From assembly GCA_015680905.1 (NCBI GenBank), contig CM027377.1:28544501-28608500 (forward strand): a stretch of 64,000 nucleotides of DNA, written 5' to 3'. Shown here piece after piece: positions 1 through 64,000 of the stretch. How positions within the stretch are numbered: the stretch's first letter is position 1; every line of letters starts with the position of its first letter. This DNA is from Coptis chinensis (taxonomy: Eukaryota; Streptophyta; Magnoliopsida; Ranunculales; Ranunculaceae). The notes below the pieces were generated by a model. That model was not told the origin of the DNA, ran no database searches, and worked only from the letters and a program-made list of their open reading frames with translations. A program made the position numbers and the translations under genes.

Positions 1-608
1 ATGCTCTAAAAGGGCTGTACAACAAGCCAAGTCATTAATGTGTTCTCACTCATATTTTAAGAGAAAGGTCGAGTTTTATTGCGGTTTCTACTGTTCAACA
101 TCTTTTATATCATGCCTGTTAGATTTATGTGCATGTTATATATGTTGTGTGTGTAGTATTTTGATTGGTAGTTGTCTTTGATATGATTGCCCATACATTT
201 GTAACAATGGTGTTACACATGTAAGTCATTTGCTCCCATTTTCTTGGGATTCGAGCCAATGGGTTGTAGTAGATTTCGGTTTTAAACAATTAATTTATTT
301 GCTACATAATACTTCTGACCCTGTCTTCCAATTTGTTTATGATGCTGATATGGGAATGCCACCTAATGGGTTTACTTAGGTGGTTTTGCCCATGGTGTGA
401 AATGAATGGATATCAGTGGTATTATCTCTGTTGATCTTTGAAGTCATATTCTTGAATAATTCTTGCTTACTGTGCAGACACTGCATTGTTTCAATATTGT
501 TTTCGCAGATAACATATATGATCATGACTCACATAGCCCGTTGATATGCTTTTTTGTTTTATCTTACATGCTCAATCTGTTTGTAACACACATATTTTCT
601 TATGACAG

Positions 609-1144
609 ACATCATGGGCCTACAGTTGGTGTTATTGAATGCCCAAAGCTTCATTCTTTGAAGTCCGAGATAAGTGTTTTGAATGACTTTCCATGTGTCA
701 GCATTCCTTGCAATGCCAGTGATAGCCAATACCAGGTAATGTTACTTTAAAAAAAACTTTGGAAACAGTACCGATATCATCCAATTGCTTTTTATCCTAG
801 CTGTATATATGCTCGACATCTGGTAACAAACATTTGTAGGTTGTTCAATTTTTTGTGTTCTACAGGCACTTGGCTGGCAAATTGTGGCTGCAAAGATAGG
901 AATGCAAAGATGTGATGCATCTTCACAGCGGTTAAAAGAGAGGATTTCTCTATCAAGATATGCACATGTAATCTATTGCTATGCCTTGACATTTATATCA
1001 ATGTGGAGAGTGTTGGGTTGAATATGAACTCCAAATAACATTTAGGTACTTTTATGTTGCAGGTACCCTTGGGCAACTTTGAACTTGATTGGCTTTTATT
1101 TACAACAGATATATTTTTCTCTAGAGCATTGCATGATCAGCAAC
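609..1144 (+). pseudogene. DNA polymerase epsilon catalytic subunit fragment
   Basis: Three exons read in series. 609-735 encodes HHGPTVGVIECPKLHSLKSE and continues to CNASDSQYQ. 866-967 encodes ALGWQIVAAKIGMQRC and continues to SRYAH. 1063-about 1144 encodes VPLGNFELDW followed by DIFFSRAL. The exon borders carry AG and GT sites (CAG|GTAATG at 735, CAT|GTAATC at 967, TTGCAG|GTACCC at 1063). This matches the plant POL2 catalytic subunit of the leading-strand replicase, in the region where POLE has its (D)IFF.R.L segment. Only a few percent of a protein of more than 2000 residues is present. The donor after the last exon is lost here (CAACAATTTAGC), while the duplicated copy at 3121 keeps GTTAGC. 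It is a captured fragment, not a functional gene. An upstream exon near 478-515 is possible but was not recognised. Confidence 0.75.
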
Positions 1145-1484
1145 AATTTAGCTCCCAAAAGTCAAACCTATTTGTGCAGGTGCTATTATTTCTTCTTTAA
1201 TTCAATAAAGCTTTTTGTGCCTATATTTTCTTATCACCGGCGTATAAACCAAACTGAAGGTACAACTCTACTACTCTGTCATGGCCTTTCTTATTAAAAG
1301 ATTATTTAGTTTAACTTTTTTTTTCTAACATGCATTTTATTTTTAAGGATTTATTATGCTTCTGATGTTGGATTTCATGTAACCATAAGGAAAATATTTT
1401 TTAGGGTTAAAATTGATTAGTTAAACAGAAAAGAATTATAGAAAAATATTGTAAGTTAACCAGACAGGAATATGGGTCCATCTT
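1012..1484 (+). repeat. Direct repeat copy A (polymerase epsilon exon and intron)
   Basis: About 473 bp beginning GTTGGGTTGAATATGAACTC and ending GGGTCCATCTT. It recurs at 3071-3537 with roughly 90-95% identity by eye. It spans a polymerase epsilon exon (VPLGNFELDW) and following intron sequence. The two copies bracket the O-fucosyltransferase fragment. Confidence 0.9.
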
Positions 1485-1801
1485 ACATTTTTTGTCAGAT
1501 GTAAGGCAAACACAAAGGGTAGACTTACATTTTTTGGAGCACATTTTCCCCTCATGTGAATTACGGTTATTGAGGTTTTAAACTAGCATTTGGACGTGCT
1601 TATTGTTGTTCTTCATGCGTTGATAACATTGTCAACAATAGTTTTTGATGGGTCACTAGATATTTGTTTAGTAGTCGTGCGTCTACTACACTATCACTTA
1701 TATTCTTTGCCATTGTAGTAGTGTATTATTTCTGTATTTGCATTTGCATTATGGTACCCTAAGTCTTGACTTCTGTTAGTGTCAATATAGTGGTTTTGCA
1801 G

Positions 1802-3071
1802 ATGTCTTTGATGTTGACTACTTCATTCAAGAAATGAAAAACTACATTACGGTTTTGAAGATTATGCCAAAAGAGATAGCATTGAGAGAACCAGTCCAAG
1901 TGGACTGCAGCAAACGTAAAGGCCATTTTGATTACATCGAAAGCGTTCTTCCTTTGCTTTTTGAGCATCATTACATCTCAATTACACCAGCAGCAAGCCA
2001 GAGAAGGGATATGCATCATTTGGCAATTCAACTACCAGTTGCATCAATTCAAATTTAAACTTCTTTTGACTGTCTTTGTGGATAGAATTGATAGATATGT
2101 AATTACTATAGTGCACTTTTGGTTATAGTGCTTGCCTATTGGAAAGTTTTAATTGACACTTGGATTGTCATTATACCATAAGAACTTGAATTTTTACGTA
2201 AGGTTAGTCTCTAATACTGTACGACAGTTATGACCTGTACCTCTTCTTATCAAGATATGAAAAGAGGTTTAATGGTTTTAAAGTCAACTTTCAGTTTTTT
2301 TGGGTCTCCTAAAGCTTAAACATGTGACAAAAGAAAATATTGTGCTAGATGGCCATGGAAACTGCTTTCATCTTCTGATTCGTCTGAGGTAGTCTTTCAG
2401 GGTTAGGCGTTTCTTAAATCGCATATTTTCACAAGGACTTGTGTCTTGGCTGTTGAACCTTTGTTAGTTGTTGTAGTTATTTTGGGCCGATTGAAAGAAA
2501 CAAAAACACATGTATTGACTGTCATTTTGTGATCCATATGTTGGAACTCATCATTGCTTGAAAAGCTTAACTTAGTTTGCAGAAATATTGCAATGATCTT
2601 GCAGGTATCCATTGTATGCCAAGGCTGCTCTTTGTCAAGGTTGTTACAAAGCTCTTCGTCTTACTGAATCTCTAGACAAAAAGGCTCACGAGCTTTTGGA
2701 TGCCATACCCAAACCCTTTCTCTCCCTTCACCTACGCTTTGAACCTAACATGGTAGCTTACAGTCAATGTGAGTACCAGAGCCTCTCTGCTGCTTCCAGA
2801 AATGCCATTAGCTCGGGAAACCCTAGACTAGAGAGATGGCTCATATTTGGAGGAGCCGTGGGAAGTGCCCCCTGACCCCAAATGAGACAGCTTTCATTCC
2901 GACGGACACAACTATTTATTTGGCTGCTGGTGATGGTCTCATGGAAATTGATGGGTTAACATCTGTATACACTAATGTTTATACTAAATCTTCTCTCCTC
3001 AGTGGTCAGGATTTCACGAGCATGCATTGGAACACAAAAGCTGCACTGGATTATTACGTGTCTGTCAATAG
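1802..3071 (+). pseudogene. Plant O-fucosyltransferase family protein fragment
   Basis: Two exon blocks are seen. 1802-about 2010 encodes VFDVDYFIQEM, then IALREPVQVDCSKRKGHFDY, then SITPAASQRRD. 2605-3071 encodes YPLYAKAALCQGCYKALRLT, then PKPFLSLHLRFEPNMVAYSQ, and after a frame change RGKCPLTPNETA, IYLAAGDGLMEIDGLT and AALDYYVSVNS. This is the GDP-fucose O-fucosyltransferase-like family of plant Golgi type II membrane proteins, with the HLRFE..M motif intact. The donor after SQRRD is damaged, and a frameshift lies near 2820-2850 (the first frame ends at 2875). The homology stops abruptly at SVNS, exactly where the second polymerase epsilon copy begins. It is a non-functional captured piece, and the family call is firm. 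Confidence 0.87.
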
Positions 3072-3537
3072 TTGGGTTGAATATGAACTCCAAATAACAT
3101 TAAGGTATTTTTCTGTTACAGGTACCCTTGGGCAACTTTGAACTTGATTGGCTTTTATTTATAGTAGATATATTTTTCTACAGAGCATTGTGTGATCAAC
3201 AATAGGTTAGCTCCCAAAACTCAAACCTATTTGTGCAAGTGCTATTATTTCTTCTTTAATTCAATAAAGCTTTTTGTGCCTATATTTTCTTATCACCAGT
3301 GTATAAACCAAACTTAAGGTACAACTCTACTACTCTGCCATGGCTTTTCTTATTAAAAGATTATTTAGTTTTTTTTTTTTTTTTCTAACATGCATTTTAT
3401 TTTTAAGGATTCATTATGCTTCTAATGTTGGATTTCATGTAACCATAAGGAAAATATTTTTTAGGGTATTAGTTAAACAGAAAAAGAATTATAGAAAAAT
3501 ATTGTAAGTTAACCAGACAAGAATATGGGTCCATCTT
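3071..3537 (+). repeat. Direct repeat copy B (polymerase epsilon exon and intron)
   Basis: Second copy of the 1012-1484 segment. It keeps the exon VPLGNFELDW and a GTTAGC donor that copy A has lost. It is joined directly to the truncated O-fucosyltransferase exon at 3071. Confidence 0.9.
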
Positions 3538-5263
3538 CGAAGTGTTGTTGATCAAACCTTGAAATCATAATAAAAATGATGCATTTCAAATTCAAAGAGA
3601 ATAATGATTCATTGGAAAACAAGCACTTAGCAAGTGGAGAATAGATAGTTGGCTGATTGGAAATCGAACGATAATCTCATGTGAAGTTCTAGGACCGGTC
3701 GTTTCTAAATTCAGAAAGCCAAACAAGATCAATATGACTTCTATTCATAGTTCGCTTTTAAGTTCAATTGCAGCTTCAGAGGTCAGAGGCTTCTTTTGTA
3801 CATTGTGCAGTTTAAATCCGATTGAATATGTTGGTGGTGTACTGGTGTATTTGGTTGTTGCAAGTTTGTTTCTAGATAAGTTCTCGTATCTTTATTGTTG
3901 TTGCTGAGTAAAAACCTTTTCTTAAAAGTCAATTGTTCGATCAATCAATTGACATTCCAAATGTACTACTCTCTAATGTTTAATTAAAAAAGTGAGGTTT
4001 AATATGCCTGTACACAAACTATAGCTTATTATAAACGACAAATACATGGGTTTTTTGTGTACAGTTTGCATGCTTAAGTTAATTAATATTGCCTTTTTAT
4101 TTTGTGCAATGGTGTCAATTATTTTGTTTGGTTATGGTATGAAGTGCTTACTTAATGTATCTCTATTTGTGAATAGAAGCTATTATATTGTTCACTCTTT
4201 TTGTGTTCGTGAACAATATTAGTTTCAAACATGGAGGAAAATATGTGCATGCTACCAAATATGAGAACATTGTCTGATGACCGCCGTCTCCGTAGACAAA
4301 CTCATAACTAAGAGGTTAGGTTCAATTCCTTTCCCTTTCTATGTACAAAATAATTGGTTCTTTTCATTTTACTCTTTAGATATAATTTCCAGTGACTTCT
4401 AGAGGACAAGTGCTTTAGATATGACCCACCTTATATGACTTGATACAGGTAATCGCCGGTTGGAATTGAGACACAACCAAGATACAATTTTAGCTACTGT
4501 ATAATGGTGTTATACCCAAAAAAAATGTAAGATGATCCTTCCTCTCTATGTTGGATTCAGTTTGGAATTGAAAATATATATTATCTTATTAGACCATATT
4601 AGTATATTAAGAACATTTTGGTAATCTAAGTTTCAATGTTAATGGGTACTTTTAATGGGGTCACATATTGATAAACAAAGATTTTTACTTTAAAATTATA
4701 TAGCTTTAGCTATATGAGAGTGTTTGATACTTGGATGTGTTGGATCAGAATTTGGGGTACACATGAGATGAACTATGAAAGCTAATAGTCCGTAGAGTAG
4801 TTTTAGGCAAAGTAATTGGGTAATTGCGGAAAAGTTTAAAGTGAGTATTCAGGCGCAGACCCAAGTAGATTATAACCACACTAACGTTGTTTGTTCCATT
4901 GTTATCCCATTCAATTAAGTTAGTTGGTTACCTGGTTTGTTTTTTATTGTGTTGGTTTGAACTCTAAGTATTATTATATTAATTTATGTGTTATAGTTTT
5001 TATAGAAAAATCTCAATATGTTTACTAGATATATTGTTCCAATTAGTTGGTAATTCAGTTCGAATGTTTATTAGTTATGTATCTAATTACTGTTTTTGAT
5101 TAGATTTCAATGTTAAATCTTGCGTTACCCGCCTGTTGACAACAGTTAAAAAAAACAGGCATAACTAAGTTGAAAATCCTTTTGAGAGTAATGGTCAAAA
5201 GGATTTTATTGTATCTCATTCCTATCACTTCATATTTCTCATTGATTAAGTTGAAAATTGTAG
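3538..5263. other. Helitron interior, no gene recognised
   Basis: AT-rich sequence between the duplicated polymerase epsilon piece and the Argonaute4 piece. Frames are short and closed, and nothing recognisable was found on either strand. The last few hundred bases could include intron sequence of the Argonaute4 fragment. Confidence 0.5.
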
Positions 5264-5861
5264 ATGTATAAACTACTATGATTGTACAACCTGGACCTAT
5301 AGTAGACTTCCTAATTGCCAACCAAAATGTGAGGGATCCGTATCAGATTGACTGGGCAAAGGTAACCTTGGCTGTTTTTCATTATCGGGTGAGTGGTTAA
5401 CAGTATCTTGCCACTTTAATGCCTTTGGTTTTGTCTTTGTTAACAGGCTAAGAGAACACTCAAAAATCTAAGGATAAAGGCAAGTCCCTCTAATATGGAG
5501 AACAAAATCACTGGATTAAGTGAGCTTCCTTGCAATCAGCAAACGTAAGCTCTTAATGAGCTTTATTTTATGAACTTCTTGATCAAACAATGTGAAAATT
5601 GTACAGACCGGTTGATATTGTTGTGTACTTGATGATCTATCTTGATTAAACTTCAGCATTTTATATATTTTAATGTGCCTTTGTAGATTCTCATTGAAGC
5701 AGAGGAGGGATGAAAATGGGGATGAATCTGCTGAAGTAACAGTCACAGTGTATGATTATTTTGTGAAACATCGAAATATTGAGTTGCGTTTTTCTTCCAA
5801 TCTGTCGTGCATTAATGTTGGGAAACCGAAGAAACCAACTTACATACCACTTGAAGTGAAT
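5264..5861 (+). pseudogene. Argonaute4-like fragment (PAZ region)
   Basis: Three exons with clean splice sites. 5264-5361 encodes TTMIVQPGPIVDFLIANQNV and RDPYQIDWAK. 5447-5544 encodes AKRTLKNLRIKASPSNMENK and ITGLSELPCNQQT. 5687-about 5858 encodes FSLKQRRDENGDESAEVTVT, then VYDYFVKHRN, then LSCINVGKPKKPTYIPLEV. This is the L1-PAZ region of the AGO4/6/9 clade, which binds the 3' end of 24-nt siRNAs in RNA-directed DNA methylation. One stop codon lies near the start of the first exon, in place of a serine (5270-5272). Homology ends after PLEV, before the MID and PIWI domains. Introns are retained, so capture was at the DNA level. It is not a functional Argonaute. Confidence 0.88.
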
Positions 5862-5864
5862 TGA

Positions 5865-8060
5865 AAGCTCTTTTACTTTGGTGTATCAATAGGTCACTTT
5901 TGTAGTAATGTGATATACATACTCTCATTAAGAATTCTTCATTGTAAAAGGTCGGCTATCAATTGAAACGGCTTGAAAGGTCAAGCAGTTTAAAATATCA
6001 GCTTCATTGTATAATTTTCAACAACAGTTTACAAGCTGCTCTGCTGGTTTTTTACCACTAACATTTTTCCCTTCTAATTTTAACACAACAAAAAATTAGT
6101 GTACGTTCGTTAGTTGCTATGCCAATGTTTTCATTAGATTGTATGTTTTTGGACTTAAGTTGGTTTAACTAGAATTCATTCCCTTTGAGACGAAGTCTTC
6201 ATTGGCAGTTAACATACATAGGTAGAAGTCAAATTTATACATCACCCTATCTAGCTACCCTCTCGTTTCTTACCCATTTCATTTGAAGACACCAATAGAG
6301 ATAAAGAATTGTTCAAAATTTTGGCAGCACTGCAAGCAAAGACTGCCTACTAAGCTACACGTTTTAGCTCACAAAAGTAAAACCAACCGCAGTTCTCAAA
6401 TCCTATAAATACTCATCTGAACAACATGAACTCTTCATCTCATTTCATAGCTCAAAGACTTCAAATCTAACAGTAGTAAAAAAAAATCCATCTCCTTCAA
6501 TATCTGTCCTCTTGAATACTTCAACTTTATTGTTTTATTGTTACAATGAAGAATACATTGATCATTTACATCTACGTGAAGAGTTCTTTCAACACCATGA
6601 AACTTTTCAAGCCGTAAAGGAATCGTAACCTCTCTTACTTTCATTCCAGTGTATGTAACTCCCATCAAAAACTTGGAGCCTCTCACTTTTGGCATGGTTA
6701 TATCGAAAATCATAATATGAAACATAAATAGTTGAAAATATCCATTGTTTACTTATTTGTTGTGGGGTCCTAGGGAATAGAAAGTACATAAAAAAAAAAA
6801 GATTTGCCAATACGCTTAGGTTCCAGTCTCATTATTTCCTTCTTGCATGTGTAAGTGTGATGTAGTTTGTTTATTTTTTACACTACTATAAATAAACTTA
6901 CTTTTTATACTATTGTTTTCTGTTGCCTTAAATTTTCTTCAGTCATGGAATCAAACGATAGTCAAGTTATATCTATGGTGATTTTTTTTTTTAACATGGA
7001 GACTCTTTATTTTGACTCCAGAGTACTAAATGATAAGAAACCAATGTATGGAAGATAACCTCATTTTAAGACATTTGTAGATGAGGTCTTTATTCAACAT
7101 GGCACCTCTGACATACAGAAGTTCCATCTATTGGAAGCAATAGTAGAGTTTTTAGTACCAGTCCAACAATTTTTTTTTTTCGAAGAACACTACCATTTTT
7201 CCCAGTACACCAATCTGTATTATAGGTGTTTCTATAATCAAATTGTTACCGCTTGACAAAATGTTTCTATAATCATCTAGGCATAGCATAGTGATTATGC
7301 CCAATGGATCACGCTTATAATGCCTCTGCACTCCTTCATCGTGCACTCTGCACCTGCTGCTAACTAGCTACTCAATCATTACACTTAATTTGACTCTCAA
7401 ATAACCAACATTCAATTGCATTATGTTATCAAGTTGAAGTCGAAAACCTGCCAAAGTTCTGCATGTGGAGTTGGGTGCGTGCTAATAACATTTTCAGAAT
7501 GGGGACCAACAACCAATGTAAGCATTCAGCGATGCAACTAGCTAGCATCCATAATTTCTTCCTTTTGTCGTCTCCATACAGATGGATTGAAAAAAAACAA
7601 CACTCTATCATTTGAATCATTCAATCTCCATACACATGAAATAAGACCCACATTATATTGAAAGCTTTTAAATTGTAATCTTGCCACATAAGTATCTTCC
7701 AGAAAGCTATTATTTACACATTCAATTCACTCCAACTATTAACATTGTCCAATGCATTTTTTCTAATTGTTTCTAAATAAATAAATCAAAATTGTTTTTT
7801 TAAGCTAGCTACAAAATCTTTAACGCATAAATCAACAACCCATATATTCACTTTCGATGGTCCAAGCTACCTACTTATTTAAACCAACAAAAAAAAAAGA
7901 GCTAATGGTACAACATCAAAAATCAAATCGAACAAAGAATACAACTAGTGTATTGAAGTGTTTTTTTCTTTATTGAACTTTTTAATTTACTATTCTAATT
8001 TACATGCTTTCATTCATTTTCCTAATTTTTTAATTAAAAAGAGAATAAAAATAGGGGTGT
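5865..8060. other. Helitron 3' portion without recognised genes
   Basis: Short closed frames only. From about 7500 onward the sequence aligns with 40500-41300, including shared stretches around TCCATACA.ATGGATTGAAAA and TCATTTGAATCATTCAATC, which places it in the same Helitron family as the element ending at 41340. Nothing protein-like was recognised in 6435-6810 on the minus strand. Confidence 0.5.
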
Positions 8061-8103
8061 TATATTCTTTCCTAGCATCGCAACGACGCGTCTTTGGCTT
8101 TAG

Positions 8104-10211
8104 TATAATTAAAACTAAAATCCCTCATTGCATGGAATCATTAAAATACGCATCAATTATTATTCAAGCGGTCATAAACCCAACTCAATCAAAAAAATAT
8201 TTAGGCATAAATCAACATTATTCACAAATCGTTTTTGACGCCATTAACAAACCTTGGGACTTCAACAGCACCTCTACACACCACCAAACACCACCAAACA
8301 CCACCAAACATCAAATAAACAATGAGGTTAGACTAATATATATATAGTTTGAAACTAGAGTAGACTTCGCAAATGGTGTTCTCTCATTGACTTTCTCCTC
8401 TTTCTTTCCAAGTGGATGTGCCTTGTGCATGATAGATGCAAGTGCTCGATCTACGGTATTCTGTCTGTAAATCGCAAAAAATTAAACCGCGCGTGCTCTT
8501 GCATCATATGAGTGCCTCAGTGCCCTACCAAATTCTTGTTGTTGATATATGATTGAGCTACCTCCTGATTCGTCTTGCTAATGGCTAGTAGCCTAATATG
8601 TGTGAAGCGTCATAATGATTCTAATATAAAAGTCTTGTTAGAAAAAGATTGAAAATAAAAAAATGATGGATAGTGCACGACTGCACGTTATGTTTCTAGG
8701 GCGCCAAACATTCTGTAGTATGTTAGTATGTATATACGTTTGAATGCTAAATTTTCAGATTTTTTTTAGAATTGAGACTGTGTTAACTGTAAGGTAATTA
8801 AGTACATTAAAGTGATCAAACCACAAGTATTCTGTCATCCATATGACCATATACTACAGCAGCTTACAAGAAGGTGGTCACGTTTATAAGGGAAAGAGAA
8901 GCTTTCATTTGGATGTATGATACTAGATACACAAAGTTTGTTCGAGCTATTAATTGTACGCTGCCCAACTTAAATCCTTGTGTTTTGTAGCTCTGGCCTC
9001 TGGCCTCTGTATTCCTCAAAATATACTAAACAATACTTCTACCATTTTAGTACAAGAACTTATATAAGTAGTTCAAATTAATGAGCCATAAAGGAAGAAT
9101 AATATGTCTACAATAGAGAAAACCGATTTAGGAACTTAAGATATAGTTGTGAAGAAAATTGCCAATAGAGTAGTTTGACTAGCGCCGCAAGTCTGCAACG
9201 TGATGAGGAATGGTTGAGGACAAGCTAGATTTTGATCCCAAGCTAGAAATGTATGTTACCTAAGCCCAGTCTTATTAAGCAGAATAACTGAGGTTCACAA
9301 ATGGCTAGCCCAAGCGCTCAAGTCCAAGTTCAAGCCCAACGTAATTTACTACCAATGATTAGTGATGTCATGGTTTGATGGCTAGTGAAGTAGTAGAACA
9401 AGTGTTATAACCTTCTCATCACCATCAGAGCAACGTTGTAGAGTGGTTTCCATCTCAACATGATGGATGCCACCCTTAAAACAGTTTCTTCAACAGAATT
9501 TTTTCGCAAAAAATTTGTTTGATGAAGCCCCAAGTATAGCTATCAAAAGCAGCCAACTGCATGCCTGACAAAACAACTTGAAGTTTTATGGGAGAGTTCT
9601 TATGCAGAAATACCCACTGCAATCTCTACAACAAGGTGAGATACGGAGATTAATTTGCCCACGCAATTTTTTTCCATGCAATCAAGCATATATTTGAAAT
9701 TGCCAAAATTTTAACCTAGGTTGTCTTCTGGACTGACTCGTCATGGAAGCATTTGGTCGAACTTAGAATGCTCTTTAGCTGCTTATAAGCATCATTATTT
9801 ATTACAGTGCAAAGATTTAAGGTAAATTCTAATGCAGAGACTCAAGCGTCAATAGGCATCTATGCAGAACATTATCTGCTTTAGTAGTAAGCATTGGATG
9901 AGTTGTATATGGTTACATATACAAAAGAATCAGGTTATGTAAAACCTGATAGTATCCTTTTCAATCAAATTGGCGTATTCATGCAAAACCAACGGATACA
10001 AGCAAGCAATTGAAAATGACTAAATTTCATTTCAACTTCGTAAAGAATATCGTTATACATAAACAATACTACTAAGGTTCTTGTAACTAACATTGTCCTA
10101 ATTCATCATTGACCCCCTTTTGTAACAACTTATTTTGTTATATCTTGTCGTGCAAAAAATGAGGTAGATCTAAATCTATACCATATATGGCTTTTAGACA
10201 AGTTTGCCCAA
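8104..10211. other. Intergenic region and KUP7 3' flank
   Basis: No gene recognised. It contains a short CACCACCAAA-type repeat at about 8278-8311 and AT-rich sequence. The last few hundred bases before 10212 should include the 3' UTR of the minus-strand potassium transporter, but no poly(A) site can be fixed by eye. Confidence 0.45.
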
Positions 10212-13200
10212 TCAAACCATATATGTCATACCAACCTGCATGATGTTCATGTGAGGAACTGTCATATTTGCAGCCCCTGCTCTGCAGTTCCTCCTCAAGA
10301 ATGCATAAAAATAATTTATGACTAACTTCTTAATAAACCAAGAGTCCTTGCGGGCCCTCACATCCCCATGCGCGAGCAGATACGTGAATCCTGAATCCAT
10401 TGCTTCATGAAGAGCAGAAAGCTCGTATTCCAAGCTTGGGTCTTCATCAGATGACATGATACTAGATGGCAATAAGGACACTACTTCTGATGAAGTAGAA
10501 GTCCCTCCATTTCCCAATCCCTGGTGCTGCATTAATGGAACTTGAAGATCATCAACCCCAGAAACAGTGATCTCATTGTCCCTGGAACTCACGGAAACTG
10601 CGTCATCAAGTTCCATATCTGTGATGCTGTTCTCTAGTGCAAGATCTTGTGCTTCCCTTCTCAAGAACTTCTCAAGGCTCACAACCAAAAGCTGCTCAAA
10701 TGCTCGGTGGTTTTCCTTCCTTATATCTTTGTACCCGTACCTAGCAATACAACGGAACATATGATAGTCTTTTGGGCAAATCCGCCTGAACAGAAATCTT
10801 TCATCTTGAGGAACAACAGGAACTGGAACATATTTGATGCAGACAAATACAATGGTTGAATGAATTGCTGGAAGGCTCAGTAGGAAACGACCAAAGATTG
10901 AGGGAACCCCTTGGACCAACTCATTATATAGTAATCCAATCCCTGGTACTCTGACAGTTCCAAGAGTGGATCCAAGATCAAGCATAAAATCCATGGAGAT
11001 CTTTTCCCTAACTTCACTCTGGTACTTCAGTACACTTCCATAGTTCCAAATGTACATCACACAAAGGAAACAAGAAGCGAAAGCAAGAGGGAGCCACCCA
11101 CCCTCAAGGATTTTAGACAAGACGGCCGACAAGTACACGAGCTCTATTGCCCCAAATACCAAAGGGAAACACAGAGCAAGAAATAAATTTGTTTGCCATA
11201 TCAGAAGCATTACAAGTGTTACCAAGGCAGTGCTTACTATCATGACACCAACTTCTGCAATGCCTGCAAATATACTTGGGTTCACATAAGATGGTGTTAC
11301 AGAGCCAGTAATGGTGGTTTTTTTAACAGTTGAAGATAAGAAGAATGATTCACTGTCATTAACCTATCTAGAAAGAGAAGACCTACCATATGCATTGGCT
11401 ATGTCAGTGGTGCTCCTGAAAGATGCAACAACTACAATACACATGACCATCAGGAACCAATTGATGACAGGGATGTAGATCTGACCCATGAGTTTCCTCG
11501 ACGTGTGAATTACCTTTAACCTTGGGAAACACCCTAGTGCCATGGACTGCTTGATGCAAGAAAATGTCGCAGATATCATGGCTTGACTAGCAATCACTGC
11601 AGCAAGTGTGGCTATCACAAAGACAGGCCAGAACAGACTATCTGTTTGCACACAATAGCTCAAATTAAATTGTTGACATACATAGTTACGAGATCACTCA
11701 TCAGCTAAACTACTAAAAATGACAGAACTTTATAGTAGAAACTAACTTGGCACGGAATCGTAGAATATTCTCTCTGTCGAAGATGGGTGTTTCATCAGAT
11801 ATGCAGCTTGACCCATGTATGCCAAGAGAAGGCATGGGAACACCACACATGTGAACGCAATCTGTGGAGTTCATATAGAATCAAAATAAGATTTCAGAGC
11901 TGTTTAGGCTTTTTGGACCAATGAAGAAGATTATGTCGAAACACTCTAATATAAATCATGAAAAGGATAACCTGTATAGATAGCACAGAGAAATGGCCTA
12001 AATCAGCAAACATAGCTTCAGCTCCTGCAATCACACATAAGGGGCGAGATATCAAGATTTTAATTCGCTAGTATTTATGTTACAAGAGATTATGTTAGAG
12101 TTCTAAGGGACATCTCCCAAGGGGATTTCGGATCTTTTAGGAATTTTCTATTATGTAAACCCTGGTATTCTCTTATATATTGGAGTGATACAAGGCCGAA
12201 ACTAACCAAGGCCGTATCCTCTCTTTTTCTCTTTTTTCTCCAGACTTTCTTCTTCAGTAGCAACAATATATTTTTACTATCTATAAGACTATAACGCTCA
12301 TTTGTGTTTATCTTTCCTAGTCTTGTAACCAAACATTCATCTCCAAATAGAAATGGAACTTAGGTTTCAAAAAAATACAAACCTATAAACAAAAGTACTT
12401 TGAGAATAAAACCAGAATGACTACTAGCACAACTAAATTTGAGAAAAAAAGGGCTTCTCAGAAAATATATGATGTAGTATTAGCAGTTTCGGAATAAAGA
12501 AGGCCACTTACCTGTAATGCACAAAACACAACCACCAAGAGCTGACCAGGCATTTTTAGCGTTCCTCTTGAAGAAAAAATAGATGTAAGCTGGATTAAAT
12601 GCCCTTAAAACTGTAATGTCATGCATTACTATGTTGTATATTCCGATCGTTGCCAGACAAAAGAACCAAAGAGCAAGTGCAGGAGCAAATGACAAGCCCA
12701 CTTTGCTCGTCCCAAACCTCTGTATGCTAAACAATCCTATGAGGATTACAATCGAAACAATTACCACAGCATCTGCAAGAAACTAAGTTCGAATCAGAAA
12801 TAATTGCACAATTCACCACCAAGAATGGTGGCTTCCACATTTATCACGGTTGGTTTGTGGGACTTTCTCTTTACTTCCCCTTGGATATATCAGACAAGTG
12901 AATTAAGTGATACACTCGGTAGTTTTGAAAATGGTCTATGTGCTGGTTCATAGAGATAAAACCGAAAGATTAGCTAGTAGGGAAAAATTAATCAACTCAC
13001 TTGAATCAAATCCATGAATTTTACCCTGCAAACCACTCACAGCAGACATCACTGCAAAAAAACAAGGTCCAAACAGAACATTTCAATATAACTCCAAGAA
13101 TATTCATTTTAAATGTTAAACTTCTATCTTAGCAAGAAACTTTTTCTCCATAGGATGAGGAAAATCGTCCATGAAACAATTTTGCATCCACTCCCACTTA

Positions 13201-14934
13201 AAGATCCGACATGGTGAAATCACTGAGCAATATCATAATCTAATACAGCAAGTGGACCGAGGACTGAAAATCATATTACTACCCATTTGGTCAGCATATC
13301 AAAAAAATTTGGGCTCGCACAGCCAGTCTCGTTATTCTATGACACCATCAATATACGCTGTGCGTGGACTAACAAACATGAGTATTGAGGAAGAGAAAAC
13401 TAACCTGACATTGCTGGGGTTAGTATACCATCTCCTATAATCATGGAAGTTCCCATAAGAACCAAAAGCAATAAAAGAGTTTTCAAGTACGATCTTCTTT
13501 CCAATGTCTCTTTAATGCTAAGTGCCCTTTCCAACTCTGGGGTAGGCAATTTCAGCTTAAAACTGGAAATATATTCATCAGCCTGCTGCCGGTTTGGAAG
13601 CAGATTAACTTTAGCGTACCGGCAAATCAATGAATAAAGAGCAAATGTGCCTCCTGCAGTTGCAATTATACTTCTGTCAAGAAACACATTCACCATGCTG
13701 TAGGCATCTGAGATATGTAACATGGTTTACTACTGCAAGAACTGTTCAGAGGAGTCATTTGGATTACAAGTTTACAACGCATACCTTCACCATTATCATT
13801 GGCTTTGAGCACTATAAAAACGTACTTTGCAAATGGGATGAGAGCAATCGTGTACATGACTAGTGATAAAGCTCCCAAGACATCAACTTCTGATTTTATC
13901 TGCACCTTGCTGAAGACATCAGTAAAGACATACAAGGGGCTCGTCCCCAGGTCACCATAGACCACACCAAGTGTTTGGAATGCCATTGCAAGTGTACGCC
14001 AAATTGGAACATCCTGGACCATAGAATGTCATCACTAAGAAAATAGCTAGTCTTCTTAGCAATCTTTAATGACACGATCCTTTATAAGAACTACTAATAA
14101 CTAAGAACCAAAGGGAATAAAATAGTTTTTACATTTCACATACAGTAACTCACTTATTGTTTGATACCAATTGCTTTTTAGTTTTCACTGCAGTCTGCAT
14201 TCTCAGCATCCTAAGAAATTGTATATATGTACTTTGAGACAGAAACATGTTTGATGTGGTCTTGTTGAACAAGAACATTCAACATTTCAGACAGATGTGG
14301 GAATATGAAACAGAGGCGCAGACCAACACCATGACATGCCTGGATGCGAGTTTATATTACCAAAGGAGACAAGAGAAAGAGGATTACATCAATATGACGT
14401 CGAAGGACTTGAAAAACAGTGTGAAATGGTTGATCAGTCTTAATTCAATATTCACATCCATTTCCTTTTCACAGTTTTGATTAGGTATAGGTTTTGAATA
14501 AACAATAACTGCATTACTACAATTGAGCCAATCAAAAGTACACTCTTTCTAGCAATAAACTAGATGGGATGGATAAAAGGGTACCGATTAATACTACAAA
14601 TTGAGATTAAAGCACAAAAGTAAAATAGAACTCAAACTAATACTCATTTCCCATACAACAAAATTTAACAACATGAAATGAGAAAAGAGCTACTACATAC
14701 CTTGGAGTGATGATGAGCATCATAGATTCCCATAGCTTCAACATCAAAAGAATCAACTCTCTTTGGTTTCTTAACAAGCCTTCTTCTAAGAGAAGAAGAC
14801 TCATGTCTTCCTTGATAGTCTTCACCATCATTCAACGACCACGGTGGAGATTCTGAATCCACTTCACTTCCATCTACCCATCTTGACTCAGAACGAATCA
14901 GTCTCACACTCTCTTCATCCCCACCTTCCTCCAT
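10212..14934 (-). CDS. KUP7: KUP/HAK/KT potassium transporter, KUP7 type
   Basis: A multi-pass potassium transporter, expected in the plasma membrane or an endomembrane. Nine exons in minus-strand order: 14934-14701, 14013-13785, 13653-13405, 13051-13001, 12772-12512, 12024-11972, 11861-11747, 11641-11387, 11263-10212. They sum to 2499 bp, or 832 codons plus stop, with every junction in phase and every intron GT-AG. Family marks are [12 protein letters not shown] (residues 95-106), GGTFALYSL (155-163), GDGILTP (228-234), about 12 hydrophobic segments, and a long cytosolic tail ending GMTYMV. The N-terminus ([19 protein letters not shown], then [14 protein letters not shown]) matches Arabidopsis KUP7 (858 aa) closely, so the ortholog call is good. 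KUP7 in Arabidopsis acts in root potassium uptake and xylem loading; the same role here is inferred. No damage was seen. Confidence 0.95.
12084..12330. other. Possible LTR-like fragment in KUP7 intron 5
   Basis: The intron between exons 5 and 6 holds a block starting TGTTAGAGTTCTAAGGGACA, with a TATATAT core and a CT-rich stretch, resembling a small solo LTR of the copia type. No matching end or target duplication was fixed. It may simply be intron sequence. Confidence 0.22.
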
Positions 14935-15217
14935 ATTCCTTCTTCTTCCTCCTCCTCTTTAACTGTTTCAGTAACCACAGATCTTTTAACAACCACTCAA
15001 AACTCAACTACATAAAACACACCACAGTGATACAGAACTCTTTTTTATCCTACCTTGTTCTATGTTCAAGTAACCAGGGACCAAAGAAGCTAGTTTTTTC
15101 TCTGTTTTTAGCTCAAAACTTCAATTTAATCAATAACCACTCTCAGAAACTCAGAAACTCATCATGTCAATGAAGAAACAGCAGAAACCAATCATTTGCA
15201 TTGAGTTTTCTTCTCTG

Positions 15218-15223
15218 TTTATA
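15218..15223 (-). promoter_or_regulatory. Candidate TATA box for KUP7
   Basis: TATAAA on the minus strand, about 285 bp upstream of the KUP7 start codon, followed by a CT-rich leader-like stretch (14935-14970 region on the minus strand). The position fits a core promoter with a 5' UTR of about 250 bp, but the motif alone is common in AT-rich DNA. Confidence 0.3.
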
Positions 15224-16077
15224 GTAACAATGAATCAGACAAAAAAAAAAAAAAAAAAAAACTATCAAAGTAGCCTCTTTTTTTTTTTTTCAAAAGCCAA
15301 TGAACATGGAACACCCCAGTTGTGAAAATATGTTTTGAGTGAATTAATTCAGAGTTTTCAGGCTTAATCTGGTTTCCACCATGGTAGGAGGAAATGTTGA
15401 GCTTTATTATTGTTGAAGGAGAAACACTGATACATATTACTTGATTTTACTAAACTACCCTTAGATTATGTGAAATATTTTCATTAAAATTTTTTTCAAT
15501 AAATTTTTTTATTCAAAAGGTTATTTATTTTCCTGGTAATGCCTACTTAAGTAGTTAAGTTATTGAAGACTAGGGTATGCCCGTGCCGTACGGCACTGAT
15601 AGAGTCGCCTGCAACGCTAACTCTATAGAAGCAGTCTGAACTTGAACACACACACACATAACACTAAACACACATATCGTTCAATAGAAATCCTTATACG
15701 AACTATATTATCTAAAAGTATAAATTTTCCTACTGAAAGTAGTGAACTACAATTAACTTGAAAAAACACTATATGGATCACTATCCACCTAAGCAGGCAA
15801 CAACAAAGTAGGTAACCAAACAGTTTCAATAATAGTACATTTTGTTTCAAGAACACAAACGGTTGTACATAAATGAGGGTAACAAAATATTTGAAATGAA
15901 CTCGGGTTTATCATCCGAGTCCCGATACATTGTAATAAGTATGGCGGAAAGTTCTCTCAGTAGTTAGAGCGTAATCAAACAATGTTAACCTAGAAAGTAA
16001 CCGAAATGGTTGTAATTCTACTTATGCTTCAATTTATTTATGCTACTTTTCCTTTTTATCGGTTGTACCCAAAGATG

Positions 16078-16800
16078 TCAAGAATCTATATTTCGGTCTT
16101 TTGGCCACCCAAACTCTTCCAAAAATGCTAAAACTACTCCGTTTGTCCATCCAAAGCCACCAAGCATATAGGTACACCGTAAACACATAAGAATTGAGAT
16201 CACCCCATCATTTCATTTTTGCTCTTGATTCAAGGGAAATTATCTATTGCGAAAACAGGGATTAACGGTTATTTTGTTTTATGATATAATTAATCACAAT
16301 TTCAAATATTTGCAAATAGACTATGTAACTTACTTGAGGGATGTATTCACCACCCCTCCAACCCACCACGATTCCACGATTCCACATCGTATTTTTCATG
16401 CATTGTGCAATTTTTCTAAAAATTTTGCATAGTTTGTTTTAGCCATTTCACAAAGAATATCCTCTCGCCATGGATCTTGGTTTGCACTGGCAAGACCTTC
16501 AACAATCATGTGTTGTAGTGGAGCCCAACCATTTGAAAAGTCCTTATTCAGTTCCATTTTCTCGTGTCGGGATATGAACCAAAGGAAAACGGATAAAAAT
16601 ATGAGTTATCATGAACCTAAATAACTTCCTCGATCTTTGTAAAACTTGAAAAATAATGGAAAAGTTACTAACCATTGTGTCCCGTGAATTTGATAAAGAA
16701 GTTGCAATTCCAAAAGACAAAGTAGACCTAATCTTTGAAGACTTTCCATAACTCGCTTCACAAGAATATTGTCTCAGAAATATCCAATTCACGAAGTTAT
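16078..16800 (-). pseudogene. Trehalase (alpha,alpha-trehalase) 3' gene fragment
   Basis: Exon pieces read on the minus strand. Near 16700-16790 there is a piece containing GIATSLSNS. 16334-about 16548 encodes NGWAPLQHMIVEGL, then MHEKYDVE, then GGEYIPQ, with frame changes between them. About 16155-16078 encodes GFGWTNGVVLAFLEEFGWPK and DRNIDS, then stop. These are the C-terminal signature segments of GH37 trehalase, which splits trehalose to glucose. The QWDxPxxWxP signature is only half kept (NGWAP). Introns are present and several frame breaks occur, so it is a captured, dead fragment lacking the N-terminal half. Confidence 0.85.
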
Positions 16801-19540
16801 CACAAGAAAATATACTTCTCGAAGTATGATAATGATATAAAATTTGACTTATCAAAATTAAGTTATAATTAAAGTAACATCTGACATTCCTTAAAATTGA
16901 GGCAATGACAAGGACACAAAGAACACATGGAAAATATGGAGAAATGAATCTATGGAAGTAGCAAAGTTCTTAAAAATGTATGTAGTAAGCTACTTACGGG
17001 AGCAACTACAAATGCACCAATCTTCTTGTAAGACACCATGTCTTTTGAAACCTCGTTAATAGGAGCTTTAGATTTACGGCATTTATGGAGAATCATAAAT
17101 ATCAATTTAGTAATATGCAGCGATAATTATAGGCTAAGACATCAACTTCATGATGCACAACCAACGCGGACAAATTAGGCATTGTGCTAAACCAGGTTTG
17201 TGGAAAGAATACAACTTTTACTCTTTTTCTCCATCCACAAAATATGAGATCATTTGAGCTATGAGTTTATATCCTTGTGGTGTTCACGGCTCAACCAAAA
17301 CCTACAACAGATTTGGCCTATTATATTAGTTAATTACCGTAAGTGCACTACATAAAATTCACTGAAAATAGTGAATCCTTTAAGGTGGGGATCAATCCCA
17401 AGACCTTGGGCCCAACCTCCAACCTCCCAAGGCTTGACCAAGAAGGCAACTTCAATGAATCATGTCAATAATTGACATCCGCACCTAAAATTTTCCACAA
17501 TAGATGCAAGAGAGTCGGGTTCGAACTAATAAAGTAAATATCATACCCCGAGCAAAGCCTCGCAATCTTTTCAAGCAAAGTAAAAGATAGGATTTGTGTG
17601 TGCATGATTTTGACATAGTAAAATTCGTTTGACCTCACCTTGTTGAAAAAAAAATATCAATACAAATATTTATAGACATCTAGAACTTCCAGAGTCGCAT
17701 CTTGAACAAACCAACAAAGACATAATTGTGTTCGAAAGTTCCGTGTGTGTTTTTGAGGAGATCCCCTCAAGCACAATGATCGAACTTTTATCAAGACTTG
17801 CAAATTAACTCAAATGAACACTACAAAACCATATACACAAGGGAAAAATCACTTCCCTCACATTTTGACCTAGGATTACGCCTTTATGTTAACATAATTA
17901 TCCATATACTTCATATTGTGCCATTTTGTTAACAAGAAAGATTTATGAAGCTACTTAGCTATATATATGTTGCATCTTTTCTTGCTGTCCCTTAAATCTA
18001 CAAATTTAGTTACTTAAAGCTCCAAAAATATTGGAATCTCCACAAACATTAGACTCTACAAAAGCATTTACACTTCAAACTTTCTCAAATTTTCTACCAC
18101 CTTTGAAAAGGATTGGAGCCAAGCCGATTTATAGTTCCATTGAATGGTGGAATGGGGTTTAGCAAAAGGATAGCTGAAATTGCACAAAGATTCAAACCGG
18201 AAGCAAAGAATAGCGATGGCTCTAATAATGCCTATGGTCGCAAGGAGGATAAACAGAGGTGGAATATGTTCAAGACCAACAACCCCATCATTACTATATG
18301 TAAAGATTGAGATAAGTAAAATCTCAACAGATTAAGCTTAATCAAACTACAAATAAGAATTTGGAAGGTATCAGTACACGTGTGCTTCATGGCCAGGTTC
18401 CGGGGGAGAGCCTAGAGCCTTCTTATCACCAAGCACACACCCCTTTCTATCACAACTAAATTTTATCTTTTCCTTTGTATAAGCCAACTAATCGCGCAAA
18501 AAAATATATATATAGAGAAACATTTTGATGCATATGACAAATAAAATTAAGTAGGTAATTATGCATTTCAAAGACATTAGAGATTGAGAGATTGAATCTA
18601 TTAGTCAAACAAAACTACATATTACATATGAGATTACCACTCTAGAAATTTTGAATAAGGCTCAAATCAATGTTACCAATCACAACCGATCCAAAGGAGT
18701 TAGATTCACATAGATCACATGGAAAGTAGCTATATCATTTATCTAGACACAAACCCGTTTTAGCATCAAAGTTGCCGACTTGCATTAGCAAACAACGTTG
18801 AGAAGTAGCTAACATCACCCCGAACTCCAGGAATGTTAGGGCGAATGATGGAAGAAACGATGATGGCATCTTAGAAATGATGTTGGAAGGAAACAATTCT
18901 TTATGTTTTTTTATTGTAAAATGAGAAAAGAAGATATGGTAGATTAACTTAGAAATGTACTAAACACCAGATGAATTTGAAATATTTTCATTAAAAACTT
19001 TTCAATAAAAGATAGTAAAATCATTTTTATGGAGGCCCCCAATGCCTACCAAGTAGTTAAGTTTATTAGATAGATTTGCTTTTATTTTGATTGTGATTTT
19101 TGGATATATTATAGGCATATACATCCTATCATCCTTCCTTGTAAGACCACGACATGGCATTTGAATATTTGATCCAAATTCTATAATATTTTCATAAAAG
19201 AAATTAATAATCAAATCAGACCTAATGATCTTATGGGGTAGTTTTCATCCATGGTCGCCAATTTGTTTTACTCGAAGTTTTAGATAATGAATAAAAATTA
19301 TAATAAAAAAATCCACCAAATTAATTTTATGGTCAATTGTTTAAAATATACTAGATTGATGTGGGTTTTGCTTAAAATATAGAAGAGTAATATTGTTAAT
19401 ATACTAAAAAAATATGGAAAGATACAAAAACAAAACTATATAAAATAAAAAAATGACTAAAGATTTAGAAATACAAAAAAATATAATTTATCACTATTGT
19501 GGACTGTAAGGGTCACGGATTTTAAAATAGTTTAGATAGA
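16801..19540. other. Interior of minus-strand Helitron, nothing recognised
   Basis: No clear gene. A minus-strand stretch at about 17020-17100 reads LHKCRKSK, then SYKKIGAFVVAPV, and could be another captured exon, but no family was recognised. A short plus-strand frame at 18113-18310 has no recognised similarity. A segment at about 18978-19060 resembles 15470-15560. Confidence 0.4.
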
Positions 19541-20388
19541 TAATATATATATGAACATATGAAAGTATCACCACGTGATAATTATCGGTTTATTTTCAAT
19601 AATACTATCATCATATCTTATCAATTTTTGTTTCTTTATTCTCTCTGCGAAAACTAGTTGCAAAAGGGTCCTTTATTGAGTTGCATGCATCATGCAAGGC
19701 CCAATGGAAAGTGTGCGTGGAAAATGAACAAAGGTTGTGATTGGAGCTCCTTTTTCATAGTCCCAAGTGCCAACAACTACCTTAAATTAGGATATAGCCA
19801 CACAACTTTCTAAACATAAATTCCAAGGATATTCCGGACATTTTGTCGAAGAGAATTCAGAAATGTGGACTTCTGCATGTGTTGTTGGGTGACTACATAT
19901 AAAACACCTTATTATTCATTAAACATTCAATTATTTGAGGCTGTTTTGTACAAATTTGATTTCATTAGTACTTGAGGGACCACTCCATCACATGAACTTT
20001 TCTGACAAAATCCAATCTCAAACATTTTTTACTACTCTTTCAATTATTGACTTCTATGTCCCACTAGTGGCCCACTATTTTATAGATATATCAAATTATA
20101 GACAACTTTTTTATGCAAAGTATGCAGTAGAGTATGCAGTAGGGCGTGAGCGGAGAGGGAGGAGTGGAGAGATTGAGAGGGAATAAAAAAAAAAAAAATG
20201 GAATGGAGACAAACAGGCAGTCAGAAACCAACTAAATGACTTTTTGTCTATATACCCCTTCTGCCCAGACTTGATAATAAAATTTCGTCAACGATATCAA
20301 AGGCCCATTAGAAAGCCCACGGCTCATATTAACAACTTAAATAAAATTATAAGGGGCATCCCGAAACCCTCGAAGAAAATTAAAATCA
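19541..20388. other. Upstream region of the RSZ splicing-factor gene
   Basis: Intergenic sequence ending in the probable promoter and 5' UTR of the gene starting at 20389. A purine-rich stretch (GAGAGGGAGG type) lies at about 20145-20185. No other gene was seen. Confidence 0.4.
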
Positions 20389-22250
20389 ATGTCTCGTGTT
20401 TACGTTGGAAATTTGGATCCTCGAGTTTCAGAAAGAGAACTTGAAGATGAATTTCGAGCTTACGGTGTTTTGAGAAGGTATTTAGTATCTGAAATTTGTC
20501 GAAATTTTGATATTTGTTGTATTTTACAATTTTGAGAATAAACAATTGGCAGTGTCTGGGTTGCACGTAAGCCACCGGGTTATGCTTTTGTGGAGTTTGA
20601 TGATCGTAGAGATGCATTAGATGCAATTCGTGCATTGGATGGTAAGTAGTTGTTGACATTGGAGGGGAAGGGAAGCTATATTTTTTATCATTCATTTTAT
20701 TTGATGTTGTTTGCCTTATTATTATTACAGGGAAGAATGGATGGCGTGTTGAACTTTCTCATAATTCTAAGAGTGGTGGTGGAGGCCGCGGTGGACGTGG
20801 TGGAGGTGAGGACTTGAAGTGCTATGAATGTGGGGAACCTGGTCATTTTGCTCGTGAATGCCGCTTACGAGTTGGTCCAAGAGGTTTGGGAAGTGGACGT
20901 CGTAGAAGTCCCAGTCCTCGACGCTGTAGGAGTCCAAGTTATGGGCGCAGGTCTGTTTTTTAGTACTTCATATATCAATAAAGTGAAATTTTATAAAAAT
21001 GAATGAGTAATGAGGGACTCATCTTGATAATTTATGTTATGTATGGCTGATGACTAAAATGCCATCTAATAGTATCTTTGTCTTGATCCATGCCATGCAC
21101 TTTTAGATGTACACAACCCTTAGTATGACAAGTCATGCAACATTGCTTGCCTTCCCTTAAAAGTTTGAGACTTTTTTTCTATAATTATGTTGCATGAGTG
21201 TAATTCCCCTAATTAGCATGACAAGTCATGCATGATTGGCCACAATCCACCAAGGTCTTATGTTTTTTCCATGTCTATCGTTGTCCATTGAAGAAACAAT
21301 TATTTTGAGACTTTTCTGTGATATACAAATTTTGGCATCCTCTTGGAAGAATACAAGTTTTAATTTAGTTTTTATCGATAGGATTCTATGGATTGAGTGG
21401 CTATGGCCTGATTTTTAATTTTCCGTTACTTGTCTTGTGATGGAACTGTACTGGTGATATTTTCTTACTTTACTGAAGTCCATACTGCGTCTTTATCATG
21501 GAAATATTTGCTCGACATATTTCTGTTCATGTCTTTGCATCATGTCCCTGAGTGCTGAAATTTTACTTAATGCAGTATACTGATTTATGCTCATACACTG
21601 TTTATCAGGAGTTACAGCCCCATTGATCGGAGAAGGTCTCCTCGGCACCGCAGCATATCACCTCGTTGTGGACGCAGCTATAGCAGGTCGCCGCCCTATC
21701 GTCATGCTCGTCGTGATTCACCTTACGCAAATGGGTATGGGCATGGCTTGTCTTATGTTTAGTGAACTCGTTTTACATGCATGCTCATCTATTCATATTC
21801 TATTTTGCAAGTGTTGCATGAGGAGTGCATGTTAGAATCATTATTGAGCATTAGCTGTACTTGTTGAAGACTTTGTAAATTCTACATGTCACTGTTTCAC
21901 CCTCATAAACAGCTTGTTTTTCTTACATGGTGGCTTCAAACTGTCAATTAATTGCATATTTTGAGTTAGAGTGATGGACAATAGTTCTCGACAGACCACA
22001 TTCGTTGAACAGTTAGGAGGGACGTAATACTAATATAACGATGGGCTAAAACCTAAGTATTTTTTCTATTGCAAGTCAGGCTTCAGGGTTGATTGCACTA
22101 GAATACTACATGGTAAAGAAATAAAAAGTTACTAGCATTTTGTTTTTATTTTGTAACATTCTTATATCAAACTTGACTCTTCCTTACCTGGACATATATC
22201 CTGACTTTCTAATTCCTGTTGACAGAGGTCATTATCGGGGCCGGAGCTGA
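20389..22250 (+). CDS. RSZ21/RSZ22-type SR splicing factor
   Basis: A nuclear pre-mRNA splicing factor that binds RNA through an RRM and partners through an RS-rich tail. Five exons: 20389-20477, 20553-20641, 20731-20950, 21609-21734, 22226-22250. They total 549 bp (182 codons plus stop), all junctions in phase and GT-AG. Domains: RRM at residues 1-70, with RNP2 VYVGNL (4-9) and RNP1 [10 protein letters not shown] (36-45); a [11 protein letters not shown] hinge; one CCHC zinc knuckle with C90, C93, H98 and C103; then an arginine/serine-rich tail with RSPSPRR-type repeats. A single knuckle and this length separate it from the RS2Z group (two knuckles) and match RSZ21/RSZ22 (about 187-200 aa). 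The 658-bp intron 3 is the kind of long intron often alternatively spliced in SR genes, which would be an inference here. The gene looks intact. Confidence 0.94.
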
Positions 22251-24202
22251 AGCGGACTGATTCCTGCATTTAGATCACCACAATATATTAGTACTACTAC
22301 TCTAATAGGATTTATTCAACGGACAAGACTTGTTTTTTTTTGTTGCCGGTGGAAACTTCTGATAGTTAGACACCATTTGGCTTTGATACTGGTAAGTGGC
22401 TTTTTACAAGGCGCGTACTGTCAACAAGGGTACGTTGGACTCCTCATTTTCTTTATATCGTTATATGCTCTCCTCAACTACAAACTTGGAGAGGTTACCT
22501 TCTTTCTTTATATTGTTATTACCCTACTATATACATATGGAGCATATATAACTCTGACATTATTAACTCATTTGGAATAATTTTTGTATTTGAAGATCTT
22601 ACTTAAACTTGTACCCTTTGTTTGTTGTGAGGTGCGGTTCTGCTAAAACGGCACCATTGGGGCCTTTCTGCTTCTCATACAGAACATGGGTTTACCTGCA
22701 TCTCTGGTTTACTCCATCTACTTGTTGCTTCTTTTGTATGCCGAAACTGCAAAACGGGTCTATCTGCACCCCTGATTCATGTCACCTAAGTGTTGTTCAT
22801 CGTGCTTTTGTGGCTCTAGTCAAATTTTAAAACTGCAAAAGCTTGGTTGTGTGCGCTACTTAATCATCATCTGTTCATCAGTCTGCGACATAACCTTCCA
22901 ATACTTTAGTTTCCGTGAATTGCATGCAAACGTGTTTGATAAGCTTGTTTAGGCTCTCAGTGCTACTGGGCTTGTGTTCCTGTTGTGGTTTTCTGAAGTG
23001 CCTGCTCCTAGGGACTTAATGGCTTATATGTTGACTACACGTTCTAGGATAGACAAACACGGCTGGTGGGTATTGCTCCGACAAACACGCAATGAATGGT
23101 AACCAGTGATTTTGTTGGTGTGATCTCCTACAGTTGGCCTATTTATGTGAATATGCCTTATGCATTTAGCCTTGAGGAGCACATCTGCCTTCCTGCAGGT
23201 AGGTATCTCTTGTATTTTTCCGTGGTTATGGGATTATTTGTCTCTGTCTGAAGGCATATTTTGGTTAGTTCTGTGTGGGTTACAGAACCTCGGGGAGTGG
23301 TTTCACTTCTGGGATTTACATGTTTAAAGCTTTTTACGATTTTTATTTTCTTTTGTAAATATTGAGCAAATTGTGTTTTTTCACACCTAAAACGAGCAAA
23401 TTGTGGTCGGTTCTGAAATGAGCAAAATTTGGGTTCTATTATATGGTCAAAGTTGATGCCATCTACAATCCTTCGCTTGCACTACAAACACCAATAAATC
23501 TCTTTGAAGTTTCATCAATATTTGCTTTAGTAGCTTAATGGTAGTTCTCCGTGTCTAAATGAAGCAAGATGTTCAAATTGTTCTCAAACTTTGTGACTTT
23601 TGACCATTTCGCGTGCGTTTTTTTGTTCTCTCCCTAGAAAGCCTTGGTACGTGGAATCTTTTGTGATCTTAACCCCCCGCCCTTCAGTCAATTCATTTTA
23701 GTCTCTTTATCCTTCATATTTCCTAATTAACCAGGTTTATGAAGAAACCGACCGTTAATGAAGTTACTGTCGATCTATTAGGCTTACTTATACATACAAA
23801 TGACTGCTTGTCTGATTGTATATGTTTCTGAAGTAGACGAGGGATGTTTTGAAGTACTTGTTTGCACATCCGAATTGATTTGTCTAAACTGTTTCTTTTA
23901 GTGGTGGAAATATCTTCTCTGTATCGATAATCTAGTGGTGGAAATACCTAACAGCAGTCAAGTTACATCAGAAATTTTGATAGGCTAATAAAAAGGCATA
24001 GAGAAAAGCACATAGCCAAACATAAGTAATACTTTATCATCTGTTTTGTAACCCCTCGCGTGAAATTATTATTACCAATATTTAACGAGAACACGTTATA
24101 ATATGGATGGAAGACTTGGGAATCAACGAAGACTTTTCATCTATTAATATTTATAGTTCATAGTTCATACAGTGAGAATGTGAGAACAAACACCGAGTTG
24201 AG
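22251..24202. other. 3' flank of the RSZ gene and intergenic region
   Basis: Probably includes the 3' UTR of the splicing-factor gene in its first few hundred bases. The rest is unassigned AT-rich sequence with no recognised coding frame, RNA gene or element border. Confidence 0.45.
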
Positions 24203-24274
24203 ATGGAAAACGACCAATCACTTGTTACGTAAACGAATGGGGAAGCGTGAGAATTGGATAAAGAAGATTGAATG

Positions 24275-24611
24275 TGGTGATAGAAATCGACAAAAAACAA
24301 ATCAATTAAAACACTTACCAATGCAAAGCGAATAACCAATAGAAGTGGAGACGAGATTTACGTGGTTTGGCGTTAGCCTAATCCACCAAGCAAAAGAGGA
24401 GAATTTTACTGATCAAGAGATAAACAAATAGAGTACAATCACTCACAAACGAATCGAATTCACAAACTCTCTCTCAAAATTGAACTTTACAAATTTCACC
24501 AACGGGTCTCAGATTTATAGAGGTGGGTATCAAATTAGAATCCTATTTAGAATAGGAAATCAAAACCTTAATCGTGTGGTTTATCCAAATCTGAGTCGTC
24601 AGATACCAACA
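24275..24611 (-). repeat. Left LTR (3' LTR of the copia element)
   Basis: About 337 bp, with TG...CA ends when read on the element's strand. It is directly repeated at 30417-30756. On the minus strand it starts TGTTGGTATC and ends ATCACCA. Confidence 0.92.
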
Positions 24612-27600
24612 ATTCTCCACCTCGGTGAAGATTTATCCAAATCTGAGTTGATCAACCGAATAGCAAATCCCCTCTTCAAAGCACAAATGTCCGAATGACC
24701 AAACAAATAACAAAATGTCCCGAAGGACCAAACACGACTGTACCACATAGTGGCTGCCTACGTACCCTTATTAAAAGATCAAGCCGACCGTTGTTCACCA
24801 ATGCCCTTAAGAGTCAAATCATCTCAAATGAAGGATATGAATCAAATTCAAACAATGTTGAAACTTGATTCTAGAAACCACTTTGGTTAACATATCAGCT
24901 AGGTTCTCCTTGGTGTCTATTTTAGTGAGTAAGATATCACCCTCCTCTAAAATTTATCTGACAAAGTGAAAACGCACATTAATGTGCTTCGTACGGGCAT
25001 GATGAACTTGGTTCTTGGCCAAATATATAGCACTCATGCTATCACGGTTGAATCTCGAAATGACCTCCTGACAATACCCAAGTCATCTAACAAACCCTGC
25101 AACCAAATAGCCTCTTTCATAGCCTCGGCCATTTGCCATATATTACGCCCTCTGTAGTTGTAGACAATGCAACTCAGACCGCAAAATAGACCTCCAACTT
25201 ACCGGAGCACTAGCTAAAGTAAATACATACTCAAGTAGTGGACCGGCTTTATCCAAATCACTGCGATAGTCGAGTCCACATAACCCACACAAAGCTTACT
25301 AGTATCCCTCTCAAAACATCAAACCAACATCTACAAAGACCAAGAATGTATCGGAGAATCCATTTCACAGCTTGCAAGTGTTTCTTCCTAGGGTTATGCA
25401 TATATCTACTAACAACACTAACAGCTTTTGAAATGTCTGGCCTAGTACACACTATCGCATACATCAAACTACCAACAACACTTGCATATGGAACATGAGT
25501 CATGTACTCACGCTCCTCATTGAACTTCGGAGACATAGTAGCACTAAGTTTAAAATGAAGGGCAAGAGGTGTACTCACGACTTAGTGTTCCCATCAATAC
25601 CAAACTTCGTAGTACCTTCTTCAAATATGTCTTTTGAGACAAACAAACTATGCCTTTTGCTCTATCTCTCTGAATCTCCATGCCAAGAATCTTCTTAGCT
25701 TCACCCAAGTCCTTCATCTCAAATTCTGAGGACAAAGTTTTTTAAGCTTATCAATCTCAGTTCTTGCTTCTTGAGGCTATAAGCATATCATCAACATACA
25801 AGAGCAAGTAGATGAAAGAACCATCATGTAGTTTGGAAAAATAGACACAATGATCGTAGTGACTTATTGTGTACTTGAGCCCTAGCATAAACCGATCAAA
25901 CCGCTTGTACCATTTGGGAGACTGTTTCAAACCATATAGCGATTTTTTCAGTTTACACACCAAATCCTCTTTGCTTGCAACTTTAAACCCACTTGGCCGT
26001 CATATAGATCTCCTCTTCTAAATCACCATGTAAAAGCGTTTTTACATCGAAATGGGCTAGCTCCAAATCATCTTGAGCTACCAAGGCCAAAAGGATGCGT
26101 ATGGAGGAGTGCTTCAACCGAGAAAACACCTCATTATAGTCAATCCCTCCCCTCGAAATGCAGCCTTTAGCTACCCATCTTGCCTTGTAGAACGTAACTT
26201 CATTACTTAGAGATCCTTCTTTCAATGCAAACACCCATTTCACCTTAATCGCCTTCTTACCCGTAGGTAACTTTACAAGCACCGAATATCATTCTTATGA
26301 AGAGATTGCATCTCCTCATCCATAGCTGTCTTCCACCTTTTCTCGACTTGGAGCCTTTGGATTGCTCCATAATATGAGGAAGGAACATCTTCATCAAGAC
26401 TTTCAATAACAGGAAGTGCATAGGTAACGTGATCGTTTAGCCAATACAATAGGAGAACATTTCTCTTAGATTTACCAGTTGCAATAGGCTCATGAACCGG
26501 AGCCAAATGACCAACATTCATCTGCTCCTCTAATGGAGTCATATCCTCTGCATCATTATTTGTTCCATCACCTGTAATCACTATTTCTGTGTCTTCAATT
26601 GGAACATTAATTGACTGACTATCCATGGTTGCCAATCTACTAGATACAAAACCATCTGGACTAGGTGAAGACGCATCAATCTCCACCTGTGCAATACCTC
26701 TTTGGCCATACTCTCCACCTGCTGAGAGACAGCAGTTTCAACATAGAAGCCTCATCAAATGTCACATCTCTGCTCAAAATGAATTTCTTATCTTTCGGAT
26801 CCCATAACTTATAACCTTTAACTCCACTTTTCAGACCCACAAAGATAGCTTTCTTTGCTCTAGGATCCAACTTACCATCTTTGACATGAAAGTAAAGCGG
26901 GACACCCAAACACCGAAGGGAATCATAATCCCCGCGGGTTTACGGACCAAACCTCCATAGGAGTTTTACCTCCAATTGCAAACGAAAGGCAACTTGTTAA
27001 CAAGGTAGCATGCATAACTCACGCCCGGTTTCAAAACGCTTTGCCCAATCCAAAGATTGGACAACATTCACCGCGACTTTCTCCATTAGAGTGCGGTTCA
27101 TGCATTTCGGCCCATCCCATTCGTCATTGGCGCCTTTCAATGTGAAGTGCCTCTCTATTCCCTCATTCCTCGACATACTTGCAAGAACGGATCACTCGTA
27201 TATTCACCACCATTATCAGTTCGGAGTCTTTTGATCTTTCTGCCAGTCTGAGTTTCAATCAACTTCTTCCATTTCACAAAGATATCTAGGACTTCATCCT
27301 TGTTTCTCATGGTATATACCCACAAACACCTAGAGTAATCATCAACAAATGTCACATAATAATGTTTGTTCCCTCCAAGAGATGCATTCCTAGAAGGACC
27401 CCAAACATCCGAATGAACATAATCAAGGGTTCCATGCGTACGGTGGATAGCGGTGCCAAACTTTACCAATGCAAGCTTGCCCATAACACAATGCTCACAA
27501 AAATCCAACTTACAGGTCTTAGCACCTTTCAACAATCCTTGCTTTATTAACGTTTGCATGGACTTCTCACCTGCATGTGCAAGGCGATATGCCATAATCT

Positions 27601-29079
27601 GGTGGCCTCGCTTTGGCAAGCTCCTCACGAATGCTTCGATGGCTGCCACTTCTCACTAAGCGTACCACCGCTTCAAAATGGTACAAGTTATTACGGCGTA
27701 TGCCTTTCATGATAACCATTGCTCCGAAACTATCTTTAGAACACCACTCATCGATGACTACCTTGTAGCCGCTTAGCTTCTAAAGTACCAGCGGAGATAA
27801 GATTCTTCTTCAAAGGAACATATCGAACATCTTTTATTTCCTTAAATGTTTCATCATACATCTTGAGGCGAATATTACCCATCCTCATAATCGTGGGGGG
27901 GGTTGATCATTCCCCATCAACCGCATCACCACTTTCAAGCTCCTTGAAACTTGTAAACCACTCCACTTATGGGACAAACATGATAGGTAGCACCCGTATC
28001 CAAAATCGATGGTAGAATCAATGAAACAAATACTTTCGATGTAACGGGGAAAAGAAATTTGAATTATCGGAATCATTACCTTCTTGAGCAATGTTGACAT
28101 TAGGCTGTTTTACTTTCGGTATCTTTCTATTTGTGTTTCAACTTCTTGTAATCCTTCTTCGATGTCGAACCTCATGACAAAAGTACACTCATCCACGGGC
28201 TAGATTTAAGCCATCTCGACTTGGAGCGAGATTTACTTCTTCCACCACCACAGAGTTTGGGCGGTCATTAGACCTCCCTCTTTTACCACCAAAAGCGGTG
28301 CTTTCGTCGACTCTCTTGACTCCTTTTCATTGTTGTTCATCATATCCCAACTTGTCAGCCTTGGTACGCACCTCGGAATAGTTCAAAAGCTTTCTTTCGA
28401 ACATAATGGTGGTTTTATATGCCCATACTCCTCCTTGGGAAGAGATCTCAACAAATGGAAAGCTTTGTCTTCATCCTTCGTTTTTCTTCAATGTTCAACA
28501 AATTCGGTAAGTAACTTGTTAAACTTCGTTCATATCTTTGGGACAATGAAATACCTTTTTTTTTCTCATATCATACAACTTTGATTTCATAAAGACCGCC
28601 TTCTATTATCTTATCTAAGTAATTCTCTTCAAAGGATTCTCCAGATTTTCTTGGCGAAGTCTCATTGAGAACAAAGGTACTTCACATCCACTAGCCAAAC
28701 ATGATCTTATAATACCCAACTTCGCCTGGTTTTCTTAACCCAAACACTCTCCTCTATATCCGATGGTTTTAGGTCTAACCACGTCATCCAAGTCTTGTTG
28801 GCATAGTGCATCTATAACTTCCGCGATGCCACATACTAAAATTGTTAGATCCATCGAATTTCTCCACATCAATCCTTGCATGGTTAATATTCAAAGTCGT
28901 AGGAGGTGATTTCTCCTTAGGCGTCATAAAATAGTACCCGATGGAGGATCCGTTATAGATACTTTCTCAAACTTTCATATACCATAAAACAATCGATAAA
29001 CCCAACAAAAGAAACCCAGGTAGAACCTTGGCTCCGATGCCCAGGATGTTCTACAAATCAAAGTTGGTTTATTGATTTT

Positions 29080-30416
29080 TTAATGGAAAGTTTGAGTAGC
29101 GGCATTGTCCTCCATCGATATGCGTCAACGGAAATCACAAGGAAAATCACCTTTAAAAGAAACTTATGCATGGATGATGGACCGATGGATCTAACTGAAA
29201 TCAAAAGTTAGCGTTATGAAGAGTTATAGATGCATTTCCTTGTTCCAAAGATGATGTTAGGCATATAAAACCACCATCGGATATAGAAGAGAAAAAGAAA
29301 GGTGTAATAAGATCGTGTTTGGCAAAAGATGTGAAAGACTGCTGTTCTCAATGAACCACGACCAAAAACCCGGAGAATCTGAAGAAGAAAGCTTTGAATA
29401 AAGACGATAGAAGGTGGTATTCATATCAAAAAATATGATATGAATGAAAAGAAAGGTATTTCATTGTCGGCACTGGTTAACGAAGTTTAACTGTTGCCTA
29501 CGATTTGTCGCTATTGAAAGAAAGATGAACAAAAGCTTTCCATTTGTTGAGATCTTCTGAGGGATGAATCTAAAACCACCATTATGTTCGAAGAAAAGAA
29601 CTATTCGTCTGAGTGCGTCTGGGATATGATGGGAAAAAGGAGTCCAAACAGTCGATCGTCAAAGGCGCCCGCAGAAGAAGGAGGTCTAATGACCGCGTCC
29701 AAACTCCTCGTGGTGGATGAAGTAATCTCATTCCCGTTCAAAAATCTGCCCGTGATGAGTGCTTTGTCATGAGGTGGACATTTGTTTCAAAGTTGAAACT
29801 GCAACGAAAAGCGGCGAAAACAATCTAATGTCAACATTGCTCAAGGAGGTAATGATTGATAGTTCAAATTTCTTTCCCGTTACATCGGTTTTGTTTCATT
29901 GATTCGATCATTTGATTTTGGATGTGCTAATTTCATGTTTGTCCCCATAAGGGAGTGGTTTACAAGTTTCAAGGAATTGAAAGTGGGCGATCATGATGAT
30001 ATTGTACGGGATGGGTAATATTCGCTCCCCAAGATGTATTATGAAACAATTAAGGAAATAAAAGATGTCTCGATATGTTCCCGAAAGAATCTTATTCTTT
30101 TGGTAAATAAAAGGTAGTCATCATCGATATGGTGTTCTAAAGATAGTTTCTCTTTGGTTACTGGTTATCATGAAAGGCATACGTCAAAATTAACTATGGT
30201 ATTTTTAAAAGTTTAATTAGAATGGAGAAGTATCTGATGTGAGGCATTCGTAGGCAGCTGAGGAGGCCACATATGGCATATGCGCGTGCTTATTGCACAT
30301 GCAGTTAATGAGAAGTCCATGCAAACGCTAATAAAGCGGATTGTCATGGAAAGCTAAGAAGACCTGTAAAGATGGATTTTTTTGTGAGCATCAAATTCTA
30401 GGTAAGCAGAATAAAG
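29080..30416 (+). repeat. Inverted gag-region duplicate inside the copia element
   Basis: This stretch is a diverged reverse-complement copy of about 27.5-28.95 kb, seen for example in the shared block GGAGGTCTAATGACCGC at about 29680 and its complement at about 28275. It places two gag regions head to head around the primer-binding site. It is a fossil, not coding. Confidence 0.75.
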
Positions 30417-30756
30417 TGGTGATAGAAATCGACAAAAAACAAATCAATTAAAACACTTACCAATACAAAATGAATAACCAATAGAAGTGGAGACGAGATT
30501 TACGTGGTTTGGCGTTAGCCTAATCCACCAAGCAAAAGAGGAGAATTTTACTAATCAAGAGATAAACAAATAGAGTACAATCACTCACAAACGAATCCCG
30601 AAGAATTCACAAACTCTCTCTCACAAATTGAACCTTACAAATCCCACCAACTGGTCTCGTATTTATAGAGGTGGGTATCAAATTAGAATCCTAGTTAGAA
30701 TAGGAAACCAAAACCTTAACTGTGTGGTTTATCCAAATCTGAGTCGTATACCAACA
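30417..30756 (-). repeat. Right LTR (5' LTR of the copia element)
   Basis: About 340 bp, same orientation as the left LTR. Its outer edge directly abuts the surviving coding sequence of membrane-protein copy 1. Confidence 0.92.
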
Positions 30757-32161
30757 ACACTAACCATAGAGAAACTTGAAGTCTTTGATATGCTCAAACA
30801 AGCCTTGAAAATTCCTTTCAAGAGTCTCAAATTCATCATTTTCACTCTCCTTACCTCTATTGCATTGTACTGCTGCATGGTATTCCATGAAATTGTTCTC
30901 CAAGAAACCTTAACCGAAGCAATTACTTTACTAAGACGAGAACCGTTTGAAAGTTTTGTATCCATTACTAGTAATATTGGTGAAAAGCCCCTGGAAGCTT
31001 ATACAACACATCCAGTACGTGGTGGACTCTTTTCTAGGCCTATCTCGTAGAATTCTTCAGTTGACTCTTCTTTATATAGTTCCAGTTCATCTCCTTGACC
31101 TTCTTAACACGATCACAACTGTTGATTTCACATCGGCTATCTATGTTGAAGAGAGTCCAATGACTTACAGTGAGATGTTCCAAAGACTGGTGAACATAAA
31201 TAGGTATAAAGGTTCTCTAATCACATCTTTGTGTATTCTCCCCATTAACTTGCTTACCGTGTTTGGGTTGATGTGGGTACTTGTTATAGCATTCTTAGCT
31301 CCATCAGAGAGTGCCTTCATCAAAGTACCCTATGCACTTGGGGCCATTGTACTCCTCGTCAAATGGTGTGATTGGAGTGCTATATGGAATATGGGTATGG
31401 TCATTTCAATCTTGGAGGAAAAACATGGTCTTGCAGCCTTAGGCGCTTCAAATTATTTTGGCAGAACAAGCAGGCAACGTGGACTTATTTTGATGCTACT
31501 TTTCTCTGTTTGGAGACTTGGGTTGAGAATATTTTACCTATTCATTAAGCCTATGGAGGCTAGAGAATGGAATGTAATTGTGGTGATAGGAGTGGTTGTT
31601 AGCATGATTTGCTTGGAGAATGTGATGAAGTGGGTCGTTTGTGTGATATATTTCTATGATTGCAAGAAAAGAGTTCTGGAAAAGAAAGTTGATGTAGAGG
31701 ACGGGAAACAGGTTGAACTTATTCAAAAAAACTGCAGCTAAAAGAAGAAGTCCACTTGTAATAAGTGTGACTTGAGGAGAATTTTTTTTCTTCTCTGTAA
31801 TATCTTCTTATTTTAATAATAATACCATGTGGTTGCTGGCACATTTCTGGTACTTCGGTACTGGAAAAACATATATTTTAGGAGCATCCACAAGCCCAAC
31901 TGGGATGGGGGTTTACTGGTCTAAGCTATTTTTATATATTTTTAATATATAAAAAAATTTGGAGGTTGAGTAACAGTGTTTTGGTGTACGTTTTAGGAGC
32001 AATTTGGTAATTTTTAGTTTTTTTTTCTATTAGAGAGATAAAATAGTAATTTAATGTTTATAATTTTTTTTTTAAACTCAATAGAGCCCATGGATACCAC
32101 GTGCACAGTGGCTAGTATCGAGTAGAAGACTTCCTCCTATTCATTGGTGTGACACTGATTT

Positions 32162-32171
32162 TTTATTTATT

Positions 32172-32221
<50 letters not shown>

Positions 32222-32238
32222 TTTATTATTTTTTTTCA
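32162..32238. repeat. TTTA/TTA microsatellite
   Basis: An uninterrupted run of TTTA units, then TTA units, then TTTA units again over about 77 bp. Confidence 0.95.
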
Positions 32239-32364
32239 AGCTCATGACCAGAAGAGTCGGGTATAGATCATAGTGCACATTCCTCATTGTTTCACTTTTT
32301 ATTGGCTGTCCGAGGAAGTAGAAAATATAGAAAATACTTCAAAGTTTACTCATAGCTGGTAGAT

Positions 32365-32480
32365 GAAGTAGGAAGTAGGAAGTAGCAAGGAAACACTCCA
32401 CAGTCAACTCACATTGTCATCCATAATTAATTTTCACAAGTTCTCAATTAGAAGCTTTTAGACACATTTCACCAATACTG
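32365..32480 (+). promoter_or_regulatory. Likely displaced promoter segment of membrane-protein copy 2
   Basis: Similar in order and sequence to the region 200-310 bp upstream of copy 3: shared GAAGTAGCAAGGAAA-type block, AGTC.ACT.A block and AAGCTTTTAGAC block. In copy 2 this is now separated from the start codon by the 8.45-kb Helitron. Promoter function is inferred from conservation between paralogs. Confidence 0.45.
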
Positions 32481-32890
32481 TGATATATCGTGAAATCTGC
32501 TGATATGTTAAGAACCGGCATACAGCACTTTGTACTTTGTACTTTTGTAGTACTGTTGGTTCAACAGTATGCCGATGACTATTAACTTTTCGTAGTAGAT
32601 AGTGCTAGCATATACGCTTGTGTCAGAGATTCAAGGATCAGCATCATTGACGCTTAGTAAGAATGTTCATTTTCATTAGAATTCTGCTTCTGCAAGGCGT
32701 AGCGCGCCTTAAAATTTGTATAACAAGGCAAACAATAGTCACTAGACCACTAAATTACTAATGTTTAATACTCAAATGTGCATCAAGAAGGCTATTTTTT
32801 AATCATGAATGTCATAAAATATTATCCTTGGGGAACAAGACTGCTGAGGTAATGGAACAAAATATATAATCTGCAACCACTTGGCCTGTA

Positions 32891-33060
32891 TCTTATATAT
32901 AATGGGAAAACTAGCCCCGTTTATTAGTCCTCGTATTTTTGGTTTTACCCAAACTTTTAAATCAAAAGGGTACCCAAAAGTTTCACCCAAAATTTTTTCC
33001 GCCAGTACTATTTCCGAGGGTAAATACATACTTTTGTTTATTCCCGGTTTTTTAAAGGAC
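32891..33060 (+). repeat. Helitron 5' terminal segment
   Basis: A block with AAACTTTTAAATCA and AAGTTTCACCC motifs. It recurs inside the element at 38198-38285 at roughly 80% identity by eye. Confidence 0.7.
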
Positions 33061-34682
33061 ACCCTCTTCACGAAATAAACGTATTAAAGTTTGTTTCAGA
33101 ACATTCGCACCGTTTTGCTTATTCTCCCAAAACAAAGTATTAAAGTATGAATAAGGAAAAAAAATTTGTTCGGTGTTAGATAATAGGTAAGTTCTTCTTC
33201 TTCTTACCGAACAATTGTTATCCCCTCTTCCCATCAAGTTCCAATTTCAACGAAGACTTGCAATTTCCCATTTTAAAACTAATATGTGCACAAGTGAAGA
33301 TTTCCGTTATTTTTTTTTTATTTACTGTTGTTTTCTAAACATTTCAATGGTTTATTTCTATTTCAATTTTGCTTTTAATTTTGCAATTGTTCCAGTTTCA
33401 GAATAATGCCGCGTCGTTCAATACTCTCATTCCCGTTTTAAAGTTCAGACGCACTCACGAACATGTATGCCATCTTCTATCTTTTTTTTTGTTTCCGCAT
33501 TCTCGCTCTTTTGAACCCTTTCTATAAAAGGACAAATTGGCAAATAAGAACTACCCGAGAAACACATGCACCATTTCGGTTGCCATTTTAACTTTCCAAA
33601 TTGGTGAGTGAACTCTTCAGCATGCCTTTGGCAGATTTTTTTTTCTTCAAAAACGGGTGTGTTCCTCTTCTTTTCTCTCTTCTTCATCACATGATTATTT
33701 ATTGTTTCAGAAAACATGTTTAATCACAATTGAATTTTTTAGACATATCGTCAATTCATATTTTTGTATTTATTACTCAATTATGATTATGGACCAAAGA
33801 GTCAACAATTTCTTGCTACTTGGGGAACACCGCCATATGAAACTCTCATCTTAAGGTCTCTCAGGTTCCTAATTTCTGTTTCTTAGTTATTCTCATAAAA
33901 TTCTTCACGTGCAACCAATTTTACAATCATTCCAGTATAAAGAATCTCGAAAACTCCAATTTTGTCCTTCTTAATACAAATCTCTTGGTTGTAATCGAAA
34001 TCTTTTTGATTCATTATTTGGTTGAGTTCGTTTCTGTTAGAGTCACTTAGAGGAATGCATTGATGATGCTCTTACTTCCCCCGAATAGCGTTTATTCCTC
34101 TGCTAGCTTCAATATTTGATTGTATACAATGATTCCTGTGTGTCTTCTTAACATTTAGATTTAACCCATGACTACATACTATTAATGTGCTATCTTTACG
34201 TAGTGCGCTCAGTGGCAGATTGTGTGTATTTATTCCTATACGTCTAATTTTTAAAACATTTAACCCATGCCTATCACCATAACTAATATAAACAAGTTTT
34301 TGGCTCCGCCAATGCAAAATCCGTTCTTGCATTGCTGGTCCCAATCCCAGACTAATAGCTTCGAATTTTGCTTTGAGAACGTATCTTTCTGTTTTTTCGC
34401 AGGACTGTACATGTCATATTTTACACTGGAAAAATTATTCTATGTACAACCGATCTAGCTGATGCTATGTGGATACTGGCTGGCACATTATCTGTATGGA
34501 TTCAGTAACTACATTAAATAAAAATTAAGGTTTAAGAATTTGTTCTCCTCGAAACAGATAACGTGAGCCGCCTGACTACATTTCAAAAAAATACAATCAA
34601 AGTTTGCCGCTTACGTTTCTGCATCCATGTATTTATAGATAGACTTATATCTTACTTATATTTGTATTTTTATGTATGTGCA
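33061..34682. other. Helitron interior without recognised genes
   Basis: Short closed frames on both strands with CT-rich runs (about 33640-33700). It could hold leader or first-intron sequence of the captured WAT1 gene, but nothing is recognisable. Confidence 0.4.
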
Positions 34683-35139
34683 GAAATATGTTCGTTCACT
34701 CTACCACCTACATCTTCTTTTTGCCTACTTGGCTTCTCGACCATGTTCTAAAGGTATGTAATTAAGCTACTTGGCAACTCCTTAATTGATATTCTAACTT
34801 CTCTTTGATTAGTGTAAACGTAAAACTGTTTCAATTGTATTTTCTCTTTTTAAATGTCGAGTACAGATAAAGCTCCACCACTGTCTTTTATAGCCTTCAG
34901 CAATATGTTCATGCTTTCTTTATTTGGGTCAGTTTATACTTTTCTCCTAACTTTAATGTATTCAGCCAATATGAAGTAGAAAAACTTTTAACTCTATCGA
35001 ACTTCGGTGCTTCTAAATTTAGGATTACCATTTGCTTGAACGTGTATGGCATTGCACTGCTTTACACATCCAAAACGTTGGCCGCAGTGACTGCAAATAC
35101 TATTCCCCGCTTCACCTTTTTAATGGCTGTTTTTACTCG
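34683..35139 (+). pseudogene. WAT1-related (EamA/nodulin MtN21) transporter fragment
   Basis: Exon-like pieces: about 34683-34753, then about 34868-34925 encoding KAPPLSFIAFSNMFMLSLFG, then 35022-35139 encoding ITICLNVYGIALLYTSKTLA and AVTANTIPRFTFLMAVFTR with a GTAATT donor. The YTSKTLAAVTANTIP-type segment is characteristic of plant WAT1-related (UMAMIT, EamA-domain) membrane proteins that export amino acids or auxin. The donor at 34926 (GTCAGT) and acceptor TTTAG before 35022 look usable. Only two or three of ten membrane helices are present. The first piece is in poor condition and is the least certain part. It is a captured, non-functional fragment in the element's orientation. Confidence 0.7.
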
Positions 35140-38100
35140 GGTAATTCACTTTGATCATTCTTTGGCTGCCGAAAGTGATAATTGGAAAATATCAGACAAT
35201 ATTTTAGGTTGATTGCTAAATAATTGCTCAAGACTTTTGAAAGACATAACATAGGCCCCATTAATATATTTTGAGTACATGAACTATTCACATCAAGAAA
35301 TTGAAGAGCATTAGGAGGCGCCTTTAAATAAGGTTATTGTATCGAGACAACATAATAGTATACTACAAAGAAAATTATTAATTAGGGGGGAAAAGAACAA
35401 TATTAAGTTGTCAGATTGCGCTCTTTCGGTCTTTACTACAGGCATTAACATTTAAAGTCTAACCAGATTCACTTGCCCAGACTATTTAGCTCGTCATCGA
35501 GTAGCTATAGCATAACCATTTAGAGATTGGTACAATGGTACCCGGTTCTGGATACGCCCAGTTTTGTACCAACTGCCCCTAAGTTTGTATTAGCTGGGTT
35601 TAGTGGCTTCTTAAACCACTTTACAATTTCTTTTTAGTTATTATCGTCAATTAAATGCATCATATTTCTTTTCGCCAGGGGAGAACCTAAACAAAAATGG
35701 TTAAATATCTTTGCCAAATAATGAACCACTTAAAATTAGTTTGGTGATGGATGTACACTAGCTTCAAAGTCATCATAATCAATACTATTCGTGAAGAAGC
35801 CACACAAGTTTATGTAGAGCTTGATGCACTTATTATTCTCCCCTCTTCTTTCAATGAATAAATTCTCACAATATTATTTCGCCTTGGTTATATCTTATAT
35901 GAATCCATGCAACAATCTCAATTGGAACATATTATTCGCCACTCAGGTGCTTTGTGCAAGCATTGCCAACAGATATAAATGCAAGCATCACCGTGGAATC
36001 CTAGGTTTTCTTGAAATGTTTTAGCACGTAAATGCATAATAAAATATAGAATCTTCTTTAGTCAATTTAACCAGTTTTTGGTTCACGTAAGAGGAAAGAT
36101 AAATTAATATGTTGGGTCTCCAAATCCATAATATGTCGTAGTTTGCATAAGACGCATTCTAGACCAAATCATTGACTTTGCTTATTACAACGCCCCGAGC
36201 CCTCCTTATGTATCCACTTAATAGGTTATTGTTTATGTTGTGTAAAATGCATTCCAATAGCCGTCAATGATTTGGTCCATTGTAATACAATCATATGACG
36301 GCTATTGGAATTAGTATAGTTCTATTGGCACATCATTTGACCAAATTCCCCGATATTCTCCACGCCTTAGCCTCTTCCTTTTCAACTTTATGCTAATTTG
36401 TTCAAAATAAAAGTGTCAATCCGCTGACTTTTTTTCCTTAACAATGGATTGCGACTCGCCAAGTCCAATAGAATCATTGGTGTCGCAGAGTATGGGATAT
36501 GGATTGTGCTTTCGGATCAACAAAATGCAAGGAACAATCTACCATTGGCCGCTTTCATACATATCTCTGTGGATCCATGGCAGTTCCAATATTCTAACAC
36601 CATCTCAACTATCCGAAGTTCACGGACACCATGGCGATGGCGGGAACTACAAGTTCACGCGGTATGATGTGATTAAAAATAACTGCAGCTTCACCCTCAA
36701 TTCCAACTCTAGATTTAAGTGATAAAAACCAAGATACTTGGCGGACAAGTGTTCCAATTTCTTACATGCTAGAAGGGACACAAATGCTTCCACTATGTCA
36801 TGCCTCATGTACGTAATGTGGACACTTCCCCACTTGCAAGAAAAAGGTGGTAGGAGATATTATGGAGGCAACCCACCGCTATCAATTCTTAGACAAGACA
36901 TGTTGCAATATCTTTGTGCTGCTCTATCTGAGCTTCTTAGTACCCGAAGTGTTCTGTTCATGTCTGGTCAGATGGTCGCGCCAAATGGTTTGTCGCAGGA
37001 CAGCCAGATCAAGGCGACAGTGGGAGCTTTCTCATTCTTGAAGTCCACTGATTTCAGCAGATGTTTAGCCTGGTTCTGATTCGGTTTCATTTTAGATGGG
37101 ATCTTACATCGACTCCTATTAATCACTGCAAGGATCTACAATACAGGCCTCGAAACAAAAGAGTTGTACATTTTATTATGCTAATCGACTATATTGAAGT
37201 TTATTTATTGATTTCTCGACATGCCCTCGGTGATCTCTCAGAGGAACCACCGAAGAAAAAAAATTCCTGGTACAAATAAAACAAAAATGCGAACCGCATA
37301 AGACAATCCAGATTGAAACAGCAAAAACTGAAGCAACACATGTACTCTCTCAAGAGATTAACACACTCCATCATAAAGAAGCCGCTCAGAAAATCCGGGA
37401 TGAACTGGATGATCGTTTGCCATAAACTAATGTTATCAAAAGATGTTATTCGCAAAAGTCGGGGTACAAACGTATTTAACAACATCACATTTCTCATTTG
37501 CAAAGGGTCCAAGAAACAACCGCTCTGGATTACTACCCAATCACAATCCAAAACAGGAAGAATGACTCGAGGAGAAAACGTTGCTGAACCTACATAAGAA
37601 GTAGACTGATGGACTGGCGCATTAAAGATGTAGGCTTCACAAGAATATTCCAAAGAAAAAAAAATTCAAGAAGAGATAGGCAGCAGAATCAAATACCATC
37701 TCTTCTTCGGATGGAACAAGTACTCAAATTTTATCTACGGAAAAGGTGTTGGTAAATAGAACCTTAAAGTCATCCCATCACTTTAAACAAGCCACCAACA
37801 AGAAGAAGAGAAACGCTTCAATTCATACCGAAAGTAGGCTTATTATTATGTCCAAGGTCAGCCGACTTATGAAGCAGAAAAAATCAAGTCCAAAAGAGGA
37901 TATTTTGTGATGTAAAGAACTACGTTATGAATTCTCGCTCAACCGAGCATTTGACAGGATGAATGCATTTATGAGTTTTGTTACCTATCAAAAACGAGAT
38001 TTAACATATCAAAAGTGAGATGCTCAACTTCTATTATTATGGAATTTTTCTCTTTGCTTTTGAATGCAATGTGTCTTTGGTTGGAATAATGGAATATTTG

Positions 38101-38197
38101 TTGTTACATTAGAATTACTCATAGAAGCAAATCACGCATAAAATTATTTTTCATTTATATAGGTGCTTTGTGGTAGCATGGTAGGAATACAGAACTT
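35140..38197. other. Helitron interior without recognised genes
   Basis: Mid-sized frames exist at 36444-36722, 36738-37079 and 37201-37653 (minus), but none resembles a known family. A stretch at about 37275-37420 reads as a charged, helix-like peptide (QIETAKTEATHVLSQEI) and may be another captured exon. Confidence 0.35.
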
Positions 38198-38285
38198 TAG
38201 CCACCGCTTATTTTAGTTCACGTATCCTTGGTTTTTACCCCAAACTTTTAAATCACAAGGGTACCTAAAAGTTTCACCCAATAAA
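38198..38285 (+). repeat. Internal Helitron 5'-end-like segment
   Basis: Aligns with 32917-33000 (AAACTTTTAAATCACAAGGG versus the terminal copy with AAAAGGG, then AAAAGTTTCACCC in both). It suggests an older or nested Helitron unit that shares the single 3' end at 41340. Confidence 0.65.
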
Positions 38286-39102
38286 ATATTGACAGTTTTA
38301 AATTGAAGGGTATGTTTGTCCTTCAACAACCAACGAAAAAAAAAAAAAACCGGTGACTTCTCCTTTCAAAATAATAGAGCCAAAAGACACCGTTTCAAAC
38401 CATTTCCCATCTCTTTTTCCTTCTACCATCTATGCCTTCTCCATCTCTGTTTACAAACTCCATTTTTTTTCTCCTTTGTATGATTTTTATACTCTCTCAC
38501 GAACTCCGATATTTTATCTCCATCTTTCTTTTTGAGAATTTGCATATACGACCGGCAATGGATGAGGTTAGTTTTCTCTCATTTCGCTTTTTCCATGGAT
38601 AGTATGCCTTTTCAAAACAAACACATGGCGGTATTGCTCTTTCATCACACGTAAATATTAATGGAGTGTTTTATTGGTTGGTCTTTGGATTATCCCTGCT
38701 ACCAAATACAGTGATTATGTGCAATGGTTGCTATGGAATGTGCTTGGGCCAATCGTAAGGATATTTGCATTATATTTCATCAAGTATCAATGAATTTAGG
38801 GTGTTGTCCTTTGAATGCTTGGCCTCAATAATAGACCATCTCCTTTCGTTGCTTTTATGCATTTACTCAAATAGTAACTTCGTGATTAGTCATTTTTTTT
38901 TGTAGGAGCACATCCAACTATGTGATTATTCATTTTGTTTTTATTTTTATTTACGTGGTAGGAGCACATCCAAATATCCGATACTTTCGAAGAAGACATC
39001 TCACGTAGTTTTAGGGATAGAAATAGATATCAAAGGCGGTTTCAAACACCACATTCGCCTACTTCTGCAGAAGGTATTCGCACAACTTTATTTTTAATCA
39101 AA

Positions 39103-39144
<42 letters not shown>

Positions 39145-41310
39145 TGGTTGGGGTGCTTTGTTTATTGCCCATCATTTGTGTACTTCACTGTTTTTCCAAT
39201 TTCAAGATCTCATCCACAAACACACCCTCGCGTGTACATCTTACCAACATTCGTCCGACAAAGGCTAGATACACAAACACTCCTAACAATCAACAATCAC
39301 ATGCAATTAAGTAATTTTACTTTGATTTTTTTACTATTTTCTCATTTAATCTCTCTAGTATGAGTGTTTCCTCTCTGAATAGCCGTCAAGCATATAATCA
39401 GCCTTAAATCTGTTTTAACTTATGCCCTTATAGCATGTTCTCGACCTTTTAATTAGAACTTGGGAAGTGACTATCGAATTCGCGTAGTTAGTGTCCAATC
39501 ATTGGCGCCTCCTCGTCGTTATAAACGTAATCATCATCATGCCATCAAGATTCAAACTCCATTTCCCATCATCCCATGTAGTAATGAGGAGAGCAACACA
39601 AAGGCCAATATCAAATGTGCACCCACTATCACAAAGATTCCAACTTTTCCTCCAAAGGTGCATATATGGACTATACCACGCGTGTGGATTGGATGCTCCC
39701 GCTTTGTCCGAACGAAATAATGAAGGTTCACCACCGTGAGGAGCACTATGAATTTTTATCCCGGACGTCAATGAAATATTGGCGGTTATGAATAACTTTT
39801 TCCCATTTCCCTAGGGAAACATATATTACATAAAACAAACAAAAAATAATGCATATTGCAGTTTTTCCGTATGTGAGGAATCATATAGTTTAACCTCGAT
39901 TCACAATCAACTTGCGCCAAGCTTTTGTTGGGTGTGTCATGCCTTGGTAGCTCAAAGCAAAATGGCTAAGAAAAATTAAAAAGTTTCGTGAATGAAGGAT
40001 TAGATACTCATAAATGGCATGAAACCAAACGATTACCAAATAGGGAACACCATAATGGTATTGTTAATGGAAAAGTTAATATTTTGCCTCCATTCTCTTG
40101 ACAAAACTGTTCAACGAGACTACCATTTGGCTCAATATTTATATAATTTTTCTGCATCATTGCCATTGTCCATGCTACCGTCGACCCATGTCAAGAGATT
40201 GTTCGTAGGTTAGTTAGTACTCAATATCTGAAATCAATGCTTTCATAAAATGACCATTCATCCAATGCAATCAATACACAATGCTCCTTGGAAAACCTAA
40301 CCACCACTACCAAGTACAAATCCATGTCGCCAACCAAGTCACAACGCCACCACCAAATGACCGATCGACAACAAGGTTCCAAATAAGGCAAGATTGCTAA
40401 AGTTTATTTTGAAACCATCACCGGGCTTTCTGACATCGAAAACTAACTTGAAATATTTGGAATCACCCCCAGTGATATGTTTGCTTACTCTAGATGTAAT
40501 TCAACGATGCAGCCTAGAATCCATAATTTCTTACTTCGGTGCACCTCCATACAAATGGATTGAAAAAATTCAACCCTCCATCATTTGAATCATTCAATCT
40601 TGCCACATAGCCATCTTATCGAAAAGCTATTATTCATACATTCAATTCAGTCCACATATTATATCCGGACTTAAATGTAAACGTTTCTAAATTAAAAAAA
40701 AAAATGGCTTTTTTTTTTAGCAACATTTTTCTTTCTCTCATCCAACCTACTTACTTATTTAATCGGACCAAAATATTCAACAACAAAAAAACAATTGCTA
40801 ATGAATTCGCTAGATCATTTTGAAGACAATAATAAGAAAAATGTTATTCTTCTTGCATTTTTCTTTAGATATTTTAATCTTCAGTTAAGAATACATATTA
40901 TGTTGCACAACATGATGTAGTATTCTTATATCTTACAGGTAGTACACTCATATGAATCCAACAATGTTCCTCCATCACATATAAATGCTCGACAAGAGAA
41001 TTACACAACTAGCAGCACAAAGGTGAATTTCCTCAACATAATATCTATTTTTTAGGTAAATAAGTTTGTGGTATATACAATACTAATTACATACTAGCTA
41101 AATTACAGGCAGTTAAATACATCTTCAAATATATTTATTCGCAGCATGGCAGAGCAGCAAAAATCGTATCAAACAAAAAATAAAACTAACGTATTCAAAT
41201 GTTTTTTTTTTCCCTTAATTAAAGTTTCATTAAGACAAATTTAATATATACTATTTTACATTATACATAATTCTTTCCTTTCATTTTTTCCGCCCCATTT
41301 TTCATTCCTA
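38286..41310. other. Helitron 3' half without recognised genes
   Basis: Includes a poly(T) run at about 39110-39143 and a mid-sized frame at 39460-39720 with no recognised family. The final 900 bp aligns with 7400-8060 of the first Helitron. Confidence 0.4.
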
Positions 41311-41340
41311 GCACGTGCAACGCACGTGCCCGTTTACTAG
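41311..41340 (+). repeat. Helitron 3' hairpin and CTAG terminus
   Basis: GCACGTGC AAC GCACGTGC forms a perfect 8-bp stem. It is followed by an 11-nt tail that ends in CTAG, the Helitron CTRR terminator signal. A host T follows. Confidence 0.93.
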
Positions 41341-41380
41341 TCTAGTTAAATTGATTTATTGTACTTAATTAAGCTTGACA

Positions 41381-41388
41381 TATAAATA
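41381..41388 (+). promoter_or_regulatory. TATA box of membrane-protein copy 2
   Basis: TATAAATA lies 75 bp upstream of the start codon at 41463 and only 41 bp downstream of the Helitron 3' end. The core promoter therefore seems to have survived the insertion while the upstream part was displaced. Confidence 0.5.
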
Positions 41389-41462
41389 AAATTAAGCAAG
41401 ATTACCATAATGTATATGAATTTGGAGATCCATCATCCATAGCATTTAGGACGTCGTAAGGC

Positions 41463-42308
41463 ATGGAGAAGGAAGACTCCTCAACTGTGTCAATGAAGAA
41501 TAAGCTAGGCTTCCTTGACGTTTCTGCGATTCTCAAAAAAGCCACAAACATCCTTTGGAGAATTCCCAAATTTATAGCCGTAGGCATCCAAACCGTGCTT
41601 CCTATGTATTATACTGATCTACTTCATCCTATCATCATCAAAGACCTCTTGTCCGAAATGTCAAAACGCTTGAGAACATTTCCTATTGATACCAACTTAT
41701 TCAGTTGGTTCTACATCAGCACTTTATATTTTCTCAAAACCAATCTCTTTTACATGGTTCAATTCCATCTTCCCATCCTCCTAACTGCAGTCCTAACTGG
41801 CTATTTATGTTCAGTGATGGAAGATGAAGGACGGAGGTTATTGAAGCTGAGGGAAACATTGCTAAGACTCGTCTCCATAGCAAAATGGAAAGGCCCCTTG
41901 CTTCGATTCATCGTTCTATCCTTCACATCGTTTGTTAGTTATGTGATTATTATAACATGTCTTGTTTTTGGAGGCTACTTTGTTACATCAAATAGAGTGT
42001 TTAATACAGTGTTATACACACTAAGTTTTGTTGCAGCCTTAATAAAATGGATGGAATTTAATGCTATATGGAATGTGGGAGCTGCAATATCAAAGGTAAC
42101 AAATGGATTTGAAGAATCATCCAAGTTCTCAGCGTACTATAAAGCGAGAAAAGTACAGGCCTCTGTTCTTCTCTTGCTTCATTTCAATTGGTGTTTTAGT
42201 GCAAGCATCTCATGGCTTCCCTTGGAAGGAATTAATGAACAAGTTGTATATAGTATTATTACAGGTGCAGTGTTGTATGCAAGCTTAATTTGGGGGAAGG
42301 TGATATAA
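41463..42308 (+). CDS. Multi-pass membrane protein of unknown function (family copy 2)
   Basis: A single exon of 281 codons with no break. The start was chosen because MEKEDSSTVS is in frame with the family body and a TATA box sits 75 bp upstream. About six hydrophobic segments are visible: near residues 33-50 (IPKFIAVGIQTVLPMYY), 81-120 (FYISTLYFL and LPILLTAVLTGYL), 150-172 (FIVLSFTSFVSYVIIITCLV), 180-195, 228-245 and 260-278. The ALIKWMEFNAIWNVGAAIS segment aligns with LVKWCDWSAIWNMGMVIS of copy 1 and LKWMDWSVVWNMSILFS of copy 3. It lacks the FYDCKKRVLEKKVDV tail of the other copies, ending SLIWGKVI, so it is diverged or C-terminally shortened. It resembles plant proteins annotated as polyadenylate-binding protein 1-B-binding protein-like, whose function is unknown. 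Its upstream region has been replaced by a Helitron. Confidence 0.75.
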   Translation: MEKEDSSTVSMKNKLGFLDVSAILKKATNILWRIPKFIAVGIQTVLPMYYTDLLHPIIIKDLLSEMSKRLRTFPIDTNLFSWFYISTLYFLKTNLFYMVQFHLPILLTAVLTGYLCSVMEDEGRRLLKLRETLLRLVSIAKWKGPLLRFIVLSFTSFVSYVIIITCLVFGGYFVTSNRVFNTVLYTLSFVAALIKWMEFNAIWNVGAAISKVTNGFEESSKFSAYYKARKVQASVLLLLHFNWCFSASISWLPLEGINEQVVYSIITGAVLYASLIWGKVI

Positions 42309-43135
42309 TTTCTTTTATGAAAGTGATGGTTTTGGGCAAATTGCTGTAAAATCATTTGTTAGTATTATTAGTAGCATTCTTGTTTCCAGTTATCCTTCTA
42401 GGAAGTCTATTTTTTTCAATAGGCATATCAAGCTGTAAATCGCTCAGTTCATATCATTCGGTACATTCTAAGATTGTTTTGCACGTTTACCAGCAGTGTA
42501 TTTGATGTTCTTGAAGTGGTGGTAGTACACTAGTACCGTAGTAGTAGTAGTAGTATACTCAAATTACAGAGAAGCAACAACTTGCGCTTGGAAAGACCCT
42601 CTACTTAAGCTTGTAATCTGCACCAATCTAATATAATCTGATTCTACTCCGAGCACACATGATTATCATTTAGAATTATATTGTTGACCACAGCCTACAA
42701 AACACAAGTTACAGGCTTACAGCGTCGAAAATGGTATTGACCTACATTAATAAAATATAAAGACATATTCAATCTTAAACTCCCTGAACGTGCCTGATTA
42801 TGTAAATTATTATTTAGAACCTTGGACTTCAGGAGATAAACTGTATTATTGGGAGAATAATGCTAGTCAGTAAGCAACTTGCACCTACAATAAGATCATA
42901 TGTTTTTTATTTACAGAATATAAGATAGAGATGCTCGATTATATTAACGTTGGATAGAGCAATACGAAGGCATCGATACGAGAGTAGTGTACCTAATGTC
43001 CATCAAACTCAATCACATACTATATGTATTTTTATTTATTTTTTGATATTATCGAACCCTATATGTCTCAGTCAGAGTAGTTCAGGTCTTCAGGACCTGC
43101 ATCACCTGATACAAACATGGGCGGTTCAACATCGT
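42309..43135. other. Spacer between copy 2 and the LINE-like insert
   Basis: No gene recognised. A short GTA repeat (about 42523-42556) is present. The first 200 bp are probably the 3' UTR of copy 2. Confidence 0.45.
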
Positions 43136-43144
43136 ATATTGACC

Positions 43145-45138
43145 CTTTTTTTTTTTTTTTTTTTTTTGAAAAGTTAAGCTGGGGTTAATGCTGACCCACC
43201 TGTTTTATTGATAATTAACTTGTTACATATGGAATTCTAAGACATCATTCTCATACATACCTTCCCTAAGAGTACAATCATTAGAAGGAGATTCGACAAA
43301 AACACAAGTTCTAAGGCCTCAAGCCTAACACCAAATTTACTCAAAGTACACCATTATTAGAAGTATCTCATTCCACCTACTTTCCCTTTCGAGAATTGTT
43401 TTGCCAAGACTAGATGATCTTTAGAAACATGCTTTTGGGCCTTATCAAACTCTCGGAAGAAGGTTCCACAATGGATGCAAGCAAATGTCTTACCCATTCG
43501 CTCATCCCAAATCTCTTTAATATAACCATCAACATGCTTAACTTTTTTCCTAGCCAAAGTAGAAACTTTCCTCATCATGGCGAGAGTGGGATCATCAATT
43601 TCACCAGGAGATCGTTGAACGTGCTTCTTAGTTTTCTTTTTCTTCTCAATAGTTCTCTATTCATCTCCATTAATCAGAGGTGTTATTGCCAAAATTTCAG
43701 AAGTAACCTCAACAGAATCTTGAGAATGAGTGCATTCAACTTGGTTTATAGCAAGAATAATGTGTTCATTGAAGAACTCATTCTCTTTCTCTCTACCGAC
43801 CTCACCATCGATAGTATTCGAGCATTCATCCTCACTTGTATTCACAAGAGCTTCATATATTTGGTGGTGTTTGTCTTGGAGAAAACGTAGACTATCTTGC
43901 TGAGTTTCTATGCCAATGACACATTCTCTCATTGTAGTAGTTTGAACAATATCAGAGATAGCAACTAGTGTTGTGTTATTTGCAAAGGCAGCAAATTTGT
44001 TACCTACATTCAAATTTCTCACTGATGGATTGTCTAGGGTGGCTTCGATAATTGGCTCATCTGCGACCTTCTCGTGTCTATGTTCCTTTTTTCTCCATGC
44101 CCCTTAAGTGCTCTTTACATTCCCATCGTTCTTACGCATCATTTGGTCAATTCTTGCACTATGAGCGGCTTTTGGTATTTGTTTTTCACATCTTGTTAAA
44201 TTGTGACCAAAAATCTTGCATTTGGTGCAAATCAGGGGCTTCCATGGGAATTCTAATAGAATTTTGTAGATATTCCCACTTCTTCTCTTCAATTTAATAG
44301 ATGCAGGCAATTCTTTATCAGCATTGATATCAATACAAAAATAACAAAAGTAAGCATTTGTTTTCCTTCAAAAGTAAGCATTTGTTTTCCTTCAGTTGTT
44401 TTATCCATGAATAGAGGCTTATCCAGAGAACTAGCTATGTAACTAAATCCCTTAGCAGTCTACAAATGTTTTGGTACATTATAAAGCTTCACCCAAATAG
44501 AGACTCTACTAATTAAACCTCTGTTCTCTTCAACCTCTATTGTCCAAGGTCGGATAACAAACACTTTTCCTGCAATATAGGATGACCCGTTATCTAGGAC
44601 ACTGTCTTCATTGTTGTAAAACTTGAAGTAGTATATATCTCCATCAAGAGCTAAGTCGAAATCGCCTTTCAAGTTCCATCTTTTTGATACATTGGTCTTT
44701 ACCATAGTATACGAGAGTTTTTTGTCGAGAAAAAAACCCACTACACGGTCCTCCCACTCCTTCGCACCTTCTTCAACCAACCACCTGGTCTTCAATAACC
44801 AATGCATCACCTGAAAATTTGGGTTCAAAATAAAATAATTCCTCACAACCAACAGAAGGTGGGATTTCCTTGAGCAACGAGCTCCATCTTCTTCCCTCAT
44901 TGTTCGGCTATGAAGGATTTGGATTAGAATCTCTAGAGATATTCTCAAAATAGGAAGCTTCCTTCTCAAGAGATGGAATTGCCACAACCAAGGAGGAGTT
45001 GGTGGAAACAACAAGAGATGGGTTGGTAGTTGAAGTGGGTTGGAGTGGGGATTGGACAGTGGGAGGTAGAGGAGAAGGGGGAGGGGAGGTGAGTAGTGTT
45101 GGAGGGGGGTCAGGGGGCTTGGTTGCGTCCATTGTTTC
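43145..45138 (-). mobile_element. LINE-like retroposon with ORF1 only and poly(A) tail
   Basis: A 2-kb insert on the minus strand, flanked by a perfect 9-bp duplication ATATTGACC (43136-43144 and 45139-45147). Its 3' end is a 22-nt poly(A) tract (T run at 43146-43167). It contains an ORF1-like protein but no reverse transcriptase. A tail plus a variable-length duplication is the mark of LINE-driven target-primed insertion. The start codon of the protein lies only about 6 nt inside the 5' end, so the copied RNA was nearly leaderless or the insert is 5'-truncated at that point. A 24-bp tandem duplication lies at about 44347-44394. Confidence 0.85.
43357..45132 (-). pseudogene. LINE ORF1-like protein: DUF4283, CCHC knuckle, C2H2 finger
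   Basis: The reading starts at 45132 with MDATKPPDPPPTLL and a proline-rich N-terminus. A DUF4283-type RNA-binding domain follows (HWLLKTRWLVEEG, FDLALDGDIYYFKFYNNEDS, RPWTIEVEE, VSIWVKLYNVPKHL). Next come GFSYIASSLDKPLFMDK and a zinc knuckle CTKCKIFGHNLTRC (C-X2-C-X4-H-X4-C). The C-terminus (43578-43357) carries a classical C2H2 finger, CIHC, 12 residues, then HVSKDH. DUF4283 plus a CCHC knuckle is typical of plant L1-like ORF1. The frame is not open: a stop replaces the tryptophan expected after NVPKHL (near 44460), another stop lies near 43655, and there are frame changes between 44900 and 45130 and near 44300-44350. It would bind nucleic acid, but it is dead as it stands. Confidence 0.75.
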
Positions 45139-45147
45139 ATATTGACC

Positions 45148-45809
45148 TTAATAACGAGTAAACTACTGAAAACCTGAAAATGGACATTTACAGCGGACTG
45201 TAGCTGCGCAAATGTGAAAATAAGTAACTTAATTTTCCAAGGTTTTCAGGAAACTGTTCTGGAAAGCGTTTGAGCAAGGAATGCGCTCATACTCTTTTAA
45301 ATAAATGTTCTGCATTGAGCTTGGGCATTGCCTCTAACAGTTCAACTTCACCAAATTGGTCCATTCAACATACCAAAACACCAAACCTAGAGGAAGTCAA
45401 TTTCGGATAAGATGGTATCAAGTGAATCCAAGGTTGAAGTTGCACTAGACCAAATCCTCCAACTACTTGATATAAATTAAGTGTTGGTCGTCGGTGTAGA
45501 AAGCAGGAAATAGCAAGGAAAGCCAGTATTCTTGACTCCAAAGTCTACTTACTTGTGTGTGTTGACTATTAAGTCCTCAGAAATCACAATAACAAGCTTT
45601 TAGACTTTTCTTACATCTCCAATCATTCTAACTTTCCCATTGGGCATCAACGGCTTAATGAATCAAGAAGTCAGGAACAGTGTGTAAGAGGTATGGTGAG
45701 GTTTTAGTTCTATAACTTGTTAGTGCTCCTATATCTTCATCAAGACTTTGTTATGCTATTCATCTTATTCTGAGAAGAAAAATACAGAGCATAGTCAACA
45801 TAGATAGAA
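45148..45809 (+). promoter_or_regulatory. Upstream region of membrane-protein copy 3
   Basis: Contains the block at about 45490-45610 shared with 32360-32470. That conservation suggests it holds the family promoter. No TATA box was fixed. No other gene was seen. Confidence 0.4.
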
Positions 45810-46858
45810 ATGGAGAACAACCAGAATATACTCAAGGAGAAACTTGGGATGTTTGAGATACAGAAAGGAATGGAGAACAACCAAATTTTGCTCCTAGAGA
45901 AACATGGAGTCCTTCAGATACTCAAAGAAGCCGTCAAAATCCCTTACAAGTGTCCTAAATTCATCTTCTTGTCCTTCCTCACCTCCCTCCCTCTTATTTT
46001 TACCATGGTATTCCATGAAATGATCCTCCAGAAATCAATGATTGAAACAAAATCTATTGTAAGATCTTCACCCCCGTACTACTACTACAATTACTACAAT
46101 TACTACAACTACTACTACTTCACTGCTTTTAATACGGATTTCGGGACCATAATAATGTTGTTCAACGACATGTATAGAAGATTTTTCCTTCTTGGTTTCC
46201 TTTACTTGGTCCTCTCCATCTCCTAGACCTCCTCAACACGATTGTAACCATCCATTCAGCATCGACGATCTATGCAGGAAACCACCTGAGACTCAAGGAG
46301 ATGTTAGTAATACCGTTCAACAACACAAGTTTCACGGGTCCTCTAATCACGTCTATCTATGTTTTGTTCCTGAACTCTTTTATTTTGCTTGGATTGATTT
46401 GGGCAGTTATAAACTCAATACTTCCAACATTAGGTACCTTCTTCATGATCCTATATGGAGCGGGTTCCATACTACTCATACTGAAGTGGATGGACTGGAG
46501 TGTTGTATGGAACATGAGCATTTTATTCTCAGTTTTGGATGATAAACATGGAGTTGAGGCATTTGAGGCCTCCGGATACTTTAGTAGAGGGAACAAGAAA
46601 CGCGGATTTCAGTTGATGCTAATTTTCTTCGTTTGGAGAATTGTGTTGAGGTTGTCATGTGTCTATGTAGGTGGACACGAGAAATGGATTGGACTAGTAG
46701 CAACGTCATTCTTGAGTTGCGTTGGCAATGTGATGAAATGGGTGGTTTGTGTGGTCTACTTCTACGATTGCAAGAAGCGCGTCTTGGAAAAGAAGGTTGA
46801 TGTGGAGGAAGGCAGAGTAAGCATGCTTCTACAGGGCCAACTGAATCTAATGATGTAA
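45810..46858 (+). pseudogene. Membrane-protein family copy 3 with one frame break
   Basis: The first frame (45810-46226) starts MENNQNILKEKLGMFEIQKG and repeats the start as MENNQILLLEKHGVLQILKE, a 60-bp in-frame tandem duplication. It continues KIPYKCPKFIFLSFLTSLPL and FTMVFHEMILQKSM, then a tyrosine-rich tract (YYYYNYYNYYNYYY). The second frame carries LHLLDLLNT, LITSIYVLFLNSFILLGLIW, LKWMDWSVVWNMSILFSVLD and VMKWVVCVVYFYDCKKRVLE, then KKVDVEEGR, ending at 46858. The break lies between about 46178 and 46222; one missing base in GGTCCTCTCC would explain it. Homology to copy 1 spans the whole length, so both frames belong to one former gene. It could be a recent pseudogene, or the break could be a sequencing error. 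Confidence 0.75.
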
Positions 46859-47003
46859 TGAAGTGAGCATTGTAGACTTGTAGTTCTTAGAGAATGTTAT
46901 GGTGGACACTTCAAATTAACACACTAGATAATCTGCATACTTACAAGCAATAAGAATACTAAAATCTGTTTGCAGGTTCATCTGGTGCTAAAACACATTG
47001 AAT
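46859..47003. other. 3' flank of copy 3
   Basis: Short unique spacer ending in AAT (47001-47003), the target duplication of the CACTA element. Confidence 0.6.
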
Positions 47004-47335
47004 CACTACTACAGAATAACACATATACCACGGTCAATAAGAACGTTTATACCACGGTTCTTCCAAAAACCGTGAGAAATACTTATATACCACGGCGGAA
47101 ATTTCTTTGGTCATTGGTTTACTAGTATATGCCACAGTTACATGAAAACCGTGGGATAAGACACATATACCACGGTATGTATGAATTTATATACCACTGT
47201 TTTTGTAATAACAGTGGTTAATATTTGTATACCACGGTAGAAATTGATCCGATTTTTGAGATCTTAGTTTATACCACTAATTTACAAAAATCGTGGCATA
47301 TTGATAGTTTATACCACGGCACATTCATTTTCCAC
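47004..47335. repeat. CACTA left terminal and subterminal repeats
   Basis: Inverted terminal repeat followed by about eight to ten copies of TATACCACGG and its complement CCGTGG. Confidence 0.9.
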
Positions 47336-47828
47336 TAATCGTTAAGGAGTATCCCAATCGTTTTCGGCAACGTGGGTTTATATTTCGCAAATTATAATTA
47401 CGGGGATAGAAGTTATATCAAACAAACCAAAAAAAAAAAGTTCCACTTGCTCTAAAACCGCCGGGTGCTCAAGCTGCAATTCTCTTCCTGCGATTAACTT
47501 CGTAGCTTTCGTTAACTCTAGGGCATAATTCTCAAACCCGAACTTCACAAGATCGTCTTTCTCTTCTTTTTTTTTTTTTTTTTTTTTCATTCTCATTTGG
47601 TAAGAATTTCTCGATTAGACTTGAAATTGAAAGTGTGTTTCCTTTAATTACGTATGTAAAATCTATTAGTTAGAATTTATAATTTCCACTTTAAAATTTC
47701 CAGATTTAAGCTCGTTTTGTCGTCAATTTAATCGGTTTTCTTCAAACTTTTCCAAAGAATGGATATTTGACAATGGTGTTTTATTTGATTTTGGGAAGTT
47801 TGGTTTTCTTATTTCAGAGAAGTGTGAA

Positions 47829-48310
47829 ATGGATATTTGACAATGCTTCATATCCACTCTACAATGAATCGGATTGCCCGTGATATTTTTGTTCGGTTAG
47901 CATCTTTGGAAGCATGGGAGGACAAAATTAGAGTAATCGGAATTGAGATGGGAACCTCATGACTACAATCTCAAGAGGTATTAGTTACATTTGTTTAGCG
48001 GTCTTATGCTAAATACCAGAAAATTGCTTTCTCGCTTTTAGCTTGTGTTCTTTGGCCGCATGTAATATTGCCTACCTGGATACCTAATAGGTGCTATAAA
48101 ATGAGATTGAAGTTCAGTATTTCTTGTGTCATTTAGGTGGAATGCAACTGAGATGTTAGGAGAAATTGAGAGGCAAGAGTCTGATGTTTGTGGGGGATTC
48201 ACTTAACGAGGTCGTGGATATCAATGGTCCGGTTTGTCACAACCCGAATTCGACTAGATATCCATGTCGCCCTAATTACCCACTAACCATTTTCAAGGAA
48301 GAGGTAAGCC
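47829..48310 (+). pseudogene. TBL/PMR5-domain (trichome birefringence-like) fragment
   Basis: 47829-47880 encodes WIFDNASYPLYNESDCP, the PMR5N segment of TBL polysaccharide O-acetyltransferases. After an intron-like gap, 48135-48310 encodes RWNATEML, then in another frame LRGKSLMFVGDSLN, which has the GDS catalytic motif of the family, and NYPLTIFKEE. TBL proteins acetylate xylan and other wall polymers in the Golgi. There is a stop directly after DCP, a frame change before LRGK and a missing DxxH C-terminus, so it is dead. It is captured inside the CACTA element. An 18-bp piece (AATGGATATTTGACAATG) is repeated just upstream at 47759. Confidence 0.8.
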
Positions 48311-48479
48311 AAACTTTTCTTTTAAGTTTTTGTGGTAAATTTCATGTAGCCGAGCACGATACTAACAATTAGTAGTCTTACTTGGCATTAAAAAACTTTT
48401 TACTTAATTAAATTCAAGAGGGTTTTTTTTTTTTAGAGGGTTGGATATTTGGCAATTTAGGTTCTCTCGCGTATTGTTT

Positions 48480-49680
48480 CTTTGTGATGATTCAACAGTA
48501 GTTGGTTGGTTATTCTCTAAATAGCGCTTGTCTTGCTCTTAATGCTTTTCGATGGAATGAATGTATGGGTTGGGCGGTGTGGTCTTGAAGTAGGAAACAA
48601 TGACCAAGTAGCACCCTCTAGGTTCGGGACTTGGAGGTTCTTGGATACAGACATCTCTACGCCGTTCTTGGAAGTATCAAGAAGAACTACGTCCGAAGAA
48701 GTGGTCGGTGATACCGGATCTAATCTGTCCACCGGAAGAGAACCATTCTTCTTCCTAAGCTTCGGAAGCTTTCTAGTCTCTCTCATTAACCATTTACCAC
48801 CGGACGTGGCTTGGTTTAACTATAAGTACAACACAAATGCCTCTTACTTTGGAATTACACGGGCTTCAAGCTCCCCAGATTTGGAATAGAATGGTGGCAG
48901 TGAGAGACGGTGTGAATTGGTTTCACTTATCTTTGGAATGGATCCAGCCCTCTGTTTCTCTTGCATGGTGTCCCTCTCGTCCCTCCCTTTACGAGAGGAG
49001 TTCACGCTGCCATACGAACAAATAGGGACCTGGAGGATAACCGCAAGCCGAACCGAGACGCGTGCCTCAAATGAAATGAAACGAGGGACACCGGCGGCAG
49101 GACCTTCTCCCCACAAGTACGAGTTTCCTTCCTTTCTCAAATTCCACTAGCGTGATTTCAAAGCAGTCTTTCACTTTTGAGTGATAGAATGAACTCTCCT
49201 TTCAAGCATTAGCTCTCCAAAAGAAAGAAACTAAAGTCGGTCGATAATAGATATCATTGAGCTCCTCAATTGTCTCACTAAGTAAATTGAATCTTGAATA
49301 GTCAGGCTGAAGCTAATCTTGTTTCTCTGGGTCATTCCTGTCAGTGGTTTTTATTGATCTCTTGCCACTGCTAGAACGACTGGGCTCTTCTAATGTTTTG
49401 GTTTCTTCTTAGAAAGGGTCAATTTGCGGTTAAAGTCTGACTTGGTTATAGCATTTCTTGCTCCCGTCTTTCCTGTCCATCCAAAAGTGAAAAAACCTCC
49501 TGCTCCCCGACTTAAGCCTCCTCGCCCGATGCGGTAGATCAACAGATTCTTCAACCGACATCGATCAAATCTTGGATTTTGTTCATTTTTACCCCCATTT
49601 TAATCGGTGGTACTCTTTGAAACCACCGGGCTGATCATGAGCCCTTTAATATAATAAAGGGTTTTTCAACAAAGGAAAGA
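48480..49680. other. GC-richer segment inside the CACTA, possibly old organellar DNA
   Basis: This stretch is clearly less AT-rich than its surroundings and has longer open frames on both strands (for example 48533-48889 plus, 48844-49140 minus), but no recognised protein. Its style recalls plant mitochondrial intergenic DNA. This is an impression, not a match. Confidence 0.25.
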
Positions 49681-51010
49681 ATAGGCCAACTCGTTTCAGA
49701 CTTATTTATAAAATGCTTACATCGATAGAGTGTTTTACAACAACTCACACTAATGTGGAACAAACTAATGGTTTTCTTATCCATTTTTTGTTATGTCCCC
49801 TCTTTGATGTAGCATTTTAAGTTGTCTTTCTTTTCTTTTCTTTTTTTTAAACTTTTTTTAGTTTTCCTTTTAGTTTATGGTTTGCCTTTGTAAGCATTGA
49901 AATTAGCACTTTTTCTGTTTTAGGGTAATAGAACCCGGCAAAAGGAGTGAGCAATGCAAGCACAATTCTTGAGTAGGCTAAACACATGGAGAGAGCCTCA
50001 TAAATTCTATTAGTGAGAATTTGAGAACATTGGGTCTGCAGCACTTTTCTAGGGAAGCAAAGATCGGACTGCTTTCCAGCTGTGTTTTGACAAGGTTAGA
50101 GTCACATTTAGCTTCAATGACCTTTACAAAATAGTCAGTGCCCTACGCCTATTTTCTAATGAATCTTGTTTTGTTGCGTTTGGATATCGAGTCACGAAGT
50201 TATGCTCTACGAAAGTGGGCTATTCAAACCTAATTTTGTACTCAATATCTTTTTACTTCAATTGATGGTGAATTATGTTGTACACGTAGATGTCACATTG
50301 ATTATGCAATATATTTTCATTTTCTTTGTGTTTCCTCTTTGTTGGCATTATAACCTTTATAGGGCACATAAGGAAGAGTATTGAAATACTAAGGGTTTGA
50401 TGCTTGTAAACTATTTGTGTTAAATTTGAGAGGGTCAGACACTTTGAATGACCCTCATTCTTTTCTTCCTTGTTGGTTTGGGAAAATATTTTCTAGTTGT
50501 TCTAGTCTGAAACTTGGATTGCACTCTCTATAGGTAGCGTGTCTTGTTCCCCCGACTCCTAATTTGCTTAACTCAATTAATGTGTTGTTCTTTGAGAATT
50601 GTTGTTGTATAGATGTCTTCATTTGATTGCATTGCATTGTTCAATAGAGATTGTAAGTGATAGAGATGGAACAAGAGTTTAGGTTGCTTATTAAAAAAGT
50701 GCTAAAATTGAATCTATTATTTGTTGTTTCTCGTTATATTCTTTTTGTTTCAGGTTAAAAGGCCAATCAAGGGATCCTCAATCAGGTTTGTTTCATTTTA
50801 TATTTCTACAATCTTTTGTATACTTAGTTAATTTCTATCTGAGAACATAAATTTTCAGTAGCACTCAAATCTAAAACACCTATGACAGATGCTGAAGGTA
50901 ATTGGTGAAGAGTGTTAATTGTGTTGAAGATAATTAGTAAAGAGTGTTAATTGTGAGCCACATACAGCCTTGGAGAGCCTTCTACGTTATCTGGATCCTC
51001 TGATCTAATA

Positions 51011-52720
51011 TTGGGTGCTAATAATGTAGCTCATTTTGATGTAGAAGCAGAGTCACAAGGGGTGTGCATTTCTTCTTGTGGTAGCAACTCAGTTAGTCTA
51101 GTCAAAGAAGAGGTACATTTGGGGGAAGAAGATGAGGTGAGTAGCTTATATGACACATTAGACTTTGTTGGTGACCCTCAGGGATCAAACACTGAATATA
51201 TAAGGGCAACGCGACTCGAAAGCAATCTACTTGTTAGAGAATTTAGGGGAAGCTCAATTTATTTTCGGTGACATCGATAATCACGAAAACCAAGTGGGAT
51301 TCAATGCAAGGATTCAGTTTTCCCGATTCGAGGAAATAGATGAAAATCCCTTGATGAGGAATGACGCGTTGAAGACTGGAATGATAAAACAAATAGGGAA
51401 CATCGGTCACAATTGTCTTCAATTAAGCTCATCGAGGAGTGTTCCCCGGATGATATTGAACCTCTACTTGAAGACTTAATGAAGAAATCCAGCCGATGAA
51501 AATCCTAGAAATCGAAAATGTGCGAAAGAAGAGGTTGAGTGGATGATAGAATCTTTACCCAATTTTCGGTCTCACATAGACAATTTGGAGATGTCCATGT
51601 AATTCATCCACCGAGCCAGTCTCTAGATTTACATTCTGAAAGTTTGAGGCAGGAGTTTACGAGGAAAGATGTTTCGTGCTCTTCATTATCTAATTTAGAC
51701 ACCGAGTGTAAGCTTGCGGGCAAACATCGTAGAGCCGAGGACACACGGATTTGGGAGGAAATAAAAACATGTCAAACAAAGCCAGTTTAGTTGGTAAGAG
51801 GGCTTTGGTTCTCGCACTTCTTTATACTCCTTTAATCACTAAAAGAACTGAAAAGATAAGAATGGGAATCTTATTTATTTTGTCTGCTTTTGTTCGTGAG
51901 ATATCTCTATGCAAACGCTTGCTTTATGAAGGTATGGGAGCTGATGCATGCTTCTCAAGTATTTGATCTTTGGGAAAGTAGATTTGGAAAATTTTACTTC
52001 TCGGATCCCCAACTCATGAAGAATAATGATATTATTGTTAGAATTGGGGGCGCTTATTTCCCATGGGATGTCAGCCGCATCTATTATATCAAAGATGCTC
52101 TCACTAGGCCATGACCAAAGCATTGTGCGGAAGGAATGATAGATGTGGACCAAATTGAGAAGACTGTTGAAGGGCAACTAACAAGAACCAATGTCCCATC
52201 CGGTGGAAGCCGGAGTCTCGGCCTTTCAACTCGAGGAAGATCAAGATCTGTGAGTCCTATTCTACCACCTCCCGCATCGGCACCACTAACTCGATTGTAT
52301 GAATGCTTCCGGTTAGAACTAGTGATGCTACAGAGGCAATAAAAGTGTGCGAGATAGTGAAAGTTGCTAAAAAGAAGGTGAAATCACTTGTTCCAACATC
52401 CGAAAGCAACCGGCAACCTTGAATCAAGGAAGGTCGGAATGTTATAACCTTCACATTTTCAACTGCTATGTTGGGCAAGCGCGGGTTTGTAGTTCTTGTT
52501 TTTATTATCATCATGGTCCCTACTGCATCTTAGCTTGGACTTTTCAGTTCTTTTGTAGACTTGACTTATTAATGATTACTCAAAATAAAATATATGTTTA
52601 TGTTTATTTATTTATTTCTTTTCAGTGGATGCTAGAATTTATTTATGGAAATGGGACACTTTCGTATAGTTGTTTCGATGTTGATGGGACAATTACGTGT
52701 GATTTTTTAATCCTTTTTCC
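51011..52720 (+). pseudogene. Lipin-type phosphatidate phosphatase (PAH) fragment
   Basis: A run of PAH1/PAH2-like segments in order: DNHENQVGFNA, RNDALKTGMIKQIGNIGHNC, SQSLDLHSESLRQE, SSLSNLDTECKLAGKHRRAE, EISLCKRLLYEGMGA, NNDIIVRIGGAYFPWD, GMIDVDQIEK, VDARIYLWKWDTF and DVDGTIT, the DxDGT catalytic motif of the HAD phosphatase core (about 52677-52697). The enzyme converts phosphatidate to diacylglycerol. Several frames are used and stops intervene. The sequence ends just after the catalytic motif, so most of the catalytic domain is absent. Introns appear retained. It is captured in the CACTA element. Confidence 0.83.
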
Positions 52721-52979
52721 ATTTTAGGTAAAGTCTGCTGATTTATATGTTTCAACTTCCACTAATGATTCAGAGTGAAATTATGTTACGTGGTTTTATT
52801 TATTTGCATCTATTGTAGTGATTTTTAGTAGGCTCTTGAGCATACATATTTGAAAATGGGTGTGTCCGATAATATTGGCCATTTGATTTATGCTATGAGG
52901 AAATTGTATTTTCAAGACTATATTGTCGTGTAGATGGTGCGAAAAAAAATGTTCATATACACTTGAATTGTGCTCTAGG

Positions 52980-53300
52980 ATTCGGAAAAAAGGATTAATT
53001 TCTTGAAATTTGCATTTTGGCATCGTCTTGCCCAAGGTGATGTAAATAGCTCCAATCCATCAAAAGATTTGTTTGAGGCAGTAGAGAGGCTCTTTAATGC
53101 ACTTTTTATAACATACATGGCATTTTTGTGGATGGGTTGGCCTAGCTTGTTTATGCATGTACCTAAGTTACGGTTCTTTGTATGTCATCTAAGCACCATC
53201 CTTGGAGCATGTGATTTGTTTCATGTAGGTTTGGAGTTTATCCTCATGCCAACATTGATACCATATATGTGAATTAAATGTTTTGCATTTATCTTATTGT
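52980..53300 (+). other. Unassigned open stretch inside the CACTA
   Basis: A frame at 53003-53272 (FAFWHRLAQGDVNSSNPSKD and onward) has no recognised family. It may be another captured exon, or part of the element's own coding history. Confidence 0.25.
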
Positions 53301-53439
53301 GAAGTCGGTCCTCACATTGCAAAGGGTTGATGGGAAATGAGTTCATTTGAAGTGGGACAAGATCAAGGTAAACAAATCCTACACATTATTGTCTTTTTCT
53401 TTGAAAAGTATATGTTTACATATGTTGTGAGTCTATATG

Positions 53440-53745
53440 TTAAGGCCCATATCAACCCGTGGCAATACGAGTGGGGTATTATACAATGAAGTTTATGAGG
53501 GAAATAGTAGAAGCTTGTTCAAAATTTGGATCATTTGAAAATAAGGTATTCGAAAGTTTCGACAAACACTTTATTTGGCTCAACGACTTCGCCTTATTCT
53601 TATATAGTAACTCCACATGTTGTGCTTTGACTCATCCAGATAACAAATTTAGAACTGAAGGAGACATACACGCAAGATGAATTTGACGGTGTTCGACTCG
53701 ATATTATTCAGTTCATCCAGGAAAATGGGGTGTTTTAGTCGGAAG
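53440..53745 (+). pseudogene. Ulp1-like (C48) cysteine protease C-terminal fragment
   Basis: AIRVGYYTMKFMREIVEACS corresponds to the Cys-box end of plant Ulp1/SENP-like proteases (usual form ECGYYVMKFM). A later frame reads TYTQDEFDGVRLDIIQF, matching the (Y)T.EE.D.VR.EWA segment at the family C-terminus. The catalytic cysteine position is lost (V in place of C). Ulp1-like genes are common cargo of plant CACTA and Mutator elements, so this may be inherited from an autonomous relative. Confidence 0.65.
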
Positions 53746-54024
53746 CGAATGAGGATGAGTTTTAGCTATGTTCGGACCCCTCCAATTTAATTTATGAGTC
53801 TTACCTTTTAATTTATGAAAAGGAATTTGAAGTTTGTTTTCTTAGTGCACCCAAAAAATTAATGGAAGTTTTTTTTTTTTATTATTATTATCTTTTTTTG
53901 CAATGTTTGATAGTTTATTGTACATTTTGGAATTTGTTGGGAAGATGAAAATGTTGTATGTAGGCAGGCTGTGTAAATTTTGTTATGTAGGTTCGGTTTT
54001 TAAGTGGAAGACTGTTACTAGCAT

Positions 54025-54344
54025 TATTATTAAAATATATACCACAGTTTGGCATAAACCGTAGTGTTTAGTATAACTATATACCACGGTATTATAACAC
54101 ACACTAATATAAACCACGGTTTCAATAGCTTATATGCCACCCGCGGTTACATTGACAACCGTGGTATATAATAATGGCATACAAACCACGATTCTTTGAA
54201 AAACCGTGGTATCCGTTAAACATATATACCACAGTTTTGCTATTATTATATACCACACCACCTATTGTCACGGTTGTATAACAGTGGTAAATATATTTAT
54301 ACCACACTTAAAAACAGTGGTATAAGTGTCATTCTGTAGTAGTG
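54025..54344. repeat. CACTA right subterminal and terminal repeats
   Basis: Many TATACCACGGT/ACCGTGGTATA motifs in both orientations, ending in the inverted terminal repeat GTGTCATTCTGTAGTAGTG. Confidence 0.9.
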
Positions 54345-54347
54345 AAT

Positions 54348-56476
54348 CCTTACATTAAGTTATGTAATAAGTTTCTACATAAGTAAAAGGACATTCTTGA
54401 GTTGCTTTTCAAGTTAAATTTGTCTACCTTCGCAAAGTAATCCCTATACTCTCTATACAAACAATTGTTGTATTACACTTGGAGTTGGAGCATTCAACTC
54501 AAAACCAATTGGTAATAAGACCGTCCCAGGATCTAATGTAAGGTTTTAAATTAAGAATTACGGACAAACAAGCAAAACAAGCAACGACCCATAGAAACGA
54601 TAAACATGTTACATGTCAAAAGCATTTTAAGCAAAGCCACAATCTCATGTTTTGGAACTACTACCTCTGAGTTGTAGAACTTCATGATCGAGTCCAAGGG
54701 TCCTTTTTCTTTGCTTCGATAGTTCTGTGTCTTGATTGATTTGGCTCGGGAGGTGTTGGAGGAAATGGCTCTCTTGTTTAATAGTGTAAAACTACATTTC
54801 AAAGTGTGTAAAATTGAATATGGAGTCCTGATAGCCAGAAGCAGGGATGTATCCACACTACAAACCCCCTTGAGTTTGGGTGGCTTGATTTCATCGACAT
54901 TAACCCATTACTGTTTTCACTGGCACTTCCCTAGACATTTCCATACTGGTACTGTTATGAACTTATCACTTATTGTCCATACTGTGTGTGGATTGATTTT
55001 AAAAGTTCAGACTAACCATTAGTTTTGTACTCGCCTCTTGAGAGTTAGGTGATTTTGTTTTAGTTGAAGATAAATCTCTGTAATTCTCTGTCTCAGAAGG
55101 TAGGTTGTATATTCAATACATTTCTTATTAATTATCTTCCTTTCTCATTTGAAAATATTCTACTCTCTGTCCTATCAATTATTTAAGTAGAATAAGATAC
55201 GGGAGTAAGTTGAAAGAGCCCAGCTTGCGCACTTTGGAGAGTGAAGTTGTTGCAGGTTAACATTCTCTAGGTTATTTGTAAAGTAGAACTCTATCATTAC
55301 CATTTTCCCTCAGCTCTATGGATGAAGAGGACATTGTAACACACTCTCAATTAAGAGCATATAGATTATTGACAGACGCTCAGTAAAAGTGTCTACCTCT
55401 GGCCAAAATATTTTATTCCTCAAAGAGAGCTGGCATCGAAAAGGAGTTGCAAAAGTCCAGCATCTCTGACAAGAATTTACTCGCTGCTGAAATAGGTAAA
55501 TGATTATAACTAATTTCCCTGTAAGTTATAGTAAGCTAATCTTGTCCATATGCCTGTAAATCAAGTTAGTTGAAATCTTGCCTCCACCTAAAAGTTATGG
55601 CTCAACTTGGTCTGTATCTACCTACATGAATTTATAAAGAGACCCAAGCTTTAAGGCCTTTAAAACTTAAAGTATTCTTGTAGGTGGTAATCACATAGTT
55701 AACACGCACAATAGTGGCAAATTGGCAATCACTAGAAAAAAGAAGTTTAAGATTCTCCAAGTCAAAAAGATAATCATTTGTGTTAGGAGTTGTTTGGTGG
55801 ATAATCATTTAGTAAGTTTGCAGTATAATTTACTGGGCTTATACTCCTTATATGACTACAATTAATGTACTGGGCATTAATCCTTGAAAGAGAAATACGA
55901 ATCAAACAGATTCCATTATTGTATAGCAGTATAGGCCTCCAAAGAAGCTGCATTGATACAATGGTGAACTTGTGAGTTGTGACAACAACTCAACAAGCAT
56001 GCATGTTTAATATAAAATCAAAACGAAGGAAGTGCCCCCGGAGGATATGATATATCCGACTAGGATATAAATTCATCTTACCGGATACTTGGCGGTCTTT
56101 GATTGGCTAACAAAGAACACTCACAAGAAGATTTATGTGGCCTGTTTTTTCATGAAATCGTAATATATGTGGACGAGAGGAAAGGGAAATGATCACGAAG
56201 TGGAAGAGCCACAAGAAAAATCCCGGTGTGCTTCTCGTGGTGTATAGAGACCGTGAGGTGGACAACAAAATCAATCTCATAATAACACAAACTAATGGGA
56301 AAAGAGAGAGATCTCTTGAAGATAAGGACCCCATACACTCTCACTACTACTATTAATGCAAACTTGAACAAGAGTTACAAGCATCTCTAAGCTTAACACC
56401 AATCTGAAAGAGTGCTAGCAGCTAATGCTAATCAATTCACTTATCTGAATCCTATTATTCAATCCGCCCAAAGATA
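54348..56476. other. Intergenic region upstream of the Lhcb1 pseudogene
   Basis: No gene recognised on either strand. The last 500 bp should be the old promoter of the Lhcb1 copy, but no light-response element can be assigned with confidence. Confidence 0.4.
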
Positions 56477-57262
<786 letters not shown>

Positions 57263-58905
57263 TGATCGGACTGTTCTCGTTTCATACATGGGTCTTTTTG
57301 TGATGTAAATTGTTGTGAGTTTGTGACTAGAAAAATGAAAATGTGAATTTTGTGTGTCACGTACTCTAACTTATTTATACTCATGGCTTTACAAAAAATA
57401 CTTCTTCATGGCTCATTAGAATTCACTTCATCCGATCTCTCCGTGTGTCACTTTAGATTTAAACTAAAAAGGATCTATATGAGCTGATATCAAAATTTTG
57501 CTCACCGCTCATTTCAAAAGGCCGATTTGAAAAGGGGAAATGATATATATGATTTGAATCAATCCAAAATAACCGAAGTTTCTTACTTTAATCGAAGTTC
57601 AAGTAACCCATCTCCATTAATCAATGAATGAAAATCTCAACTTCCATAAGAATGCATTTATATTCTCTTTGATATACAAAGACGCCGATGTACGTATATT
57701 TGTACACAGTAGACCGTGTGATGTATGATACAATTGGCGAACATTTGCAGAACTTGCAAGGCTATTTTGTAGCTTCCCCCATGGCTAGTGGGAAGAAGGC
57801 CCTGGAACTTTTATTTTGTCTAACAATGTATAACTTTTTCACCTTGGGGAATGTAAAGGAGCGTTTTAGTTCACCTTTACATACAATGTAAGTAGGAGAA
57901 TGGGATTGAAGGTGGGAAAGACCGAGTTCGTTGATGAGCAAATTGCCTACGTATCTTACTCTCGATTCTAGGGGGAGAGAAGAATCAGGTCTGGCGTAGT
58001 TTATATGGAAAGTATTTATAGGTGATGAAAGTGAAACTTAACCCAATACGTGTAAATATCAACACAAATGTAGGGTGGAGATTGTGGAGGCGTGTAAGAA
58101 CTGTGCTAGTAGGTCTTTCGTAATGATGAGGATTAGTAGCATGTGTTAGTAGCTTGTGGCAGTGGTCAGTAGTTGGCGGCAATGATTTATGTACGCGCAG
58201 CTTTAGTTATGATTGTTTCTAGAAGGTAAGTTGAGTCATGATATAGAACGATCTGCGTAATGATACGAACTGTTCTAGAGCGATCTCGTAGCTCGTGGAC
58301 GCGATCTAGTGACATAGGTCGGAGAAGTAAGTCAGAGGTCGGTGTGGTATTTCCCCCATGCTGAGCACGTGCTTGATATTCCCGGCGAGAATATCACTCC
58401 CTCACCGCTTCATTCAAGCGATCGTCTGCCGAGAACACAAGAAGTCGTGTTTGAGCATGCATGAAGAGACAAACTAATGGAAGTGGAAATACTTAACGGA
58501 CTATTGAGATCAATTCGTGCTATTTGGTGATCTGATGTGCGATAACAGTTAGCACGTGTACGACATGTGAGCAAATCTGAGCAGTTGCAGAGAAAACGTG
58601 CCGCCCCATTTTTTTTTCAGGATTTGAAAAGACAAGACAGCTTGTTGGAAGACGTGTGCAGCTAGGGCTAGGGTGTAATAATAATGCTTTGGAAATTGAA
58701 GGGGCGGTTATACAAAACAACGTTGGCTATCTGGATCGCCATATTTTGCTTCCCTTTGCAGAAAAACTCACTACACCAAGAGTCTTCAGGTTAGTTTTCT
58801 GCCATTGTTGATCTTCTGCTCTTTGCTTTGTTCTTGCTTTTTGTTATTGAGTTGTTAGGTCGTTCATTTTGTTGTCTGTTGTTAGAGTTGTGAGCGACAA
58901 GAAAG
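57263..58905. other. Intergenic region
   Basis: No gene recognised. From about 58050 the base composition becomes less AT-rich and resembles the following gag-like gene, so the 5' part of that element may begin here. Confidence 0.4.
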
Positions 58906-61204
58906 ATGTCTGACTCAGACGATACGCGATCTAATGAGATTCGCGAAGTTTCTCTTGGTTGGGATGATGCGGATGAAGAGAAAGAAGAGTCCGTTTGTGG
59001 TGTGAGTGGGGGTGCCAATGAGGATGATGATGTTGATGAGGCGAAAGGTGGAGAAGATGATGCCCGATCTCCATCTGTGGTTGCTGTAACTAGCACTTCA
59101 GTCCGGACGAGAGGTCATCGTCTAGTGGGCTGCCACCTAGGGCTGTAGACAAACACGCTTTGAGGGCATTCCCCTACCTGAGAAAGACTTATGGGATAAC
59201 CATAAGTGGTCTGGAGATCCACGAGCCCGAACAAGACACACGGCTCTTTAGCGATAGGTACAATCCCCCGAACTATGGGGTTATAATCTGTGAGGGGCAG
59301 CTGAGGGCGCATATGACGATACCATTCTCTAAACTGGTCTGTGCGTTCTTGAACTTTTGTGGCAAAGTGCCCTATCAGTTTGTAGGTAACACATGGCGGT
59401 TGTTTAAGGTGTTTGAGCTGTTGAACGCCAGCGGTGAGTACCAGATAGGGGTCGCTGATATTATTGAGCATTTATCAGTAAAGCGATCTCGGGCTCTTAA
59501 CTTTAGTCTACAAACACGAGCTATAAGGTCGAGCGTTATGGACGGTGTGAGTATGAGTCTTGGGACAGAAGGCCGTTGCTGTTTGTTGGGAACTTTTGTG
59601 CCAGAGGGTACAGTGTGGAACATAGGATATGTGACCTTACTGGTGGGTACCAGTACGTTATTTGAGTGTTATGATATTGCATCTGTTGATTTTGTATTGA
59701 CATTACTATTTTGTTGTCTGTGCAGAGCTCGCTATAAAGAGGGAAACTGATCGGCTGGTGATTGAGAAGTTCGCGAGCCTGACGCAAGAGTAGAAACGGG
59801 CAAAACTTCCTGAGGTTGCGTATTTCTTTAGGGAACGGGGAGGGCCTGCGATTAGGGAGAAGAGCAGGGCTCGGGGTGAGGTGATTGGTGAAACATCACG
59901 TGGTCCTGTGATGGAAAAGTGTAAGAGCGACTTGGTGACGAGGGAAGATAAGAATCGAAGCCATGCTGGGCCGAAGCGACCCTCTGGAGGTGCTGTTGCC
60001 TCTGGGGCTGGGGTGGAGAGGGATCAAGAGAACACACCCTTCAACCTAGATGAAATCACCTTTGAAATCCCAGAGTGAAGTCACTTGCCCAAGAGGAGGG
60101 GCGACGATCTTGAGGCCCGACCTGCCAAGGTCGCAAGGGTAGTTGAAGCCACACTTGGGGGTAGTTATAGAGCTAGTGGTGAAGGGCAAACCGGGGGGAG
60201 GGCAGCTCACAGTTTGAGGTCTAGGCTACTGCCTGACTTCAGCGTGCTAGGTGAAGAGACCACGGAGGTCGCGCCGACGAAGGTCACTGGAGATAAAGGG
60301 AAGGCTGCTATGGAAGAGACTGGCAAAGGTCACTCCAGTGGTGGGAAAGATGAGCTGGAGTGCAACCTAATGTACGTAGATGAAGTGTCTAGAAAAAAAC
60401 TCTTTGTGAAGAGGTCGGATTGTAGCTACAAATCCGCACCTATAGCTACTTGTTTACTGGAGGGGATGACGCTGGATGGTGATAGGAAGGACTTGGATTC
60501 CAAGGAGCTGGAGTCGAACATAAGGGGAATGGATAAGGCATGGTGCATGGTAAGTACCTCCTGTATTACGATTTGTCTGTCTTGTTCTGCCTCGTGTTAT
60601 GACTTGATACTGACGCGGTGCATTGTGCCTACTGCTGCAGCTTATTGTTGGGTATCAGAAATTGAAAACGGCTGCTCAGTTCGCTAAGATAGAAAAGACT
60701 GAGGTCGAGTCTCTGAGGGACAAACTTTCGACTCTTCGAGAAGTGGAACAGTCTGAGAAGAAATAACTTGATACTTTGAAGACGCAGCTCAATTCATTGA
60801 CTTTGGAGAAGACGTCAGCTGTCAACAAGTCGGCCAAGCTGAGGCATGGGGTGGACAACCTGAAGAAAAAGTTAGCTGCAGCGAATGCCTTTGCTAAAAG
60901 ATGCAAAACTTCCACGGTGCAAGCGAAGGAGGCCTATTTTGCCATTCGTGCTAAGGTAGAAGAGCTGGAGAAAAAATACGAGGATTTGCAGGAGGAACAT
61001 GAATGTGGGGCTTTGGGTGGTCGTAGGAACGAAACACTCGAAGATGCTAGTAATATTCCTGAGATTGTGCTTCCTTCTACTACTGGTGTATTGGCTGATC
61101 AGCCTCAGGCTTCGGGCAACCTGGATGTGACCTTTACTGATGTGGCTGTGGCGACTTCCGGCAACCCTAGCTCTTCCCCAGTGCTGAATGCACTCATCTC
61201 GTAA
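58906..61204 (+). mobile_element. Gag-like gene of a plant retroelement relative (fossil)
   Basis: An acidic start (MSDSDDTRSNEIREVSLGWD) is followed by a folded-looking domain (RAFPYLRKTYGI, FSDRYNPPNYG, LRAHMTIPFSKLVCAFL, VPYQFVGNTWRLFKVFELL), a basic KRR...KVARVVE linker and a long coiled coil near the end (60700-61000). This layout resembles proteins of the putative gypsy-type transposon family (Transposase_28-like, gag-related) found in many plant genomes. No LTRs, reverse transcriptase or integrase were recognised nearby. The coding capacity is broken, with a handful of breaks or unrecognised introns. Composition is less AT-rich than its neighbours, as is common for young retroelement DNA. 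Confidence 0.5.
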
Positions 61205-61769
61205 AGCTTTGATAACGTTGTTTAAAGATGGTGGTTTAAGTTTGTGTTTGTATGTGGCCTTTGGCTTAAAACAATAGAGCTAGTTTCCTAGGGTAACCTG
61301 GGCAGCTCGTCTTTCTTTTTGTTTGTGAAAATGATGAACGACTTGGCCTCCTTGAATGTTCTGGGGAGTTCAAGTAGTGATAACTGGTGGCTAACTGAGC
61401 TGGATTTTCTGAGTAGACTCAACAGCTCGGTTAACCAGCGAACTGCGGCTTAACTGTTGTCGTCAGTTCGCTCTTTTGCTTGTATGGAATGCACGTCGCT
61501 TTATTTTGTTCAATTACTTGATGTTTTGCATATGATGTGTCTGATTGTGTTTTGTAAACGCGTGACTCTTGTTGCGACCTGTGGTAAGAGTGAGACAGGT
61601 TAACCGAGTTGTGAGCTTGTTGACATGTCATGCTTGTTATTCATTTTTAGCATTGTAGGCTACACATATCTTTAGGACGCATGAAGCTGTAGGAACTGTT
61701 ATGGTTGCACCGAATGATTACAAACCGCGAAAACCCACGCACAGCGGAATAAGGCGCTATACCAAAACA

Positions 61770-62240
61770 GTACATACCTAACGGTCAGAAATCGTTACTA
61801 AAAATATTTGTAACAGTTTTTTTGCGTCACAGTTTTGGCGTTTCTAATTCGCTTTATTAATATTAAGAAGCGGTTTAGAACCGTTACATAATTATTTATT
61901 GTAACGGTTTTTCCAGTGAATCGAAAAATATTTGCTAACGGTTTTCTTTGCTCAATTATATTACTCTTTAGTAACGGTTTTATAAAATTAGTAACGCTTT
62001 TTTGTGTTACTCTTTTCTAACATTGATAACACTTTTATAAAATTAGTAACGTTTTTTTATGTTACTATTTTCTAACATCGGTAACGGTTTTATAAAGTTA
62101 GTAACGTTTTTTTGTGTTACTGATTTATAGAATTTGTAACGGTTCATTTTCTTTTTGTAACGGTTTTGCTATTTCGTAAGTGTTACTCATTGCAAAGCTT
62201 AGTTACGGTTTTCCACCGTTACAAAACTATTTTATATGTA
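61770..62240. repeat. TAACGGTTT-rich repeat block
   Basis: Dense copies of GTAACGGTTTT and AACCGTTAC. Three tandem units of about 56-58 bp (TAACGGTTTTATAAAATTAG type) lie at about 61973-62140. An inverted-repeat-like edge TTTTTCCAGTG ends near 61920. The arrangement resembles the subterminal region of a CACTA-type element, but no second end was found. Confidence 0.5.
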
Positions 62241-63216
62241 AAAAAATTAATTTCCTCCAAAACCACCTTTTTTGGGAGACTACTGAACCTGCGTAAAGAT
62301 GCCCCCACTTATTGGGTATTATACAATCGTCCATAACATAAACAAGAAATCTCACAAGTACATCCAATCACATAATCTTTTATTAAAATAGTATCACCAA
62401 AACGTCTTTCATAAATAGGACTTGCCACAAATAAAATACACATTGTTTTCCAAATCAATGAGACTTGTCCTTAAACTCAAACTCTCACGTCATTTGTATA
62501 GAACTAGCACCTTCAATAGTTGCAAGCATCAGGGGATGACTTTGGGATGGTATCATCAGAAAAGTCCCTTTCATCCTATACACCAATAGAAATATATAAA
62601 AAGGAGTCGGGCAGTAGAAAACAAATATGTATAGATATATACTTATATCCTATTATTAAGTAGTAGCTCCTTATACTCAAACTACGGAATTCAGAAAAGA
62701 GAATATGGTAGCAGACTAGTAGCAATAGAAACATAGTATAGACATGAAAGTTTATGTAACGCCCCAAAACCCTATAACCTTGTCAGACACCTTAACGAAA
62801 GACATAAAAATTTCGGCAGAATCTCCTCTGTATTTTCAACATTTCATATACATAAATCCTGTCATAACCTGAAAATCAAATAATATATTGACTTGTAGAA
62901 CTAGCTACTCAAATATATATTGATTCGTAGAAGCAACTACTTAACCATCTCGACCAATGCCAGTTAAGTCAAATAACCAATCCTCAAATCAAAAAGACAT
63001 TATAAATTATATACCAAAATTAAAATGAAAACAGCATATACATCACTTCCACTTATATCAGTGTTATTATACACCTCTATTAGCTCCAACCCGAGATACC
63101 ACACTTCGAATATATATACACCAATATACATAGCTAAAAATTGTATGTTCTTTTGAAATCTTTCATAAAGATATTTGGATGCTAAACTTGCTCTTTTTTT
63201 TCATCAACAGTCTTAC
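62241..63216. other. Intergenic region
   Basis: AT-rich, with no recognised gene. The last exon of a DPE1 gene would be expected on the minus strand to the left of 63217 but was not found. Confidence 0.4.
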
Positions 63217-63533
63217 CTGTGTTGTTGTGTTGCTGGAATGTTCATCCTTGCAGAACTCCCTAATCCGAGGATATCTTGCATAGGAACAATAGCAGTTTGA
63301 GCCACTGAAGATACCGCCTCCTTAATCAATTTCCAAGATATATCATCCCCATCTAGTAATGAGAGATACTTCATTACTTATAAGGATAAAATCAATATGA
63401 TGGAAACTTCATTAAATCAAATAAATAAATAATAGTAATAACTAAATAAGAAAAGACTGCTATTTTATATGGGAACTATACTCACAATGGATTTATGTTC
63501 AGACTGCAAGCTTTCCCACCAACCCCGAGACTT
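63217..63533 (-). pseudogene. 4-alpha-glucanotransferase (DPE1, plastid disproportionating enzyme) fragment
   Basis: Two exons on the minus strand. About 63533-63486 encodes SRGWWESLQSEHKSI with a GTGAG donor. 63352-63217 encodes GDDISWKLIKEAVSSVAQTA and IVPMQDILGLGSSARMNIPA (then TQ), with an AG acceptor (CTAG|ATGG) and a GTAAGA donor. The segments match the C-terminal part of GH77 DPE1, which recycles maltotriose in starch metabolism. Neither the catalytic upstream exons (to 64000) nor the final GNWGWR exon were found. It is either a fragment, or the gene continues in a form not recognisable here. The two exons are nearly undamaged. Confidence 0.8.
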
Positions 63534-63631
63534 GAAATGGTGTAAACAAGGTTAGAACTACATAGTTGACACAAATCTCCAACCAATAAATCAGAAAGAA
63601 AGATGACTACAACCGACAATCAACCTTAGAC

Positions 63632-63776
63632 CTAAATTACATGGACACACCATATTTTGAAAATAATCCGTGTTGGATACGTATCCACATGTCTGTGTCG
63701 GACACATATTGGACATAATGTATGTGATATACCTCGATTTTTGAAAATTCATCGTGTCCATGTCAATGTAATTTAG
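63632..63776. mobile_element. Small MITE with inverted terminal repeats
   Basis: 145 bp. The ends CTAAATTACATGGACAC and, from the other side, CTAAATTACATTGACATGGACAC form imperfect inverted repeats extending about 40 bp. It is flanked by CCTTAGAC (63624-63631) and CCTTGGAC (63777-63784), an 8-bp duplication with one mismatch. An 8-bp duplication fits hAT, though a Mutator-type 9-bp reading is not excluded. It is non-coding. Confidence 0.75.
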
Positions 63777-63784
63777 CCTTGGAC

Positions 63785-64000
63785 TATATCTTAAGCACCA
63801 AAAGAATAGAGGAAATTCATTTTCGATTACACTACTAGGGTAGGTTAGAACAGATAAGGTCATTCAGACATTCTATGAGCCTCTCATAAGAAATAGTCTA
63901 GATTGTATCAACCACACCTTAACATATTGCACTTGTTTAGACTTGAAGAAAAATCAGTGGCGGTAACAATAAAACATATTAATATTTCCTACCAAATTAA
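63785..64000. other. Window end, nothing recognised
   Basis: Short AT-rich sequence without a recognised coding frame. Upstream exons of the DPE1 fragment were sought on the minus strand and not found. Confidence 0.4.

Follow-up and report, generated by a model that had tools for sequence, protein, structure and literature searches.

Positions 1 to 8103 of the window, the 64-kb stretch of Coptis chinensis DNA analysed here, are the right-hand part of an 11.1-kb element whose 5' end lies 3.0 kb left of the window. We are confident that this element (-3015 to ~8103) is a nonautonomous plant Helitron that inserted in a host repeat, here called X, and was assembled stepwise from Helitron and host-gene pieces. 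Multi-fragment gene-bearing Helitrons are well known, and the window element is another member of that class. Its features in window coordinates, with the likely parent of each gene fragment, are listed below.

1 to 414, + strand: right-hand portion of a repeat module whose start lies left of the window (~-365 to 414), with 22 further places among the matches listed
410 to 1232, + strand: DNA polymerase epsilon catalytic subunit gene fragment with introns kept, 91% identical to C8:71842265-71843120 (L016)
1012 to 1484, + strand: first copy of a 472-bp stretch flanking the O-fucosyltransferase (O-FucT) insert
1232 to 1428, + strand: short repeat adjoining the polymerase epsilon piece; L013-L015 have this junction too
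1485 to 1494, + strand: filler, which with the preceding CTT forms a 13-base copy of 1524-1536
1496 to 3070, + strand: O-FucT gene fragment with intron, 93% identical to C3:61128434-61130045 (-) (L022)
3071 to 3537, + strand: other copy of the 472-bp stretch, at 6.0% divergence from the first, in which polymerase epsilon exon 3 recurs and contains a stop
3540 to 4111, + strand: repeat module, with five other places at 91-92% beyond the C3 and C7 relatives
4112 to 5117, + strand: captured or repeat module, matched at 90-93% in eight other places, not all of them full length
5204 to 5934, + strand: AGO4-type Argonaute gene fragment with introns, 96% identical to C5:80717813-80718541 (-) (L043)
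6020 to 8030, + strand: 3' half common to the Helitron family, of which 6020-6120 and 6579-8030 are present in other copies
8029 to 8064, + strand: 36 bases matching the end of host repeat X, within the 3' terminus of the window copy
8068 to 8103, + strand: Helitron 3' terminus in diverged form, TTTCCTAGCATCGCAACGACGCGTCTTTGGCTTTAG, of which the final four bases could instead be host
8104 to 8131, no strand assigned: host repeat X resumes, is interrupted for 94 bases (8132-8225), continues at 8226-8300 and is unmatched beyond

The original prediction described a single Helitron at 1-8103 holding intron-containing fragments of three genes in one orientation. The three fragments, their introns and their common (+) strand are confirmed, with Pfam matches for all three and PDB-chain matches for polymerase epsilon and Argonaute, and the element's ends, an uninterrupted X site and dispersed relatives support a single Helitron. 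The predicted 3' end near 8103 is borne out by X, which is continuous across the insertion point, without the element, at all eight loci examined for the window insertion; the predicted extent has to be revised, with the 5' end at -3015. The cargo list was likewise right about the three genes and incomplete, since repeat or captured modules also occupy 1-414, 1232-1428, 3540-4111 and 4112-5117.

The 5' terminus reads AA|TCTTATATATAATGGG at -3015, with TC following a host A. The relative at C1:34533526 has the same 5' terminus, again with a host A and then TC, and the relative at C3:24829226 also shows A|TC. At the other end, the 3' base of the window element falls within 8099-8103, and the insertion junctions fit two readings: insertion at A|T, the local copy of X having one G-to-A difference, or a duplication of the 3 bp TTA, which would place the element end near 8099. 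Both the C3 and C1:34.53 Mb relatives have A before and T after their ends.

The window copy's 3' end reads TTAG|T, without a clear CTRR, and its terminal hairpin has been lost or altered. Elsewhere in the family, CTAG|T with a hairpin was found in all five non-self plus-strand loci displayed (another two, given as the opposite strand, leave the end out of view), and CTAG|T is present in C3 as well. The hairpin, GCACGTGC-AAC-GCACGTGC, is exact or nearly so in five non-self family loci and shortened in C3. Over its final ~72 bases the window copy departs from the rest of its family: of 53 non-self rows, 31 stop matching at 8030-8031, and the remaining 22 are pieces with an earlier end. We considered an element end at 8030 and dropped it, because the uninterrupted X site puts the end at ~8103. 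The last 32 bases of the window copy had no other occurrence at ≤3 mismatches. The expectation that other copies share the 8103 end thus holds for the family (7400-8103 gave 420 candidate places, of which 40 were scored) and fails for those 32 bases.

The original prediction also assigned the 3' end to the family of the element at 32891, the Helitron at 32891-41340 of the same window. For both ends this assignment agrees with the sequence, through the common 5' TCTTATATATAATGGGAAAACTxGCCCC and through the exact hairpin and CTAG that end the second element, the hairpin being exact or near in other copies of the first element's family. The 32891-41340 element thus has the same 5' terminus and a canonical 3' hairpin terminus; unlike that of the window element under study, its own 3' terminus is intact. 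Inspected by eye as a test for a Pack-MULE or other terminal-inverted-repeat element, the two ends of the window element are not inverted repeats of each other. A search of L059-L061 and of the two stretches flanking the element for an inverted partner of the end of X, as the exact string TATAACACC, found none. One peptide in L072 resembles a Helitron Rep region but had no Pfam match.

Three relatives carry different subsets of the cargo: C3:24829226-24839626 (10.4 kb) has all three gene pieces, a C7 copy, whose 5' end was looked for and not located, has AGO4 and polymerase epsilon and no O-FucT, and C1:34533526-34537788 (4.3 kb) has AGO4 only. In the stretches compared, none has flanks in common with the window copy, and because their flanks differ the window element is mobile. 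An alternative hypothesis is that a gene cluster was copied by nonmobile segmental duplication and carries Helitron-like ends by chance. A local duplicate at C1:28509000-28518674, 27 kb upstream and 95.9% identical, does include flank along with the left half of the element (window -8480 to 1228), but the likely parents lie on three chromosomes (C8, C3, and C5). A nonmobile duplication with the same spacing is rejected as extremely improbable on the unrelated flanks of the dispersed relatives, which have the element in common, and on the uninterrupted X site.

The proposed search for parent genes yielded a likely parent for each fragment. The polymerase epsilon exons (610-735, 866-967, and 1063-1179) are open and in phase, encoding 115 aa of DUF1744 (Pfam E 7.6e-27), and all six PDB-chain sequences matching the piece are polymerase epsilon. 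At the likely parent on C8, matching coding sequence continues outside the captured part. A related piece occurs in another Helitron group, L013-L015, with the same junction at 1232 and the same 1232-1428 repeat. Since the C8 parent has neither, independent capture by L013-L015 is not favored, and the shared internal junction suggests that the piece has probably passed between Helitron groups. It probably arrived in the window element together with, or via, this related group. A tree of the polymerase epsilon copies, rooted on the parent, is compatible with one capture.

In the O-FucT piece (Pfam domain match, E 5.4e-18), exon parts lie at ~1801-2010 and 2607-3070, and the frame is broken in the second; in the likely parent on C3, the last exon continues open to a stop codon. 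The piece is flanked by the two copies of the 472-bp stretch, so that what had been taken for one polymerase epsilon piece has a second part, 3071-3537, duplicating 1012-1484 across the O-FucT piece. The 10-bp filler at the joint matches donor sequence ~30-40 bp inside. The resulting 13-mer (1482-1494, identical to 1524-1536) is present at two places in the 64-kb window, at an offset of 42 bases, and in 0 of 100 shuffles. The filler of the C3 copy differs by one base (ACG for ACA), and the exact 13-base match is therefore limited to the window copy.

We regard the filler and the 472-bp duplication as a likely template-switch scar. DNA synthesis would have departed from the element after ...CCATCTT, with a CTT of the O-FucT gene as the new priming site. 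After ~10 bases it would have slipped back by ~40 bases and then copied 1.57 kb of O-FucT. Reentry 472 bp upstream of the exit point would explain why 472 bp are duplicated. We infer both this order of steps and its cause, template switching during break repair of the filler-DNA type. The joint also holds a 7-base inverted repeat, CTTACAT...ATGTAAG, which makes snap-back synthesis possible, and opposite-strand nicks with fill-in could be an alternative source of the duplication.

The C7 copy has a single 472-bp stretch with clean edges, and it could be a before-capture state or the product of later loss. We withdrew an assignment of C7 as a certain precapture state after counting outgroup-polarised sites (outgroup present for six of seven segments), which favored C3 and C7 as sisters (14 sites) over the window copy with C3 (6) or with C7 (5); under that grouping, C7 may have lost the piece. 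A clean-edged single copy is just what homologous recombination across the pair of 472-bp direct repeats would be expected to leave. Against this, the three copies are nearly star-like, the 3'-most segment favors the window copy with C3 (4 sites versus 2 and 2), and loss requires one additional event. The data lean slightly toward loss, and we rate recombination as an even bet.

The AGO4 piece predicted at 5264-5861 is present, and the matched stretch is longer, 5204-5934. Its exons (5278-5361, 5447-5545, and 5688-5861) encode most of the PAZ domain in an open frame (Pfam PAZ E 6.8e-21), and all 27 matching PDB chains are Argonaute/eIF2C. At C5:80717813-80718541 (-), the likely parent from which the piece would derive, the captured part is flanked by coding sequence for ArgoN and Piwi. 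PAZ exons of AGO4 are also present in a second repeat group (C4:93813398 and C5:98249027) and at two further places on C8. One could speculate that two repeat groups carry them because AGO4-derived small RNAs or transcripts weaken host RNA-directed DNA methylation and so aid the elements; we consider this very improbable.

Purifying selection on the AGO4 and polymerase epsilon fragments is not clear from the sequence comparisons. The polymerase epsilon frame is broken in the C3 and C7 copies; exons differ less than introns between the window and C3 copies (3.0 versus 5.4%) and between C3 and C7 (3.9 versus 4.6%), and more than introns between the window and C7 copies. For AGO4, exons differ more than nonexon sequence in all six comparisons among the four copies that bear it. 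In the window copy the PAZ frame is open across all three exons and would end in VN-stop if the third intron were kept, which might yield a PAZ-only peptide that interferes with silencing. That this happens is scarcely credible, given stops or a frameshift in three of four Helitron copies, the faster divergence of exons, and dN of 0.029 and dS of 0.040 against the parent.

A less improbable, though still unlikely, effect is action in trans, with small RNAs from the element reaching the AGO4, polymerase epsilon or O-FucT parents. Runs identical to the parents extend to 144, 94, and 122 bases, respectively, the 24-mers identical to the parent number 277 of 708, 206 of 800, and 491 of 1,553, and siRNA-linked silencing of donor genes in maize is reported in the review PMC13317346. 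However, the same review indicates that selection may act against such effects where the donor gene is essential, all pieces have one orientation, and inverted repeats in 1-12000 are weak (7 pairs, 25-43 nt, 71-81%), so there is no long hairpin source. Most likely, the cargo is neutral passenger DNA.

As described in PMC13317346 and PMC6544945, maize gene-capturing Helitrons likewise hold several unlinked intron-containing gene fragments between similar family ends (TC...CTAG with a 3' hairpin). The window element differs in its own cargo (Argonaute PAZ, polymerase epsilon, and O-FucT) and in having one captured piece bracketed by a 472-bp direct duplication plus filler. The filler-DNA model of Helitron capture (PMC6544945) and filler from maize break repair (PMC2686159) share with it internal capture, short junction matches, and filler copied from nearby, including two-site filler, whereas in the window element 472 bp of recipient sequence have in addition been duplicated to either side of the insert. 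Among the titles and abstract openings of open-licence papers listed for Argonaute or AGO4 cargo in Helitrons, for Helitron capture with template switching, filler DNA or duplication, and for nick-derived tandem duplication, none described the present case.

The window element is a well-anchored case, with an uninterrupted site, likely parents, and relatives that differ in whether they carry one of the cargo pieces. Its junctions can be read as the record of one capture step, which makes the filler-DNA/template-switch model of Helitron capture testable, and sharing of cargo between Helitron groups is suggested. The AGO4 piece offers an especially direct test of conflict between what transposons carry and the host's silencing machinery.

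The original prediction placed a Helitron-like element at 1-8103. Its right limit near 8103 stood, and its left limit shifted outward, since the 5' start, A|TCTTATATATAATGGG in a relative at C1:34533526-34537788, recurs identically in the window copy (W) at -3015 (negative positions lie left of the window). The window spans C1:28544501-28608500, and the numbering includes a 0. A search with the 3' region (7400-8103; 40 of 420 candidate places scored) recovered the family copies elsewhere that had been expected; among the matches listed, 31 of 53 non-self matches stop at query 631-632 (window 8030-8031) and the other 22 stop earlier. All five non-self plus-strand loci displayed have a hairpin (GCACGTGC-AAC-GCACGTGC or near) followed by CTAG|T. 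The expectation of a shared end failed for W's final 32 bases, which have no second place in the genome at ≤3 mismatches. Within W's right end, 8029-8064 matches the end of X, the host repeat that received the element (36 bases versus 37, one gap), and W then reads TTTCCTAGCATCGCAACGACGCGTCTTTGGCTTTAG, finishing at 8103. The end of X thus sits inside W's own 3' terminus, beside a changed hairpin. A second Helitron, at 32891-41340, begins with W's 5' terminus and has kept the canonical 3' hairpin and CTAG end intact.

X is present elsewhere in the genome, as a query with 8020-8700 revealed (40 of 143 candidates were scored and ten loci extracted, W among them). In eight of eight loci (L059-L066; L067 was left out), the match to W's left flank, reaching -3017 (-3009 in L063), joins directly to the match from 8100 on. 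The uninterrupted site reads CCTATTAGTATAATT, with three extra bases in L063, and W reads CCTATTAA|element|TATAATT. Two readings fit: W inserted at A|T, its copy of X having carried a single A in place of G, or TTA was duplicated (3 bp) and the element stops near 8099. W's copy of X is itself disturbed, as 8132-8225 has no counterpart in X and the match to X runs no further than 8300.

Pieces of polymerase epsilon, an O-fucosyltransferase (O-FucT), and Argonaute had been proposed as cargo, and domain matches bore this out.

Captured gene pieces in W
610-735, 866-967, and 1063-1179: polymerase epsilon exons, in phase, 115 aa; DUF1744, E 7.6e-27
Within 1801-2880: two O-FucT exons; O-FucT, 5.4e-18
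5278-5361, 5447-5545, and 5688-5861: Argonaute exons; PAZ domain, 6.8e-21

PDB matches named polymerase epsilon in 6 of 6 cases and Argonaute/eIF2C in 27 of 27; the matches themselves say Argonaute, and we follow the original prediction in taking the piece to be of the AGO4 kind. Searching the same genome for parents (935.6 Mb, 116 contigs) yielded likely candidates for polymerase epsilon at C8:71842265-71843120 (91%), O-FucT at C3:61128434-61130045 (-) (93%), and the AGO4 type at C5:80717813-80718541 (-) (96%). Because 40 of 90, 155, and 285 candidates, respectively, were scored, copy counts for the three pieces are lower bounds. ArgoN and Piwi coding sequence lies on either side of the C5 match, O-FucT coding continues downstream of the C3 match, and DUF1744 extends slightly further at C8; since the view covered 1.5 kb per side, these parents are likely, rather than proved, to be intact genes. 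The second O-FucT exon in W has a frameshift and a stop relative to the parent. For window 1948-2194, which lies within the O-FucT piece, or for part of it, at least 35 further matches (89-98%) occur in loci of other make-up (including L026-L032).

All three pieces recur in a 10.4-kb relative at C3:24829226-24839626, and a relative at C7:76.565-76.572 Mb lacks O-FucT. In the C1:34533526-34537788 copy, some 780 bp from the 5' end are fused to 4554-8030, so that it carries the AGO4 piece only; it is closest to W (36 shared derived sites). No flanks are common to W and these relatives in the stretches compared, as fits a mobile element, not a non-mobile duplication with the same spacing. A stretch 27 kb upstream, C1:28509000-28518674, aligns with W and its flank over -8480 to 1228 at 95.9%. 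Small indels are numerous in it and its polymerase epsilon part forms a long branch, so this could be either a local duplication or an artefact of the assembly. The C7 relative has, to the left of what it shares with W, a serine carboxypeptidase piece (L010 1-600, C7:76564149 on; Peptidase_S10, E 2.7e-12), and TATCTATCTAGTAGGAACCTTAAG occurs both left of that copy (L055 near 3490) and immediately after its 3' end.

A scar surrounds the O-FucT piece. At the junction C7 reads ...CCATCTT|CGAAATG, and W reads ...CCATCTT|ACATTTTTTG (filler)|TCAGATGTAAGG (O-FucT start). On the right, the O-FucT end GTCAATAG|TTGGGTTGAATATG is followed by a repeat of a 472-bp stretch (first copy 1012-1484, second 3071-3537) to ...CCATCTT|CGAAGTG. 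C3 shares this structure, its filler reading ACG where W has ACA. Together with its CTT, W's filler reproduces 13 bases (1524-1536) within the O-FucT piece, a string found only at those two places in the window and in 0 of 100 shuffles. From the sequence, we read the scar as polymerase template switching: the polymerase would have left the element template, made a short false start in O-FucT, slipped back to make a long O-FucT copy, and returned 472 bp upstream of its departure point. Alternatively, the filler may have come from snap-back, since its letters and ATGTAAG also make up an inverted repeat of 7 bases; nicks on opposite strands followed by fill-in would leave a product similar to that of template switching. 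Divergence between the two 472-bp copies is 6.0% in W and 4.7% in C3, similar to W versus C3 there (3.8-5.6%). C7 could represent the state before capture; because polarised sites group C3+C7 14 times, versus 6 for W+C3 and 5 for W+C7, we lean slightly toward loss of O-FucT through recombination.

Some cargo is common to other repeat groups. Window 410-1428 is also in L013 and L014, and 491-1428 is in L015; since all three share a junction at 1232 that the C8 parent lacks, the polymerase epsilon piece was probably captured once and then shared between related Helitrons. L013 has an additional, longer left part of polymerase epsilon, and its region contains a canonical 3' Helitron terminus near C4:91384549, which we infer belongs to the same element. 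L013, L014, L015, and L072 form a further Helitron group with this piece and junction; a peptide upstream of the L072 3' terminus presumably resembles Helitron Rep, and Pfam gave no match for it. Matches to the AGO4 piece occur at 13 places in the genome: five near full length (W, its three relatives, and the parent), four shorter (about 5231 to 5598), and four at 71-73% that are likely other Argonaute genes. Two of the short matches, L074 (C4:93813398) and L075 (C5:98249027), share 1.3 kb at 95%, AGO4 part included, and by this similarity a second repeat group carries AGO4 DNA too. The other two are at C8:90242777 and C8:91228730.

Among the four AGO4-bearing copies, exons diverge more than other sequence in six of six pairs (17/357 versus 7/372 differences between W and C1:34.53 Mb), and stops or a frameshift break the frame in three. 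Against the parent, exons diverge less than other sequence in W (3.1/4.3%), C7 (3.7/5.4%), and C3 (4.5/4.6%), as a constrained parent would give; C1:34.53 Mb is the sole case in which they differ more. For polymerase epsilon, exon/other divergence is 3.0/5.4% (W-C3), 6.7/4.8% (W-C7), and 3.9/4.6% (C3-C7), with dN/dS of about 0.26 to 0.7 among these pairs; its frame is open in W and broken in C3 and C7. O-FucT exons differ by 6.4% between W and C3, versus 4.3% for introns. We read these patterns, short of proof, as mostly neutral decay of the cargo. Inverted repeats in W are weak ones only. Small-RNA crosstalk with the parents is possible, because 24-mers identical to them persist (AGO4, 277/708; polymerase epsilon, 206/800; O-FucT, 491/1553).

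Published accounts already describe Helitron gene-fragment capture, silencing of donor genes via siRNAs, and the filler-DNA model (PMC13317346, PMC6544945), as well as filler DNA in maize (PMC2686159). Among titles and abstract openings of the open-licence literature on Argonaute cargo and on duplication with filler in Helitron capture, none described this case. W is the same kind of element as the gene-capturing Helitrons described there; what is notable about it is its AGO4 cargo and the scar in which a duplication is combined with filler.
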